Below are positions 1-64,000 of a stretch of 64,000 nucleotides of DNA, in pieces. A program made the translations under genes and the position numbers. Position 1 is the stretch's first letter. Each line of letters opens with the position of its first letter. Source of the DNA: Geothrix sp. (GTDB taxonomy: Bacteria > Acidobacteriota > Holophagae > Holophagales > Holophagaceae); contig JAUXSE010000056.1 in assembly GCA_030681515.1 (NCBI GenBank), positions 1 to 64,000 of the forward strand. The letters run 5' to 3'. The notes beneath the pieces were generated by a model. That model saw nothing but the letters and a program-made list of their open reading frames with translations, was not told where the DNA came from and did not search any database.

Positions 1-1512
<1,512 letters not shown>

Positions 1513-1550
1513 TTCTGCTCCTTAAGCCTTAAGCGTTTGCGCGGTCTGAA

Positions 1551-3665
<2,115 letters not shown>

Positions 3666-3669
<4 letters not shown>

Positions 3670-4403
3670 TGGGCGCCTCCAATCTGCTGAATGGCGCGGT
3701 CCATCACCCCACCCGCGGCCTTGGCGGCCTCGGGCCCCTGCAGCCGGGCCTCCAGGCGCCGGGTGGCGCCCTCGACGGCCAGTTCGGCCACCAGGGCGCG
3801 CAGTTCCTGCTCGGCCTGACGCTTCTGGTGGCCAATCTCGGCCTGGGCCTGGGCCAGGATCTGGGTGGCCTCGGCCCGGGCGGCCTCCAGCACGCGCTGC
3901 TTCTCGGCTTCGGCATCGGTCTCGGCCTTGGACAGGATGCCCGCCAGCTCGCCTTCGAGCCCGGCCATCTTGGCCTCCAGATCCTTCATCTGGGCCTCGC
4001 TCTCGGCCTTGTCCCGCTCCGCCTGGGCGAGCATGGTTTCCAGCTCCTCCCTGCGGGACTTGAACATGGCCGACAACGCGCCCTTCAGCAGGAAGAACAG
4101 GACGGCCCCGTAGATGGCGAAGTTCAGCAGCTGGACGAGGAAGGCGCCACCGATGCCGAACTCCCGGCCGAAGAGCTTCATGGCCGGGCCGTGATGGGCG
4201 GCTTCGGCGCCATGGGCCTCGGGGGCCTCGGGGGCCGCGCCGGTGGGCGCGTGGCCTTCCGCCGGTCGGGCTTCATGCCCTGCGGACTGGGCCTCATGCT
4301 TTTCAACCGCAGGAGCAGCGTGGGTGTCGTGGGCCTGGGCCACCAGTCCCAGAGGACTGAAGGCCAGGGTGGCGGCGAGGGAAAGTCGAATCAGCTTCAT
4401 CAT
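3666..4403 (-). CDS. atpF: F1Fo ATP synthase subunit b with signal peptide and His/Ala-rich linker
   Basis: Peripheral-stalk subunit, 245 residues, longer than the usual ~160. Residues 1-24 look like a signal peptide (MMKLIRLSLAATLAFSPLG, then AQA). About 55 residues rich in Ala, His, Glu and Pro follow. The single membrane helix (FLVQLLNFAIYGAVLFFLL) is near residues 86-105, then a long Ala/Glu/Lys coiled coil runs to the end. Signal-peptide-bearing b subunits occur in some Acidobacteriota and deltaproteobacterial groups. It overlaps atpH by 4 bp and follows b' closely. Function is secure; the role of the extra N-terminal region is unknown. Confidence 0.9.
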
Positions 4404-4405
4404 GC

Positions 4406-4918
4406 TCAGGCCTGCTTCAGAAGGGTCTGGGCCATGGATTCGGCCAGGGCGTCCACCTGGGCCAGCAGGTCCTGCTTGGCCGTGGCCTGTTGGCCTTTCA
4501 GTGATTCCACGGCGCCCTGGCGCTCAGCCATGGCCTTGGCGCGGGCCCCGTCCAGCAGCCGCTGCTTCTCCTTGCCCGCCGCCTCTGCCAGCGCCTTGCG
4601 CCGCTCGAAGGCCTGGGCGCGGAGCTCCTTCAGGCGAGCCTGATAGTCCTTCTGGCGGGCATCCAGCTGCGCCGCGGCCTGGGCCTTGGCGTCGCCCCCG
4701 GCGTGCAGATCGCGTTCCCGATCCTCCATCACCTTCGTGATGGGCCGGAAGAACACCACCCGCAGGTAGAGGTAGAGCACCACGAGCAGCAGGATCACGA
4801 ACAGGAGGGCCGGCGGATCCGGCCGCATGGGATCCGGCATCTGGGCCAGGATGCGCGCGACGGGGCCATCCCCTTCCGGTGCTCGGAGCGTCAGATTCGC
4901 CAGTTCCAGCAGCGCCAC
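4406..4918 (-). CDS. F1Fo ATP synthase subunit b' (second b-type subunit)
   Basis: Second peripheral-stalk subunit, 170 residues. I chose GTG at 4918 (VALLELANLT) because GGAGG lies 7 nt upstream; a longer reading to 5053 has an unlikely Cys/Trp/Arg-rich start. A membrane helix (LLFVILLLVVLYLYLRVVFF) is near residues 34-53, followed by a charged Ala/Lys/Glu coiled coil with the FFRPITKVMEDRE junction seen in b-type subunits. Its stop is 2 bp from the b start, making a b'-b-delta operon. The a and c subunit genes are not in the window and must lie elsewhere. Confidence 0.85.
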   Translation of the reverse strand: MALLELANLTLRAPEGDGPVARILAQMPDPMRPDPPALLFVILLLVVLYLYLRVVFFRPITKVMEDRERDLHAGGDAKAQAAAQLDARQKDYQARLKELRAQAFERRKALAEAAGKEKQRLLDGARAKAMAERQGAVESLKGQQATAKQDLLAQVDALAESMAQTLLKQA

Positions 4919-5113
4919 AGGCCACCCTCCAGAAACATCCCAAGGCCACGGCCGACAGATTCGGCCAGGGTCACACCGACACCAGCGAAAGGTCCGCGGG
5001 AACCTCTGGCACGGAAGTCCTAAAACCTTACCAGAGCAGCCCCACTCCCTCAATGCGGAGCTTTACCCTTGACCCCCCCAGGCTCCTGTGGGAGCATCAG
5101 GGTTCGGCGATTC

Positions 5114-5189
5114 GGGCGATTAGCTCAGTCGGTAGAGCAGCTGCCTTACACGCAGCATGTCGGCGGTTCGAGCCCGTCATCGCCCACCA
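5114..5189 (+). tRNA. tRNA-Val (TAC)
   Basis: The acceptor arm GGGCGAT (5114-5120) pairs with ATCGCCC (5179-5185). A D-arm with TAGCTCAGTCGGTAGAGC, an anticodon stem GCTGC/GCAGC around loop CTTACAC (anticodon TAC) and a GGTTCGAG T-loop follow. A discriminator A and an encoded CCA (5187-5189) close the gene. All arms fold by inspection. It sits 19 bp before tRNA-Asp on the same strand, probably one transcript. Confidence 0.96.
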
Positions 5190-5208
5190 GCCCAGCTGGT
5201 GAAAGCAA

Positions 5209-5285
5209 GGGGTTGTAGCTCAGTCGGTTAGAGTGCCAGCCTGTCACGCTGGAAGTCGCGGGTTCGAGCCCCGTCAGCCCCGCCA
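5209..5285 (+). tRNA. tRNA-Asp (GTC)
   Basis: The acceptor GGGGTTG (5209-5215) pairs with CAGCCCC (5275-5281) with one G-T pair. The anticodon stem CCAGC/GCTGG surrounds loop CTGTCAC (anticodon GTC). Discriminator G and CCA (5283-5285) are encoded. The 3' 27 bases recur, inverted and 25/27 identical, at 5319-5345 just downstream, which would let the transcript fold back on itself. Confidence 0.96.
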
Positions 5286-5286
5286 A

Positions 5287-5312
5287 AAGAGCGCCCAGTC
5301 GGGCGCTTTTTG
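5287..5312 (+). terminator. Rho-independent terminator after tRNA-Asp
   Basis: Stem GCGCCC/GGGCGC (5291-5296 with 5301-5306) has loop AGTC and is followed by TTTTT. The outer CCAAAA/TTTTGG bases can pair too. It begins 2 bp after the encoded CCA and would end the Val-Asp tRNA transcript. Confidence 0.85.
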
Positions 5313-5318
5313 GCGTTT

Positions 5319-5345
5319 GGGGCTGACGGGGCTCGGACCCGCGAG
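5319..5345 (-). repeat. Inverted copy of the tRNA-Asp 3' end
   Basis: Read on the minus strand this segment matches tRNA-Asp positions 5255-5281 at 25 of 27 bases (T-arm plus 3' acceptor strand). With the terminator hairpin between them the two copies form one nearly continuous fold-back of about 40-bp arms. It lacks the 5' half of a tRNA, so it is not a second tRNA gene. Confidence 0.85.
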
Positions 5346-5506
5346 TGCGAAGGCGGTAGCGTCAGCGGAGGCCCTCCAGCGGAGGGCCGGAGTAGCTGCC
5401 GACTGCGCGGCGGATCCTAGCCCGAAGGGCGACGGAGACGCGTTCGAGCCCTGACTGAGTGGGTCGACATGAGAGGCGGAGAACGGCACTCCGGACGAAG
5501 CCTCCC
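5346..5506. other. Non-coding stretch with a strong hairpin
   Basis: No gene recognised. A perfect 8-bp stem GGCCCTCC/GGAGGGCC with loop AGC sits at 5370-5388. A T-loop-like GTTCGAGCCC occurs again near 5443-5452. It may be the remainder of a repeat element that also supplied the inverted tRNA-Asp end; this is only a suggestion. Confidence 0.4.
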
Positions 5507-5911
5507 CTACTCCCTCAACGACCACATCCGCAGAATCTTCCCCGCCTTCACCTGGTAGATCACCACCGCCTCCAGGGCCTCCTTCTTCCCCGCCCTTCCC
5601 TTGATCCGCTCCTTCTGGATCACGAAGCCGCCGGAGACCATCTGCGCCTCCGCCGAGGCGTGCAGATCGGGATTCGCCTTGAACCGCTCCGCATAGAGTT
5701 CCCGAAGCTGGACCTTCCCGGTGGGAGTCGAGGTACCGGGAATCCCGGAGACTTCGACATCCTCCGCGAAGAGGGCCAGGAAGCCCTCCAGATCGTGGGC
5801 ATTGAACGCCTCGATCTGCTTTTGCACCGTGGCCGCAGGGCTGAGGATCTTCGGGGAGGGCGCCGCGGCCAGAACCGCGGGCACCAGCAGCAGGGAGAAC
5901 GGACGGATCAT
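5507..5911 (-). CDS. Secreted SnoaL/NTF2-like small protein
   Basis: 134 residues. ATG at 5911 has AGGAG 5 nt upstream. Residues 1-17 (MIRPFSLLLVPAVLAAA) look like a signal peptide. The rest has the SnoaL/NTF2-like pattern: VQKQIEAFNAHDLEGFLALFAEDVEV near the N-terminus, then GKVQLRELYAERFKANPDLHA, ending in KAGKILRMWSLRE. Such folds serve as small-molecule isomerases, hydrolases or binding domains, so no reaction can be assigned. It is divergent from der, 99 bp away. Confidence 0.75.
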   Translation of the reverse strand: MIRPFSLLLVPAVLAAAPSPKILSPAATVQKQIEAFNAHDLEGFLALFAEDVEVSGIPGTSTPTGKVQLRELYAERFKANPDLHASAEAQMVSGGFVIQKERIKGRAGKKEALEAVVIYQVKAGKILRMWSLRE

Positions 5912-6010
5912 GGACACTCCTGGCAGGGATGAACCACTGTACCCGCCCCATCGAAATCCACCCGTGTCCTTTGGGTCCATGCGCGATAGACTGGAGGGCT
6001 TGGAACAACC

Positions 6011-7591
6011 ATGAAACTGCCCCTGATCGCCCTCTGCGGACGCCCCAACGTGGGCAAGTCCACCCTCTTCAACCGGCTCACCCGCAGCCGCGCGGCCCTG
6101 GTCCACGACCTGCCGGGCATGACCCGGGACCGCAGCTATGGCCGGGTCACCTGTCTGGGCGAGGAAGGCGAGGCCGAGGAGGTCTTCGAGCTGGTGGACA
6201 CCGGCGGCCTGGATTTCGAAGGCGACGATGTCATCACCCAGGGCATCACCCGCATGGCCGAGGCGGCCCTGGAAGAGGCCCACGTCGCCGTCCTGCTGGT
6301 GGATGGCCATGACGGCCTCACCACCGGGGACGAGGAGATCGCCGCGCGACTCCGCCGCCAGGGCAAGCCCATCCTGCTCGTCATCAACAAGCTCGACGGC
6401 ATGAAGGGGGGCGCGCCGGACGGCGGCTTCTACGGCATGGGCTTCGATCAGGTGCTCGCCATCTCGGCGGCCCACGGCGCCGGCGTACCCGAGCTGATCG
6501 AGGCCCTGAGAGCCCGGCTGCCCTTCCACCGCACCCCGGAAGAAGCGGAGATCCATGCGCCTTCGGACGAGCTCCGTTTCGCCATCATCGGCCGGCCCAA
6601 CGTGGGGAAGTCCTCGCTCACGAACCGCATGCTGGGCTACGAGCGCAGCCTGGTCAGCGAGATCGCCGGCACCACGCGGGACACCGTGGACACCGTGTTT
6701 CATGTCAACGACCAGGTCTACCGGATGATTGACACCGCGGGCATCCGCAAGAAGGGGAAGACCCACGAGGGCGCCGAGAAACTCAGCATCCTGAAGGCCA
6801 AGCAGGCCATGGCCCGGGCCGATGTGAGTCTGCTGCTGCTGGATGCCGTGGAAGGGGCCACCCACCAGGACGCCGTCATCGCCGGCTATGCCCAGGAGGC
6901 CGGCGCCGCCGTCATCCTCGTGGTGAACAAGTGGGATCTCGTCGAGAAGGACACCCACACCATCTACGGGGCCGAGGAGGATCTGCGCCGCAGCCTGGGT
7001 TTCCTGCACCACGCGCCCATGATCTTCCTTTCGGCGCTCACGGGACAGCGGGTGTCCAAGCTCTTCGGCCTGATTGACGAGCTGGCCGCGGCCCACAAGC
7101 GCCGCATCACCACGGGCGAATTGAACCGGTTCCTCCGCGAAACCGTGGACACCATGAGCCCCCACGCCATAGACGGCAAGCTGCCCAAGCTCTACTTCAT
7201 GACCCAGGTGGGCGTGCGGCCCCCCAGCTTCGTGGTGAAAGCCAACACGGATCGCGGGCTGCACTTCAGCTATGTGCGCTACATGGAGAACCGCCTGCGC
7301 GAGCAGTTCGGGCTCGCGGGCGTGCCCCTGCGGCTCAGCATCCAGAAAAAGAAGAAGGGCGAGGGCGAGGAAGCCGAAGTGGCCGCCGTGCGCCGCATCC
7401 TGGATCCCGGCGAAGGCCTCAAGCCCTCCCGCAGCAACGAATCCCTGCAGGCCCAGCGGGAAGACAAAGTCAGGGCCCGCCCCCGCCCCAAGCAGAAGGA
7501 AGGCCCCAAGCCCGCCGCCAAGCAGGCCCCCAAAAAGGGTCATGGCGCGCCTCCGAAGCGGGTCCGGCAGAAATCCACCAAGCGGCCCTGA
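6011..7591 (+). CDS. der: Ribosome-biogenesis GTPase Der (EngA)
   Basis: Essential double-GTPase acting in 50S subunit assembly. There are two G domains: GRPNVGKST near residues 8-16 with DTGG and NKLD, and a second GRPNVGKSS near 194 with DTAG and NKWD. The KH-like domain follows (PHAIDGKLPKLYFMTQVGVRPPSFV). The last ~70 residues are a Lys/Arg/Pro-rich tail ending KRVRQKSTKRP, making 526 residues against the usual 430-490. The tail may add RNA affinity. A TAGACT -10-like hexamer lies about 18 nt before the ATG. Confidence 0.96.
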   Translation: MKLPLIALCGRPNVGKSTLFNRLTRSRAALVHDLPGMTRDRSYGRVTCLGEEGEAEEVFELVDTGGLDFEGDDVITQGITRMAEAALEEAHVAVLLVDGHDGLTTGDEEIAARLRRQGKPILLVINKLDGMKGGAPDGGFYGMGFDQVLAISAAHGAGVPELIEALRARLPFHRTPEEAEIHAPSDELRFAIIGRPNVGKSSLTNRMLGYERSLVSEIAGTTRDTVDTVFHVNDQVYRMIDTAGIRKKGKTHEGAEKLSILKAKQAMARADVSLLLLDAVEGATHQDAVIAGYAQEAGAAVILVVNKWDLVEKDTHTIYGAEEDLRRSLGFLHHAPMIFLSALTGQRVSKLFGLIDELAAAHKRRITTGELNRFLRETVDTMSPHAIDGKLPKLYFMTQVGVRPPSFVVKANTDRGLHFSYVRYMENRLREQFGLAGVPLRLSIQKKKKGEGEEAEVAAVRRILDPGEGLKPSRSNESLQAQREDKVRARPRPKQKEGPKPAAKQAPKKGHGAPPKRVRQKSTKRP

Positions 7592-7937
7592 AGGACCTCG
7601 GCATCCTGGAACGGGTGGGGTCCATCCTGAAGAACGGGGTGACGGTCCAGAAACCACCTTGAACATTTCCTGCAAACAGGATTCTACTGGTGTTTATCAA
7701 CTCGTGTTAAATGTTCATTTACATAAATAATTAACAAATAGAATTGATTCTCAGAAAAATTAACATTCCTTAACTTGGGAAACCAGGGGGCTGGCCGGAA
7801 GCTGACTGTCTCATCCCCAGTTCTTTCCACCCTTCACCCCGGGACGCCGCGGACCGCCTGCGTCGGCCAGGAACCCTCCAGGCTGGAAGAACCTGAAGGG
7901 CCGTGAACCCCCTTCCACCCTCCTGGAGGAGTTGCCC
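7592..7937. other. AT-rich intergenic promoter region before the M4 protease
   Basis: 346 bp without a gene. The first ~70 bp are ordinary GC-rich spacer. From about 7660 to 7780 the composition falls sharply, with several TTAA-centred elements (TTAACA at 7731 and 7760, TTAACT at 7770). The last 150 bp lead to a GGAGG Shine-Dalgarno site at 7925-7929. It most likely holds the regulated promoter of the secreted protease. Confidence 0.7.
7760..7803 (+). promoter_or_regulatory. TTAACA-N4-TTAACT box plus -10-like element
   Basis: TTAACA (7760-7765), 4 bp, then TTAACT (7770-7775) form a 10-bp-period direct repeat. GAAGCTGA begins at 7798, 38 bp after the box start. The same layout, with the same 38-bp distance to TAAGCTGA, lies before the M16 protease at 30282-30325. 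It resembles PhoP/PhoB-type tandem half-sites. The regulator is not identified. Confidence 0.5.
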
Positions 7938-10664
7938 ATGGCAACCATCAAGGGCCGTATGGCCCTGTCCTTTGTCACCGCGGCCCTGGCTGCCGGTTCC
8001 CTCTACGCCCGCACCCCGCAGGAGACACTGCGCGTGAACGCGGCCTCGGACCGCCTCATGGCGGATCGCGCCCAGCTGGGCCTGGATGCGGACAACGCCT
8101 TCCGGCTTCGCGGCTCCCATTCGGATGAGCTCGGCCAGACCCACGGCCACTTCGCCCAGGCCTACAAGGGCGTGAAGGTATGGGGCGGCGACGCCATCAC
8201 CCACACGGGCCGGGACGGTTCCGAACTTCCGCTCACGAACGCCCTCCACAAGAACATCCGCCTGAACGTGACCCCCTCCCTGGGCGCGGGCGAGGCCCTT
8301 GCCGCGGCCCAGATGGATCTGGCCCCCATGGGCGCCTACGCCTACGCCCCCACCACTGAACTGGTGGTCTACCCCCAGATGACCGATGTGATCGTCCGCC
8401 GCGCGGGCCGTCTTGCGGTGGACCAGGAGATCAATGCCACCGATGTGACCCGCCAGGTGGTGCGCTACAGCCTGGCCTACCATGTCCACACCGAACTCGA
8501 GAACGATCAGGACGGCATCCGGCACACCGACTACCTCGTGGACGCCCATACCGGCGCCATCCTGAAGAAGTGGAACACCCTCCACACCACCGCCGCCACG
8601 GGCACCGGCAACAGCCAGTACTCCGGCGTGGTCAGCCTGGCCACCAACTACACCGGCACCACCTATGAGATGCGGGACATGACCCGCGGCACGGCCGGGA
8701 CCTTCGGCAACAACGTGGTCACCGACATGAACCACGCCACCACCACCTCCACGGCCACCGGCACCCTCTACACGGACGCCGACAACACCTGGGGCGACGG
8801 CACCAACTACGTGGAAGGTTCCTCGACCACCGCCGCCAACGGGCAGACCGCCGCCGTGGACGCCATGTTCGGCATGGCCAAGTCCTGGGACTTCTTCAAG
8901 CTGGTCTATGGCCGCAACGGCATTGACGGCGCGGGCACGGCCACCTACAGCCGCGTGCACATCAGCAACAGCTACGACAACGCCTTCTGGTCCGACAGCT
9001 GCTTCTGCATGACCTACGGCGACGGTTCCTCCTTCACCACCCTCACCGCCCTGGACGTGGCCGGCCACGAGATGAGCCACGGCGTGACCTCCCGCACCGC
9101 CAACCTGACCTACTCCGGCGAGTCCGGCGGTCTGAACGAGTCCACCTCGGATATTTTCGGCACCATGATCGAGTACTACGCCCGCGGCGGCTCCGGCGCC
9201 ACCATCGGCAGCACCGGCGGCAACTGGACCATCGGCGAGCAGCTGGCCGCCACCCCCCTGCGCTACATGTACAAGCCCAGCCTGGATGGCGCCTCGCCGG
9301 ACGCCTGGTCCTCCACCCTCGGCACCCTGGACGTGCACTACTCCAGCGGCCCCATGAACCGCGGCTTCTACTTCCTCAGCCAGGGCGCGAGCAGCACCAG
9401 CACGAGCACGTCCTACACCTCCTACCTGCCCACGGGCATGACCGGCATCGGCAACGACAAGGCCTCGGCCATCTGGTTCCGCGCCCTCACCACCTACCTG
9501 ACCTCCAGTTCCAACTACGCCGCGGCCCGCACCGCCGCCATCAGCGCCGCCAAGGATCTCTACACCGCCGGCAGCGCCGAGGAGCAGGCCGTGTGGAACG
9601 CCTTCCACGGCATCAATGTCGGTCTGGCCTGGTCCACCACCCCGCCCCCGCCCACCAGCACCTTCACGGAGACGGAGCCCAACGATCTCGTCGGCACCGC
9701 CAACGCGGTGGCGCGCACCTTCACCGCCATCCAGGGCAACCTCACCGTCACCACGGACAAGGACTACTTCGGCCTGACCATGAACCCCGGCGAGACCCTG
9801 GCCTTCGCCATGACCGGGCCCACGGGCGTGGACTGGGACCTGAAGGTGGTGGACGCCGCCGGAACCCAGCTCGCCATCTCCCAGGGCAGCGCCGCCACCG
9901 AGAACATCACCTACACCAACACCGGCACCACGATCAAGGCCGTCTACGCGAATGTCTACGTCTACAGCGGCACCAGCGCCACGCCCTATAACGTGGCCCT
10001 GACCTACTCCGGCGGCACCACGCCCGTTCCTGACACCACCGCCCCCACGGTCTCCGCCACGGAGATCGGCACCAGCGGCACCATCACCTTCAACGCCACC
10101 GCCTCCGACAACGTCGGCGTCACCAAGGTGGAGTTCTACGTGGACGGCGTGCTGAAGGGCACCGACACCACCAGCCCCTACAGCATGACCCTGAACAGCA
10201 CCACGCTGACCAACGCCACCCACAGCCTCACCGCCAAGGCCTATGACGCCGCCGGGAACGCCACCACCTCCACGGCCGTGAACTTCACCATCAACAACAC
10301 CACCGCCACCAGCTTCACCGAAGTGGAAAGCAACGGCACCACCGCCGCGGCCAACGTGATCGCCGATACCATCACCACCATCGTCGGCAAGATCGGCACC
10401 TCCACCGACCTGGACTACTTCAAGATCAACGTCGCCGCCGGACGCACCGTGACCGTCAACATGACGGGCCCCGCCAAGGACTACGACCTCTACCTGCTCA
10501 GCAGCACCGGCGCCACCCTGAAGAGCAGCCTCGGCACGACGGCCACCGAGAGCGTGACCTACACCAACACCGGCACCACCACCGCGGTGTACTACATCAA
10601 GGTGCTCGGCTACGCCGGCGCCTTCGACACCGTCAATTCCTACACCCTGGCCCTCACCCGCTAG
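7938..10664 (+). CDS. Secreted M4 (thermolysin-like) metalloprotease with PPC and Ig-like domains
   Basis: 908 residues; ATG at 7938 chosen because GGAGG lies 8 nt upstream. A signal peptide covers residues ~1-22 (MATIKGRMALSFVTAALAAG) and an FTP/PepSY-type propeptide runs to ~200. The catalytic domain spans ~225-570 with HEMSH at 377-381 (zinc ligands His377 and His381, catalytic Glu378). The third ligand Glu401 is in GLNESTSD, exactly 24 residues after His377 as in thermolysin. Two pre-peptidase C-terminal (PPC) domains (~575-690 and ~795-908) flank an Ig-like domain (~698-790). It is likely an extracellular peptide scavenger. Confidence 0.95.
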   Translation: MATIKGRMALSFVTAALAAGSLYARTPQETLRVNAASDRLMADRAQLGLDADNAFRLRGSHSDELGQTHGHFAQAYKGVKVWGGDAITHTGRDGSELPLTNALHKNIRLNVTPSLGAGEALAAAQMDLAPMGAYAYAPTTELVVYPQMTDVIVRRAGRLAVDQEINATDVTRQVVRYSLAYHVHTELENDQDGIRHTDYLVDAHTGAILKKWNTLHTTAATGTGNSQYSGVVSLATNYTGTTYEMRDMTRGTAGTFGNNVVTDMNHATTTSTATGTLYTDADNTWGDGTNYVEGSSTTAANGQTAAVDAMFGMAKSWDFFKLVYGRNGIDGAGTATYSRVHISNSYDNAFWSDSCFCMTYGDGSSFTTLTALDVAGHEMSHGVTSRTANLTYSGESGGLNESTSDIFGTMIEYYARGGSGATIGSTGGNWTIGEQLAATPLRYMYKPSLDGASPDAWSSTLGTLDVHYSSGPMNRGFYFLSQGASSTSTSTSYTSYLPTGMTGIGNDKASAIWFRALTTYLTSSSNYAAARTAAISAAKDLYTAGSAEEQAVWNAFHGINVGLAWSTTPPPPTSTFTETEPNDLVGTANAVARTFTAIQGNLTVTTDKDYFGLTMNPGETLAFAMTGPTGVDWDLKVVDAAGTQLAISQGSAATENITYTNTGTTIKAVYANVYVYSGTSATPYNVALTYSGGTTPVPDTTAPTVSATEIGTSGTITFNATASDNVGVTKVEFYVDGVLKGTDTTSPYSMTLNSTTLTNATHSLTAKAYDAAGNATTSTAVNFTINNTTATSFTEVESNGTTAAANVIADTITTIVGKIGTSTDLDYFKINVAAGRTVTVNMTGPAKDYDLYLLSSTGATLKSSLGTTATESVTYTNTGTTTAVYYIKVLGYAGAFDTVNSYTLALTR

Positions 10665-10680
10665 GCGTTGGAGTTCCCCG

Positions 10681-10713
10681 GGACAGGGCCGCTCACGCGG
10701 CCCTGTCCTTTTT
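10681..10713 (+). terminator. Rho-independent terminator after the M4 protease
   Basis: A perfect 12-bp stem GGACAGGGCCGC/GCGGCCCTGTCC with loop TCAC is followed by five T. It begins 16 bp after the protease stop and ends just before the -10-like element of the next gene. Confidence 0.93.
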
Positions 10714-10716
10714 CGC

Positions 10717-10722
10717 TACACT
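10717..10722 (+). promoter_or_regulatory. -10-like TACACT for a leaderless response-regulator mRNA
   Basis: TACACT ends 6 nt before ATG 10729, so transcription should start at or next to the A of the start codon. No Shine-Dalgarno site fits in the gap, and a terminator lies directly upstream. Confidence 0.5.
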
Positions 10723-10728
10723 CCCGGA

Positions 10729-11409
10729 ATGGCGATCCTGATCGCAGAACCCGATGACACCGAGGCCCAGAGGATCATCGAGGGCCTGACCGCCGACGGG
10801 TTCATCTGTGCCCGGGCTGAAACGGGCCACTTGGCCCTGGCCCACGCGGCCGCCTCCGAAGCCCTGGTGGCGGAGATCGCCCTCCCGGGACTGCCCGGGC
10901 TGGAACTGGCCCAGCGGATGCGGGAGGCCGGCATCACCACGCCCCTGATCTTCGTATCGGTCCTTTGCACGCCGGAACACCGCGTGCGCGGCCTGGAGGC
11001 CGGGGCCGACGACTACCTGGGCAAGCCCTTCACCATGCCCGAACTGTCCGCACGGTTGCGGGCCCTGGTCCGCCGCAGCCGGATGCCCTCGCGCCCCCTG
11101 CGCGTCCTGCTGGGGGATCTGATCTGGGAACCGGATCTCCGCCGCGTGTTCCGGGCGGGGGAGCGCCTGGAGCTCACCCCCAAGGAGTACACCCTCCTGT
11201 CCCTCCTGCTGGAACGGAAGGGACAGGTGGTCAGCCGGGAGGAGATCGCCCTGGCCCTCTGGGGCGCCGGGAAGGATCGGCCCGACCTCCGCAGCCCCAA
11301 TGCCATGGATGCCCAGGTGCGGCGCCTGCGCGCCAAGGTGGATGGCCCCTTCGCCAAGCCCCTGCTGCATACGCTTCGGGGCCAGGGGCTGACCATCGAG
11401 GCAGGGTGA
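10729..11409 (+). CDS. OmpR/PhoB-family response regulator with Glu at the phospho-acceptor site
   Basis: 226 residues. The receiver spans ~1-115 and a winged-helix DNA-binding domain ~125-226 (LELTPKEYTLLSLLLERKGQVVSREEI). The acidic pair Asp9/Asp10, Ser77 and Lys99 (GKPF) of the receiver are present. The phosphorylated Asp is replaced by Glu49 in ALVAEIALPGLPG, which aligns with the usual LDxxLPG. Asp-to-Glu can mimic phosphorylation, so it may be constitutively active or signal-independent. No histidine kinase is adjacent. Its targets are unknown. Confidence 0.88.
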   Translation: MAILIAEPDDTEAQRIIEGLTADGFICARAETGHLALAHAAASEALVAEIALPGLPGLELAQRMREAGITTPLIFVSVLCTPEHRVRGLEAGADDYLGKPFTMPELSARLRALVRRSRMPSRPLRVLLGDLIWEPDLRRVFRAGERLELTPKEYTLLSLLLERKGQVVSREEIALALWGAGKDRPDLRSPNAMDAQVRRLRAKVDGPFAKPLLHTLRGQGLTIEAG

Positions 11410-11428
11410 TCATTCTCCAGAGCTTCGG

Positions 11429-13126
11429 CTAGCAGCCCTCCAGCAGCACCTTCGCGTGCTCCAGCGCCTCGGCGCGATCCGGATGGCCCGAGAGCAGCCG
11501 GGCCAGCTCGCGGTTGCGCGACTCGCCCGCCACCCAGCCCAGGGCGCTGCGGGTGCGGCCGCCTTCGGTTTCCTTGTGCAGGCGCCCGTGCCGGTCCGCC
11601 CGGGCCGCCACCTGGGCCAGGTGCGTGACGGCCAGCACCTGATGGGCCTTCCCCAGCTCGGCCACGGCCTTGCCCACGGCCAGGGCGGTTTCGCCCCCCA
11701 GTCCCGCGTCCACCTCGTCCAGCACCAGGGTGAGGCCATCCCGCACGCCCGATGTCGAGGCTGGCCCCAGCGCGAGTCCAGCCCCCACCAGGGACAGCAT
11801 CAGGCGGCTCAGCTCCCCGCCTGATGCGATCTTGGCCAGGGGACGGAAGCCTTCGCCGGGATTCGGTTCGATCCAGATGGCCAGGGCCGAGAACCCCTGG
11901 GCCGCCACGCGCACGGGCCGGCCGCTCTGCTGGACCGGGCTGCCGGGTTCCTCCGCCAGGGCCAGCCGCAGCTGGATCCGGGCCCCCTTCATGCCCAACC
12001 GCCCCAGGCGCTTCTGCACCTCGGCTTCCAGCTTCGGGATGGCCGCGGTCCGCCGCCCATGCAGGGCCTCCGCAGCCGCGCGGTAGATCTCCCCAGCCTT
12101 CGCCAGGGCCGCCTCCAGTTCCTTCAGTGGCGCGTTTCCCGCCAGCAGGGAACGCTGCTCATCTTTCAGGGCCTGCATCCGGCCCGGCAGTTCCTCCGGC
12201 TCGCAGCGGTGGCGGCGGGCCTGACGCTCGTAGGTCGCCAGGCGTGCCTCCATGGCCTCGATGCGGTCCGCCCCGGCCCCCGCCCAGCGCAGGGCCTGGT
12301 CCTTGGCCAGGGCCAGCAGATCCTCCAGTTCGAGCACGGCGGAGCGCAGCCGGTCCTGCTCGGCCACCGCATCGGGCCAGTGGTGGACGGCCTTGGCCAG
12401 GGCCTTGTGGGCCAGTTCCACCTTGGGTAGGCCGTCGTTCAGGGCATCGGCCGCCTCGCGGAAGGCCTGCTCAAGATGCACCGCATGGCGCAGGGGCTCC
12501 CGATCCGCCTTGAGCTGGGCCCATTCGCCGGCCTTGGGCGCCAGTTTCTCCAGGTCCGCCAGGGCCTCGGCCAGCTGCTCCAGGCGCTGTTCCCGCTCGG
12601 CCTCGCTGCGGCGCCGGGCCTTCAGGGCGGCTTCCGCCTGCCGCACCGCCACGGCCTCGGATTCCAGGCCGGGCTCGATGCCCAGCACCTCGTCAATCAA
12701 GGCCAGATGGCGGTCTTCGCCGAGCAGGGACTGGTGGTCGTGCTGGCTGGTAAGGCGCATCCAGAGGCGGCCCGCCTCCCGCAGATCCGCCAGGGCGCAA
12801 CTGGCACCGTTGATCCAGGCCCGGCTGCGGCCCGGTCCCACTTCGCGGCGCAGCACCACGGGATGTTCCTCGGGCAGGCCCCGTTCGACGAGGAAGGTCC
12901 GCCAGGCTTCGAAGCGGCCCTCCACCACGGCCTCCACCGTGGCCCGCTCCGCCCCGTGGCGCACCAGTTCCGCGTCGCCCCGGGCCCCCACCAGCAGCGA
13001 CAGCGCGTCCACCAGCAGGGACTTGCCCGCGCCGGTTTCGCCCGTGAGCACCGTGAAGCCCGGTCCCCAGTCCAGGGACAAATCCTCCACCAGGGCCAGG
13101 TTCTGAATTCTGAGGGATGAAAGCAT
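11429..13126 (-). CDS. recN: DNA repair protein RecN
   Basis: SMC-like ATPase of recombinational double-strand-break repair, 565 residues, normal length. It starts MLSSLRIQNLALVEDLSL; the Walker A GETGAGKS is near residues 30-37. A central coiled coil rich in Glu, Ala and Arg follows. Near the C-terminus are the ABC signature (ASGGELSRLMLSL) and Walker B LVLDEVDAGLGG. The gene converges with the response regulator. A TAGACT hexamer (13133-13138) stands 6 nt upstream of the ATG, suggesting a leaderless transcript. Confidence 0.96.
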   Translation of the reverse strand: MLSSLRIQNLALVEDLSLDWGPGFTVLTGETGAGKSLLVDALSLLVGARGDAELVRHGAERATVEAVVEGRFEAWRTFLVERGLPEEHPVVLRREVGPGRSRAWINGASCALADLREAGRLWMRLTSQHDHQSLLGEDRHLALIDEVLGIEPGLESEAVAVRQAEAALKARRRSEAEREQRLEQLAEALADLEKLAPKAGEWAQLKADREPLRHAVHLEQAFREAADALNDGLPKVELAHKALAKAVHHWPDAVAEQDRLRSAVLELEDLLALAKDQALRWAGAGADRIEAMEARLATYERQARRHRCEPEELPGRMQALKDEQRSLLAGNAPLKELEAALAKAGEIYRAAAEALHGRRTAAIPKLEAEVQKRLGRLGMKGARIQLRLALAEEPGSPVQQSGRPVRVAAQGFSALAIWIEPNPGEGFRPLAKIASGGELSRLMLSLVGAGLALGPASTSGVRDGLTLVLDEVDAGLGGETALAVGKAVAELGKAHQVLAVTHLAQVAARADRHGRLHKETEGGRTRSALGWVAGESRNRELARLLSGHPDRAEALEHAKVLLEGC

Positions 13127-13132
13127 CCGATC

Positions 13133-13138
13133 AGTCTA
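13133..13138 (-). promoter_or_regulatory. -10-like TAGACT for recN
   Basis: On the minus strand TAGACT is followed by exactly 6 nt and then the recN ATG. There is no Shine-Dalgarno site. It matches the arrangement seen at five other genes of the window. Confidence 0.5.
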
Positions 13139-13335
13139 GCGGGGCCGCGGTGGCCGGGAGCACTCCAGCCCTGGATCCCGAACACCGGCCCAGCCGTCGG
13201 CTGAAAACGAACCACCCGCGGGACTGGCCCTGCGTCACACTTCTCCACAAGAGCTTCCCCGGGAAGGTCTCGTCTGCCCCATGTTCCCCTCGGACGCCGG
13301 CAGTCACCCGCCAGGTTCAACAGGGAGGCTAGGCC

Positions 13336-14913
13336 ATGCTCGTCCCTGGCCGGAAACGGATCCTCGCCCTCCTGTTTCTCGGCGTCTCGTTCCTGCAGGC
13401 CCAGGGCGGCCAGCCTTCAGCCGATGCGATGCGGGCGGCCCTCCCCGCGCTCAAGGGGAAGGAACGGCTGGCCACCCTCCTCGATCTGGCCAATGCGCTC
13501 GAAACGAAGGCCCCCCGGGAGGCGCTGGCCCACGCCTCGGAAGGCAGGGCCCTCGCGATCCAGCTGGGCGACAAGGAGAAGGAGACGGCCTGTCTCACCA
13601 CGGCGGCCTACTGCTGCATCCAGACCGGTGATTTCACCCCGGCCATCGAGCAGGGGAAGCAGGCCCTGGCCCTGGCGGATGCCATCGGCAACAGGGACCG
13701 GGCTGGCAAGGCCCACAACATCCTGGGCGCCGCCTACACCTTCATGGGCGCCTACAGCCAGGCGCTGGAGGAGGGCATCCAGGCCCTCCGCATCCGGGAG
13801 GCACTGGGCCAGGAGAACAGCATCGCCCTGTCCCTCAACCTGCTGGGCGTGATCTACCACCAGAGCGGGCAGTACGAGAAGGCCATCGAGTACTACGACC
13901 ACATCCTGAGGCGGCTCCAGGAGCACCCCGACACCAGGCGGCTCATCCTCGCCAAGCTCAACAAGGGATTCGCCCAGTACAAGCTGGGCCGGCTGGCGGA
14001 GTCCCTGAGGAACCACCAGGAGGCCCTGGCCCTCGCCGAGGCCTCCGGCGAATCCGCCTACCTGAACTACACCCACCTGAACCTGGGCCTGACCTATACG
14101 GACCTGAAGCAGTTCGACCAGGCCAGGCACTACCTCCATCTGGCCGACCTCGCATACCGGGAGCAGGACCAGAAGCATGGCCTGGTGCAGGTCCTGAACG
14201 CCAGGGCCCGGTTGCACCTGCTGTCCGGCGAGTTTGCCAAGGGGATCCCCCTCGCCAGGGAGGGGGCCGCACTGGCCCGGTCCATCAACGCCCGGGACGA
14301 GCTCAAGAAGAGCTATGAAATGATTTCCGACTTGTACGGGAGGTTGAACAACCTGCCGGAATCCTACCGCTACTACAAACTGGCCACTCAGACGAAGGAT
14401 TCCATCTACACCATCCAGGAGAGCAACAAGATCGCCGAAGCCTCCATGAGGATCGTGACTCTGAAGAAGGACGGCGAGATCGAAGCCCTCAAGAAGGAGC
14501 AGATCATCTCGGGCCTCCAGATCGAGAAGCAGCGCTATCTATCAATCATTTTCGTATCCAGCATCGGCTTCCTGGGGGCGATCGTGTTCCTGCTGGGCAA
14601 CTACGGCAAGCAGATGCGGCAGGCCAAAAAGCGGCTGGAGCAGTCCAACGCGGACTTGGCCAGCATCAACACCGAGCTCCAGGACAAGATCAACGAGGTC
14701 AAGACCCTCAGCGGCCTCCTGCCCATCTGCGCCCAGTGCAAGAAGATCCGGGACGACGAAGGCTACTGGACCCAACTGGAGGGCTACATCTCGGAGCGCA
14801 CCTCCGCCATCTTCACCCACGGCATCTGCCCCCACTGCGCCGAGGCGCTGTACCCAGACGCCATGAAGCAGATGACGGCGAAGGGCGAGAAACCTGCGGC
14901 GGACCTGGGGTAG
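13336..14913 (+). CDS. TPR-repeat membrane protein with C-terminal CxxC module
   Basis: 525 residues. GGGAGG lies upstream of the ATG. A signal peptide covers ~1-23. TPR repeats fill ~40-370 (AHNILGAAYTFMGAYSQALEEGIQALRI and similar). A membrane helix is at ~400-421 (YLSIIFVSSIGFLGAIVFLLG), then a short coiled coil. The end carries LLPICAQCKKIRDDEGYW (~460-477) and HGICPHCAEALYP (~495-507). That Cys module is common at the C-terminus of PAS/GGDEF sensor proteins of deltaproteobacteria and Acidobacteriota and could bind metal. No kinase or cyclase domain follows, so the output is unknown. Confidence 0.85.
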   Translation: MLVPGRKRILALLFLGVSFLQAQGGQPSADAMRAALPALKGKERLATLLDLANALETKAPREALAHASEGRALAIQLGDKEKETACLTTAAYCCIQTGDFTPAIEQGKQALALADAIGNRDRAGKAHNILGAAYTFMGAYSQALEEGIQALRIREALGQENSIALSLNLLGVIYHQSGQYEKAIEYYDHILRRLQEHPDTRRLILAKLNKGFAQYKLGRLAESLRNHQEALALAEASGESAYLNYTHLNLGLTYTDLKQFDQARHYLHLADLAYREQDQKHGLVQVLNARARLHLLSGEFAKGIPLAREGAALARSINARDELKKSYEMISDLYGRLNNLPESYRYYKLATQTKDSIYTIQESNKIAEASMRIVTLKKDGEIEALKKEQIISGLQIEKQRYLSIIFVSSIGFLGAIVFLLGNYGKQMRQAKKRLEQSNADLASINTELQDKINEVKTLSGLLPICAQCKKIRDDEGYWTQLEGYISERTSAIFTHGICPHCAEALYPDAMKQMTAKGEKPAADLG

Positions 14914-15002
14914 ATGCATCGCAGCGCCGCCCCGGGGTCCATTCCCATGGCCCGCAGCCCACGGCCCATGCCCCCCAGTCATACTGGCCCCTGGAGGAAG
15001 AC

Positions 15003-16004
15003 ATGTCCTACCGGAAGCCCTGTGGCAGCGTCCTGGAGGCCATCGGCAACACGCCGCTGGTGCGGTTGCGCCGCGTCGTCGAGCAGCTGCCGGTGGAGAT
15101 CTTCGCCAAGCTGGAATTCCTGAACCCCATGGGCAGCAGCAAGGACCGCATCGCGAAGTACATGATCGAGGCCGCGGAGCGGGATGGCCGCCTGAAGCCC
15201 GGCGACATGATCATCGAGAATTCCTCGGGCAACACGGCCATGGGCCTGGCGCTCATGGCCATCCAGAAGGGCTACCGCCTCAAGGTCGTGGTGCGCGACA
15301 CCATCTCCCAGGAGAAGCTGAACCAGCTGCTGGCCCTGGGCGTGCAGGTGCACAAGGCGGACACGAGCCTACCGCCGGAGCATCCCGACAGCTACAACAA
15401 CATCGCCGCCCGCATGGCGCGGGAGACGCCGGACTGCTACTTTCCCGATCAGCACGGCAACCGGGAGAACAACGCCGCGCACTACCACGGCACGGGCCCG
15501 GAAATCTGGGAGCAGATGGAAGGCCGCGTGGATTTCCTGGTGGCGGGCGCGGGCACCGGCGGCACCATCGGGGGCGTGGGCCGCTTCCTGAAGGAAAAGG
15601 ATCCGGCGATCCAGGTGATCGCCGTGGATCCCGTGGGTTCGGTGTTCACCGGCCACTTCCGCGGCGAGAAAGAATTGAAGGCCGGTCCCTACCGCATCGA
15701 GGGCCTGGGCGACGAGTTCCTCATCCCCACCATGGAGTTCGACCTCATTGACGACATGGTCCAGGTCACGGACCGCCAGGCCTTCCACCAGGCCCGGCGC
15801 CTGGTGCGGGAAGAGGGCATCCTCGGCGGCGGCTCCAGCGGCGCGGCCCTGTGGGCGGTGCTGAAGCTCGCGAAGCAGCTGCCGCCCAGGGACCGTCCGG
15901 CCCGCATCGTGACCGTGTTCCCCGATGGCGCGGGCCGCTACCTCAGCAGCATCTTCAACGATGCCTGGCTCGCCGAACGAGATCTGTTGGAGCCTGAAGA
16001 ATGA
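15003..16004 (+). CDS. PLP-dependent cysteine synthase / cystathionine beta-synthase-type enzyme
   Basis: 333 residues, fold-type II PLP enzyme. GGAGG lies 5 nt before the ATG. The PLP lysine is Lys47 in NPMGSSKDR. The substrate loop ENSSGNTAMG, the phosphate-binding GAGTGGTIGG and the late GGGSSGAA motif are intact. It lacks the CBS regulatory domains of full cystathionine beta-synthase. Candidates are O-acetylserine sulfhydrylase or cystathionine beta-synthase; neighbours in homocysteine metabolism favour the latter slightly. Its stop overlaps the next start by 4 bp (ATGA), so the two are coupled. Confidence 0.9.
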   Translation: MSYRKPCGSVLEAIGNTPLVRLRRVVEQLPVEIFAKLEFLNPMGSSKDRIAKYMIEAAERDGRLKPGDMIIENSSGNTAMGLALMAIQKGYRLKVVVRDTISQEKLNQLLALGVQVHKADTSLPPEHPDSYNNIAARMARETPDCYFPDQHGNRENNAAHYHGTGPEIWEQMEGRVDFLVAGAGTGGTIGGVGRFLKEKDPAIQVIAVDPVGSVFTGHFRGEKELKAGPYRIEGLGDEFLIPTMEFDLIDDMVQVTDRQAFHQARRLVREEGILGGGSSGAALWAVLKLAKQLPPRDRPARIVTVFPDGAGRYLSSIFNDAWLAERDLLEPEE

Positions 16005-16963
16005 CGAGCTTCTCCGGCACCTACCTCGAAGCCATCCGCCGGGCACTCCACGACGCCATGGAGGCGGATCCCAGGGTCTGCTGCCTGGGCGAGGACATCG
16101 GGGCCTACGGTGGCGCCTTCCGGGCCACCGAGGGGCTGCTGGACCGCTTCGGCCCGGACCGCGTGATGGACACGCCCATCGCCGAACAGGCCATCGCGGG
16201 CGCGGCCATCGGCGCGGCGCTCATGGGACAGCGGCCCGTGGCGGAATTCCAGTTCATGGATTTCGCGCTGCTGGCCTCGGATCTCATGGTGAACTTCGCC
16301 GCCAAGGCCCACTGGCGCTGGGGTGCCTCGGTCCCCGTGGTCTTTCGCGGTCCGTCTGGCGCGGGCAACGGCGGTGGCCCCTTCCACAGCCAGAATCCCG
16401 AGGGGCATTTCCTCGGCAGCCCCGGCCTGAAGGTGGTGGCGCCGGGCACCGTGCGCGATGCCTACGCCCTGCTCCGGGCCGCCATCGAGGATCCGGATCC
16501 GGTCCTGTTCCTTGAACACAAGCGCCTCTACCGCCGCCTCAAGGACGAGTGGGAGGAAGCCCCCACCGCGCGGCTCGGCGAAGCGGCCCTGCGGAAGGAC
16601 GGGACGCGGGCCTGCATCATCACCTACGGCGCGGCCCAGCAGGTGGCCCTGGAGGCCGTAGCGGAGCTCGACGTGGCGGTGCTGGACCTGCGCACCCTCT
16701 GGCCCCTGGACGATGGGGCCATCGAGGCCCTGGCGAAGCGCACGCACCGGGTGCTCGTCCTGACCGAGGCCGGCCTGACCTACGGCCCCGGGGCCGAACT
16801 GGCCGCCCGCATCGGCGAAACCTGCTTCACCTGGCTGGATGCGCCCGTCCTGCGCCTGGGCGCCGCGGATACCCCCGTGCCCGCCAGTCCGGTGCTGGAG
16901 GCGGCCTGCCTGCCGGATGCCACGCGGGTGCGCACGGAACTCGAGCGGCTCCTGTCATGGTGA
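16001..16963 (+). CDS. 2-oxoacid dehydrogenase E1 component, beta subunit
   Basis: 320 residues, transketolase-like TPP-dependent E1 beta (pyruvate, 2-oxobutyrate or branched-chain 2-oxoacid dehydrogenase). The family blocks GEDIGAYGGAFRATEGL, DTPIAEQAIAGAAIGAALMG and VVFRGPSGAGNGGGPFHSQ are clear, as is the C-terminal domain (DLRTLWPLDDGAI). No E1 alpha, E2 or E3 gene is nearby. It is translationally coupled to the cysteine-synthase-like gene and followed 16 bp later by a homocysteine/methylene-THF gene. One reading is that it oxidises 2-oxobutyrate released by transsulfuration; this is inference. Confidence 0.88.
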   Translation: MTSFSGTYLEAIRRALHDAMEADPRVCCLGEDIGAYGGAFRATEGLLDRFGPDRVMDTPIAEQAIAGAAIGAALMGQRPVAEFQFMDFALLASDLMVNFAAKAHWRWGASVPVVFRGPSGAGNGGGPFHSQNPEGHFLGSPGLKVVAPGTVRDAYALLRAAIEDPDPVLFLEHKRLYRRLKDEWEEAPTARLGEAALRKDGTRACIITYGAAQQVALEAVAELDVAVLDLRTLWPLDDGAIEALAKRTHRVLVLTEAGLTYGPGAELAARIGETCFTWLDAPVLRLGAADTPVPASPVLEAACLPDATRVRTELERLLSW

Positions 16964-16979
16964 GGGCCATGGGGCAGCC

Positions 16980-18845
16980 ATGACCCATTCCACCTTCCAG
17001 CAGGCCCTCGACGCGGGCGAGTGTTTCCTCTTCGACGGAAGCACCGCCACGGCCCTGCATGATCGCGGGATCACGCTGCAGCGCGGCTTCGAGGAATGCA
17101 ACCTCAAGGCGCCGGATCTGCTGCTGGCCATCCACGGTGAGTTCCTCGCCGCCGGGGCCCAGGTGCTCACCACCAACACCTGGGGGGCCAACCGCCTGAA
17201 GCTGGCGGCCCGGGGCCTGGAAGCGCAGCTGGCGGACATCAACCGTGAGGGCGTCAGCCTCGCCAGGCAGGCCATCGCGCAGCAGGGCAGCCGGGCCTGG
17301 GTGGCGGGCTGCATCGGCCCCCTCGGCGTGCGCATCGAGCCCTGGGGGCCCACCTCCTTCGACGAGGCGCGGGCTTTCTTCCGCGAGCAGGCGGACGTTC
17401 TGCTGGAAGCGGGCGTGGATCTCATCGTCCTGGAGGCCTTCGGGGATCTCAACGAGATCCACCAGGCCCTCCTGGCCGTGCAGGAGATCGGCACCCTTCC
17501 CGTCGCGGCCCTGATGACCCCCAACGAGGAGGGCCAGGCGCTCTTCGGCGCCGAACCCGACTGGTTCATCCAGCAGCTGGATTCCTGGGGCGCCCACCTG
17601 GTGGGCCTCATCGGCGGAAACGGCCCCGCCCCGCACCTGCGGCTGCTGGAGATCCTGAAGGCCGTCACCTCGAAACCCATCGTGCTCCAGCCGAACCCGG
17701 GCCTGCCCCGCCTGGTGGACGGCCGCCTCATCTACGGCGCCAGCCCCGAGTACCTGGGCGAGTTCGCCCGCCGCGCCCTGGCCGCCGGCGCCCGCGGCGT
17801 GGGTGGATGCAGCGGCACCATCGCCGCCCACATCCGGGCCATGCGCGGGGCCTTCCGCCAGGAACGCGCCTTCGTCTCGGCCGGGGGCGGCTTCGAGCTG
17901 AAACCCCACGAGCAGCCCCAGCCCGAGGTGCCCTTCGCCTACCGCAGCCGCTTCAGCCTCAAGCTGGCCCAGGGGGAGTTCGTCCACACCGTGGAGCTGG
18001 TGCCGCCCAGGGGCATGGAGTCCGGCAAGCTCCTGGCGAAGACGCGCCAGTGCCGGGCACTGGGCGTGGACGCCATCAACGTGCCGGACGGCCCCCGGGC
18101 CATGGCCCGCATGTCCGCCCTGGCCACCGCCCTCATCATCGAGCAGCAGGTGGGGCTCGAAACCATCCTCCACTACGCCTGCCGCGACCGGAACCTGCTG
18201 GGCATGCAGGGCGACCTGCTGGGCGCCGCGGGCCTGGGCCTGCGCAACATCCTGGCCGTCACGGGGGATCCGCCGAAACTGGGCCCCTACCCCCTGGCCA
18301 CGGCCGTCTTCGACGTGGACGCCATCGGCCTCGTGAACATGCTCAAGCGCCTGAACACCGGCCTCGACCTGGGTGGCGCCAGCATCGGAAAACCCACCTC
18401 CTTCAGCGTGGGCGTGGCGGCCAACCCCGTGGCCCCGGACCTGGAGCGCGAGAAGCACCGCTTCCGCTACAAGGTGGAGGCCGGCGCCCAGTGGGCCATC
18501 ACGCAACCCGTGTTTGATGCGGACGATCTCTTCCGCTTCCTCGACTTCACCGAATCCCTCGACGGCCAGGGCGGCCTGCCCATCATCGCGGGCATCTGGC
18601 CCCTCAAGAGCCTGCGCAACGCCGAGTTCATGGCCAACGAGGTGCCCGGCGTCCATGTGCCCCCGGCCGTGCTGGCCCGCATGGCGAAGTGGACCCGCGC
18701 CGAAGACCAGATCAAGGAGGGCCTCGCCATCGCCCAGGAAGTCATCGCGGCCATCCGCCCCCGCATCCGCGGCCTCCAGCTATCGGCCCCCTTCGGCCAG
18801 GTCGAACTCGTGGCGCCGCTGCTGCCCAAGCGGGAGAAGGAATGA
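16980..18845 (+). CDS. Homocysteine S-methyltransferase-like / methylenetetrahydrofolate reductase fusion
   Basis: 621 residues with the architecture of YitJ-type proteins. Residues ~1-310 form a homocysteine methyltransferase barrel. Residues ~330-610 form an MTHFR barrel (HTVELVPPRG, ETILHYACRDRN, ILAVTGDPP, KVEAGAQWAITQPVFD). The zinc site of the first domain is broken: the first Cys is Gly212 (GLIGGNGP instead of GLNCxxGP) and the CC pair is Cys277-Ser278 (GGCSGT). MetH in the same cluster keeps all three. The MTHFR half should therefore work and supply methyl-THF to MetH, while the first half is probably inactive or repurposed. Confidence 0.9.
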   Translation: MTHSTFQQALDAGECFLFDGSTATALHDRGITLQRGFEECNLKAPDLLLAIHGEFLAAGAQVLTTNTWGANRLKLAARGLEAQLADINREGVSLARQAIAQQGSRAWVAGCIGPLGVRIEPWGPTSFDEARAFFREQADVLLEAGVDLIVLEAFGDLNEIHQALLAVQEIGTLPVAALMTPNEEGQALFGAEPDWFIQQLDSWGAHLVGLIGGNGPAPHLRLLEILKAVTSKPIVLQPNPGLPRLVDGRLIYGASPEYLGEFARRALAAGARGVGGCSGTIAAHIRAMRGAFRQERAFVSAGGGFELKPHEQPQPEVPFAYRSRFSLKLAQGEFVHTVELVPPRGMESGKLLAKTRQCRALGVDAINVPDGPRAMARMSALATALIIEQQVGLETILHYACRDRNLLGMQGDLLGAAGLGLRNILAVTGDPPKLGPYPLATAVFDVDAIGLVNMLKRLNTGLDLGGASIGKPTSFSVGVAANPVAPDLEREKHRFRYKVEAGAQWAITQPVFDADDLFRFLDFTESLDGQGGLPIIAGIWPLKSLRNAEFMANEVPGVHVPPAVLARMAKWTRAEDQIKEGLAIAQEVIAAIRPRIRGLQLSAPFGQVELVAPLLPKREKE

Positions 18846-18866
18846 GAAACCCAATCGTCGAAAGCT

Positions 18867-19094
18867 GGTCACGGAAGACACGGAAAAAGGCTGGAAGGCA
18901 CGGAAAAGGGCATGGGCGTCCGAGCCAAAAGCACGGGTTGATCCCGGGGGCGCCTGGGCTGTGCTTTTTGGGACGCAGCCAAGGCGCCCTCGGGATCACT
19001 TCCGGCCACGCCGGAAGCCGCCTTAGGCGGGCCCGTGCGGCGAGGGCCACGGCCCCTTCTGTGTCTTCCGTGGAATTCCGTGTCTTCCGTGACC
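18867..19094. repeat. MITE-like inverted-repeat element without a gene
   Basis: A perfect 19-bp inverted repeat bounds this 228-bp stretch: GGTCACGGAAGACACGGAA at 18867-18885 and its reverse complement at 19076-19094. Inside are further CACGGAA copies, a long imperfect hairpin (about 18940-18962 with 18975-18997) and a perfect 8-bp hairpin CTTCCGGC/GCCGGAAG (18999-19017). No coding region is supported. With 19095-19209 (CTCTGTGTTCTCTG-type direct repeats, 19140-19200) it fills the 364-bp gap between the MTHFR fusion and the ferredoxin. Confidence 0.75.
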
Positions 19095-19209
19095 AGCCGG
19101 ACATTGGTGAGTTCCTCGGCATTTGGGGCGGAACCACCCCGCATCTGTTCTCTGTGTTCTCTGCGGCCCTCTGTGTCCTCTGTGTTCCTGTTTTCACCCT
19201 GGATGCGGC

Positions 19210-19497
19210 ATGAGCCCAAGGGTCCACTTCCTCCTCGAGGACCTGCTGGTGGAAGCCCCTGCGGGCACGCCCTTGCAGCGCATCGCGGACGCCGCGGGAG
19301 CCGATATCACCTTCGGCTGCCGCACGGGCTCCTGCGGCACCTGCCGGGTGCGCGTGGTCGAAGGACTGGAGCACTGCAGCGAGGCCGGACCCGAGGAGCG
19401 CGACTTCCTCAAGGGCCTGGACGCCCCCCCAGATCAGCGGCTGGCCTGCCAGGTCATCGTTCTGGGCGATGTCGCTATCGACTACTTGGGACTCTGA
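19210..19497 (+). CDS. [2Fe-2S] ferredoxin
   Basis: 95 residues, plant-type ferredoxin fold. The cluster ligands are in GCRTGSCGTCRVRV (C-x5-C-x2-C) plus the distant Cys in RLACQV. It lies 82 bp before metH and after the MTHFR fusion. A low-potential electron carrier there could feed reductive reactivation of cob(II)alamin on MetH, which needs an electron donor; this is inference from position. Its Ile-Asp is ATC-GAC, one of few exceptions to the window's ATT-GAY habit. Confidence 0.88.
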   Translation: MSPRVHFLLEDLLVEAPAGTPLQRIADAAGADITFGCRTGSCGTCRVRVVEGLEHCSEAGPEERDFLKGLDAPPDQRLACQVIVLGDVAIDYLGL

Positions 19498-19502
19498 AGA
19501 TG

Positions 19503-19565
19503 AAACCGCAGATGACGCAGATGACCCCAGAGAAAAGCGCTGGTCACGGAAGTCACGGTTAAACC
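19503..19565. repeat. Short CAGATGACG / TCACGG repeat cluster
   Basis: Between ferredoxin and metH: ACCGCAGATGACGCAGATGACC-like direct repeats followed by GCTGGTCACGGAAGTCACGG. The latter differs by one base from the left end of the 18867 element. It looks like a fragment of the same family. Confidence 0.6.
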
Positions 19566-19579
19566 AATAGGGGCCTTTC

Positions 19580-22500
19580 ATGACGACCCTCGACACGCTC
19601 CTCCGCGACAAGGTGCTGCTGCTGGACGGCGGCATGGGCACGCAGATCTTCGCGCGGAAGCCCACGGTGGAGGACTACGGCGGCGCGGCCCTGGAGGGCT
19701 GCGTGGACCTGCTCACGGAACGCCGTCCCCAGTGGATCCGCGAGATCCACGAAGGCTACTTCCGCGCGGGCGCCGACGCGGTGGAGACCAATACCTTCGG
19801 TGCGAATCCCCTGGGATTGGGTGATTTCGGGCTGGCGGCCAAGGCCTACGATCTGAACGTGCAGGCCGCGTCCATCGCCAGGTCGGTGGCCCTCAGCTTC
19901 GACCGGCCCCGCTTCGTCATCGGCTCGGTCGGGCCGGGCACCAGGCTCATCACCCTGGGACACGTGAGCTACGCGGATCTGCTGGCCTCGTACCGCGTGC
20001 AGATGGACGGCCTGCTGGACGGTGGCTCGGACGCGATCCTCATCGAGACCTGCCAGGACCTGGGCCAGATCAAGGTGGCCATCCGGGCCGCCCGCGAGGC
20101 CATGGCCGCCAAGCGCCGGAAGATCCCGCTGTGGGTGCAGGCCACGGTGGAGACCACGGGCACCCTGCTGGTGGGGTCGGACATTTCCGCGGTGCTCACC
20201 AGCGTGGAGCCCCTGGGCATTGATGTGCTGGGGCTCAACTGCGCCACGGGCCCCGACGAGATGCACGCGCACCTGCAGACCCTTGCGGAATCCAGTCCCT
20301 TCCACCTGAGCTGCCTCCCCAACGCCGGCCTGCCCCTGAACGTGCATGGCCAGGTGGTCTACCCGCTGGATCCAGAAGCCTTCGCGACCAAGGTGCTGCA
20401 CGCGGCCTCGGAGTTCGGCCTCGCCATCCTCGGCGGCTGCTGCGGCACCACGCCTGACCATATCCGCGCCCTGGCGCCGGGCGTCGAAAAGCTGAATCCG
20501 TCGAAGCGGTCCCCGAAGCTGGAGCGCAGCGCCGCCAGCCTCTACCAGAGCGTGACGCTGAAACAGGAGCCCGCGCCCCTCATCGTGGGCGAGCGAACGA
20601 ATGCGAATGGCTCGAAGAAGTTCCGCGATCTGCTGGCCCTGGAAGACTGGGACGGCATGGTCGCCCTGGCCAAAGAGCAGCAGCGGGAAGGCGCCCACCT
20701 GCTGGATCTCTGCGTGGCCTACGTAGGCCGGGACGAGGTGCGGGATGCCGACGAGCTGCTGCGCCGCCTCGTCTCCCAGATCACCCTGCCGTTGATGATT
20801 GACAGCACCGAGTTCCCGGTCATCGAGCGGGCCCTGCAGTTGTCCCCCGGCAAGTGCGTCATCAACTCGATCAATTTCGAAGATGGCGAGGCCAAGGCCC
20901 GCGCCATCCTCGATCTGTGCCGGACCTACGGCGCGGCCGTGGTGGCCCTCACCATTGACGAGCGGGGCATGGCGAAGACCCGCGAGCAGAAGCTGGCGGT
21001 GGCCAAACGCCTCCATGCCCTCGCCGTGGGGGAGTACGGCCTCGATCCCGGGGACCTGATCATTGATCCGCTGACCTTCACCCTGGGCAGCGGCGACGAG
21101 GAATTCCGCGGGTCCGCCGTGGAAACCCTGGAGGCCCTGAAGCTCATCAAGGCCGAGCTGCCGGGGGTGATGACGATTCTCGGCGTCAGCAACGTCAGCT
21201 TCGGACTGAACCCCGCCAGCCGCCACGTGCTCAACGCGCTCATGCTCTACCACGGCGTGAAGCATGGCCTCGACATGGCCATCTTCAACGCCTCGAAGGT
21301 CATCCCCGTGGCGAACATTGATCCCGAGGATCGCTGCATGGTCGAGGATCTGATCTTCGACCGGCGCGCGGAGGGCTACGATCCCCTCAAGGCCGTCCTG
21401 GCCCGCTTCAGCGATCGCAAGGCCAACCTGGCGGAGGAACATCGCGCCGATCGGCCCGTGCTGGAGCGCCTGCGCCGGGGCATCCTCGATGGCGGGAAGC
21501 AGGCCATCCTGGCGGACGTGGATGAGGCCCTGCTGCATCATGATCCGCTGAAACTCATCAACGAGGTGCTGCTGGGCGCCATGAAGGTGGTGGGCGAGCG
21601 CTTCGGCGCCGGCGAGATGCAGCTGCCCTTCGTGCTGGAAAGCGCCGAGGCCATGAAGGCCGCCATCCGGCGCATCGAACCCCACCTGCCCAGGGATTCC
21701 AACTACCAGAAGGGCCGCATCCTGCTGGCCACTGTGAAGGGCGATGTCCACGACATCGGCAAGAACCTGGTGGACATCATCCTCAGCAACAACGGCTTCG
21801 AGGTGAAGAACCTGGGCATCAAGCAGCCCATCGAGGCCATCCTCAAGGAACTGGAAGCCTGGCCTGCCCAGGCCATCGGGCTATCGGGGCTGCTGGTGAA
21901 ATCCACGGTGATCATGAAGGAGAACCTGCACTTCATGGAGGAGCAGGGCCTGAAGGTGCCCGTGATTCTCGGCGGCGCGGCCCTCACGCGGGACTATGTG
22001 GAAGGCGATTGCCGGCGGTCGTACTCCGGTGCGGTGTACTACGCCGAAGATGCCTTCGAGGGGCTCCGGCATATGCAACGGATTGTTTCGGGTGAAACCG
22101 TGGTGGTGGCGCCGGCTCCAACCGCGTTCGCGGTTGGAGAGATAAAAATACTAAGGCGAGGAGGCGCCGCAGTACCGCTGTCAGCCGCTGGCCAGAGCAG
22201 CTGGGTGCGGCATGACGCGCCCTCCCCGGAGCCGCCCTTCTGGGGCGTGCGCGAGTTGGCGGATTCCCCAGTGGACCTCTTCGAGCATCTGGACGCCTTC
22301 GCCCTCATCCGCAACCGCTGGGGCTTCAGCCAGGGCAGCCAAAGCGACGAGGCCTTCGGCGCCATCCTCCGGGACAAGGCCGTGCCCCAGCTGGTGCGCT
22401 GGAAGGAACGGCTGGCGGTCGATCCCCTCTTCCAGCCCAGGGCCCGGTACGGCTACTTCCCCGTCCGTGCCGAGGGCGATGCGCTGCGCGTGTCCGACCC

Positions 22501-23002
22501 GGCGGATGCCTCCCGCACCCTCGCCCTCCTCACCTTCCCTCGCCAGGCGGCAGGGCGGCGCCTTTGCATCGCGGATTTCTTCCGGACCGATCAGACCGAT
22601 GTGCTGGCCCTCCAGCTCGTCACCCTGGGCCAGTCGGCGGCGGATCACGCGGCGAGACTCTACCGGGAGGACGGCTACGCGGACTACTTCGCCTTCCATG
22701 GCCTCGCCACGGAGCTCACCGAGGCCTACGCGGAGCGCGTCCACGCCCGCATCCGCCGCGATCTGGGCATCCACGCCAAGGACCTGCCGGGTCGCGCCCT
22801 TTTCGCCCAGGGCTACCAGGGCTCCCGCTATTCCTACGGCTACCCCGCCTGCCCCGATCTGGAAGGCAATGGCCCCCTCCTGGACCTGCTGCGCGGCGGC
22901 GAGATCGGCGTCCATCTCAGCGACAGCCACCAGATGGATCCCGAATACAGCACCAGCGCCCTGGTGGCCTGGCACCCCCAGGCGCGCTACTTCTCGGCGT
23001 GA
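19580..23002 (+). CDS. metH: Cobalamin-dependent methionine synthase
   Basis: Transfers methyl from methyl-THF to homocysteine via B12; 1140 residues. The homocysteine domain (~1-310) has the zinc ligands Cys221 (GLNCATGP) and Cys287-Cys288 (GGCCGT). The pterin domain spans ~325-590 and the cap and cobalamin domains ~620-860, with cobalt ligand His724 in GDVHDIGKN. The activation (SAM-binding) domain runs to the end. The linker before the activation domain holds a perfect 24-bp palindrome and unusual codons (ATA, CTA, AGG, CGA) encoding EIKILRRGG, probably an in-frame insertion. It ends the sulfur/one-carbon cluster. Confidence 0.96.
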   Translation: MTTLDTLLRDKVLLLDGGMGTQIFARKPTVEDYGGAALEGCVDLLTERRPQWIREIHEGYFRAGADAVETNTFGANPLGLGDFGLAAKAYDLNVQAASIARSVALSFDRPRFVIGSVGPGTRLITLGHVSYADLLASYRVQMDGLLDGGSDAILIETCQDLGQIKVAIRAAREAMAAKRRKIPLWVQATVETTGTLLVGSDISAVLTSVEPLGIDVLGLNCATGPDEMHAHLQTLAESSPFHLSCLPNAGLPLNVHGQVVYPLDPEAFATKVLHAASEFGLAILGGCCGTTPDHIRALAPGVEKLNPSKRSPKLERSAASLYQSVTLKQEPAPLIVGERTNANGSKKFRDLLALEDWDGMVALAKEQQREGAHLLDLCVAYVGRDEVRDADELLRRLVSQITLPLMIDSTEFPVIERALQLSPGKCVINSINFEDGEAKARAILDLCRTYGAAVVALTIDERGMAKTREQKLAVAKRLHALAVGEYGLDPGDLIIDPLTFTLGSGDEEFRGSAVETLEALKLIKAELPGVMTILGVSNVSFGLNPASRHVLNALMLYHGVKHGLDMAIFNASKVIPVANIDPEDRCMVEDLIFDRRAEGYDPLKAVLARFSDRKANLAEEHRADRPVLERLRRGILDGGKQAILADVDEALLHHDPLKLINEVLLGAMKVVGERFGAGEMQLPFVLESAEAMKAAIRRIEPHLPRDSNYQKGRILLATVKGDVHDIGKNLVDIILSNNGFEVKNLGIKQPIEAILKELEAWPAQAIGLSGLLVKSTVIMKENLHFMEEQGLKVPVILGGAALTRDYVEGDCRRSYSGAVYYAEDAFEGLRHMQRIVSGETVVVAPAPTAFAVGEIKILRRGGAAVPLSAAGQSSWVRHDAPSPEPPFWGVRELADSPVDLFEHLDAFALIRNRWGFSQGSQSDEAFGAILRDKAVPQLVRWKERLAVDPLFQPRARYGYFPVRAEGDALRVSDPADASRTLALLTFPRQAAGRRLCIADFFRTDQTDVLALQLVTLGQSAADHAARLYREDGYADYFAFHGLATELTEAYAERVHARIRRDLGIHAKDLPGRALFAQGYQGSRYSYGYPACPDLEGNGPLLDLLRGGEIGVHLSDSHQMDPEYSTSALVAWHPQARYFSA
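22116..22139. repeat. Perfect palindrome inside metH
   Basis: Arms CTCCAACCGCG (22116-22126) and CGCGGTTGGAG (22129-22139) are separated by TT. It lies within the linker of MetH and is read through in frame as APTAFAVGE. The following ~30 bp are AT-rich for this gene. Confidence 0.8.
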
Positions 23003-23098
23003 CGGCGTGGTCTGGACTTCCGGATCGCGTTGTCCAGGAACAGCGGCCCAGCGCTCCGGATCAACGGATGCATGCACCCAGGGGCCGGTGAAGGCGGT

Positions 23099-23329
23099 TC
23101 AGCCCTGGCCCAGCAGCCACGCGGTGAGACGCGAATGGAAGCCCTCGGGATTTTCCAGATCGGCCGGGCGCAGGCGGGCCGGATGGGCGGGATCGCCCAG
23201 CACCAGGGGGGCCGCTTCCACCAGGTTGGGCAGCCGCTGGCCATCGGGCAGGGACCAGAGCGCCCCCCGGGTCTCGGCTTCCCTCGATTCCGACGCCCGG
23301 CGCCGCTCCCCCTGTAGCTCGCAAGCCAT
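23099..23329 (-). CDS. Small hypothetical protein
   Basis: 76 residues, not recognised. GGAG stands 6 nt before the ATG. It is Arg/Glu-rich at the start, then a plausible globular stretch (GALWSLPDGQRLPNLVEAAPLVLGD) ending in AWLLGQG. It is divergent from the SDR gene (80 bp away) and convergent with metH. No membrane segment or known motif is seen. Confidence 0.5.
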   Translation of the reverse strand: MACELQGERRRASESREAETRGALWSLPDGQRLPNLVEAAPLVLGDPAHPARLRPADLENPEGFHSRLTAWLLGQG

Positions 23330-23408
23330 CGCTTTCTCCAGTGAAATCTAAAAGATAGGCATCCTGGCTTGCGGCGCCACCTGCCACCCTCATGGAAAGG
23401 AGACCCCC

Positions 23409-24161
23409 ATGGCCCGAAGCATTCTCATCACCGGCGGCTCCCGCGGCATCGGCCGGGCCTGCGCCCTGCATCTGGCCCGCACCGAGGCGGCCCATCTGGT
23501 CCTGCTGGGCCGGGATGCGCAAGCCCTGGCCGCCACGGCCGAGGCCGTGCGCCAGGCGGGCGGAACGGCCGATACCCATGGGGCCGATGTGACGGATCGC
23601 ACTCGCCTGGCGGGGATCGCGAAGGTCCTGGGGCCCCTGGACGGCCTGGTGGCCGCGGCGGGCATCTCGGGGATGACGCCGGTGGACGGCGATTCGGACG
23701 CCTTCTTTGACGAGATCCTGGCCACGGACCTCACGGGCCCCTGGAACACCGTCCGGGCCTTCCTGCCCCGCCTGGGATCCGGCGGGCGCATCGTGCTGGT
23801 GTCCAGCGTGCTGGGCCGCTTCGGGGTGCCGGGCTACGGGGCCTACTGTGCCGCCAAGCACGGCCTCATCGGCCTCGCCAAGGCCCTGGCCCTGGAGCTC
23901 ATCGGCCAGGGCATCGTGGTGAATGCCGTGGCGCCGGGGTGGGTGGACACGGACATGGCCCAGACCGGCATCCGTCAGATCGCCGCGGCCACCGGGCGCA
24001 CGGAACCCCAGGTCCGCGCCCAGGCCGAGGGGGATGTGCCCGTGAAACGCTTCTTCCAGCCCGAAGAGATCGCCCACGGCATCGCCTGGCTGCTGGACCC
24101 GGCCAATACCATGCAGGTGGGCCAGTGCCTGAACCTGGATGGGGGCGTGGTCCAGGCCTGA
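23409..24161 (+). CDS. Short-chain dehydrogenase/reductase
   Basis: 250 residues, classical SDR with a Rossmann fold. The cofactor motif TGGSRGIG is at ~8-15; catalytic Ser is in VLVSSVLG and Tyr-Lys in YGAYCAAKH. The usual NNAG motif reads VAAAG. Arg13 after the glycine and the general look resemble FabG-type NADPH reductases, but the substrate cannot be told. AAGGAG precedes the ATG. It converges with the tricorn protease gene, 17 bp apart. Confidence 0.85.
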   Translation: MARSILITGGSRGIGRACALHLARTEAAHLVLLGRDAQALAATAEAVRQAGGTADTHGADVTDRTRLAGIAKVLGPLDGLVAAAGISGMTPVDGDSDAFFDEILATDLTGPWNTVRAFLPRLGSGGRIVLVSSVLGRFGVPGYGAYCAAKHGLIGLAKALALELIGQGIVVNAVAPGWVDTDMAQTGIRQIAAATGRTEPQVRAQAEGDVPVKRFFQPEEIAHGIAWLLDPANTMQVGQCLNLDGGVVQA

Positions 24162-24178
24162 GAGCACCCCCCTCCGGG

Positions 24179-27100
24179 CTACTTCGTCCGCACCGGATAG
24201 GGAGGGCGCGTCAGCTTCTGGGGGGGATGCTTCTTCAGCTCCGCCTTCATCAGCTCAATGGCCGTCTCCAGTTGGGGATCCCGGCCGGCGATGATGTCCT
24301 TGGGCAGCTGCTCGACCTCGATGTCCGGGGCCACGCCCTCGTTCTCCACCACCCACCCCTTTTCGGTCCAGATGGCCAGGTTGGGGGCCGTGATGGTGCC
24401 GCCATCCATGAGGCTGGGGAAGCCCAGGATGCCCACCAGGCCGCCCCAGGTGGGACGGCCCACCAGGGGGCCCAGGCCGAACTTGCGGAACATCCAGGGC
24501 AGGAGATCGCCGCCGGAGCCGGCGGTCTCGTCCACCAGCATGACCTTGGGGCCCTGGATGGAGGCCTGGGGCGATTTCAGATCCTGGCCATAGCGCATGG
24601 CCCACATGGCGACGAAGGGGCGGCGCAGCAGATCAATGTAGTAGTCCGCCACCTGGCCGCCGCCGTTGTAGCGCTCGTCAATGATCACGGCGTCCTTCTG
24701 GGCCTGCGGGTAGAAGTAGCGCTTGAAGTAGGTGTGGCCGAGCCCAGTGGTGTTGGGCACGTAGACGTAGGCCACCCGGCCGTCCGTGGCCTCCTGGACC
24801 TTGCGCAGGTTGCCCTCCACCCAGTCGCGGTTGCGCAGTCCGGCCTCGCTTTCCACCGGCACCACGGTCACGGTGCGGGCGCCCTTGCCTGAGGGATCCC
24901 CGCCCACCGTGAGTTCCACCAGCTTCCCGGCGGTGTTCTCGAACCGGGCGTGGAGGTTCTCGGGCGCCTTCAGATCGCGGCCGTTCACCGCCAGCAGGTA
25001 GTCGCCGGGCCTGACATTCACGCCGGGCTCGGTGAGGGGGGACCGCAGCTCGGGGTTCCAGTTGAGGCCCCCGAAGATCTTCGCGAACCGATAGCGGCCG
25101 TTGGCCATCTCCAGATCCGCGCCCAGCAGGCCGCCGGGGATGGCCTTGCCCGTGTCCGGCAGATCGCCGCCACCGCCCCGGTGGTGGCCCACGGCGAGTT
25201 CGGAGCACATCCACTGGATGACGCGGTTGAGGTCCGACCGCGTGCCGAGATCCGGCAGGAAGGCCGCGTACTTGGCCTTCATGGCCTTCCAGTCGGCGCC
25301 ATGCATGTTGGGGGCATAGAAGTAGTCGCGGTTGATGCGCCAGACCTCGTCCAGGATCTGGGCCCATTCCTGCCGGGGCTCGATCTTCACCTGCAGGGTG
25401 TCCAGGGCCACCTTCCCCTTGCCCGCCTCGGGCTTGCCGGTGGTGGGGATGAGGGTCGTCGCGTCCTTCAGGCGGTAGACGAGCTTCTTGCCGTCCGCCG
25501 ACAGGCTGTAGGCATCGGCCTTCTCCACCAGCACGGCCTCCTCGCGCTTCTTGAGGTCGAAGCGGCAGAGGGCCATGGCCTCGCCCCGGTTGAAGCGGTT
25601 GGCGCCACCGGTCTGGCGGCGGTAGTACAGGTTGCCCTCCTCGCCGGCCTCCAGATCCGCGAAGAAGGCCGTCTTCGCGGCCTCGATGGGGACGATGCGC
25701 TCGGCCAGACCCTCGAAGTCAATGCGGACCTTCACCTCGGTCTTGCCGCCCTTCTTTTCATCAGGCTTGCCGTTCTTTTCGTCCGCCTTGGCGGGACCGG
25801 CCTCCTCGTCGCTCTCCTTGGCCAGGGGCGAGGGGGTGTCCCTGGCCAGCACCATCAGGTAGAGGTTCCCCCGCATCAGGGCATCGGCATTGGACATGGC
25901 GAACCAGTCCCGCACGGGTCCGGCCTCGGTGCTGGCGGTGAAGTAGAGGTACTTGCCGCCGCGGTCGAACACCGGCTCCCCCGCGTCGGCCAGGCCATCG
26001 GTCAGCGCCGTGGACGTGTCCTCCTCCACCGCGTAGACATGGATGCGCTGCATCCCGGATTCGGTGTTGCGGGTGTAGGCGAGGAAGCGGGAATCCGGCG
26101 ACCAGTTGTGCGTGAGGGTGGGCGAGGGCGTGTAGAGCATCTCGCTGGACACGACCTTCACGGCGCCGGTGCCGAGATCGAGGATGCGCAGCGTCAGGGC
26201 GTTGTCCGCGTAGGCGATCTTCTTCCCGTCCGGCGACCACTTCAGGCTCGCGTAGAAGCCCGCGCCCTTCAGCGCGAAGGTCCGGATCTCGCCCTTGCCA
26301 TTCTGCGACTGGACCTTCAGGGCGTATTCGCCGCCCGCGTCCGAAAAGTAGGCGATGGCCTTGCCGTCCGGGGACCACACCGGGTGGCGTTCGTGGGCTC
26401 CCGGCGAGTTCGTGAGGTTGCGGGCATCCCCCTTCTCGGCGGGGATGCTCAGGATCTCGCCCCGGTATTCCACCGCCAGCCGGTTGCCCGAGGGCGAAAG
26501 ATCGAGATTCCGGGCCCACTTCGCGCCGGAGGCCCAGCGGCCGCGGGTCTCGGGGAGGTCCGCCGGCACGGCCACCTTCAGGCGCGAGCTGTGGCCCGAG
26601 GCCGCGTCATAGCGGTGCAGCCAGCCCGCCTGCTCGTAGACGATCTGCCCCGCGCCGTGGCTGGCGGCCTGGATGGGAAAGTCCGCGTGCCGCGTCAGTG
26701 GGACGACCTCCTTCGAGGCCACGTCGTAGCTGAAGAGGTTGAACTCTCCCGCGCGATCGGATACGAAGTAGACCTTCCCGCCGATCCACATGGGATCTAT
26801 ATCGTTGCAGCGCCCCTCGGGCTGGGGAATCTGCGTCACCTCATGGTCCTGGACCCGGTAGATCCACAGCCGCGAGGCCGTGCCGCCCCGGTAGTGCTTC
26901 CACTGGCGGAAGGAATCCGCCAGTGGGTTGTAGACGATGTGGCTGCCATCCGGCGAATAGGTGGCCCGGGCGGCGTTGGGGATGGGCAGTCTCACAGGCA
27001 TCCCACCGGCCAGAGGCACCGTGAAGAGCTGGGTATGGCGGGTGGTGTGGACGGAGCGGCCCGAGGTGAACAGCACGGCCTGGCCGTCCGGCGTCCAGTC

Positions 27101-27457
27101 CTGCACGAGGTCGGCGCCGGGGTGCCAGGTGAGGCGCCGGGGCACGCCGCCCGCGGAAGGGATCACCCATACATCCGCGTTGCCCTCCAGGCCCGCCGTG
27201 TAGGCGATCCAGGCGCCATCCGGGCTGAACCGGGGCGCGCCGAAGCAGCCGCCACGGGTGGTGAGCCGCTTCGCGGCACCGCCATCCGATGCGCAGGTCC
27301 ACAGATCCCCGGCATAGAGGAAGGCCACCTGGCGGGCACTGACTGCTGGCTGGGCCACCAGCCGGGTGTCCTGGAGGTCCACCGCCGGCAGCGGCTGGAC
27401 GAGGAGCGCGGTCATTACCAGGGCCAGGGGGTTCAGGGAGAAGGGGCAGAGGGTCAT
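24179..27457 (-). CDS. Tricorn-type S41 protease with beta-propeller and PDZ domains
   Basis: 1092 residues; ATG 27457 (MTLCPFSLNPLALVM) chosen for its signal peptide and AAGGA upstream. Residues ~35-650 form PD40/TolB-like beta-propeller repeats (SPDGAWIAYTAG, SPDGKAIAYFSDAGG). A PDZ-like domain (~830-910, with VRPGDYLLAVNGRDL) and the C-terminal tail-specific protease domain follow. Nucleophile Ser981 is in DETAGSGGD, with later GVAPDIEVE. Tricorn-like enzymes degrade oligopeptides; the signal peptide suggests the periplasm. It may act downstream of the secreted M4 and M16 proteases in peptide use. Confidence 0.92.
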   Translation of the reverse strand: MTLCPFSLNPLALVMTALLVQPLPAVDLQDTRLVAQPAVSARQVAFLYAGDLWTCASDGGAAKRLTTRGGCFGAPRFSPDGAWIAYTAGLEGNADVWVIPSAGGVPRRLTWHPGADLVQDWTPDGQAVLFTSGRSVHTTRHTQLFTVPLAGGMPVRLPIPNAARATYSPDGSHIVYNPLADSFRQWKHYRGGTASRLWIYRVQDHEVTQIPQPEGRCNDIDPMWIGGKVYFVSDRAGEFNLFSYDVASKEVVPLTRHADFPIQAASHGAGQIVYEQAGWLHRYDAASGHSSRLKVAVPADLPETRGRWASGAKWARNLDLSPSGNRLAVEYRGEILSIPAEKGDARNLTNSPGAHERHPVWSPDGKAIAYFSDAGGEYALKVQSQNGKGEIRTFALKGAGFYASLKWSPDGKKIAYADNALTLRILDLGTGAVKVVSSEMLYTPSPTLTHNWSPDSRFLAYTRNTESGMQRIHVYAVEEDTSTALTDGLADAGEPVFDRGGKYLYFTASTEAGPVRDWFAMSNADALMRGNLYLMVLARDTPSPLAKESDEEAGPAKADEKNGKPDEKKGGKTEVKVRIDFEGLAERIVPIEAAKTAFFADLEAGEEGNLYYRRQTGGANRFNRGEAMALCRFDLKKREEAVLVEKADAYSLSADGKKLVYRLKDATTLIPTTGKPEAGKGKVALDTLQVKIEPRQEWAQILDEVWRINRDYFYAPNMHGADWKAMKAKYAAFLPDLGTRSDLNRVIQWMCSELAVGHHRGGGGDLPDTGKAIPGGLLGADLEMANGRYRFAKIFGGLNWNPELRSPLTEPGVNVRPGDYLLAVNGRDLKAPENLHARFENTAGKLVELTVGGDPSGKGARTVTVVPVESEAGLRNRDWVEGNLRKVQEATDGRVAYVYVPNTTGLGHTYFKRYFYPQAQKDAVIIDERYNGGGQVADYYIDLLRRPFVAMWAMRYGQDLKSPQASIQGPKVMLVDETAGSGGDLLPWMFRKFGLGPLVGRPTWGGLVGILGFPSLMDGGTITAPNLAIWTEKGWVVENEGVAPDIEVEQLPKDIIAGRDPQLETAIELMKAELKKHPPQKLTRPPYPVRTK

Positions 27458-27641
27458 GGGGGTCCTTCCATAGCAAGACGATGCATAACGGCAGATCCCT
27501 CCACCATGCTCCCCTGGCCCACCCCGGGTCAAGGAACCGTGGCATGGCCTGACCTTTTCGGATGCAGACCCCTGACGCGTCCCCATCGGGGGATGTACAT
27601 TCCCATGCGCGGATGCCTCCCCGCGAGAACAGGGGAATGCC

Positions 27642-28199
27642 ATGAAATCGCTCACTGAACTCCCAACCACCTACCTGCAGTGGAGCAGGAGTGGTTCCAC
27701 CCCCCCGGACTTCGTGCTGCAGGGGACCGATGGGGTCTTCGCCACCCTCACCTTCCTGGATGAGGAACACACGCTGGCTCGCGTCAAGACCGCCGAAGGG
27801 ATCTGGACCCTCAAGCATCTGGGCATCCTCGCTCCGGTCGTGACCCTGCGGGAGGAGGGAGGCACGGTGAACCTGGCCACCTTCCATCCCCACGCCCTCC
27901 GGCACGGGAAGCTGGAGTTCCAGAACGGTGTGCACTTTGACTGGGTCTGGCTCCACGAGGCCGAGCCCAGCGGTGCCTTCCTGGATTCCGGAGGGAAGAC
28001 CCTGGTCAGCCTCCATGCCCACTCAGGAAGGGATCTCAACTCGATTCCAGGCCTGGAACAGTGCGAAGTGGATGTGGGCCTGGCGCCGTCCGCCCGCATG
28101 AGGGGCGCCCTGCTCGCGTCCCTGGGCTGGTACCTGATCTTCTTCGACCACCTGAAGGAACGGGATGCCGTGGCTTCGGAGACCTCGCTGCGGCTGTGA
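27642..28199 (+). CDS. Hypothetical protein
   Basis: 185 residues, not recognised. It has no signal peptide or membrane helix. The N-terminal half looks beta-rich (DFVLQGTDGVFATLTFLDEEHTLARVKTAEG and GIWTLKHLG), as in phospholipid-scramblase/tubby-like folds, but I cannot assign it. It ends in ASLGWYLIFFDHLKERD. It diverges from the tricorn gene across a 184-bp gap and reads toward the isochorismatase gene 58 bp away. Confidence 0.7.
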   Translation: MKSLTELPTTYLQWSRSGSTPPDFVLQGTDGVFATLTFLDEEHTLARVKTAEGIWTLKHLGILAPVVTLREEGGTVNLATFHPHALRHGKLEFQNGVHFDWVWLHEAEPSGAFLDSGGKTLVSLHAHSGRDLNSIPGLEQCEVDVGLAPSARMRGALLASLGWYLIFFDHLKERDAVASETSLRL

Positions 28200-28257
28200 G
28201 GGAAGCTCCCTTCGCGCCGGGATCGCGCTACGCTCATTCGCGATCCCAGGGGACTCC

Positions 28258-28851
28258 ATGCCCACGCTCGACGCCTCCCGCAGCATCCTGGTGGTCATTG
28301 ATCTCCAGGGCAAGCTCGTCCACATGGTGCATCGCCCCGCCCTGGTGCTGGAGACGACCCGGCGCCTGCTGAAGCTGGCGGATCTGTTCTCGGTGCCGGT
28401 GGTGCTGACGGAGCAGTACCCCAAGGGCATCGGCCCCACGGAGGCATCCCTCCGCGCCACCTTCGATGGGCTGTCCACGCCGACCTTCTTCCTGGAGAAG
28501 ACCGCCTTCGGCTGCTGCGGCGATGCGGGCTTCGAGGCCCTGCTCCAGCAGGCCCGGCCCGGACTGGCCCCGGCCAAACGGCAGATCGTGGTGGCGGGCA
28601 TCGAGGCCCATGTCTGCGTGATGCAGACCGTGCTGGAGCTGCTGGATTCGGGCCAGGAAGTCCACCTCTGCTGGGATGCCGTCAGCGGACGGGGCGAGGA
28701 ATACCGCGGCCACGCCCTGGATCGCATGGCCGCCGCCGGGGCGACCCTCACCAACCATGAATCCGTGGCCTTCGAGTGGGCCAGGGACAAGAACCATCCC
28801 CAGTTCAAGGCCCTGTCGGCCCTGATGAAGGAGGGGCAGCCCCGGGGGTGA
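28258..28851 (+). CDS. Isochorismatase-family cysteine hydrolase
   Basis: 197 residues. The catalytic triad is visible: Asp15 (VVIDLQGKL), Lys81 (EKTAFGCC) and Cys120 (AGIEAHVCVMQT). The cis-peptide GIEAHVC motif is typical. It matches the small cytosolic isochorismatase/nicotinamidase-like group (YcaC-like); no siderophore genes are near, so isochorismate is an unlikely substrate. A TACGCT -10-like hexamer lies about 30 nt before the ATG. It converges with the alpha/beta hydrolase. Confidence 0.88.
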   Translation: MPTLDASRSILVVIDLQGKLVHMVHRPALVLETTRRLLKLADLFSVPVVLTEQYPKGIGPTEASLRATFDGLSTPTFFLEKTAFGCCGDAGFEALLQQARPGLAPAKRQIVVAGIEAHVCVMQTVLELLDSGQEVHLCWDAVSGRGEEYRGHALDRMAAAGATLTNHESVAFEWARDKNHPQFKALSALMKEGQPRG

Positions 28852-29550
28852 TCAGACGCCCGCGAGCAGCGCGGCCACCAGCGGTTCCGGCGCGCTGATC
28901 ATGGCGTCATGGCCCGTGGCAATCTCCACCACCGTCCAGTCGCCCTGGCAGCGCACGCGGTCCCGCATCACCGCCATGGAGGCAAGGGCGGGGGCGTGGC
29001 AGTCAATGAAGGTCCGGGGCAGGCCCCGCCACCGCGCCTCATCGAAGGCCAGCGGGGCGTCATAGACACCACCCGGTTGGGGGGTGAGCCGCCGGGCCAC
29101 CCAGTCGCGATCCGCGCCCGCCAAGCCGAAGACGGCCGGGTCCGGGGGCGGGAGCCACCCCAACTCGGAGATGCGGTCCCGGCGCTCCGCCCTGATCGCC
29201 TCGGTGTGGCCCGTGGACCAGGCATCGCCCGACCGAGGTACCACGGCATCCAGGTAGACCAGCCGTCCGATCCGCTCGGGTCGGCGCTCCGCCGCGCCGG
29301 TGATGACCATGCCGGCATAGCTGTGGCCCACCAGGACGCAGCCCGACAGCTCCTCCGCATCCAGCAGCGCAACCACATCCTGGACATGGGTGTCCAGGGT
29401 GATGGCAGGCGACCGCAGGTGTGCCCGTTCCCCCACCCCGCTGAGGCAGACGGCAAAAGCGCGATGGCCCGCCTGCCACAGGGCAGGCAGCACCCGATTC
29501 CAGCACCATGCCCCGTGCCAGGCACCAGGGACGAGAACGAAGTCGGTCAT
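28852..29550 (-). CDS. Alpha/beta-fold hydrolase (esterase-like)
   Basis: 232 residues. It opens MTDFVLVPGAWHGAWCWNRVLPAL, the HGAW oxyanion motif of salicylic-acid-binding-protein/hydroxynitrile-lyase-like esterases. The nucleophile elbow is GHSYAG and a C-terminal GHDAMI supplies the catalytic His. The substrate is unknown. Its stop abuts the isochorismatase stop tail-to-tail. Confidence 0.85.
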   Translation of the reverse strand: MTDFVLVPGAWHGAWCWNRVLPALWQAGHRAFAVCLSGVGERAHLRSPAITLDTHVQDVVALLDAEELSGCVLVGHSYAGMVITGAAERRPERIGRLVYLDAVVPRSGDAWSTGHTEAIRAERRDRISELGWLPPPDPAVFGLAGADRDWVARRLTPQPGGVYDAPLAFDEARWRGLPRTFIDCHAPALASMAVMRDRVRCQGDWTVVEIATGHDAMISAPEPLVAALLAGV

Positions 29551-29676
29551 GTCGGGTTCCTTCCTGCGACGCCAGGATGGGAGCCTACTGGTGATCTGGC
29601 AACCGATGGACCCCGCCCGCGACCTTCGGCAAGGATGGAATCCTGGTTGACCTTGACGACCCCGCCCGGAGCACCC

Positions 29677-30285
29677 ATGCACGCCCGCATCCACGGCCAG
29701 CCCGTCCCCGCCCTGTTCCCGGAATCGGGCCCCGTATCGGTGATGCTCTTCGGCGAGGCGCCGGGCCCCCGGGGCGCCGACCAGTCGGGCCTCCCCTTCT
29801 GGGGGGATGGCGCGGGCATCACCGTCTACCGCGCCCTCGCCGCCACGGGCCGGGCCGAGGTGCCCGAAGCCGCCTGGGAGGACTGGAACGGCGCCCGCTT
29901 CAAGGCCCTGGGCCTGGCACCGCGCCTGCATGGCACAGCCCTCAGCAACGCCTACCCGGCCTGCCCCACCAAGGATGGCGAGCACTTCCACGCGCCCTCC
30001 AACCGCGATCTGCTGGCTCCCGCCAACCTCGCGCGGCTGTCGGCGGAACTGGAGCAGGCCACGAAGGGCCGGACCTCTCCGCTGCGCGTCATCGCCTTCG
30101 GCAAGCGGGCCGAATGGGTGCTCACGCCCCTGGCGGAGGCCTCCCCCTTCGACCTTCACGCCCTCCCCCACCCCAGCGCCCAGGGGCTGCTGCAGGGGGC
30201 GCCGGGCCGGGGCAAGGGCATGAAGCTGGAAGACTTGAGGGCAGCCTGGCAGGCTCGGCTCATGGCCCTGCTCTCCCGTTCTTAA
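29677..30285 (+). CDS. Uracil-DNA glycosylase superfamily protein
   Basis: 202 residues. The first motif FGEAPGPRGADQSGLPFWGDGAG resembles the GEAPG..G.PF motif of family 4/5 UDGs, and HALPHPSAQG matches the HPS motif. LSNAYPACPTKDGEH is the central strand. The four Cys that ligate the Fe-S cluster in family 4 enzymes are not seen, so it is a divergent member. Expected role: base-excision repair of uracil or deaminated bases. It diverges from the hydrolase and is followed by the M16 protease. Confidence 0.75.
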   Translation: MHARIHGQPVPALFPESGPVSVMLFGEAPGPRGADQSGLPFWGDGAGITVYRALAATGRAEVPEAAWEDWNGARFKALGLAPRLHGTALSNAYPACPTKDGEHFHAPSNRDLLAPANLARLSAELEQATKGRTSPLRVIAFGKRAEWVLTPLAEASPFDLHALPHPSAQGLLQGAPGRGKGMKLEDLRAAWQARLMALLSRS

Positions 30286-30325
30286 CAATTCTTAACATCC
30301 CTGGGCCGAAAACCTCCCGTAAGCT
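30282..30325 (+). promoter_or_regulatory. TTAACA-N4-TTAACA box plus TAAGCT -10
   Basis: TTAACA at 30282-30287 and again at 30292-30297, 10-bp period, followed after 22 bp by TAAGCTGA (30320). The layout equals that before the M4 protease (38 bp from box start to the -10-like hexamer in both). Placed this way an activator would overlap the -35 region, as PhoB/PhoP-type regulators do. The box overlaps the end of the UDG gene. Confidence 0.55.
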
Positions 30326-30368
30326 GATGCCTTCCCCATCGGGGGATCTTTCTTAGCCTGGAGGCTCC

Positions 30369-33209
30369 ATGCCCTTCTCCCGTCGTTTCATGCTGCCCCT
30401 TTGCGGGACACTGGCGTTCGCGCTGGTGGCGGGGGACGCCCCCAAGCTGGCCCCGCCCGCGGCCAAGGTGACCTCCAAGGCGAAGGCGGCGAAGGCCGCG
30501 AAGCCCGCGCCGCTGTCCGCTCCAGTCAAGGTGGCCTCCGTCGAAGGCATCACCGAGTACCACCTGGCCAACGGCCTGCGGGTATTGATCTTCCCCGATC
30601 CCAGCAAGGCCACCATCACTGTGAACACCACCTTCCTGGTGGGTTCCCGCCATGAGAACTATGGCGAAACGGGCATGGCGCACCTGCTGGAGCACCTGGT
30701 CTTCAAGCCCAGCAAGAAATACAGCGGCAAGGATGGCCAGCCCAACCCCGTCGAAGTGCTGAACAGCGTCGGCGCGCGCTTCAATGGCAGCACCAACTAC
30801 GACCGCACCAATTACTTCGTCACCTTCCCCTCCTCCGACGAGAACTTCCGCAAGATCCTCGACCTGGAAGCGGACCGGATGGTGAACGCCAACATTGACC
30901 AGAAGGATCTCTGGGACCAGGCGGCGAACAAGGGCGAGATGACCGTGGTCCGCAACGAGTTCGAGATTGGCGAGAACAACCCCTTCCGCGTGACCCTGCA
31001 GCGGACCATGGCCGCCGCCTTCAGCTGGCACAACTACGGCAAGTCCACCATCGGCGCCCGCAGCGACATCGAGAATGTGAACATCGAGCGGCTGCGCGAT
31101 TTCTACCACAAGTACTACCAGCCGGACAACGCCGTGCTGCTGGTGGCGGGCAAGGTGGACGAGGCCAAGGCCATTTCCCTGGTGAACGAGTACTTCGGGC
31201 GCATTCCCCGGCCCCCCCGCGTCCTCCAGCCCACCTACACCCTCGACCCTGCCCAGGATGGCGAGCGCGAAGTCACGGTGCGGCGCGTGGGCGACGCCCA
31301 GGTGGTCATGGCCATGTACAAGATCCCGGCCGGCAGCGATCCGGAATACCCGGCCCTGGAGGTTCTGGGCCAGGTGATGGCCGATACCCCGGGCGGGCGC
31401 CTGCACAAGCAGCTGGTGGACACTAAGAAGGCCTCGGGGGTCTTTCCCTGGATCATGGGCGGACGCGAGCCCGGCTTCGCGCTCTTCGGCGCCCAGCTGC
31501 CCAAGGATGGGAACCTCGACGAGGGCAAGCAGACCCTGCTCAAGGCCCTGGAGCAGACGACCGAAGTCCCCATCTCCCAGGAGGAGGTGGACCGCGCCAA
31601 GCAGTCGCTCCTCAAGAACATTGACCTCACCCTGAACCAGAGCGATCGCCTCGGCATCGGGCTCTCGGAGTACATCGCCCAGGGCGACTGGCGGCTCTTC
31701 TTCCTGATGCGGGATCGCCTCAAGCAGGTCACGCCCATCACCGTCCAGGCCGCCGCCGCCAAGTACCTCAAGCGCGAGAACCGCACCCTGGGAACGTTCA
31801 TCCCCACCGCCAAGCCGGACCGCGCCGAGATCCCCGCCGCGGTGGATGTGGCCGCGCTGGTCAAGGACTACAAGGGCCTTGAGAAGGTGGCCCAGGGCGA
31901 GGCCTTCGACGCATCTCCCGCCAGCATCGAGGCCCGCACGCGCAAGGTCGCGTTCCCCGGGGGCCTCAAGGCGGCCTTCCTGCCCAAGAAGACGCGGGGC
32001 GAGCAGGTCAGTGCCACCCTCACCCTGCGCCTTGGCACCGAGGCCTCCCTCATGGACAAGGACCTTGCCGGGGAAATCACCGGCCAGATGCTCATGCGGG
32101 GCACCGCCAAGCACACCCGCCAGCAGATTGCAGACGAATTCGACCGTCTGAAGGCCCAGGTGAACATCGGGGGCAATGCCGAAAGCGTCAGCGCCCGCAT
32201 CACCACCACCCGTCCGAACCTGGCCGCGGTCCTGGATCTGGTCGCCGAGATCCTGAAGGAGCCCGCCTTCACCAAGGACGAGTTCGAGCGCCTGGTGAGC
32301 GAGACCATCACGCAGGTGGAGAGTCAGAAGAGCGAACCCAGCGCGGTGGCCCAGATTGCGTACCGCCAACACATGGATCCCTATCCCAAGGGCCACGTGC
32401 GGCACGTGAACAGCCTGGATGAGGCCATTGCAGCCTACAAGGGCGCCAAGCTGGAGGAGGCGCAGGCCTTCCACCGGGCCTTCTACGGCGCCTCCGCGGC
32501 TCAACTGGCGGTGGTCGGCGATTTCGACGACAAGGGCGTGGAGGCCCAGGCCAGGACGCTCTTCGGCGGCTGGAATTCCCCCCAGGCCTTCCAGCGCATC
32601 CCCAAGCGCATCCTGGAAGTTCAGCCCATCAACAAGACACTGGAGACACCCGACAAGGCCAACGCCTTCTTCCTCGCGGGCCTGGACAAGCCCATGAAGG
32701 ATTCGGATCCCGCCTACCCGGCCCTGCTCATGGGCAACTGGATGCTGGGCGGAGGAGCCCTGAAGAGCCGTCTGGCCGACCGCATCCGCCAGAAGGAGGG
32801 CCTCTCCTACGGGGTGGGCAGCCAGTTCAATGCGGACCCCCTCGATGCCTCCGCCAACTGGATCGCCTACGCCATGTACAACCCGGCCAACCTTGAAAAG
32901 CTGGAGAAGGCCTTCCGGGAGGAACTGGAAATGGCCCTGAAGGACGGCTTCACCGCCGAGGAACTCGGCGCCGCGAAGACCAGCTGGCTCCAGGGTCAGG
33001 AGACCAGCCGCACCCAGGATGGAGCCCTGGCTGGCCGCCTGGCTTCGAACCTGTTCCTGGGACGGGACCTGGCCTGGCAGGCCGACCTCGAAACCAAGGT
33101 CAAGGCCCTGACCAACGAGCAGATCGTACTGGCGCTCCGGAACTTCCTGGACCCCGCCAAGCTCAACATCGTCAAGGCCGGGGACTTCGCCAAGGGCGCG
33201 AAGAAGTAG
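30369..33209 (+). CDS. M16-family zinc protease (two-domain, exported)
   Basis: 946 residues. A signal peptide covers ~1-20 (MPFSRRFMLPLCGTLAFALV), then an Ala/Lys-rich linker. The N-terminal M16 domain carries HLLEH at 105-109 (inverted zinc motif) and the following EHLVFKPSKKY. The C-terminal half is a second, inactive M16 domain (SYGVGSQFNADP). This is the pitrilysin/PqqL-like arrangement that cuts peptides in a closed chamber. The TTAACA box before it is shared with the M4 protease. A strong terminator follows. Confidence 0.93.
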   Translation: MPFSRRFMLPLCGTLAFALVAGDAPKLAPPAAKVTSKAKAAKAAKPAPLSAPVKVASVEGITEYHLANGLRVLIFPDPSKATITVNTTFLVGSRHENYGETGMAHLLEHLVFKPSKKYSGKDGQPNPVEVLNSVGARFNGSTNYDRTNYFVTFPSSDENFRKILDLEADRMVNANIDQKDLWDQAANKGEMTVVRNEFEIGENNPFRVTLQRTMAAAFSWHNYGKSTIGARSDIENVNIERLRDFYHKYYQPDNAVLLVAGKVDEAKAISLVNEYFGRIPRPPRVLQPTYTLDPAQDGEREVTVRRVGDAQVVMAMYKIPAGSDPEYPALEVLGQVMADTPGGRLHKQLVDTKKASGVFPWIMGGREPGFALFGAQLPKDGNLDEGKQTLLKALEQTTEVPISQEEVDRAKQSLLKNIDLTLNQSDRLGIGLSEYIAQGDWRLFFLMRDRLKQVTPITVQAAAAKYLKRENRTLGTFIPTAKPDRAEIPAAVDVAALVKDYKGLEKVAQGEAFDASPASIEARTRKVAFPGGLKAAFLPKKTRGEQVSATLTLRLGTEASLMDKDLAGEITGQMLMRGTAKHTRQQIADEFDRLKAQVNIGGNAESVSARITTTRPNLAAVLDLVAEILKEPAFTKDEFERLVSETITQVESQKSEPSAVAQIAYRQHMDPYPKGHVRHVNSLDEAIAAYKGAKLEEAQAFHRAFYGASAAQLAVVGDFDDKGVEAQARTLFGGWNSPQAFQRIPKRILEVQPINKTLETPDKANAFFLAGLDKPMKDSDPAYPALLMGNWMLGGGALKSRLADRIRQKEGLSYGVGSQFNADPLDASANWIAYAMYNPANLEKLEKAFREELEMALKDGFTAEELGAAKTSWLQGQETSRTQDGALAGRLASNLFLGRDLAWQADLETKVKALTNEQIVLALRNFLDPAKLNIVKAGDFAKGAKK

Positions 33210-33225
33210 TCAATCCAACGCCGGC

Positions 33226-33257
33226 AAAATGGGGAGCGGTGCGCCGCTCCCCATTTT
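33226..33257 (+). terminator. Rho-independent terminator after the M16 protease
   Basis: A perfect 14-bp stem AAAATGGGGAGCGG/CCGCTCCCCATTTT has loop TGCG. The symmetric A/T ends make it able to act in both directions. Confidence 0.9.
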
Positions 33258-33323
33258 GCTAGGTGGGAAATGCGATTTATGTTCTGCTGATCATCCGCTC
33301 GGCGTTTGTAAGGACGCGGGGCG

Positions 33324-34922
33324 ATGACGGGGGGCGGCGCCATGGCACGCATCGAACGGGAGTGGGCGACGGAACGTGAGGGCGCGGCACTGGCCTCCGA
33401 GTTGCACCGAGTGATGGTGATCAGCCATCGGCAGGCCAAGGGCTTCATCGATTGCCACTGCGTCACGGTGAACGGCGAGGACACCACCAAGCACGGCCAC
33501 CGCCTGAAGGCGGGCGACACGGTGAAGGTGTCCTTCGATCCCGAACAGACCTACGACGTGCTGCCCGCGGCCCACAAGCTGCAGGCCGGCCCCTTCGAGA
33601 CCCTGTGGGAGGACACCCACCTGCTCTTCGTCTTCAAGCCCGCGGGCCTGCTCACGGTGCCCACCGAGCAGGCGGGTGAACCCAACCTGGCCGAGGCCAT
33701 CACCGAATCCTACCGCCGCCGCGGTTTCAAGCGGTTCCAGCTCTACATCGTCCATCGCCTCGACCGCTTCACCAGCGGCGTGCTGGTGTTCGCCAAGACT
33801 CCCGAAGCCCTCCACGGCCTGAAGAAGCACTTCGAGCTGCACCGCCTCCAGCGTGTGTACCGGGCGGTGCTCGTGGGCGAACTGCCCGAGAACAGCGGCA
33901 CCCTGGCGGGGCACCTCATCGAGCACGTCAAGTCCCTGAAGATGTCCGTGGCCACGCCCCGCAAGGGCCCCGGCGGCGGCAAGCACATGCCCCCCGGCGC
34001 CAAGGAGGCCGTGACCCACTACCGCGTAGTGGAGCGGCTGCCGGGGCACACCGTGGTGGAGGTCAAACTGGAGACGGGCCGCCGCAACCAGATCCGCGTG
34101 CAGTTCGCGGACCGGGGCTTCCCGCTGCTGGGCGACCAGGTCTACGGCACCGAAAGCCCTCTCCTGGACCGCCAGGCCCTCCACGCCGAACTGCTGGGCT
34201 TCAAGCATCCCGTCACCGACGACCAGGTCACCGTCACCGCCCCCATGCCCGCCGATATGGAGGCAGCCCTGAAGGCCCTGCGCAACCAGGTCCGCCTCCA
34301 GCGGGCCGCCACCGGCGTCACGGGCGAAGCAGGGCTCTTCAAGCCCGTGGAAAGCCGGGATCACAAGCTCAAGCGCGTGGCCCGCGCCAAGCGCTTCGGG
34401 GAGGGCGAGGATCGCCCCAAGCGCACCGATGGCCCGGCGCATGCGCGCCGGGTTGGCAAGGAAGACCGGCCGCAACGCGCCTTCGGTTCCGCCGAACGCC
34501 CCGCCCGTCCCCGCCGCGATGATGGCGGCGCGAGGCCCCGACCTGCGTCCGGCGCCCCGGACCGTCCCACCCGGCCCCGCAGTGACGAGGCGGGAGATCG
34601 CCCCCGGCGCCCCTTCACCCCCGGCGACCGCCCCACCCGTCCCCGCCGCGAAGAAGGTGAAGCCCGGCCCCATCGCGCGACTGGATCCACAGATCGTCCG
34701 GCCCGGTCTCCCCGCAAGGATGAAGGAGATCGTCCCCGCCGCCCCTTCACCCCCGGCGACCGCCCGGCCCGCCCCCGCAGCGAAGAAGGCGAAGCCCGGC
34801 CCCACCGCACGACTGGACCCGCGGATCGTCCGGCTCGGCCCCGCAGCAGTGCTGGACCGGGCGCTCGTCCTGCCGGCAAACCTGGGCTCCGCCCCTCCAA
34901 ACCCAAGCCGAGAAAGCCCTGA
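33324..34922 (+). CDS. RluA/RluD-family pseudouridine synthase with long basic repeat tail
   Basis: 532 residues. An S4 RNA-binding domain (~25-95, KGFIDCHCVTVNGEDTTKHGHRLKAGD) precedes the catalytic domain with HRLDRFTSG, whose Asp is the nucleophile. ETGRRNQIRVQF and GDQVYG are also present. It modifies uridines in rRNA or tRNA; the exact site is unclear. From ~345 the protein is a disordered Arg/Pro/Asp/Glu tail. A 132-bp DNA unit (starting 34593 and 34725) is repeated and encodes GDRPRRPFTPGDRP. AAGGA supports ATG 33324; ATG 33342 is also possible. Confidence 0.9.
   Translation: MTGGGAMARIEREWATEREGAALASELHRVMVISHRQAKGFIDCHCVTVNGEDTTKHGHRLKAGDTVKVSFDPEQTYDVLPAAHKLQAGPFETLWEDTHLLFVFKPAGLLTVPTEQAGEPNLAEAITESYRRRGFKRFQLYIVHRLDRFTSGVLVFAKTPEALHGLKKHFELHRLQRVYRAVLVGELPENSGTLAGHLIEHVKSLKMSVATPRKGPGGGKHMPPGAKEAVTHYRVVERLPGHTVVEVKLETGRRNQIRVQFADRGFPLLGDQVYGTESPLLDRQALHAELLGFKHPVTDDQVTVTAPMPADMEAALKALRNQVRLQRAATGVTGEAGLFKPVESRDHKLKRVARAKRFGEGEDRPKRTDGPAHARRVGKEDRPQRAFGSAERPARPRRDDGGARPRPASGAPDRPTRPRSDEAGDRPRRPFTPGDRPTRPRREEGEARPHRATGSTDRPARSPRKDEGDRPRRPFTPGDRPARPRSEEGEARPHRTTGPADRPARPRSSAGPGARPAGKPGLRPSKPKPRKP
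34593..34856 (+). repeat. 132-bp imperfect tandem repeat in the pseudouridine synthase tail
   Basis: Two units of 132 bp (44 codons) begin at the GGAGATCG of 34593 and 34725. They encode near-identical GDRPRRPFTPGDRP...RPRxEEGEARPHRxTG segments. A within-gene duplication that keeps the frame. Confidence 0.75.
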
Positions 34923-34947
34923 CGGAACCTCCGCCTCTGGATCTTTC

Positions 34948-35406
34948 ATGCGCCTCCTGATCTGTCTCCTGCTCCCGTGCTGCCTGACCGCCCAGGCGCC
35001 GGCGCTGGTCCGCGAGTTGACCCTGGATCTGCGGACAGAACTGGGCGCGGATCCGGTAGGTGGGATACCTCTCACACCGCCCGGTTGCTGGGATCTGTTG
35101 ATCCTGGGGGCATCCATGCAACCCGCGCCGCCCCCCCGGCGGCGCGCGGCCGAGGCCACGGTGGAAGTCTGGGATTTGGCCCTCCGGGAATCCAATCGGG
35201 GTTCGGCCTTCAACCTCTACCTGGGGATCCTGCGCCAGCGCTTATCCAGGGCCATGGAACTCCCTCCGCCCAGCCACGCCAGCCTTGAGCTGAGCGAGCT
35301 GATGCAGAGCGATTCCGGCCGCCCGCAAAAGCTGGATCTCACCAGAGTGAAGTCCATGCAGGATCGCTTCAATGGCCTTCCCCCCAGCGGCTCTCCCGTG
35401 AAATAG
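34948..35406 (+). CDS. Hypothetical secreted protein
   Basis: 152 residues, not recognised. A signal peptide MRLLICLLLPCCLTAQA is clear. The middle has a Pro/Arg patch (QPAPPPRRRAAEATVEVWDLAL), followed by an alpha-helical C-terminus. It starts 25 bp after the pseudouridine synthase and may share its mRNA. No Shine-Dalgarno site is evident. Confidence 0.65.
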   Translation: MRLLICLLLPCCLTAQAPALVRELTLDLRTELGADPVGGIPLTPPGCWDLLILGASMQPAPPPRRRAAEATVEVWDLALRESNRGSAFNLYLGILRQRLSRAMELPPPSHASLELSELMQSDSGRPQKLDLTRVKSMQDRFNGLPPSGSPVK

Positions 35407-35477
35407 GGCCTGGGCTGTGGCCCTTGGCGTCTTGGCGGTGAAAGATCCTTTCCCTTCGTGTTGAACGCTCCTTGGTA
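35407..35477. repeat. Repeat remnant between convergent genes
   Basis: GGGCC/GGCCC hairpin followed by CTTGGCGTCTTGGCGGTGAAA, a 9-bp-period direct repeat. It is of the same short-period style as the CACGGA/CCGTG elements elsewhere in the window. No gene. Confidence 0.45.
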
Positions 35478-35786
35478 TCAAATGTGTTCCTGATAGAGCC
35501 GGTCCAGGGCCTGGGCCAGATCCAGATCGCGGAGGGTCACACCGAGGCTGGCATGGGTGGTGAGGACGGCGATGACCCAGCGGTAGCCAAGGGTCAGGTC
35601 GGGGTGATGATCCACCCGCTCGGCATGTTCGGCCGCGGCCAGCACGAACCCAAGCCCCCGCGTGTAGGACGAGAACACGAACCGGCGGCGCAGCGTCAGG
35701 CCGCGGGCCTCGCCCTGGGCCACCCACTCCGGGTGGATCTGGAGGAAGGCCTCTAGTGCATCGGGGCTGACCAGGTTCTTGGACAT
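35478..35786 (-). CDS. phhB: Pterin-4a-carbinolamine dehydratase
   Basis: 102 residues. It dehydrates 4a-hydroxytetrahydrobiopterin, recycling the cofactor of phenylalanine hydroxylase. The family motif is HHPDLTLGYRWV near residues 60-71, preceded by FVLAAAEHAERVDHHP. The length is normal. Phenylalanine hydroxylase is not in the window, but HPPD (next step of Phe/Tyr breakdown) is at 42959. Confidence 0.9.
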   Translation of the reverse strand: MSKNLVSPDALEAFLQIHPEWVAQGEARGLTLRRRFVFSSYTRGLGFVLAAAEHAERVDHHPDLTLGYRWVIAVLTTHASLGVTLRDLDLAQALDRLYQEHI

Positions 35787-35856
35787 GCTTTTCCCTCTGG
35801 TGCATCCTAGTCCGTTGCCCCTCGCGCGGCGATGCGGGGTTTTTGTCGCGCCTTCC

Positions 35857-35862
35857 TAGAGT
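35857..35862 (+). promoter_or_regulatory. -10-like TAGAGT for a leaderless SDR mRNA
   Basis: TAGAGT is followed by exactly 6 nt and ATG 35869; no Shine-Dalgarno site fits. Confidence 0.45.
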
Positions 35863-35868
35863 CACGCC

Positions 35869-36627
35869 ATGCCCTTCAATCAGCCTCCTCTGCTCGGCCG
35901 CGTCGCCTTCGTCACCGGATCCTCCCGGGGCATCGGACGGGCCATCGCCATCGAGCTCGCCCGGTGGGGCGCGGATGTCGCCGTGCACGCGCAGAAGAAC
36001 CTCGACCTGGCCGAGGCCGTCGCCGGGGAGATTCGGGGCCTGGGCCGGCGGGCGGTGGTCGTGCTTGGCAATGTGAAGGTGAAGGCGGAGCTGGAGGCCT
36101 GCGCCGATCGCGTGAAGGCGGAGCTCGGCCCGGTGGATATCCTGGTGAACAACGTGGGCACCCGCCAGGATGGCCCCTTCATCCTCATGGGCGACGAGAA
36201 GTGGGAGGAGGTCATGAACGTGAACCTCCGCGGCACCGTGTACGCCACCAAGGCCTTCGTGCGCGGGATGATGACCCGCAAGTGGGGCCGCATCGTCAAC
36301 ATCGTGAGCCCCTCGGGCATCCTCGGCATGGCGGGCCAGACCAACTACGGCGCCAGCAAGGGGGCCGTCATCGCCCTCACCAAGAGCCTCGCCCGGGAGA
36401 TGGCCCCCTTCGGCGTGCTGGTGAATGCCGTGAACCCCGGCCTCATCCACACGGAACTCACGGCGGATATTCCCGAGGAGGTGCGCCGGCAGATGCTGGC
36501 CCCCACCATCCTCAAGCGCGAAGGGGAACCCGGAGAAGTGGCCAGCGTCGTCGCCTTCCTCTGCTCCGATTGGGCCAGCTACATGAGCGGCCAGGTCATC
36601 AACGTGGATGGGGGGCTCTGCCCTTAG
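35869..36627 (+). CDS. Short-chain dehydrogenase/reductase (FabG-like)
   Basis: 252 residues, classical [11 protein letters not shown] is at ~16-23, NNVG replaces NNAG, catalytic Ser is in [10 protein letters not shown] and Tyr-Lys in NYGASKGA. The C-terminal GQVINVDGG is typical of FabG-like reductases. The substrate is not determined. Its 3' end overlaps the folD 3' end by 4 bp (convergent). Confidence 0.87.
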
Positions 36628-37532
36628 CCGTTCGCGGCCTGCAGGGTATTGGCCAGCAACCCGGCGATGGTGAGGGGCCCCACGCCGCCCGGAACGGGCG
36701 TCACGGCGGAGGCCACCTGCATGGCCTCACCGAAGCGCACGTCGCCGCAAAGCACCGCGCCCTTGGATTGAAATATTTCCAGTTTTTTCGGTTCACACGC
36801 GAAGATCCGGGCCGCCAGGCCGGGGTCTTCCACCCGGTTGATGCCCACGTCCACCACCACGGCGCCGGGCTTGATCCAGGAGCCCTCCACCATCCCGGGG
36901 CGGCCCACGGCGGCCACCAGCAGATCGGCCTCCCGGCACACGGCGGGCAGATCCTTCGTGCGGCTGTGGGCGATGGTGACGGTGGCGTGCTGCTCCAGCA
37001 GCATCAGGGCCATGGGCTTGCCCACGATCTCGCTGCGTCCGAGGACCACCGCCCGCAGGCCCTTGAGGTCCACGCCATGGTGCGCCAGCAGGGACATGCA
37101 GGCGGTGGGGGTGCAGGGGCGCAGGCCCGGCAGACCCTCCAGCAGCAGGCCCTGGTTCATGGGATGAAAGCCGTCCACATCCTTGGCGGGGCTGATGCGA
37201 TGCAGGGCCCGCTTGGAGTCCAGGCCCTTGGGCAGGGGCAGCTGCACCAGGATGCCATCCACATCAGGGTCCGCATTGAGGCGGTCAATGAGGGCGTCCA
37301 GATCGGTCTGGGGGGTGTCCGCAGCCAGCCGGTGCTCGATGGACGTGATGCCCACCCGGGCACAGGCGGCGGACTTGTTGCGGACATAGACATGGCTGGC
37401 CGGATCGTCGCCCACCAGCACCACCGCCAGCCCCGGAGCCCGCAACCCCCTGGCCCGGCGGGCCTCGACCCCCTGGCGCACCCCCTCCAGCATCCGGTCC
37501 GCGTGAGCCTTGCCGTCCAGGATCGTGGCCAT
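36624..37532 (-). CDS. folD: Bifunctional methylene-THF dehydrogenase / methenyl-THF cyclohydrolase
   Basis: 302 residues, normal FolD length. ATG 37532 chosen because GGAGG lies 5 nt upstream. The catalytic Lys is in [12 protein letters not shown], the folate motif [14 protein letters not shown] is present, and the NADP site is [14 protein letters not shown]. The [14 protein letters not shown]-terminal motif is intact. It makes the 5,10-methylene-THF used by the MTHFR of the sulfur cluster in the same window. Confidence 0.95.
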
Positions 37533-37595
37533 GGAATCCTCCACCCTCCATTGAAGCCGAGGCTGCCCGTGGTCCCGGTCAAGTTTTCTCCTTCC

Positions 37596-37624
37596 TTGAG
37601 ATTCCAGGCAAAGGGCGCTAGACT
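37596..37624 (+). promoter_or_regulatory. Sigma-70-type promoter for rimP-nusA-infB
   Basis: TTGAGA (37596-37601) and TAGACT (37619-37624) are separated by 17 bp. A start near 37631 would give a leader of about 83 nt before rimP that contains the hairpin at 37671. Confidence 0.55.
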
Positions 37625-37670
37625 CCAGGGTCAATTCGGCCATGGCGTCCCGTCTCGGGTGCCAAGACTG

Positions 37671-37693
37671 GGTGGGTTCGTCCCACCTTTTTT
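37671..37693 (+). terminator. Leader hairpin with T-tract before rimP (possible attenuator)
   Basis: GGTGGG (37671-37676) pairs with CCCACC (37682-37687), loop TTCGT, followed by six T. It lies between the predicted promoter and the rimP start, so it would terminate leader transcripts unless read through. Similar leader hairpins precede rimP operons in other bacteria. Confidence 0.6.
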
Positions 37694-37713
37694 GTTGTTA
37701 CCCCGGAGTCTCA

Positions 37714-38283
37714 GTGGACTTGAAGAAAGTGCAGCCGCCCCTTGAGCGCCAACTGGCCCTGCTGGGCTACGAGCTGGTGCACCTGGAGACCGCCCGCGAG
37801 GGCCGGGACGAGGTGCTGCGCCTCTACATTGACCACCTGGACGCCGAGACCAGCCAGCGCAGGGTCACCGTGGACGATTGCACCGCCGCCAATGAAGGCC
37901 TGCTGCTCTGGATGGACGTGGAATTCCCCGACCTGCGCGAGAAGTTCGGCGTGGAGATCAGCAGTCCCGGCATGGAGCGTCCGCTGGTCAAGGCCGATCA
38001 CTTCCGCCGCTTCGCGGGACGGCTCTGCCGCGTGCAGACCGCCGCGCCCATCAGCGGCCAGAAGCGGTTTAAGGGCTGGATCGGTCCCGTGGCGGAAGGC
38101 AGCGTCACCCTCGAAGAGGACGGCGTGCTCAAGGCCATTCCCCTCGATTCGATCCAGAAAGCGCGCCTGGCGCCCTTTGACGAAAGCAAGACCCCGCCGC
38201 CCAAACACCTGGCCGGACGATTCACGGAATTACCTGATGCCGATTGCGTAGAGACAAGCGCCGTCGTGGACGAGGAGGCCTGA
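37714..38283 (+). CDS. rimP: Ribosome maturation factor RimP
   Basis: 30S subunit assembly factor, 189 residues. GTG 37714 (VDLKKVQPPLERQLALLGYELV) chosen: GGAG lies 5 nt upstream, and a longer reading begins with an unlikely Cys/Trp-rich segment. The motifs YIDHLDAET, VTVDDCTAAN and VEISSPGMERPL are typical (usually SPGLDRPL). It is first in the rimP-nusA-infB operon; nusA starts 1 bp after its stop. Confidence 0.93.
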   Translation: MDLKKVQPPLERQLALLGYELVHLETAREGRDEVLRLYIDHLDAETSQRRVTVDDCTAANEGLLLWMDVEFPDLREKFGVEISSPGMERPLVKADHFRRFAGRLCRVQTAAPISGQKRFKGWIGPVAEGSVTLEEDGVLKAIPLDSIQKARLAPFDESKTPPPKHLAGRFTELPDADCVETSAVVDEEA

Positions 38284-38284
38284 G

Positions 38285-39613
38285 ATGGCAACTGTGGCAA
38301 CGACCTTTTTCGACAGCGTGAAGATGATCGCCGTGGAAAAGGGGATCAACGAGGAAGATGTCTTCGCGGCGGTGGAGGAAGCCCTGGCCAAGGCCGCGGA
38401 CAAGTACTTCAATGCCCAGGATTTCTACGGCAACTTCCAGGCCCAGATGGACCGGGAGACCGGCGAATTCCACGTCTACGCCCTGAAGCAGGTGGTGGCC
38501 GAGGTCGAGGAGGAGGATCTGGAAATCAGCCTCGTCGAGGCCCAGCAGCTGAACCCGGATGCCGCCGAGGGGGACACCCTCTGGCTGCCCCAGGACACCA
38601 GCCAGCTCGGCCGCATCGCCGCCCAGGCAGCCAAGCAGGTGCTGGTGCAGAAGGTCCGCGAAGCCGAGCGGGAGCGCATCTTCACCGAGTTCGCCGACCG
38701 CATCGGCGAGGTCCTGGTGGCCGAGGTCAAGCGTTTCGAAAAGAGCGCCATCATCCTCGAGATTGACCGCGTCGAAGCCATGCTGCGCCGCAGCGAGGCG
38801 CTGCGCGGCGACCGCTTCGACAAGGGCCAGCGCATCAAGGTCGTCATCGTCAGCGTGGACCGCAGCGCCAAGGATCCCCAGGTCCAGGTCAGCCGCACCG
38901 ATCCGCGGCTGCTCATCAAGCTCTTCGAGAACGAGGTGCCCGAGATCCACGATGGCACCGTGGTCATCCGGAACTGCGTGCGCGAAGCCGGCGACCGCGC
39001 CAAGGTGGCCGTCCACAGCCTGGATCCCGACGTGGATCCCGTGGGCGCCTGCGTCGGCCTCAAGGGCAGCCGCGTGCAGGCCATCATCCGCGAACTGAAG
39101 AACGAAAAGATTGACATCGTCCGCTACTCCGACGACGCGGCCCAGTTCATCGCCAACGCCCTGAACCCCGCCAAGGCCATCCGCGTGATCCTGGGCGACC
39201 CCGAAAGCCGCCGGGTCGAAGTCGTGGTGGACGACGAGCAGCTCAGCGTCGCCATCGGCAAACGGGGGCAGAACGTCCGCCTTGCCGCCAAGCTCACGGG
39301 CTGGAACATTGACGTCCGCAGCGAGGCCGACAAGCGCCGCGAGGCCGAGATCGCCATGGGCCTGGCCCTGCCGGTCCCAGATGCCGAAGCCACCCCCGTG
39401 GCAGAGGCCGATGCACCCACCTCCAGCCTCCTGGACGCGATCCAGGTCGAGGGTCTGGACGCCGCCCTCACGGACCGTCTGGCCGCCGCGGGCTATCCCG
39501 ACGCCAAATCCCTTTACACTGTCACTGCCGAGCAGCTCATGCAGGTGGATGGCATGGATCAGGATCTGGCCTTCCGTCTCATCGATGCCGTGCAGGCTCA
39601 CTTCGGGGAGTAG
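38285..39613 (+). CDS. nusA: Transcription termination/antitermination factor NusA
   Basis: 442 residues. The RNAP-binding N-terminal domain is ~1-125, S1 ~135-200, and two KH domains ~205-345 (DPVGACVGLKGSRVQAI and LSVAIGKRGQNVRLA). A C-terminal helix-hairpin-like module (~385-442, SLLDAIQVEGLDAALTDRLAAAG) closes it. Length and order are normal. It is in the rimP-nusA-infB operon. Confidence 0.96.
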   Translation: MATVATTFFDSVKMIAVEKGINEEDVFAAVEEALAKAADKYFNAQDFYGNFQAQMDRETGEFHVYALKQVVAEVEEEDLEISLVEAQQLNPDAAEGDTLWLPQDTSQLGRIAAQAAKQVLVQKVREAERERIFTEFADRIGEVLVAEVKRFEKSAIILEIDRVEAMLRRSEALRGDRFDKGQRIKVVIVSVDRSAKDPQVQVSRTDPRLLIKLFENEVPEIHDGTVVIRNCVREAGDRAKVAVHSLDPDVDPVGACVGLKGSRVQAIIRELKNEKIDIVRYSDDAAQFIANALNPAKAIRVILGDPESRRVEVVVDDEQLSVAIGKRGQNVRLAAKLTGWNIDVRSEADKRREAEIAMGLALPVPDAEATPVAEADAPTSSLLDAIQVEGLDAALTDRLAAAGYPDAKSLYTVTAEQLMQVDGMDQDLAFRLIDAVQAHFGE

Positions 39614-39670
39614 GCTGGAGTCCTGCAGCCCTTCCCGTTTCCCACCCCCAGGCCGAGGTAGTCCGCTTAC

Positions 39671-42600
39671 ATGCTGCGTATCAACCAACTCGCCAAAGAG
39701 CTCGGAGTCGCCAATCAGGAGGTCATCGAGGCCTGCGAGAAGCGTCTGAGCCTCCAAGGGAAGAGCCATAGCTCCAACCTCACCGATGACCAGGCGGATC
39801 AGCTGCGCCGGAGCTTCCAGGGCAAGCAGAAGGGGGAGTCCGGCGCACCGCCCCTCGCGCTGCACAAGCCCTCCGCCGCCGTGAAGGTCGTCAAGGGGCA
39901 CGCCCTTCCGCACCCTGCCGCCCGGACAGAGGCCAGACCCGAGCCTGAACCCCAGCCCGAGGCTCCCAGGCCCGCGCCCGCCGTCCTGGTGAAGAAGCCA
40001 GAGCCCCGGCCCGATCCAGAGCAGGCCTCCGGATTCCCCCCCGACGCCAGGGTCGAAACCAAGGCCGCCCCCGCCCCGGCGGAGCCCGCCTCGGATCCGG
40101 CGCCGATGAAGCCCCTGACTTCCGAGCCTCCGCAGGAGGCCTTCTCCCGGCTCAAGGTATCCGCGCCCGCGGCCGCCCCCGAGCCCCGCGAGGACAAGCC
40201 CGCCCGCTACATCCAACTGCCCCCGGCCCGTCCTTCGGGCCCGGCCCCGCAGCGGCCTGGCCCCTCAGGCCCCTCGGGCCCATCAGCAGCCCCCGCAGGT
40301 CCTGGCGCGGGTTCCGCTTCAGGCCCCCGGCCCGAAGCCGGGGCCCGCCCCATCGTGCAGCGTCCCGGCCAGGCCACGACGCCCGGCCACGTGCAGCGGT
40401 CCGGCATGCCCCAGAAGGAAAAGGCCGTTCTGCAGATGGCCACCAACACGGGCCGTGGCGAGGTTCGCCACGAGCTCCCCCTGCCGGCCTCCCCGGCGCG
40501 CCGGCCGTACATTCCGCCCGCCATCACGGAGATGCGCACCGAGCAGGGCTACACCCGCATCAAGACCTCGGACGCCCCGGCTCCCGCGCCGCGGACCAAC
40601 GAGCCCGCCCGCTACATCCAGCTTCCCCAAGCCCGTCCCGCGGGGGGCGTTTCGCGCCCCGGCGGTCCCGGCGCGCGGCCCGGCGGTCCTGGCGCGCGTC
40701 CCGGCGGTCCTGGCGCACGCCCTGGCGGCCCTGGCGCACGCCCCGGCGGCCCTGGCGCACGCCCCGGCGGTCCCGGGCGGCCTGGCATGGGTTCCCGTCC
40801 CGGTGGTCCCGGCCGCGGCCCCTCCATCCCCGCCTCGGGCCCCATTGATCCCAACAGCCAGAAGGGCCCCGGCCGCGGCGCCCATGTGGGCGGCAAGAAG
40901 AAGAAGGGCGGCTACGTCCGGAGCAAGGAGGAGGAACTCGACCTCAAGCTCCGCCAGCCCCGCTCCCGGGCCCAGCAGGTGGCCAGCGAATACATTGATG
41001 AAGAGATCGGCATCGTCATGCTGTCCGAAGGCGTGACAGTCAAGGAGCTCGCCGAGAAGTGCAGCCGTCCCGCCAAGGATGTGGTCGCCAAGCTGCTCCA
41101 CCGCGGCATCTTCGCCACCATCAACCAGCCCCTCGACACCGAGATGGCCAAGGAGATCGCCCGCGAGTTCGGCTTCCTGGCCGATATCGTCACCTTCGAG
41201 GAGGACGTCCAGATCCTGGCTGACGAATCCGGCGAAGTGCAGGGCGAGAAGCTGCCCCGTCCCCCGGTCGTCACCATCATGGGCCACGTGGACCATGGCA
41301 AGACCTCCCTGCTGGACGCCATCCGCAAGACCAAGGTGGCCGCGGGCGAAGCCGGCGGCATCACCCAGCACGTGGGCGCCTACCATGTGGACGTGAAGGA
41401 TCCGAACACCGGGCTGATGCGCCAGGTGGTCTTCCTCGACACCCCTGGCCATGAAGCCTTCACCAAGATGCGCGCCCGGGGCGCCAAGGTCACGGACATC
41501 GCCATCCTGGTGGTGGCCGCGGACGATGGCGTCATGCCCCAGACCGTGGAATCCATCAACCACGCCAAGGCCGCGGATGTGCCCCTGGTGGTGGCGGTCA
41601 ACAAGATTGACAAGCCCGGCGCCAATCCGGACAAGGTCCAGCAGGGTCTGCTTCAGCACAGCGTCCAGACGGAAGCCTACGGTGGCGACGTGCCCGCCGT
41701 CCTGGTGAGCGCCAAGACCCAGCAGGGCCTCGACGAACTGCTGGAGACCATCCTCCTCGTGGCGGACATGAAGGAACTGAAGGCGGTCTACGACTGCCCC
41801 GCCGCCGGGTCCATCATCGAAGGGCGCCTCGACCGCGGCCGCGGTCCCGTGGCCACGGTGCTGGTGCAGCGCGGCACCCTGAAGGCCGGGGACATCTTCG
41901 TGGCCGGTGCCACCATGGGCCGCGTCCGCGCCATGTTCGACGACCGGGGCCACAAGGTCACCGAGGTCGGCCCCTCCAGCGCGGTGCAGATCCTTGGCTT
42001 CGAAGCGGTCCCCAGTGCCGGCGACAACTTCCAGGTCGTCGAGGATGAGGGCAAGGCCCGCACCATCGTCACGTTCCGCCAGGAGAAAGCCAAACAGTCG
42101 GCCCACCTGAAACAGCGCGCCACCCTGGAGACCCTGTTCAGCACCATCAAGGACGGCCAGGTCAAGGAGCTGCCGCTCATCATCAAGGCCGATACCCAGG
42201 GCTCGGTGGAATCGCTGGTGGGCCAGCTGGAACGGCTCAGCACCGACAAGGTCCGGGTGCGCATCATCCACAGCGCCGCCGGCACCGTCACCGAGAACGA
42301 TGTGCTGCTCGCCGAGGCCTCCAAGGCCACCATCATCGGTTTCCACACCAAGGCCGAGAAGAAGACCGAGGAACTCGCCCGCGAAGAGGGCGTGGACCTG
42401 CGCTTCCACGACATCATCTACAAGGTGACCGAAGAGATCGAGAAAGCCATGGTCGGCATGCTCGATGCCACCGAAAAGGAGACCATCCACGGCCAGGCCG
42501 AGATCCGCCAGCTCTTCAAGATCGGCCGCACGGTCATCGCCGGCTCCTTCGTCACCGAAGGAAGGGTGCAGAAGGCCTTCAAGGTGCGCGTGAAGCGGGG

Positions 42601-42778
42601 CGAAGCGGTCCTGTTCGAGGGCGGCCTGAAGAACCTCAAGCGCTTCAAGGAGGATGTCTCCGAAGTCAAGAACGGCCTCGACTGCGGCATCTCCCTTGAG
42701 GGCTTCGACGAACTGAAGGAAGGCGACATCCTCGAGTTCTTCAGCAAGGAGAAGGTGATCGCCACCTCGCTCAGCTGA
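39671..42778 (+). CDS. infB: Translation initiation factor IF-2
   Basis: 1035 residues. The IF2N motif ([22 protein letters not shown]) opens it. A ~350-residue Pro/Ala/Arg-rich linker contains a run of GARPGGP repeats and two RYIQLP segments. The G domain has GHVDHGKT at 538-545, DTPGH and NKID. Beta-barrel, C1 and fMet-tRNA-binding C2 domains complete it. A terminator lies 29 bp after the stop. It is third in the operon. Confidence 0.97.
40660..40775 (+). repeat. 21-bp tandem repeats in infB (GARPGGP)n
   Basis: About five copies of a 21-bp GC-rich unit encode GARPGGP in the disordered linker of IF-2. The copies differ mainly at third codon positions, so the repeat is kept as protein. It is not a CRISPR array. 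Confidence 0.8.
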
Positions 42779-42806
42779 TCCTGCTCGGCGCTTCGCGCAG
42801 AACGCC

Positions 42807-42834
42807 AACGGGCCCGCGAAGCGGGCCCGTTTCA
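42807..42834 (+). terminator. Rho-independent terminator after infB
   Basis: Perfect 11-bp stem AACGGGCCCGC/GCGGGCCCGTT with loop GAA, followed by a T-rich tail (TCATTTATC). Confidence 0.88.
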
Positions 42835-42958
42835 TTTATCTTCATAATTGACTCAATGGTGTTCAAATATTGAATACATTAGAGTAATCATCCATGGTGT
42901 GATCCTTGTCACTGGCCCTGATCCCCAGACTGAAGGTCTCGACAGCTCAGGATCCGCC
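42835..42958 (+). promoter_or_regulatory. AT-rich upstream region of the HPPD gene
   Basis: TTGACT at 42848-42853 is a good -35; TATTGAATACATT downstream offers -10 choices at 16-21 bp spacing. A leader of ~80 nt follows. The exact -10 is uncertain. The low GC contrasts with the flanking genes and suggests a regulated promoter. Confidence 0.45.
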
Positions 42959-44092
42959 ATGTCCACCCCCAGCTTCGCCCTCAGCGCCCCCACGGACCGG
43001 AAGCCCGCCGACAACCCCATGGGCCTCACGCGCATAGACCATTTCCAGCTGACCGGCTCCATCAAGCGCCTGGAGCCCCTCTACCGGCGCCTCGGCTTCG
43101 CGCGCATGGCCAGTGGCCGGCATGACTGGGGCCGGGTCATCCACCTGCGCCAGGAGCGCATGGACATCCTGATCTTCGAAGCGGATGCCACCCATCCGGC
43201 CGGACGCTACTTCCGGGCCCATGGCGAAGGCGTCTGTGCCCTCAATTTCGCGGTGGAGGACCTGGATACGGCCCTCGCCCACGCCCGCGCGCAGCGATCC
43301 CAGGTGAGGCTCGAACCCCAGGCCCACACCCTCGGCGAGGGTGCGATCCGCTTCGCGGCCATCCAGGGCGTGGGGGATGTCTGGAACTTCCTCGTGCAGC
43401 GCACGCCAGAGAATACAGATGAGCGGAAGGGCGAGCCGTCCGCCTTCTGGCCGGGACTCACCCCTGACCCCGCCCCGGCCCTCTGTGATCCGGGCCTGGT
43501 CCGCGTGGACCATCTCACCAACAACGTGGGCCCCGCCGAGATGGACGCCCTGGTGGACTTCTACGAGCGCGTCTACGGATTCGTGGTCACCCGCGAGTTC
43601 CACATTCGCGGCGCCCTGGGCACCGGACTGGATTCCAAGGTCGTGCAAAGCGCCAACAACCAGGTCATCATCCCCATCAACCAGCCCACGGATGAGAAGA
43701 GCCAGGTCCAGGAGTACGTGAACCGGCACAAGGGTCAGGGTGTCCAGCACATCGCCATGTCCACCAACGACATCTTCCACACCCTGCGCACCCTCCAGGC
43801 CCAGGGCTTCACGTTCCTCCGCGTCCCCGACACCTACTACGAACTGCTGCCCGGGCGCGTGGCCCGGGGCGGCTACGCCGTGCGCGAGGACTTCTCCACC
43901 GTCAAAGAACTGGGCGTCCAGATTGACGGCGACGAAAGCGGCTACCTCCTGCAGATCTTCACCGAGGACCAGATCGGCCCCCTGTTCTTCGAGATCATCC
44001 AGCGGCGGGGGAACATGGGCTTCGGCGAAGGCAACTTCCAGGCCTTGTACGACTCCATTGAATTGGATCAGAAGAAGCGGGGCGTTCTGTAA
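42959..44092 (+). CDS. hppD: 4-hydroxyphenylpyruvate dioxygenase
   Basis: Fe(II) enzyme turning 4-hydroxyphenylpyruvate into homogentisate in Phe/Tyr breakdown; 377 residues. It has two vicinal-oxygen-chelate halves. Iron ligands by position and motif are His185 (RVDHLTNN), His264 (VQHIAMST) and Glu345 (FFEIIQRR). The ending GFGEGNFQALYDSIELDQ is the family signature. It is monocistronic between its own promoter and the pseudopilin gene. Homogentisate dioxygenase is not in the window. Confidence 0.95.
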   Translation: MSTPSFALSAPTDRKPADNPMGLTRIDHFQLTGSIKRLEPLYRRLGFARMASGRHDWGRVIHLRQERMDILIFEADATHPAGRYFRAHGEGVCALNFAVEDLDTALAHARAQRSQVRLEPQAHTLGEGAIRFAAIQGVGDVWNFLVQRTPENTDERKGEPSAFWPGLTPDPAPALCDPGLVRVDHLTNNVGPAEMDALVDFYERVYGFVVTREFHIRGALGTGLDSKVVQSANNQVIIPINQPTDEKSQVQEYVNRHKGQGVQHIAMSTNDIFHTLRTLQAQGFTFLRVPDTYYELLPGRVARGGYAVREDFSTVKELGVQIDGDESGYLLQIFTEDQIGPLFFEIIQRRGNMGFGEGNFQALYDSIELDQKKRGVL

Positions 44093-44118
44093 CCATCTGC
44101 AGCTCGCCCCGGCTGCGT

Positions 44119-44124
44119 TAAGCT
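44119..44124 (+). promoter_or_regulatory. -10-like TAAGCT for a leaderless pseudopilin mRNA
   Basis: TAAGCT is followed by exactly 6 nt (GATCCC) and ATG 44131; no Shine-Dalgarno site. Confidence 0.45.
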
Positions 44125-44130
44125 GATCCC

Positions 44131-44532
44131 ATGCGCCTCTCCCTCTCCCGCCAACGGGGCTTCACCCTGCTGGAACTGCTCACGGTCATGACCATCCTGG
44201 CCCTGCTGGCCACGGTGGGGCTGGCGGGCTACCGGCACAAGACGAAGGTGGCGCGGGAGGCGGTGCTCAAGGAGAACCTCTTCCAAATCCGTCATTCCCT
44301 GGAGCAGCACCGGGCCGACCGCAGCAAGTACCCTTCCAGCCTCGCCCCCCTCAAGGAACTGGGCTACCTGCGCGATATCCCCTGGGATCCCATGACCCAA
44401 TCCCGGGACACCTGGCAGACAGAACTCGAGCCTCCCGATCCCGATAACCCGGACGCCGAACTGGGCGTCTTCAATGTGCGCAGCGGCTCCACGGAAAAGG
44501 GCGAGAACGGCATCCCCTACAATGAGTGGTAG
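44131..44532 (+). CDS. Type II secretion/type IV pilus-like pseudopilin (GspG-like)
   Basis: 133 residues. The prepilin-peptidase site is RQRGFTLLELLTVM, cleaved after Gly10, followed by the hydrophobic helix ILALLATVGLAGY. The C-terminal part (LGYLRDIPWDPMTQSRDTWQTE) matches GspG-type major pseudopilins (usually PWGxPYxY). No other secretion genes are adjacent. It may act with a Tfp/T2SS machine encoded elsewhere. Confidence 0.88.
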   Translation: MRLSLSRQRGFTLLELLTVMTILALLATVGLAGYRHKTKVAREAVLKENLFQIRHSLEQHRADRSKYPSSLAPLKELGYLRDIPWDPMTQSRDTWQTELEPPDPDNPDAELGVFNVRSGSTEKGENGIPYNEW

Positions 44533-44536
44533 GAAC

Positions 44537-44564
44537 AGTCTTCAGTCTTCAGTCTTCAGTCTTC
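44537..44564. repeat. Four tandem AGTCTTC units
   Basis: 28 bp made of four exact 7-bp copies of AGTCTTC, directly before the DUF4149 gene. It displaces any Shine-Dalgarno site for that gene. It resembles the other short-period intergenic repeats of the window. Confidence 0.85.
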
Positions 44565-44572
44565 GGGAATAC

Positions 44573-45100
44573 ATGAGCCCTTCGACCCTGCATCGCCTCG
44601 ATCAGTTCTCCAAGATTCTCCTGCTCCTCTGGGCCGGGGCGGCCCTGGGTTTCGGCCTCTTCTCGGCGCCGGTCCTCTTCCGGGAACTGCCCAGCCGGGA
44701 TCTGGCGGGGCGCATCGCCGGACTGATCGTCGGGCGCCTGGACTGGGCGGCCTGGATCGCCTTCGGCCTCGCGGGGCTCAGCTGGGCCGGCCGCTGGGCC
44801 GCCGAGGTCCAGGAGGATCTCATCGGCCCCGTCCGACTGTGGAGCGCGACCTTGCTGGTGGCCCTGCTCATGTGCCTGGCCAGCAGTTTCATCATCACGC
44901 CCAAGGTCCAGGCCATCCGGGCGCGCATCCAGGCACCCATTGAAAGCCTGGCCCCGGACCACGCGGATCGCCTGTCCTACAACCGGGCCCACAGCCTGAG
45001 CCTCAACCTGTTCTTCCTGCGCATCCTGCTGGCCGTGGGGCTGGCCGCCACGGTCAGTCTGCTGCCCCGGGGCGGAAAGGCGGAGGCGTTGGAGGAATAG
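44573..45100 (+). CDS. DUF4149-family membrane protein
   Basis: 175 residues with four predicted membrane helices: ILLLLWAGAALGFGLFSAPVLF, AAWIAFGLAGLSWAG, LWSATLLVALLMCLASSFII and LFFLRILLAVGLAATVSLL. The pattern and the conserved NRAHSLSLNLFF segment fit DUF4149/TMEM205-like proteins of unknown function. Its last 47 bp overlap the 3' end of hflX on the other strand. Confidence 0.75.
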   Translation: MSPSTLHRLDQFSKILLLLWAGAALGFGLFSAPVLFRELPSRDLAGRIAGLIVGRLDWAAWIAFGLAGLSWAGRWAAEVQEDLIGPVRLWSATLLVALLMCLASSFIITPKVQAIRARIQAPIESLAPDHADRLSYNRAHSLSLNLFFLRILLAVGLAATVSLLPRGGKAEALEE

Positions 45101-46274
45101 GTTCCGGAAGCTCCCAGGCTTCGAGCTTGCGGGGCTTGGCGGGCCCGGGGACGAGATCCCGGAGCCACTGCCGGATCTCGTCGAGGCCCTGGCCTTCAAT
45201 GGCACAGGCCTGCACGGCCCCCGGGTGGCGCTTCTTCAGGTCCAGCTTCTGGGGCCGGTGGAGGCGGTCCACCTGGTTCAGCACCAGGAGGCGCGGCTGG
45301 GCCTCGACGCCCTCGGGTTCACATCCGATTTCGCGCAGGGTGGCGCCCACGACCTGGAGGTGGTCCTCCAGATCCGGGTGCGCGGCGTCGGCCACCACCA
45401 GCAGGGCATCCGCGGTGCGGACCTCGCCCAGGGTGCTGCGGAAAGCCGCCACCAGCTGGTGGGGCAGCTTGCGGATGAAGCCCACCGTATCCGCCACCAG
45501 GCACTGCCTGGGCTCCAGGCTGCCCGCCCCGGTCTCGGGATTGAAATCCTGGCCCAGCCAGGCCTTGCGGGTGGTGGTGTCCAGGGTGGCGAAGAGCAGG
45601 TTCCGGGGCTCTCCCTCACCGGTCAAGGCCTTCAGGAGGCTGGTCTTGCCCGCATTCGTGTAGCCCACCAGGGCCACCCGCGGCAACCCCTTCGGCCGGC
45701 CCTGGCGCTGGGTCTCCCGCACCTGCTCCAGATGGGTGAGCTCCCGCTTGAGCTGGCTGATGCGGGTGCGGATCATGCGCCGGTCCACCTCGATCTGGGT
45801 TTCGCCGGGGCCCCCGCGCAGGCCCACGCCACCGCCCTGGCGCTCCAGGTGGGTCCAGGCGCCCTTCAGCCGGGGCAGCTCGTACTCGCAGCGGGCCAAC
45901 TCCACCTGGGCCTTGGCCTCCCGGGTCTGGGCCCGCTGCTCGAAGATGCTGAGGATGAGGCCCGTGCGGTCCAGGCAGATGAGGCCCGTGAGCTTTTCGA
46001 TGGCGTTCACCTGGCTGCCCCGCAGCTCGTCGTCGCAGATGAGGTGGCGGGCCCCCTGCCGGACCGCCTCCTCCGCCAGGGCCTCCAGCTGACCCGAACC
46101 GTAGAAGGTCCTGGAGGCGATCTGGGAGCGCTTCAGGACCCGCCGGGTCAGGACCTCGAAACCGCAGCTGCGGGCCAGCTCGGCCAGTTCCAGCAGGTGA
46201 TCCTGGATGCGGTCCTCCCGGTCCTCGGGGCCCTGGCGGGCGATGAGCAGACAGCGGGGGAGCGTTTCATCCAT
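45054..46274 (-). CDS. hflX: Ribosome-associated GTPase HflX
   Basis: 406 residues; rescues or splits stalled ribosomes. ATG 46274 (MDETLPRCLLIARQGP) fits the family start. The N-terminal domain has SRTFYGSGQLEALAEEA and ERQGGGVGLRGGPGETQIE, the Gly-rich HflX hallmark. The G domain has GYTNAGKTSLL, DTVGFIRKLP and NQVD (a variant of NKxD). A Pro-rich tail (PEPIPPTPPPFRPG) closes it. It converges with and overlaps the DUF4149 gene by 47 bp. Confidence 0.94.
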   Translation of the reverse strand: MDETLPRCLLIARQGPEDREDRIQDHLLELAELARSCGFEVLTRRVLKRSQIASRTFYGSGQLEALAEEAVRQGARHLICDDELRGSQVNAIEKLTGLICLDRTGLILSIFEQRAQTREAKAQVELARCEYELPRLKGAWTHLERQGGGVGLRGGPGETQIEVDRRMIRTRISQLKRELTHLEQVRETQRQGRPKGLPRVALVGYTNAGKTSLLKALTGEGEPRNLLFATLDTTTRKAWLGQDFNPETGAGSLEPRQCLVADTVGFIRKLPHQLVAAFRSTLGEVRTADALLVVADAAHPDLEDHLQVVGATLREIGCEPEGVEAQPRLLVLNQVDRLHRPQKLDLKKRHPGAVQACAIEGQGLDEIRQWLRDLVPGPAKPRKLEAWELPEPIPPTPPPFRPGAAD

Positions 46275-46355
46275 ACCGCCAAGCTGCCCGTCCCGGGGGC
46301 AATAATCAAGCCCCCGGTTCGCTGGACGATGCAGTGAAACGGGAGCCACGTCCTC

Positions 46356-47675
46356 ATGGCCATGTTCGGGGTGAAAAAAGCCAAGCCGCCGGAGGGATCC
46401 GACCTGGTCCTGGCCTACCTCGAAGATGTCCAGCGGGTGCGGGCCACCCTCACCCTGATGGACGCCCAGGGCCGTAGCGTCCTGGCCACCCTGGCTTCCG
46501 TGTCCGACGACCGGGTCAGCCTGAGCCTCCAGGGGCCCCTGCCGGCGGACAAGGGCGCGACCATGAGCCTGGTCTTCCTTCTGGAGGGCCTGCGGTTCAA
46601 GGCCTCCGCCCGCCTCCTGGACATGAAGCCGGCATCGGCGGTCCTGGAACTCCCCACGGCCCTCAGCCTGGCCGAACGGCGGAAGAAGCCCCGGGCCCGC
46701 CTGAACGCCCGGGAGGGCGCCACCGCCATCGCCCTCACGGGCCTCTTCGATGGCGTGGGCATCAACGGCACCATCGAGAACATCTCCGAAAGCGGGGTGG
46801 GCCTCCGCGTGGACCGGGCCATGGAGGTCAAGACCCAGCGGAAGATGCACATGGGCGCGAACCTGGTGCCCGTGGGCCAGGCCCTCATGCTGGTCAAGCT
46901 CACCAAGCTGCCCAAGTGCCCCACCCTGGAACTGGAGGGGACGGTGGCCCACCTGGACGCCAGCCAGGGCCTGCTCATGGGCATCGCCTTCGATCCGGGG
47001 AAGGCGTCCATGCTGGCGCCCGTGCGGGCCCTGGTGGCCAGCCGCACCACCGCGATCCCCACCGCCGTCCCCCCCAAGGCCCGGCGCCAGCCCGAGACCG
47101 ACCGGGAGGACGAGGAACCGGCCCACCCTCGCCCCGCCCCCAAGAAGGAGCCTGAACCGGAGCCCCCGGTCGCTCCCGCGGCGGCGAACCCCGTTCCCCC
47201 GCCCGCACCGGCCCCGGTCCATCCCACCCCGGAACCGGAACCTGAACCCGTCGCACACCCAGACGAGCGGTCCCAGGCCATCCTGCGCATGAAGAAGCGC
47301 ACCCGCGGCATCCTCCTCGCCATGCCAGGGGGACCGGATCGCGAGGCCCTGGCAGCCTTTCTCACGGGGGATGGCTATGGCCGCGTCCTGGGCGCAGACA
47401 CATTGACTGAACTGCTCGAGCAGGTGGAGCGTCCGGGCATCCACCTGATCCTGGTGGATGGCGGCGTGGCGGAACTCCAGGGTCTCGCCCTGGCCACCTT
47501 CCTGCGCCAGCGCCTGGAGGACGAGCTGCCCCCGGTGATCCTGGCGGAAACCTCCGTGGATGCGGACCTGGTGTTGGGCGCCCAGGAGACCGGCGTGGCC
47601 CAGGTTCTCGTGAAGCCCTACGACCTGGATCCGGATTTCCGGCACATGATCGAGGGGCACCTGGGACTCAGTTAG
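46356..47675 (+). CDS. PilZ-domain protein with degenerate C-terminal receiver
   Basis: 439 residues. A YcgR-like N-terminal domain (~15-105) precedes a PilZ domain (~108-230) with RRKKPRARLNAR and GTIENISESGVGL, the RxxxR and [D/N]xSxxG c-di-GMP motifs. A ~90-residue Pro/Glu linker leads to a receiver-like fold (~312-439): LILVDGG keeps one Asp, and VLVKPYD supplies the Lys, but the acidic pocket is incomplete (GILLAMPGGP). It likely converts c-di-GMP levels into a motility, adhesion or secretion response. Confidence 0.82.
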   Translation: MAMFGVKKAKPPEGSDLVLAYLEDVQRVRATLTLMDAQGRSVLATLASVSDDRVSLSLQGPLPADKGATMSLVFLLEGLRFKASARLLDMKPASAVLELPTALSLAERRKKPRARLNAREGATAIALTGLFDGVGINGTIENISESGVGLRVDRAMEVKTQRKMHMGANLVPVGQALMLVKLTKLPKCPTLELEGTVAHLDASQGLLMGIAFDPGKASMLAPVRALVASRTTAIPTAVPPKARRQPETDREDEEPAHPRPAPKKEPEPEPPVAPAAANPVPPPAPAPVHPTPEPEPEPVAHPDERSQAILRMKKRTRGILLAMPGGPDREALAAFLTGDGYGRVLGADTLTELLEQVERPGIHLILVDGGVAELQGLALATFLRQRLEDELPPVILAETSVDADLVLGAQETGVAQVLVKPYDLDPDFRHMIEGHLGLS

Positions 47676-47688
47676 CAGGCCCTCCGGC

Positions 47689-47694
47689 TACTCT
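47689..47694 (+). promoter_or_regulatory. -10-like TACTCT for a leaderless transporter mRNA
   Basis: TACTCT followed by exactly 6 nt and ATG 47701; same arrangement as recN and ftsQ. Confidence 0.45.
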
Positions 47695-47700
47695 GGTGCC

Positions 47701-48927
47701 ATGCCCTCGTTCGAACGCACCATCGCCGACCGCTACCTGAAGACCCACCGCAAGGGGGCCTTCGTGCGGGTCATGGTGCGCTTCGCCCGGGGCGGCACCG
47801 CGGTCGGCGTGTTCGCCATGGTGGTGACGCTGGCCGTGATGAACGGCTTCCGCGAGGAGATCCAGGCCACGCTGTTCATCGCCACGGCCCACTTCACGGT
47901 CTTCCATCTCGCCGGAGACATCCCCGATACCGAAAGCGCCCTCAAGACCATCCGCGCCGTGCCCGGCGTCCAGGCGGCCTCCCCCATCCGCCTGGAGAAG
48001 GGCCTGCTGCGCCGCACGGATAGCGAGATGCCCCCCGAGGCCGTGGTGGTGAAGGCCGTGGATCCCGCCACGGCCCACGGCACCTCCAGCATCTTCGATT
48101 CCATGCAGCCCGCCCCCGTCGAGCAGATGAAGGAAGGCGACATCGTCCTGGGCAAGGAGCTGGCCCAGCGCCTCGGCCTGAAGGTGGGCGATCCGGTCGC
48201 CCTGGTCTTCTTCCGCATGGAGCTGGGCCTGGGCGGCCAGCAGCCCAAGGTCGCGGCCTTCAGGGTGGCCGGCACCTTCCACAGCCACAGTTCGGAGTAC
48301 GACAAGGCCTGGGTGATCATCCATCTCGGGGATGCCATGCGCCTCGCCCGGTCAGAGGGCCGGGCCGAGATGATCGAGGTCCGCGCCAGCGGCATTGACG
48401 CCATCGCCGAGGTGAAACCCCGGGTGCTGGAAGCCCTGGGTCCGGCCTACCAGGCCACGGATCTGCGGGATTCCAACCGGGCCCTCTTCGCCGCCCTCAC
48501 CGTGGAGAAATGGGCCTTCGCCGCCATCCTCAGCCTCATCGTGCTGGTGGCCGCCTTCAACATCGTGGCCTCGCTGGTGCTGCTGGTGACGGAGAAGCGC
48601 CGGGATCTGGGCGTGCTGCTGGCCCTGGGCGCCACGCCCAAACAAATCCAGCGGCTCTTCGAGCTGCAGGGCCTGCGCATCGGCGCCGTGGGCACGGCCT
48701 GGGGCCTGGGCATCAGCGTGCCGCTCTGCCTGGTTCTTGATCACTACAAGCTGCTGAAGCTCCCCGCGGCGGTCTACGACTTCATCACCTACATGCCCTT
48801 CCGGCTCAAGCTGCTGGACATCCTGCTGGTGGCCGTCTTCCCCCTGCTGGTGTCCTGGCTGGCCGCGCGCTACCCCGCGAGAAAAGCCGCCGCCCTGGAC
48901 CCCGTTGACGCGCTGAGGGCGGAATGA
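47701..48927 (+). CDS. lolC: LolC/LolE-like ABC transporter permease
   Basis: 408 residues. One N-terminal membrane helix (GGTAVGVFAMVVTLAVMNGF, ~31-50), a large periplasmic domain (~55-270) and three C-terminal helices make the FtsX/LolCE topology. The cytosolic loop VTEKRRDLGVLLALGATPKQI contacts the ATPase. It pairs with the LolD-like ATPase 280 bp downstream. In Gram-negatives LolCDE extracts lipoproteins from the inner membrane; one permease suggests a homodimer. Confidence 0.85.
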   Translation: MPSFERTIADRYLKTHRKGAFVRVMVRFARGGTAVGVFAMVVTLAVMNGFREEIQATLFIATAHFTVFHLAGDIPDTESALKTIRAVPGVQAASPIRLEKGLLRRTDSEMPPEAVVVKAVDPATAHGTSSIFDSMQPAPVEQMKEGDIVLGKELAQRLGLKVGDPVALVFFRMELGLGGQQPKVAAFRVAGTFHSHSSEYDKAWVIIHLGDAMRLARSEGRAEMIEVRASGIDAIAEVKPRVLEALGPAYQATDLRDSNRALFAALTVEKWAFAAILSLIVLVAAFNIVASLVLLVTEKRRDLGVLLALGATPKQIQRLFELQGLRIGAVGTAWGLGISVPLCLVLDHYKLLKLPAAVYDFITYMPFRLKLLDILLVAVFPLLVSWLAARYPARKAAALDPVDALRAE

Positions 48928-49207
48928 TACCCATCCAGTTTCGCCATCAAGAACTCGAACCGCCCACCTTCAACGGCTCCGGTAGGGCACAGGAAACGGC
49001 CTCCAAGTTTGTACCGAGATGCCAGTCATCTCTTTCACCGTTCCTCACCGTTCCTCACCGGTTGATCTTTCTTTCTCTCGGCAAAAGGCATCCCCATGCC
49101 CAAACCAAAGATAAAAAAACCAGTGAGGAACGGAGAGGAACGGTGAGAACAGCCAACGGCCGTGCTGCTTCTCCGTGCCCGGTTCCTTTCTTCGGATGGG
49201 AAGCACC
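48928..49207. other. LolC-LolD intergenic region
   Basis: 280 bp without a gene. Its centre (49035-49146) is an inverted-repeat element; the flanks (48928-49034, 49147-49207) show nothing I recognise. The insertion separates a permease and ATPase pair that would normally be adjacent. Confidence 0.6.
49035..49146. repeat. 112-bp inverted-repeat element of CACCGTTCCT units
   Basis: Left arm 49035-49063 and right arm 49118-49146 are 29-bp inverted repeats with 2 mismatches, each made of two to three TCACCGTTCC units. The 54-bp centre is AT-rich and has a GGCAT/ATGCC hairpin. The whole folds into one long hairpin. No coding region is inside. Confidence 0.8.
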
Positions 49208-49858
49208 ATGATCGGACAGCCGCTTTCCATCACCCAGTTGCACAAGACCTATCCCGGCAACGCCCATCCGGTTTTCGATGGCTTCGATCTGGAAGTCGAA
49301 GCGGGCAGCCTCTGCGCCATCGTCGGTGTCTCCGGCGTGGGCAAGACCACCCTGCTGAACTGCGTGGCGGGCCTGGATCACTGGGAATCGGGAAGCATCT
49401 GCGTCGGTGACGCCTCCGTGCCCGAAGGCGCCGAAGCCCGGGCCCTCTACCGCCGCCGCCACGTGGGCCTGGCCTTCCAGCAGCCCCACCTGCTGCCCGA
49501 ATTCACCGTGCGGGAGAACCTGCGCATGCCCCGGCTCATCGAGGGCGAGGTATCTCCCGAAGCCGAGGCCTGGATTGGACAGCTGCTGTCCACCGTGGGT
49601 CTGGGGGATCTCGGCGAACGCCTGCCCGGGCAGCTGTCCGGCGGCGAAGCCGCCCGCGCCGGTCTCGCCCGCGCCCTGGTGCGCAAGCCCGCCCTTTGGC
49701 TGCTGGACGAACCCACCGGCAACCTCGATCCCGCCACGGCGGAAGAGGTGTTCGGCTTCCTGCTCAGCCTCCACGCCGACCTGCGCCCCACCACCCTCCT
49801 CGTCACCCACAACCCCGGCCTCGCCGAGCGCTGCATGAGGACCGTGAGGCTGGGCTGA
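49208..49858 (+). CDS. lolD: LolD-like ABC transporter ATPase
   Basis: 216 residues. Walker A GVSGVGKTT is near residues 39-47, Q-loop LAFQQPHLLPEFT, signature LSGGEAARAGLARAL, Walker B LWLLDEPTGNLD and the switch His in VTHNP. It fits the LolD/MacB-type export ATPases. It follows the LolC-like permease after a repeat element and is the last native gene before the AT-richer island. Confidence 0.88.
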   Translation: MIGQPLSITQLHKTYPGNAHPVFDGFDLEVEAGSLCAIVGVSGVGKTTLLNCVAGLDHWESGSICVGDASVPEGAEARALYRRRHVGLAFQQPHLLPEFTVRENLRMPRLIEGEVSPEAEAWIGQLLSTVGLGDLGERLPGQLSGGEAARAGLARALVRKPALWLLDEPTGNLDPATAEEVFGFLLSLHADLRPTTLLVTHNPGLAERCMRTVRLG

Positions 49859-49860
49859 GG

Positions 49861-49945
49861 CGGTTTCACATCTTTATGACTTCGTTGGTGGGTGGATAAC
49901 GACCAGACACCCGACACTGCTCACTATATTCAGGAACAATGATCA
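49861..49945. other. Border of the AT-richer island with a small hairpin
   Basis: Composition drops sharply just after the lolD stop. GATCACT/AGTGATC (49941-49958) is a 7-bp hairpin that overlaps the last codons and the stop of the minus-strand ATPase and may terminate it. No att-like direct repeat is obvious. Confidence 0.4.
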
Positions 49946-51796
49946 CTAGACAGTGATCTGCCGAACAATCTCTCTAACTTCTACACTTTTCTGATTGCTG
50001 TCATCCTGCAGGTACTGCGGCAACCGATTGGAACAAAACGTTATAACTTCCGCCAGATCCTTGCCAATATCGAGATAGTGTTCAAGATCGCCGTCCCTGA
50101 GAATAAAGGTTTTGTTTGAATATTCCATAGCTATTCTAGACTCGCAGTCAGGGTGTGCAGCCTTGAACGCTGTTACCGCAGCTGATGTCTTTAGTTTAGT
50201 CCGCGGTTCAAGAGGGTAGAAGAGATTGTAGGCATAGTCCAAGTCAGCAATCTGATAGACAATAAGCCCAAAGCTCTCAAAAAGCACGGTCCATTGCACC
50301 AACTCGTTCTTACCGGCGACGTGAAGTATCGCAATCTCTTGGTTTAGTTCCTGATACAGTGACTGGATCACAGCCTTAAAGAAATATCTGTCCGAGTCCC
50401 CTTCGACCAGGACAACTTTCTTTGCAAAGAACGCGTAGGTTGACCTTGTGTTGTCAAGAATACGAATCAAGACCTTCTGTGCCGCCGTAAGATTGGGGAA
50501 CCGTATCTCCGTGTATCCCTCTGTGTTGAGACTGAACCGCCGTACACTGCTAATGGTTGCCGAGTTTATAAGTGCCTCGGAATGCGTAACTAGAATATAT
50601 TGACAGCTTTGGTGTTTGTTCAGTTCTCGTATTACCTGTAAATACTCATGCTGAAACTGATAGTGCAGATGAATTTCTGGCTCATCGATGATTACGAGCC
50701 CACCCTTTAGGTCGCCTCGACCATATGCCTCGAAAACCAGATGGGTAATAGCCTTCTGCCCTGCACTGAGGCTATTGATGTCCGTAATAGACTTGTTCCT
50801 TCGCAAATCCACAAACTCAAATCTGTATTGCCAGGTGCGAAGATCAAGAAGTTTTATTTTGCACATCAGATTGATGATGCGGAGACGTTTGTTGATCTCA
50901 ATTATGAACGGCAGTGTGTTAGCAGCGGTTTCGCATTCCGCCTCATCCATCTTTTGTGAAATTAATCCAAAGTGCTTTTCGGCAACTCGGAGGCGAACAA
51001 GGGCAAAAATCGCTGGCTCCGAGTTATCGCTAGCATTCAGACTCCTTGTGAAGTCTGCGCTCTGAATTTGCTGAATCTGCGTGGCGGGGGCGTTGTCTCG
51101 CAGACTTATAGAAACATTGAAAGCGTTGTAATTGCGGTAACTACTTATGAGGGTGAATGACTCGTAGAGCGTCTCGATCGTATTCCCGGGATTTTCTAAA
51201 TTGTAGAGAGCGATGGTCTCTTTGTAAAAATTGTAATCTGTGAGGTACTCATACCCAAAATCTTGGGCGCAGTCCCGAGGTTGGACTGAGAATGTTTTTC
51301 CATTATGATTTAAGATGATATCAAGAGTATACGTTTCGCTGTAGTTCGCCGCAGCAGTCTCGCCTCGAGTGGTGTAACGCCCTATCCATGGCGTCAAAAT
51401 ACCTCGTTTATCTTGCAGGAATTGAAGATTTTTTTTATCGATTTCATCCAACTTAACCACAATACGGATTGTTTGGGGCTGGTCTTCTGTATTCCAATTG
51501 GGATCAAGTCTAAAACCATTGTACGAAAGGTTGTTTGCAGGTAGGAGGATTTGTTTTCGCTGATCAGCGTTGATGCTGCTCCGCTGAGTGTATAGGTCTT
51601 GATTAAGGTTGTACTGTTTATAGATTACGCGCCTGAAAAGGAAATTTATAACTTCCAGAGCCGTTGATTTACCTGAGCCGTTTTCCCCGATGATTATATT
51701 GAGATCATCATCAAAACTGATCTTCTCGGCGCCTCCGACATTTTCGAAGTACCTGAAGCTCAGAATATTAGACAATTGCAGTGATATTATTTTCAC
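49946..51796 (-). CDS. OLD-like AAA ATPase with C-terminal TOPRIM domain, horizontally acquired
   Basis: 616 residues. The SMC-like ATPase has Walker A GENGSGKST (~36-44), signature SLSAGQKAI (~345) and Walker B GLVIIDEPEIHLH (~365-378). The end carries a TOPRIM-like nuclease: VVLVEGDSDRYFF (~462) and an acidic IADLDYA (~512). This is the class 1 OLD-nuclease layout; related proteins act in phage defence or as plasmid/phage nucleases. Composition and codons are far more AT-rich than neighbours, and Ile-Asp is ATC-GAT. It is a single gene without a recognised partner. Confidence 0.88.
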   Translation of the reverse strand: MKIISLQLSNILSFRYFENVGGAEKISFDDDLNIIIGENGSGKSTALEVINFLFRRVIYKQYNLNQDLYTQRSSINADQRKQILLPANNLSYNGFRLDPNWNTEDQPQTIRIVVKLDEIDKKNLQFLQDKRGILTPWIGRYTTRGETAAANYSETYTLDIILNHNGKTFSVQPRDCAQDFGYEYLTDYNFYKETIALYNLENPGNTIETLYESFTLISSYRNYNAFNVSISLRDNAPATQIQQIQSADFTRSLNASDNSEPAIFALVRLRVAEKHFGLISQKMDEAECETAANTLPFIIEINKRLRIINLMCKIKLLDLRTWQYRFEFVDLRRNKSITDINSLSAGQKAITHLVFEAYGRGDLKGGLVIIDEPEIHLHYQFQHEYLQVIRELNKHQSCQYILVTHSEALINSATISSVRRFSLNTEGYTEIRFPNLTAAQKVLIRILDNTRSTYAFFAKKVVLVEGDSDRYFFKAVIQSLYQELNQEIAILHVAGKNELVQWTVLFESFGLIVYQIADLDYAYNLFYPLEPRTKLKTSAAVTAFKAAHPDCESRIAMEYSNKTFILRDGDLEHYLDIGKDLAEVITFCSNRLPQYLQDDSNQKSVEVREIVRQITV

Positions 51797-52299
51797 ACCG
51801 TGCTTTCTAACGAAATAGCTGTTTGGGCTGCTGCCAGTTTCATAGACACCGATCTAAGCGCTTCTCCGTAAATTATGTTGATCGTCAGCGGTACTTTACG
51901 AAACGCGATGATGGCTGCGGGTGGATAGGGGATTTAAAGGCTCCATTTCGGCTTGGGCTCGATGCGGGTTGCAATCGAAAGTTGAAGGGCCGGCTGGAAA
52001 GTGGCCCGGGGAGAGCTGAACGAGAAGGTCTTGCCCGCCCGTTGAGGATCAGTCGAGGTTGTCAAAGAAGTTGGCTTACGATGCGCCAGGGCCTCGCCCG
52101 GGTCAAGAACTACCCGTAGATGGAGCACCCTGCCCTACCGGAGAGAGCTTGACTCTCAGGGCGGCTGTTCCTTTCTATTCGCCAATCCTGGCTAATGGTG
52201 AGGCAGACCAGGACATCCACGGCAAAGCCCCGCAGCAGCAGCGTGGCCCAGGGCACCCAGCGCCGCCGGATGGTCCTGCCATTGCGGGTGTCGGTGTCG
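51797..52299. other. 503-bp gene-free stretch between the island ATPase and ruvX
   Basis: 51797-51940 is AT-rich like the ATPase gene and probably holds its promoter. 51940-52160 is of intermediate GC with no recognisable product. 52161-52299 returns to native composition. On the minus strand it has an open, hydrophobic reading (RRRWVPWATLLLRGFAVD) without a start codon, perhaps the cut 5' end of a former gene downstream of ruvX. A GAGAG/CTCTC hairpin lies near 52140-52157. Confidence 0.45.
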
Positions 52300-52737
52300 T
52301 CAGTCCATGCGGCCAGGTGGAACGCCCTTCGCCCGCCGGTCCTCCAGCAACTCGCTCAGGATCACGGCGGCAGCGGCCGCATCCAGCATGGCTTTCCGTT
52401 TCTCGGGTTTCACGCCCCGCTCGCGCAGCAGGCGCTCGGCTTCGGCGCTGCTGAGGTGTTCGTTCACGAAGCGCAGGGGCAGGCCCGTGCGGGCGGCCAG
52501 GGCTTCGCCGAAGGCGCGGGCCGCGGGCGCGGTGGCGCTTTCGGCGCCGTCCTTGTGGCGGGGCAGGCCCACAGCCAGGGCCTGCACGCCTTCCTCTTTG
52601 CAAAGCCGCGCCAGGCGATCGAGGGTGCGTTCGTCTTCCTGGGGCCACACCGCGAAGGGTGAGGCCAGGATCTCCAGCTCGTCCGAGAAGGCGAGACCGA
52701 GCTTCTTCGTGCCGTGATCAATGGCGAGCCAGCGCAT
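52300..52737 (-). CDS. ruvX: Putative pre-16S rRNA nuclease / Holliday junction resolvase RuvX (YqgF)
   Basis: 145 residues, RNase H-like fold. The motifs MRWLAIDHGTKKLGLAFSD (catalytic Asp7), FVNEHLSSAEAERLL (Glu) and the late LDAAAAAVIL (Asp) fit the family. YqgF proteins mature the 5' end of 16S rRNA. Its ATG overlaps the stop of the HEPN gene by 1 bp (TGATG), so its translation appears coupled to an MNT-HEPN pair. Confidence 0.92.
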   Translation of the reverse strand: MRWLAIDHGTKKLGLAFSDELEILASPFAVWPQEDERTLDRLARLCKEEGVQALAVGLPRHKDGAESATAPAARAFGEALAARTGLPLRFVNEHLSSAEAERLLRERGVKPEKRKAMLDAAAAAVILSELLEDRRAKGVPPGRMD

Positions 52738-53144
52738 CAGGCGGAGGGCCCGGAACCAGTCGCTCCCACTTGGGCTCGGGCCCAGGCCAGCACCACTTCC
52801 GCCTGTCCTACCGCCCTGACATGATCCTCCTCTGTGATTGGTTCAAATCCACCGGGGTAGCGGGTTTCAACGGCATATCGAGTCAGTTCACCGGCGGCAT
52901 CCACCGATTCCGGAATCTCGAATCCAATAGCCTCCAGCCCGAGCAATAAAGTATCGATGTTGTGGATGTAGGAGAACGGGGCGTGACGCGAGAGATAGAC
53001 GGCTTTCAAGGCCTTTTCGGCAGCCTGTTGGGTCTGATAGCAGAGGTCTTCAAAGACAACGCCCTCGGCCACGACCTTCGCCAGGGCCAAGCTGGCCTCA
53101 GCTCGGGCGATCCATTCGGCGACGGAGCCCGTTTCACGCCGCAT
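52737..53144 (-). CDS. HEPN-domain protein (putative toxin of an MNT-HEPN pair)
   Basis: 135 residues; ATG 53144 (MRRETGSVAEW) overlaps the MNT gene by 11 bp. An all-helical HEPN pattern is seen: WIARAEASLALAKVV, then EDLCYQTQQAAEKALKAVYLSRH and FSYIHNIDTLLLGL. The RX4HXY motif of AMPylation-controlled HepT is not found, so it fits the HI0074-like branch. Its Ile-Asp is ATC-GAT, against the local habit, consistent with acquisition. RNase activity is unproven. Confidence 0.82.
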   Translation of the reverse strand: MRRETGSVAEWIARAEASLALAKVVAEGVVFEDLCYQTQQAAEKALKAVYLSRHAPFSYIHNIDTLLLGLEAIGFEIPESVDAAGELTRYAVETRYPGGFEPITEEDHVRAVGQAEVVLAWARAQVGATGSGPSA

Positions 53145-53454
53145 GGAAAAGCTCCCTGCCCTCGCGCAAGGCCTCCGCATAAATCAATCCCAAGGTGTTC
53201 GCATGGGCCTTGATCACGCTTTCCTGGGCCACGATGATATCGGTAGGCAGGGGGAACCGCCTCAGTCCCCGGTACGCGCGGTTCCACGCCTCCTTCTGGG
53301 ACACGCCATCGGGCACGACCACCAGCAGGTCCACGTCGCTGTGGGGGCCCATGTCGCCCCGGGCGGCGCTGCCGAAGAGGATGATCCGCGTCGGATGGAC
53401 GGCCTCGACCAGCCGCGCCACCAGATCCTGGATCAGTTCATCGGAAAGCCGCAT
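53134..53454 (-). CDS. Minimal nucleotidyltransferase (MNT) of an MNT-HEPN pair
   Basis: 106 residues. Core motif GSAARGDMGPHSDVDLLVVV is the GSx10DxD nucleotidyltransferase signature, near residues 28-47. GGAGG stands 5 nt before the ATG. The order MNT then HEPN with an 11-bp overlap is typical of these toxin-antitoxin modules, in which MNT is the antitoxin. It sits after a strong inverted repeat and before ruvX. Confidence 0.87.
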   Translation of the reverse strand: MRLSDELIQDLVARLVEAVHPTRIILFGSAARGDMGPHSDVDLLVVVPDGVSQKEAWNRAYRGLRRFPLPTDIIVAQESVIKAHANTLGLIYAEALREGRELFHAA

Positions 53455-53475
53455 GGGAGCCTCCGGATCATCTTA

Positions 53476-53526
53476 GGGGCCGTTTCGAAATAACCAGTGC
53501 TTTTCTGGTTGTTTCGGTAGGGCCCC
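53476..53526. repeat. Long interrupted inverted repeat before the MNT gene
   Basis: Core CGAAATAACCAG (53486-53497) pairs with CTGGTTGTTTCG (53505-53516), loop TGCTTTT, with one T-G pair. Outer GGGGCC/GGGCCCC bases extend the pairing. It could be an operator for the MNT-HEPN module, a terminator or an insertion scar. Confidence 0.65.
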
Positions 53527-53699
53527 TCCAACCATTGGGCGCAGGGCGCCCTCCTGCTCACTGGGTTCGCAGAGCTGGAGCCTCTATGCCGTACTTGCCC
53601 TTGGAACCCCAGGCTGACTTTGAACGACGGCCCACCGCCCCGTGGGACCATCAGGGAGGTTCCGCTGTATTCCCTTCGCCACCCTCCGGGAGACCCGCC

Positions 53700-55295
53700 A
53701 TGGATTGGGACTACCTCATCATCGGCTCCGGGTTCGGCGGCAGCGTGAGCGCCCTGCGCCTGGTGGAGAAGGGCTACAAGGTGCTGGTGCTGGAGAAAGG
53801 GCGGCGGCTGGAGGCGGGGGACTTTCCCAAGACGAACTGGAACCTGAAGCGCTTCTTCTGGCTGCCCCGGGTGGGCTTCCGGGGCCTCTTCAAGATGACC
53901 TTCCTGGGCCATGTCACGGCGCTGTCCGGCGTGGGCGTGGGCGGCGGCTCCCTGGTCTACGCCAACACCCTGCCCGTGCCAAAGGCTCCCTTCTTCGCGG
54001 CGCCCTCATGGAGCCACCTCGCGGACTGGAAGGCCGAGCTGGCCGGTCCCTACCAGACGGTGCTGCGGATGCTGGGAGCCACGCGGAATCCCAGCCTCAC
54101 CTACCCCGACGAGGTGCTGCGGGCGGTGGGGAAGGAGCTCGGCCGGGAGGGGGCCTTCGAGCAGACGGAGGTGGCGGTCTACTTCGGGAAGGCCGGGGAG
54201 ACGGTGCCGGATCCCTTCTTCGGGGGCGAGGGGCCCGAGCGCACCGGATGCACGCTGTGCGGGGGCTGCATGCTGGGCTGCAACCACGGCGCGAAGAACA
54301 CCCTGGATCGCAACTACCTCTACCTGGCCGAAAAACGCGGGCTGAAGATCGAGGCCGACACCGAGGCGACCTGGGTGAAGCCCTGGGCCTCCGGCGGGTA
54401 CGAGGTGGAAGCCCGGCAGGGCACCTGGGCGCTCCCGGCCCTGAACACCCGACGGACCTACCACGCGCGGCAGGTCATCTTCGCGGGGGGCGTGCTCGGC
54501 ACCGTGCCCCTCCTGCTGAAGCTCAAGGCGCACGCCGCGGGCCTGCCCGGGCTCTCGGACCGGGTCGGCGATTTCATCCGCACCAATTCGGAAGTCCTGC
54601 TGGGCATCGTCACCCAACGGCGCGACCGGGATCTGTCCCAGGGCATCGCCATCGGCTCGATCCTCCACACGGATGAGCATTCCCATCTGGAACCCGTGCG
54701 CTACCCGGCGGGGGCCGGGTTCTTCCGCAGCCTGATGCTGCCCGCGGCCCCCGGCGACACCCTGGGCCAGCGCCTTGCCAGCGCCATGGGCCTGGTCCTG
54801 CGTCACCCCATCCGGACCCTGCGCTGCTACCTCGTCCCGGACTGGGCGAAGTACACGATGATCCTGCTCTACATGCAGACGGTGGACGGGCACATCCGGA
54901 TGCGCCTGGGGCGCGGCCTCCGCACGGGCTTCCGGCACGGCGCCGTGACGGAGCGGGGCGACGGGCCCCCGGCCAAGGCCTGGACGCCCGAGGCCACGGA
55001 TCTGGGCGAGCGGGTCGCCCGGCACCTGGACGGCTATCCCACCAGCCTGCTCACGGAAACCCTGCTGGGCATCCCCACCACGGCCCACATCCTGGGCGGC
55101 GCGCCCATGGGGGATTCCACCGAAACGGGCGCCATGGACCACCGGCACCGGTTGTTCGGCTACGAGGGCCTCTACGTCATTGACGGCGCCGCCATCTCCG
55201 CCAACCCCGGCGTGAACCCCTCCCTCACCATCGCCGCCCTGGCCGAGCGGGCCATGACCTTCATCCCGCCCAAGGATGCACGGGCGACCGCCTGA
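53700..55295 (+). CDS. GMC oxidoreductase (cholesterol-oxidase-like) with four-Cys insert
   Basis: 531 residues. The FAD-binding GSGFGG is near 9-14, the second motif GVGVGGGSLVYANT near 78-92, and C-terminal HILGGAPMG plus GVNPSLTIAALAER complete the GMC pattern. Cys184, Cys187, Cys190 and Cys194 lie in CTLCGGCMLGC, a ferredoxin-like spacing (Cx2Cx2Cx3C) followed by NHGAKNTLDRNYLYLAE. This subfamily commonly keeps that motif; an Fe-S cluster is possible. Substrate unknown, perhaps a sterol or polycyclic alcohol. GGGAG precedes the ATG. Confidence 0.87.
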   Translation: MDWDYLIIGSGFGGSVSALRLVEKGYKVLVLEKGRRLEAGDFPKTNWNLKRFFWLPRVGFRGLFKMTFLGHVTALSGVGVGGGSLVYANTLPVPKAPFFAAPSWSHLADWKAELAGPYQTVLRMLGATRNPSLTYPDEVLRAVGKELGREGAFEQTEVAVYFGKAGETVPDPFFGGEGPERTGCTLCGGCMLGCNHGAKNTLDRNYLYLAEKRGLKIEADTEATWVKPWASGGYEVEARQGTWALPALNTRRTYHARQVIFAGGVLGTVPLLLKLKAHAAGLPGLSDRVGDFIRTNSEVLLGIVTQRRDRDLSQGIAIGSILHTDEHSHLEPVRYPAGAGFFRSLMLPAAPGDTLGQRLASAMGLVLRHPIRTLRCYLVPDWAKYTMILLYMQTVDGHIRMRLGRGLRTGFRHGAVTERGDGPPAKAWTPEATDLGERVARHLDGYPTSLLTETLLGIPTTAHILGGAPMGDSTETGAMDHRHRLFGYEGLYVIDGAAISANPGVNPSLTIAALAERAMTFIPPKDARATA

Positions 55296-55305
55296 GCCTC
55301 GAACG

Positions 55306-55806
55306 ATGCCCCGATTCCTTTCCTTCGCCACCGCCCTGGGTCGGATCCGCCTGACCTGGACGGCGGAGGGCATCTGCGCCCTGCATTTCGTGGAGGAGCT
55401 GGATCGCGAGGAGTCCCGTGAGGCCCCGCCCTGGGTCCTGGAGGCCGTGCGTCGCATCATGACCCACCTTGCGGGACATCCCCAGGATCTGGGCGGCATC
55501 CCCGTGGATCTGTCGGATCTGACCCCCTTCCAGCGGCGTGTGGCGGAGGTGCTGCGGGGCACGGCGCCAGGGCAGACCATCAGCTACGGCGAGGTGGCCC
55601 TGCTGGCGGGACGCCCCGGCGCGGCCCGGGCCGTGGGCCAGGCCGTGAAGGCCAACCCCATCCTCATTTTGGTGCCTTGTCACCGCGTGGTGGCCGCGAC
55701 GGGCCCCGGGGGCTGGAGCGCCTTCGGAACGCCGGAGCGCAAGGCGCGGCTGCTGGCGTTCGAGACGCTTCATACTGGTCCCTATGCCGCGCCCCCTGCC
55801 CGATGA
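55306..55806 (+). CDS. Methylated-DNA-protein-cysteine methyltransferase
   Basis: 166 residues, Ogt/MGMT family suicide repair protein. Acceptor Cys125 is in LVPCHRVVAATG; TPFQRRVAEVLRGTAPGQTISYGEVA is the DNA-binding helix-turn-helix. The N-terminal domain is short. It starts 10 bp after the GMC gene and its end overlaps murB by 23 bp. Confidence 0.93.
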   Translation: MPRFLSFATALGRIRLTWTAEGICALHFVEELDREESREAPPWVLEAVRRIMTHLAGHPQDLGGIPVDLSDLTPFQRRVAEVLRGTAPGQTISYGEVALLAGRPGAARAVGQAVKANPILILVPCHRVVAATGPGGWSAFGTPERKARLLAFETLHTGPYAAPPAR

Positions 55807-56671
55807 TCTGCTGAAGGTCCCGCACCGCCGGGACGTGTCCTTCGCCCGTCTCACCACGCTGGGCGTGGGTGGGCTTTGCCGTTGGCTCTTCGAGCCCACC
55901 ACGGAAGCCGAGGCCCAGGCCTTCGTGCGCGCCTGCGCCCGGGAGGGCCTGCCCTGGCGGGTGCTGGGCGGCGGTTCGAACCTGGTAGTGCTGGGCGACC
56001 TGGAGATGCCGGTGATGAAGCTGGCCTTCCCGAAGGAAATTCGCCGCGAGGGCAACCGCCTCACGGCCCCCGCCAGCCACGGCCACATCGCCCTGGCGGA
56101 AGCCGCCGCCGGCGCCGGATTGGCGGGTCTGGAATTCGCCAGCGGCATCCCGGGTTCCCTCGGCGGCGCCATCCGCATGAACGCCGGGGCCTATGGTCGC
56201 GAATGGGTGGACGTACTCACGCGCTACCGCTTCCTCACCCCGGAAGGCGAGCTGGTGGAGAAGGCGCCGGAATCCGGCGAATTCCGCTACCGCTGGAGCT
56301 TTCTCACGGGGGGCCGGGTGGTGCTGTCGGCCACGGCGGATCTCGTGGAAGGCGATCCTGCCACCATCCGCGCCCAGGTGGCGGAGTACCGCGGGAAGCG
56401 CGGCACCAGCCAGCCCCTCTCGAAGCGCAATGCCGGCTGCATCTTCAAGAACCCGCCGGGCCTGAGCGCCGGCCGCCTCATTGACCTGGCGGGCCTCAAG
56501 GGCCTGCGCATCGGCGACGCCGAGGTGAGCCCTGAGCACGCCAACTTCCTCATCAACCACGGCCGGGCCACCGCCGCCGAGTTCGCCGAACTGATGGCGC
56601 AGGTCCAGGCGAAAGTCCGCGAGGTCCACGGCGTGGAGCTGGAGCCCGAGGTTGAAATATGGCGGGAGTAG
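55784..56671 (+). CDS. murB: UDP-N-acetylenolpyruvoylglucosamine reductase
   Basis: Second committed step of peptidoglycan precursor synthesis, 295 residues, FAD enzyme. RVLGGGSNLVVLGD binds FAD; SGIPGSLGGAIRMNAGAYG is the family core; NAGCIFKNP has Cys at the usual Ser/Cys catalytic position. A CATACT hexamer 7 nt before the ATG may drive a leaderless message from inside the alkyltransferase gene. It leads into ftsQ. Confidence 0.95.
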   Translation: MPRPLPDDLLKVPHRRDVSFARLTTLGVGGLCRWLFEPTTEAEAQAFVRACAREGLPWRVLGGGSNLVVLGDLEMPVMKLAFPKEIRREGNRLTAPASHGHIALAEAAAGAGLAGLEFASGIPGSLGGAIRMNAGAYGREWVDVLTRYRFLTPEGELVEKAPESGEFRYRWSFLTGGRVVLSATADLVEGDPATIRAQVAEYRGKRGTSQPLSKRNAGCIFKNPPGLSAGRLIDLAGLKGLRIGDAEVSPEHANFLINHGRATAAEFAELMAQVQAKVREVHGVELEPEVEIWRE

Positions 56672-56674
56672 ACT
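56669..56674 (+). promoter_or_regulatory. -10-like TAGACT for a leaderless ftsQ mRNA
   Basis: TAGACT overlaps the murB stop and is followed by exactly 6 nt and ATG 56681. No Shine-Dalgarno site is near. Confidence 0.45.
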
Positions 56675-56680
56675 GACCCC

Positions 56681-57469
56681 ATGTCCATGCTCCCCCGCAC
56701 GCGCCCCAAGCGTCCCTGGCTCCCCTGGGCCCGGGCGGGGATCACGCTGGGGGTCATCGGCCTCGCGGGCTGGGGGCTGATGGAACTGGGGACGCGGTAC
56801 CTGGGGCTCCAGAAGCTCGTCATCGAGCAGGTGACCGTGAGCGGATGCCGGGGCGAGCGGCAGGCCGAGATCCAGAAGCTGGCCGAGCAGCTGGTGCTGG
56901 GCAAGCCCCTCTTCTGGGTGGACGCGGAGGAGCTGCGGTCCCGCATCGAGGCCAAGCGCTGGGTGCGCGGCCTGCAGATCCGCAAGGATCCTCCGGACCG
57001 CCTCAGTCTCGCCATCGAGGAACGGCGGCCGGTCCTTTGGCTGGTGCGCGCCAACGGCGTGTTCCTGGTGTCGGACGATGGGATCCTGCTGGATCGGGTC
57101 AATCAGGCCAATCTAAATCCCATTCCCGTGGTGGTGGATCCCGCCAGCCAGACAGATCATGGATTGGCCCGTCTGGTCAGTGCCGCGCGTATTCTGCGCG
57201 AAAAACAGCAGGGCTTTTATGAACGGATCACCGAGCTTCGGGATACCCCGAAAGGTCCAGTGGCCTACATCGAGGGCCTCCCCGCCCCGATCTACCTTTC
57301 CCGCCAGGATGTGACGAAAAACGTGCCCAATTTCCAGGGCCTGTTCGTGGACCGCCTGTCCCAGCGGCCGGATCTGGGCCGACTCCGGTACATTGACCTG
57401 AGGTGGGATGACGAGGTGGCCGTGGGCGAACCCGAGGATGCCCAGGCCCCGGTAAAGCCGCCGCGCTGA
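56681..57469 (+). CDS. ftsQ: Cell division protein FtsQ/DivIB
   Basis: 262 residues. It has a basic cytosolic N-terminus (RTRPKRPWLPWAR), one membrane helix (AGITLGVIGLAGWGLMELG, ~19-37), a POTRA domain (LQKLVIEQVTVSGCRGERQAEI) and then the FtsQ domain (RKDPPDRLSLAIEERRPVLWL, GVFLVSDDGILL). It scaffolds the divisome. A Pro-rich end (EDAQAPVKPPR) closes it. It lies in the murB-ftsQ-ftsA-ftsZ cluster; ddl is absent. Confidence 0.92.
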   Translation: MSMLPRTRPKRPWLPWARAGITLGVIGLAGWGLMELGTRYLGLQKLVIEQVTVSGCRGERQAEIQKLAEQLVLGKPLFWVDAEELRSRIEAKRWVRGLQIRKDPPDRLSLAIEERRPVLWLVRANGVFLVSDDGILLDRVNQANLNPIPVVVDPASQTDHGLARLVSAARILREKQQGFYERITELRDTPKGPVAYIEGLPAPIYLSRQDVTKNVPNFQGLFVDRLSQRPDLGRLRYIDLRWDDEVAVGEPEDAQAPVKPPR

Positions 57470-57561
57470 CCTGCGGGGGAAGAAATCGGTGTTTTCCAGC
57501 CACGAATCCTCGATTTCGCGGGGAATACTGGTATATACCTAGAGCAAGGAAAAGGATCTTC

Positions 57562-58776
57562 ATGCTGCAGCGCGCCGTCCTCCTCGGACTCGACCTTGGT
57601 GCAAGCAAAGTGGTGGCGGTGGTGGCCGTCCAGGAGGAAGACGGGACGCTCAATGTCACCGGCACCGGCCAGGGCTCGCCCCAGGGCGGCTTCACCCAGG
57701 GCCAGATCACCGATATGGATCTCTGCACCCGCGCCATCGTGCGGGCGGTGGAGGAAGCCATGAGCACCGCCGGCCAGACCAAGGTGGATGGCATCCGCGT
57801 GGCCGTGGACGGCATCCAGTTCAAGGGCGAGAACCTCCGCGATTCCATCACCATCTCCAGCAGCGACAAGATCATCACCGCCGCGGACCGGGACCGGGTG
57901 CTGGAACAGGCCACCAACGGCTGCAAGCTCGCCAAGGAGGAACTGGTCCTCCACCGCATCCCCCAGATGTTCCACATCAAGGGCCAGCGGGACATCCGCA
58001 ACCCGGTGAACATGTTCGGCGAAACGCTGGAGGCCGAGGTCCGCATCATCGTGGCGCCCAGCCCCGTGATCATGAACATCCAGCTCGCGCTGAAGAACGC
58101 GGGCCTTCACGGCGCCGACCTGATGTACTCGCCCCTCGCCAGCGCCGAGGCCGTGCTGACCCGCGAGGACCGCGAGAACGGCGCGGTGGTGGTGGACATC
58201 GGCGAGCACCTCACCCACCTGGGCATCTTCCTGCATGGCACCCTCTTCCATTCTGCGGTGATTCCCATCGGCGGCGCCCACTTCACCCGCGATCTGGAAA
58301 TTACCAAGCATCTGGGCGGCATCGCGGCCTCCGAGCGCATCAAGATGCGGTTCGGCACCGTGCTCCACACCCAGGTGCCGGCCGAGGAATCCATCGAGCT
58401 GGAGGAGGAGGGCCGCCTGGTGCCCCGCCGCGAGATCGCCGAGGTGCTCCAGGCCCGCGCCGCCGAACTGCTGAACCTCGTGCTGGCCGAGATGGGCCGC
58501 ACGGGCCTCATGCACGAGATCCATGGCGGCGTGCATCTGGTGGGCGGGGGCGCCCTGCTCAGCCACCTGCCCATCCTCGCCCAGACCATCCTGGGGCGGC
58601 CCCGCGTGGTGCTGGGCCGCATCCAGGGCGTGGTGGGACTGCCCCAGGCCACGGGCAATCCCTTCTTCGTGAACGCGCTGGGCGCCGTGAAGGCCCTGTC
58701 CCGCGACATGAACGAAACCCGCGGCAAGCAGGACCGGGGCGATGGATTCCTCGGCCGATTCAAGAAGCTGTTCTGA
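57562..58776 (+). CDS. ftsA: Cell division protein FtsA
   Basis: 404 residues, actin-like membrane tether of FtsZ. The ATPase phosphate-1 loop is [15 protein letters not shown]; the second is [31 protein letters not shown] is the adenosine motif. The C-terminal amphipathic helix FLGRFKKLF is the membrane anchor. AAGGA precedes the ATG, with an AT-rich promoter-like stretch (TATATACC) just upstream. ftsZ follows only after a 540-bp gap that holds the GxxExxY element. Confidence 0.95.
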
Positions 58777-58782
58777 ACAATC

Positions 58783-59274
58783 CACCACGGAGACGCAGAG
58801 TGCACGGAGAACTGATTCACGGAGAGATCACGGAGAGGGTGATTGGGGCCGCCATCGAGGTCCACAAGCACCTTGGCCCCGGCCTTCTTGAGTCAACATA
58901 CGAGTCTTGCCTGTGCCACGAATTGGGAATCCGTGGGCTTTCTTTCAAACGGCAGGTACAACTCCCCCTCGAATACAAAGGCCTCCGCATGGACGCAGCC
59001 TTCCGGCTTGACCTGGTGGTGGAAGGCAAGATCATCGTCGAGCTGAAAAGCCAAGATGGAATCCATCCCATCCATGAAGCGCAGCTGTTGACCTACATGA
59101 AATTGACCGGAATGCGCGTGGGCCTCCTGTTGAATTTCAATGTTCCGGTCATGAAAGACGGCATCCTCCGTCGCGTCCTGTAGCGTCTCCGTGCTTTTCT
59201 CCATGCACTTCCTCAGTGCTTTCCCCAGTGCTTTTCTCAGTGCTTTTCTCAGTGTTCTCCGTGTCTCCGTGGTG
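58783..59274. mobile_element. Inverted-repeat element carrying a GxxExxY gene, between ftsA and ftsZ
   Basis: CACCACGGAGAC at 58783-58794 recurs as its exact reverse complement at 59263-59274. Further CACGGAGA units continue inward from the left end, and 12-bp tandem units (AGTGCTTTTCTC, three copies 59215-59250) lie inside the right end. The 492-bp interval holds one gene, whose first codons are themselves CACGGAGA repeats. The inverted ends and the placement inside a conserved gene pair suggest a mobile cassette. No transposase is present, and target-site duplication is not obvious. Confidence 0.7.
58800..59183 (+). CDS. GxxExxY-family protein (PD-(D/E)XK nuclease-like)
   Basis: 127 residues, normal for this family. 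The name-giving motif is Gly28-Leu-Leu-Glu31-Ser-Thr-Tyr34. A nuclease-like core follows: Asp71 in FRLDLVVEG and Glu81-x-Lys83 in IIVELKS, the D-ExK spacing of PD-(D/E)XK enzymes. GTG 58800 is the likely start; the N-terminus [12 protein letters not shown] is encoded by the CACGGAGA repeats of the element. Families like this are often multi-copy in a genome. Its function is unknown; it is not a known division gene. Confidence 0.85.
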
Positions 59275-59316
59275 AATCTTGTCTGCTGAATTCCCCCACC
59301 CTTTTCGGGAGCCCCG

Positions 59317-60573
59317 ATGTCCGAGACCCCCTTCCTGCCCTGCCCCCACAGCCTGCCCGGCGCCAACATCAAGGTGCTGGGGGTGGGCGGCGCGGGCTGC
59401 AACGCCATCAACCGCATGATCGAAAGCGGCGTCACCGGCGTGCAGTTCATCGCCATGAATACCGATCAGCAGAGCCTCGCCCAGAACAAGGCCCACCTCA
59501 AGCTGCCCCTGGGGCCCCAGAGCAGCCGCGGCCTGGGCGCCGGCGGCAGCGCCGAGCGCGGCGCCGTGGCGGCGGAGGAAAGCCGCGAGGAAGTGCTGGC
59601 GGCCCTCCAGGGCGCCGACATGATCTTCATCACCGCCGGCATGGGCGGCGGCACCGGCACCGGCGCGGCGCCCGTGCTGGCCAGCTACGCCCGGGAGCTG
59701 GGTGCCCTCACGGTGGCCGTGGTGCTCACGCCCTTCGCCTGGGAGGGCCGCAAGAAGGGGGATCTCGCCCTGGCCGGCCTGGACAACCTGCGGGACACCG
59801 CGGACACCGTCATCGTCGTCAGCAACGAGCGCCTGAAGAGCGTCTGCGATGCCCGCGTGACCATGAAGGAGGCCTTCCGCGTGGCCGATGGCGTGCTCAT
59901 CCAGGGCGTGCGGGGCATCGCGGATCTCATCCTCAAGCCCGGCATCATCAACGGCGACTTCGCGGACGTGGAGGCGGTCCTGCGCAACGGCGGCGAGGCC
60001 CTCATCGGCACCGGCGCGGGCCGCGGCGAAGAGGCCGTCATGGACGCCCTGCGCAAGGCCCTGGCCTGCCCCCTGCTGGAGCGGGCCCAGTCCGGCGCCG
60101 CCGCCAACGTCATGGTGTCCATCACCGCCGACTGGGAAGTGATGGAGGCCTCGGCCATCGAGACCGCCATGCACTACCTCCAGGACCACTACAACGGCCG
60201 CCCCGATATCAAGGCCTGCACCGTGGAAGGCGAGGGCATGGAGGACCGCGTGCTGGTCACCGTCCTGGCCAGCGGCTTCGACCAGGAGGAACAGCTGCTC
60301 GAGGAGCGCCGCCAGAGCCTGCACCTGGGCCTCGCGGTGGAGTCCGCGCCCCTCCAGCCCTACACCACCGCCCTGCCCGCCATGTCCCAGCCCCTGCCCG
60401 CCAACGCGGTGAGCGGCCGCGTCTATGGCGAGGCGCCCGCCCGCGAGCAGGGCCCCACGCCCACCCGGCTGATGCCCCAGGCCCCGACCCCCAGCGGTGA
60501 ACTGCCCGGTGCCGACGATCTGCATGTCCCCGCCATCATGCGCATGGGCCAGGGGCGGCTGGGCATCGAGTGA
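59317..60573 (+). CDS. ftsZ: Cell division protein FtsZ
   Basis: 418 residues, tubulin-like GTPase of the Z ring. N-terminal [18 protein letters not shown], signature [12 protein letters not shown] (~107-118) and the synergy loop with [15 protein letters not shown] are intact. A Pro/Ala-rich linker leads to the C-terminal peptide [11 protein letters not shown], a variant of the usual IPAFLRR-type FtsA-binding tail. It is separated from ftsA by the GxxExxY element and probably needs its own promoter. Confidence 0.96.
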
Positions 60574-60613
60574 CCTCCCCCGGCACCTAGCCCGGACTTG
60601 GGCCGAACAACCG

Positions 60614-63600
60614 ATGACCGCCGCCATGACCCCGCCCCCCGGCACCCAGCTGCTCCGCTTCGTGGGGGACCGGGCGGTTTTCGCGCTGGCGCACCCGCGG
60701 CCTGGAGCCCCCGGCTGGCGGGCCTTTCTGCGCACGAACCTCACGCGGGGGGCGCGGATGCGCGAGGAAACCCTGGCCCTGCTGGGGGAAGGCTCCGGCG
60801 ATCCGGCGGGGTCCTCCTGGCGCGACATCCCGCTGCAGGAATCAGAAGAGGTGGGATGGTCGCTGGACTTGGCACTGACCGAGCCCGGATCCTTCCGCGC
60901 CAAGGCCTACTGCGTGGATCCCGAGGGCTGCCAGCACTGGCCTCTGGGCGAAGACATCAGCCTGTCGGTCCACCCGGACCGCCTGCGCACCGCGAACACG
61001 ATCTACTGCGCCTTCCCCCGGATGTTCGGCGGCGCCGCAGCGCGCCAGCGCCCGGATCTCGCGACGGCCATCCAGGCCCTCGATGCCGCGGGCTACGCCG
61101 TGATCCCGCCCTCGGGCCGCCTGCGGGATCTCACCGCCGCCGTGCCCCACATCCTGGACCGCCTGGGCTGCCGCATCCTGCACCTGCTGCCCGTGGGCCC
61201 CGTGCCCACCACCTACGGCCGCATGGGCCGCTTCGGCAGTCCCTACGCCCAGCTGGACCTCACGGCCATTGATCCGGCCCTGGTGGAGCTCGACCGGCGC
61301 ACCACGGCCGAGGACCAGTTCCTGGAATTGACAGAAGCTGTCCATCAGCGGGGCGGCCAGGTCCTCCTCGATATCCTCGTGAACCATACGGGCTGGGGCT
61401 CGCGGCTGCTGGAGCACCGGCCGGACTGGTTCCGCCGGAACCCGGACGGCACCTTCCACAGCCCCGGCGCCTGGGGCACCACCTGGGAGGACCTGGTGGA
61501 ACTGGACCACGGCAGCCCGGCCCTCTGGGACACCGTGGCCCGGGCCCTGCTCACCTGGTGCGGGCGCGGCGTGGATGGCTTCCGCTGCGACGCGGGCTAC
61601 ATGGTGCCCCTGCCCGCCTGGCAGTACATCACCGCCAAGGTCCACCAGGCCTATCCGGAGGCGATCTTCCTGCTGGAGGGCCTCGGCGGTGGCTGGGAGA
61701 CCACCGAGACCCTGCTCATCCGGGGCGGCATGCACTGGGCCTACTCCGAACTGTTCCAGAATCATCACCCCATCGAGGTCGCGTCCTACCTGGACCACTG
61801 CCTGCGCCAGGGGGAACGGAGCGGGTTGCTGATCCACTACAGCGAAACCCACGACAACCGGCGCCTCGCGGAGCGCGGCGCCCCCTGCTCCCGCCTGCGC
61901 AACCGCCTCTGCGCCCTGGCGAGCCAGAACGGCGGCTTCGGCTTCACTGCCGGCGTGGAATGGCTGGCCACGGAAAGGGTGAACGTCCACGAGGCCCGCG
62001 ACCTGGCCTGGGGGGCGCAGCCGAACCTGGTGGACGACCTGGCGGCGCTGAACCGCCTGATCTCGGATCATCCCTGCTTCCTGGATGGCGCCGAGGTGCG
62101 CCGTCTCAGCGCCGATGATGCGCCGGTGCTGGCCCTCCTGCGGATCTCGGCGGAAGGGTTCGACCAGGTGCTGGTGCTGGTGAACCTGGATGGGGACGCG
62201 TCCCGGACCTGCCGCGTCGAGGCTCCCATCTGGATCGGCCTGGACGAACCGGGCCTGGATCTCCTGGGCCAGCCCCCGCCGGAACCGTGGAGCCTTCCGG
62301 ACGGTGGCCGCGAGCTGCTCCTCCCGCCCGGCGCGAGCTTCTGCCTGGCGACCCAGGCTGCCCCCCGGGGCCTCTCCGGCGAAGCCTACCGGCGCGCCCG
62401 GGCCCAGGCGGCCTGGGCCCTCCAGTCCCTCGCCGCGGTCCACCCTGCCGAGGCCATCGGCCCGGGCCACTGGCAGAAGTTGGCCGCAACCGCGGCACGG
62501 GATCCCGAGGCGTTCCTGGCCGCGCTGCCCCATGTGGATGGGGACCTCCTCCGCCGGGATCTGCTGGCGGCCCTGGATGCGGCCCTCGCGGTTCCGGCCT
62601 TCCCCCGGGTGACCCTCTGGCGGGCGGAGGATGTCCGGCGCGTGAGCCTGGTGGCGCCGGACCACTGGCTGCTGCTGAAGGATCCCTCCCCCTTTCACGC
62701 CACTCTGCGCATGGCGGGCCATCCCGATCTGCACCTGCGGAGCGTGGCGATGGAGGAGGGATTCATCGTGGCCCTGCCGCCCCGTCCAGCGCGGAAGGGG
62801 GAGGCCATCCTCACCCTCCAGCGCCATGCAGCGGGCGCGGGCCTCCTCCAGGCTGATCTCCGCTTCCTGCCCGGGCTTCCGGATCCGCCGCGACCGGGCC
62901 GCGGGGGTCTGGCCCTGCTCACCAATGGGCGCGGCGGCATGGCGCGGCTGCACGGGGATCTCGGCGCCATCGCCTCGAAGTACGACTGCCTCCTGGCGGC
63001 GAATCTCCACCCCTCGGCCCCCTCGGACCGCCAGGTGCTGGCCAAGCGCCTGCGGGCCTGGGTGAACGCGGACGGCTTCATCACCCCCCTGGATGGGCGC
63101 AGCCTCGCGAGCTTCGAGGCCGGCCCTCCGGCCCGGTGGTCCTTCCTCGCCAGTGCGGGCGATGGACGCCGGGTGGCGGTCCACCTCGAAGCCGACATGC
63201 CCCCGGATCAGAACGCGGTGGTGCTGCGCTGGTCGCGGCCCACTGCCTCGGGCGCGGATACGGACCTGCCCGAACGGCACCAGGTGCGCCTCACCGTGCG
63301 CCTTGACCTGGAAGACCGGTCTTTCCACGGGGAGACTCGCCTTGATGTGGGGACGGAAGGCCATTTCCTGGCCGTCACCCGAACCTTGACGGATCGGGTG
63401 GGCTTCCGCTTCGCGCCCGGCACCGATCGCCACCTGGAGGCGTGGACCGAGGGCGGGGCGTACCATCCGCAGCCCGAAGCCTGCCTGGGCATTCCCCATC
63501 CGGTGGAAGGCCCCCGAGGGCTGGCGGATTCCGGGGATGCCTGGAGCCCCGGCTGGTTCGACCACTCCCTGCCGCCGGGATCCCAGGTGCGGATGACGGT

Positions 63601-64000
63601 CAGCGCCGAGACGGAGGCCATGCCCGAATCCCCACCCTCTGAGGCGCCCCTGCCGCTCGATTTCCCGGAGCGCCTCCATCGGGCCCTGCAGGCCTTCCTC
63701 GCCTGCCGCGAGGAGGGGCTCACCGTCATCGCCGGCTATCCCTGGTTCCTGGACTGGGGCCGCGACACGCTCATCGTCTGCCGGGGGCTGCTGACTTCGG
63801 GGCAGACGGAGGAGGCCGGGGTCATCCTCCGCACCTTCGCGGCCCTGGAAGACGGCGGGACCCTGCCCAACATGCTCGGCGCCGACAGCACCGCGGATCG
63901 CGATACCTCGGATGCCCCCCTCTGGCTGGCGGTGGCCTGCGAGGAGGCCTTGGAATACCTGGGGCCGGCCTTCTTCCAGGCGGAGGTGGGCGAGCGCACC
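60614..64000 (+). CDS. GH13 alpha-amylase fused to amylo-alpha-1,6-glucosidase (glycogen debranching), 3' end outside window
   Basis: At least 1129 codons. The N-terminal GH13 barrel shows DILVNHTG (region I), GFRCDAGYM (region II nucleophile Asp), LLEGLGGG (region III) and ETHDN (region IV). Past ~900 comes a debranching-enzyme (GH133-like) catalytic domain, starting YPWFLDWGRDTLIVCRGLL and continuing GTLPNMLGADSTADRDTSDAPLW. This looks like a bacterial version of the two-activity glycogen debranching enzyme (glucanotransferase plus glucosidase). The start is uncertain: ATG 60614 or 60626, no Shine-Dalgarno site. Confidence 0.85.
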   Translation, partial: MTAAMTPPPGTQLLRFVGDRAVFALAHPRPGAPGWRAFLRTNLTRGARMREETLALLGEGSGDPAGSSWRDIPLQESEEVGWSLDLALTEPGSFRAKAYCVDPEGCQHWPLGEDISLSVHPDRLRTANTIYCAFPRMFGGAAARQRPDLATAIQALDAAGYAVIPPSGRLRDLTAAVPHILDRLGCRILHLLPVGPVPTTYGRMGRFGSPYAQLDLTAIDPALVELDRRTTAEDQFLELTEAVHQRGGQVLLDILVNHTGWGSRLLEHRPDWFRRNPDGTFHSPGAWGTTWEDLVELDHGSPALWDTVARALLTWCGRGVDGFRCDAGYMVPLPAWQYITAKVHQAYPEAIFLLEGLGGGWETTETLLIRGGMHWAYSELFQNHHPIEVASYLDHCLRQGERSGLLIHYSETHDNRRLAERGAPCSRLRNRLCALASQNGGFGFTAGVEWLATERVNVHEARDLAWGAQPNLVDDLAALNRLISDHPCFLDGAEVRRLSADDAPVLALLRISAEGFDQVLVLVNLDGDASRTCRVEAPIWIGLDEPGLDLLGQPPPEPWSLPDGGRELLLPPGASFCLATQAAPRGLSGEAYRRARAQAAWALQSLAAVHPAEAIGPGHWQKLAATAARDPEAFLAALPHVDGDLLRRDLLAALDAALAVPAFPRVTLWRAEDVRRVSLVAPDHWLLLKDPSPFHATLRMAGHPDLHLRSVAMEEGFIVALPPRPARKGEAILTLQRHAAGAGLLQADLRFLPGLPDPPRPGRGGLALLTNGRGGMARLHGDLGAIASKYDCLLAANLHPSAPSDRQVLAKRLRAWVNADGFITPLDGRSLASFEAGPPARWSFLASAGDGRRVAVHLEADMPPDQNAVVLRWSRPTASGADTDLPERHQVRLTVRLDLEDRSFHGETRLDVGTEGHFLAVTRTLTDRVGFRFAPGTDRHLEAWTEGGAYHPQPEACLGIPHPVEGPRGLADSGDAWSPGWFDHSLPPGSQVRMTVSAETEAMPESPPSEAPLPLDFPERLHRALQAFLACREEGLTVIAGYPWFLDWGRDTLIVCRGLLTSGQTEEAGVILRTFAALEDGGTLPNMLGADSTADRDTSDAPLWLAVACEEALEYLGPAFFQAEVGERT

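Follow-up and report, generated by a model that had tools for sequence, protein, structure and literature searches.

A TTAACA direct repeat with 10-bp spacing marks exported-protease promoters in Geothrix and other Holophagaceae and co-occurs with a PhoB-like response regulator

RESULTS

The same box precedes two exported-protease genes

The window, that is, the whole 64-kb stretch of DNA that was analyzed, carries genes for two exported proteases, each preceded by a TTAACA repeat. The features considered here are as follows.

7740..7753, + strand: second element, AGAATTGATTCTCA, inverted-repeat-like, 5′ of the M4 box
7760..7775, + strand: box before the M4 gene, TTAACA-TTCC-TTAACT, which aligns with orthologous M4 promoters
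7775..7780, + strand: −35-like TTGGGA of the M4 promoter, overlapping the last box base, 17 bp from the −10; TTGAGG or similar in orthologues
7798..7803, + strand: predicted −10 hexamer GAAGCT (M4), with +1 predicted near 7810
7938..10664, + strand: exported M4 (thermolysin-like) protease, ATG at 7938 after GGAGG; Pfam FTP, Peptidase_M4, M4_C and PPC; putative box target
10729..11409, + strand: OmpR-family response regulator, 3′ of the M4 gene and possibly a co-transcribed target
30282..30297, + strand: box before the M16 gene, TTAACA-ATTC-TTAACA, two direct half-sites at 10-bp spacing
30320..30325, + strand: predicted −10 hexamer TAAGCT (M16), TANNNT being conserved at matching spacing, with +1 predicted near 30332
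30369..33209, + strand: exported M16 (insulinase-like) protease, 946 aa; Pfam M16 and M16_C; putative box target

An earlier note on this DNA had claimed that the same repeat lies 5′ of the M16 and M4 genes and starts 38 bp before a (T/G)AAGCTGA sequence, and this proved exact at both sites (30282 to 30320 in TTAACAATTCTTAACA and 7760 to 7798 in TTAACATTCCTTAACT). The pattern TTAACANNNNTTAACW matched only at these two positions in the 64-kb window, also when one mismatch was allowed; no match arose in 100 dinucleotide-preserving shuffles of the window (67% G+C), and the expectation from base composition is ∼0.0004 per window. At 30282 the preceding open reading frame (28909-30285) ends inside the first half-site, its TAA stop codon occupying 30283-30285. 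The element is better defined as TTAACA-N4-TTAAC followed by a TANNNT-type −10, the trailing CTGA being conserved downstream sequence.

Promoter geometry

In class II activation, the activator's box is centered near −42. With TAAGCT and GAAGCT taken as the −10 hexamers, the start sites fall near the two positions given above and the center of the box at −42.5, which, on these predicted start sites, would be the position of a class II activator and suggests that the box serves activation. The M16 promoter has no recognizable −35 and no sigma-70 promoter scoring above threshold, and the M4 promoter has a weak −35 (TTGGGA) abutting the box. When the distance from box start to xANNNT was tabulated, the main peak lay at 38 bp and smaller ones were seen at 37, 39, and 41; the 38-bp offset is thus the commonest but not universal.

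The spacing of the half-sites was stricter. In ∼696 kb of loci fetched via protein similarity and not via the box, pairs of TTAAC lay 10 bp apart in 17 cases and 11 bp apart in one, and none were found at 7 to 9 or 12 to 15 bp. The spacing of the box is accordingly TTAA-N6-TTAA (10 bp) rather than TTAA-N7-TTAA (11 bp). Several loci carried extra repeats in the 10-bp register: three copies in L011, four in L015, and copies at 0, 10, and 30 in L138 and L166; L374 was a further case.

At the 5′ end of the predicted M16 transcript (30330-30352), a short stem, TTCCCCATCGGGGGA, is followed by TCTTTC. Stems of this type, though made of different bases, are found again in other M16 leaders of Geothrix, including those of genomes that lack the box; a conserved leader hairpin looked suggestive by eye, but RNAalifold gave it no support.

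The box is conserved across Geothrix and Holophagaceae

Exact TTAACN5TTAAC matches numbered 7 in the genome to which the window belongs, compared to 2 for the reversed control, and across 38 genomes of the genus TTAACAN4TTAAC was found 141 times, compared to 16 for the reversed pattern. A search with the box, 23 bp, and TANNNT retrieved the M16 promoter in many Geothrix species, and the bases between box and −10 had diverged among these promoters. In an alignment of 22 M16 orthologues, column information was highest in the two half-sites and low in the spacer; the alignment was anchored on the second TTAAC, so this half-site is invariant by selection. The box also lies 5′ of M16 genes in other genera (G056, G069, and G063), and the M16 footprint was seen in genera g10 and g11. 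Among 80 M16 homologues from genome contigs, the only box matches outside Holophagaceae were two distant ones, L254 at −182 and L284 at −281, which are probably due to chance. As judged from these comparisons of sequence, the box is a real regulatory element across the family Holophagaceae, whose members live in soil and sediment, and marks many secreted-protease genes.

Genes downstream of the box

The earlier note had proposed a genome scan for the box with a listing of downstream genes. In such scans, genes for M4, M16, TonB, and other exported proteins recurred. The fetched loci and their surroundings held 131 distinct boxes, and for 122 of these a same-strand open reading frame starts within 450 bp. 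These lists come from exact-pattern searches, so that weaker boxes such as CTAAACATTTCTTAACA are undercounted. The largest target group (n = 44) was mostly M4, with 39 members matching the propeptide-catalytic region of the window's M4 protease; three of the remainder were PKD-type exported proteins. Other groups were an exported family without a Pfam match (n = 17), a TonB protein (TonB_C, n = 16), and M16 (n = 10), followed by RHS-like exported proteins, PGAP1-like hydrolases, a Phi_1-domain protein, and a secreted nuclease. In the genome that holds the window, the genes 3′ of five out of six exact sites encode M4 (twice), M16, a PGAP1-like hydrolase, and TonB. Targets in other genera were again M4 and M16, and in g5 also, by inspection, TonB-dependent-receptor-like proteins. 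The idea of a shared activator for unrelated exported-protease genes is strongly supported by conservation in the genus and family, by the −42.5 position, and by this regulon, activation being the likely mode.

Just 5′ of the box, 24 of the 44 M4-cluster promoters have AGAAnTGATTCTCA, and none of the other 87 promoters does. This element is possibly the site of a second regulator; it is loosely Fur-box-like, with the arm spacing off by one base. In four Geothrix genomes (L154, L177, L187, and L151), a small conserved protein of 83 to 101 aa, assigned to no family, is encoded 3′ of a box.

A kinase-regulator pair has nearly the same distribution as the box

The window's genome has only four genes with an OmpR-family DNA-binding domain. 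One of them, here called RR3, encodes a PhoB-like response regulator outside the window (G000:C30:283094-283786), in the gene order nadA, histidine kinase, RR3, aroF (class II DAHP synthase). Two membrane segments are predicted in the kinase, one on either side of ∼230 residues. RR3 scores 218 bits with the NCBIfam PhoB model (cut-off, 296) and 147 with the CtrA model (cut-off, 350), and its own promoter carries no box.

RR3 (at least 79% identity) was present in 23 of the 25 Geothrix genomes with at least three boxes and in 1 of the 13 with fewer (Fisher P = 4e-7). In 30 genomes of ten other genera, boxes were found in all 15 with an RR3 orthologue (65 to 79%), whereas 13 of the 15 without one had none (P = 2e-6), and RR3 and box differed concordantly within genera g5 and g7. 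Geothrix genomes with RR3 averaged 5.5 boxes compared to 0.2 for the control; those without it had 0.7 compared to 0.8, which is background. The query of the Geothrix survey was 88% identical to the sequence of its source genome, G008; a rerun with the true sequence on 27 genomes of the genus and 33 mostly from other genera gave the same presence pattern where the genomes overlap. Regulators were profiled in the Trans_reg_C and LytTR families. RR3 alone among the genome's four OmpR-family regulators has a distribution that matches the box; the C11 OmpR-family regulator was rejected because it is also kept in box-less genomes (82 to 98% for PhoB and C11). LytTR regulators were considered because LytTR sites carry a GTTAA core, and both types in the window's genome seem, on scores and lengths only, to be represented in other genomes whether these are rich or poor in boxes.

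Empty sites and exceptions

In the RR3-negative genomes G014, G035, G037, G038, G041, G042, and G045, no kinase or RR3 was detected between nadA and aroF, and where both genes are fully in view the gap is ∼25 to 50 bp. The M16 promoters of G037, G038, and G045 have kept the −10 (GTAAGAT, GTAAGCT), but the box is gone. Since the box vanishes in species that lost the kinase-RR3 pair, this pair is the likely controller. The aroF tree of the genus calls for three changes of RR3; support for its backbone is weak, and the number of independent losses could therefore be below three.

One genome with boxes and no RR3, G031, also lacks the adjacent aroF, and the RR3 locus is thus probably unassembled there. 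G042 within the genus and G060 in genus g7 are without RR3, and in both the box TTAACAGGCTTTAAC has an RR3 paralogue (50 to 54%) on one side and a divergent outer-membrane-protein-like gene on the other. The recognition-helix motif RP[ST]xRTVDVH is common to RR3 and these paralogues: the segment reads RPSPRTVDVH in the paralogues, RPTARTVDVH in RR3 of the window's genome, and RPSPRTVDVH in RR3 of G066. At loci L381 and L111, from two genera, the box flanked by an RR3 paralogue and a divergently oriented outer-membrane-like gene (MHTRN...) has the layout of a local regulator-target pair. G043 (L422) has the cassette with an intact recognition helix and no exact box in its genome, and G075 (76% complete) has six boxes, with RR3 not found. 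G043 was also seen to have no close M16 orthologue, its best match being at 28% identity. At L165, L183, and L378, another OmpR-family regulator (∼39% identical to RR3), whose recognition helix is CtrA-like, is encoded just before a box that is accompanied by a small gene for an exported repeat-type protein (MRKLIALALVA...).

DISCUSSION

Alternative readings of the box

One alternative, that the repeats are mere −35-like sigma-70 elements in two AT-rich promoters, is suggested by the single mismatch between TTAACA and TTGACA. It is hardly credible: at 22 bp, the distance between the second TTAACA and the −10 is too great for a −35, the sigma-70 search came up empty at M16, and neither the strict 10-bp pairing nor the tandem arrays of three or four copies fit such elements. 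Control by the response regulator at 10729, the candidate of the earlier note, is similarly improbable. This protein is of the OmpR family and adjoins the M4 gene in G000, and the order box, M4, regulator recurs in G015 and G019. However, close orthologues (74 to 87%) were found in five genomes only (G000, G031, G026, G015, and G019), whereas 25 genomes are rich in the box and at least 20 of them have no such orthologue, and the candidate was therefore dropped. Its place directly 3′ of the M4 gene, which the box drives, makes it a likelier target than regulator. We also think it unlikely, if less so, that some other regulator, non-OmpR or unprofiled, binds the box and that the lineages which lost it lost RR3 as well, so that RR3 would be a passenger. 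Profiling spanned two DNA-binding families, and G043 and G075 break the association in either direction, which leaves room for such a protein; against it stand the concordance of RR3 and box over eleven genera and inside three of them, the RR3 paralogues adjoining the box in both exceptions inspected (G042 and G060), and the one-turn direct repeats, a hallmark of the OmpR/PhoB family (PMC3798270).

We regard it as very unlikely that PhoB reads the box as a Pho box and that the proteases are phosphate-starvation genes. TTAACA does resemble the repeats of the B. subtilis PhoP box, which governs a phosphate regulon with a spacing other than that of the Geothrix box. Cyanobacterial PhoB (SphR) sites, of which three repeats are needed in the phosphate regulon, likewise consist of direct repeats in tandem, built around a TTAA core (PMC11126600). 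However, PhoB is 82 to 94% conserved in box-less genomes, so that PhoB of the window's genome, unlike SphR, does not track the box, and contig C20, which bears the genes pstB-phoU-phoB-phoR, has no exact box, in contrast to what holds for B. subtilis PhoP. None of the exact boxes of the window's genome lay at a phosphate gene, the targets identified across the genus included no such gene either, and the 10-bp period itself speaks against a Pho box. The suggestion in the earlier note of a PhoP/PhoB-type box thus survives in part: a direct repeat of the OmpR/PhoB type is supported, but PhoB itself, equally present in box-less genomes, is most likely not the reader.

Comparison with known operators

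The E. coli ArcA box, read by an OmpR/PhoB-family regulator of a redox regulon, consists of direct repeats 11 bp apart center to center, often with extra repeats in register (PMC3798270). The Geothrix box shares with it two direct repeats one helical turn apart, sometimes with extra copies in register, but differs in its 10-bp spacing, its sequence, and its exported-protease rather than redox targets. The Caulobacter CtrA box, TTAA-N7-TTAA, is a direct repeat near −39 with 11-bp spacing, through which an OmpR-family activator controls cell-cycle genes (PMC4287350); the TTAA(C) half-sites in direct repeat are alike, but the N6 spacing and the low CtrA score of RR3 set the Geothrix system apart. 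One-turn direct repeats, extra in-register repeats, and a co-distributed OmpR-family regulator (RR3) are all found here, as in an operator of the OmpR/PhoB type. The Geothrix box would thus work like the ArcA, CtrA, or PhoB operators, yet by its spacing, the distribution of PhoB, and the NCBIfam scores of RR3 it is neither a Pho box nor a CtrA box.

A proposed extracellular-proteolysis regulon

With the conservation, spacing, positions, and targets of the box, its co-occurrence with RR3, and the empty site established, we consider it quite probable that the box is the operator of an OmpR/PhoB-family response regulator, most likely RR3, which would activate exported-protease promoters upon phosphorylation and binding. 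In the proposed mechanism, the kinase would sense an extracellular cue and phosphorylate RR3. Two, sometimes three or four, TTAACA copies one helical turn (10 bp) apart would then bind phosphorylated RR3 in tandem, head to tail, near −42, from where it may recruit RNA polymerase to promoters with a weak −35 or none, activating rather than repressing them. The output would be the switching on of exported M4 and M16 proteases together with accessory genes (TonB, nuclease, lipase-like, and RHS-like proteins), possibly for the scavenging of peptides or biomass.

It is likely, we believe, that the nadA-[kinase-RR3]-aroF cassette is a previously undescribed system of Holophagaceae that runs a dedicated extracellular-proteolysis regulon via a strictly 10-bp TTAACA operator, and that cassette-less lineages lost the operators at their remaining targets. 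No such regulon was found described for Geothrix, Holophagaceae, or other Acidobacteriota in the literature searched, most subscription journals lying outside the search. The operator, the predicted regulator-kinase pair, and the target list would link one sensor to protease secretion in a form testable in cultured Geothrix, for which the natural empty sites are ready negative controls, and they could help predict which members of the phylum contribute to protein turnover in soils and sediments.
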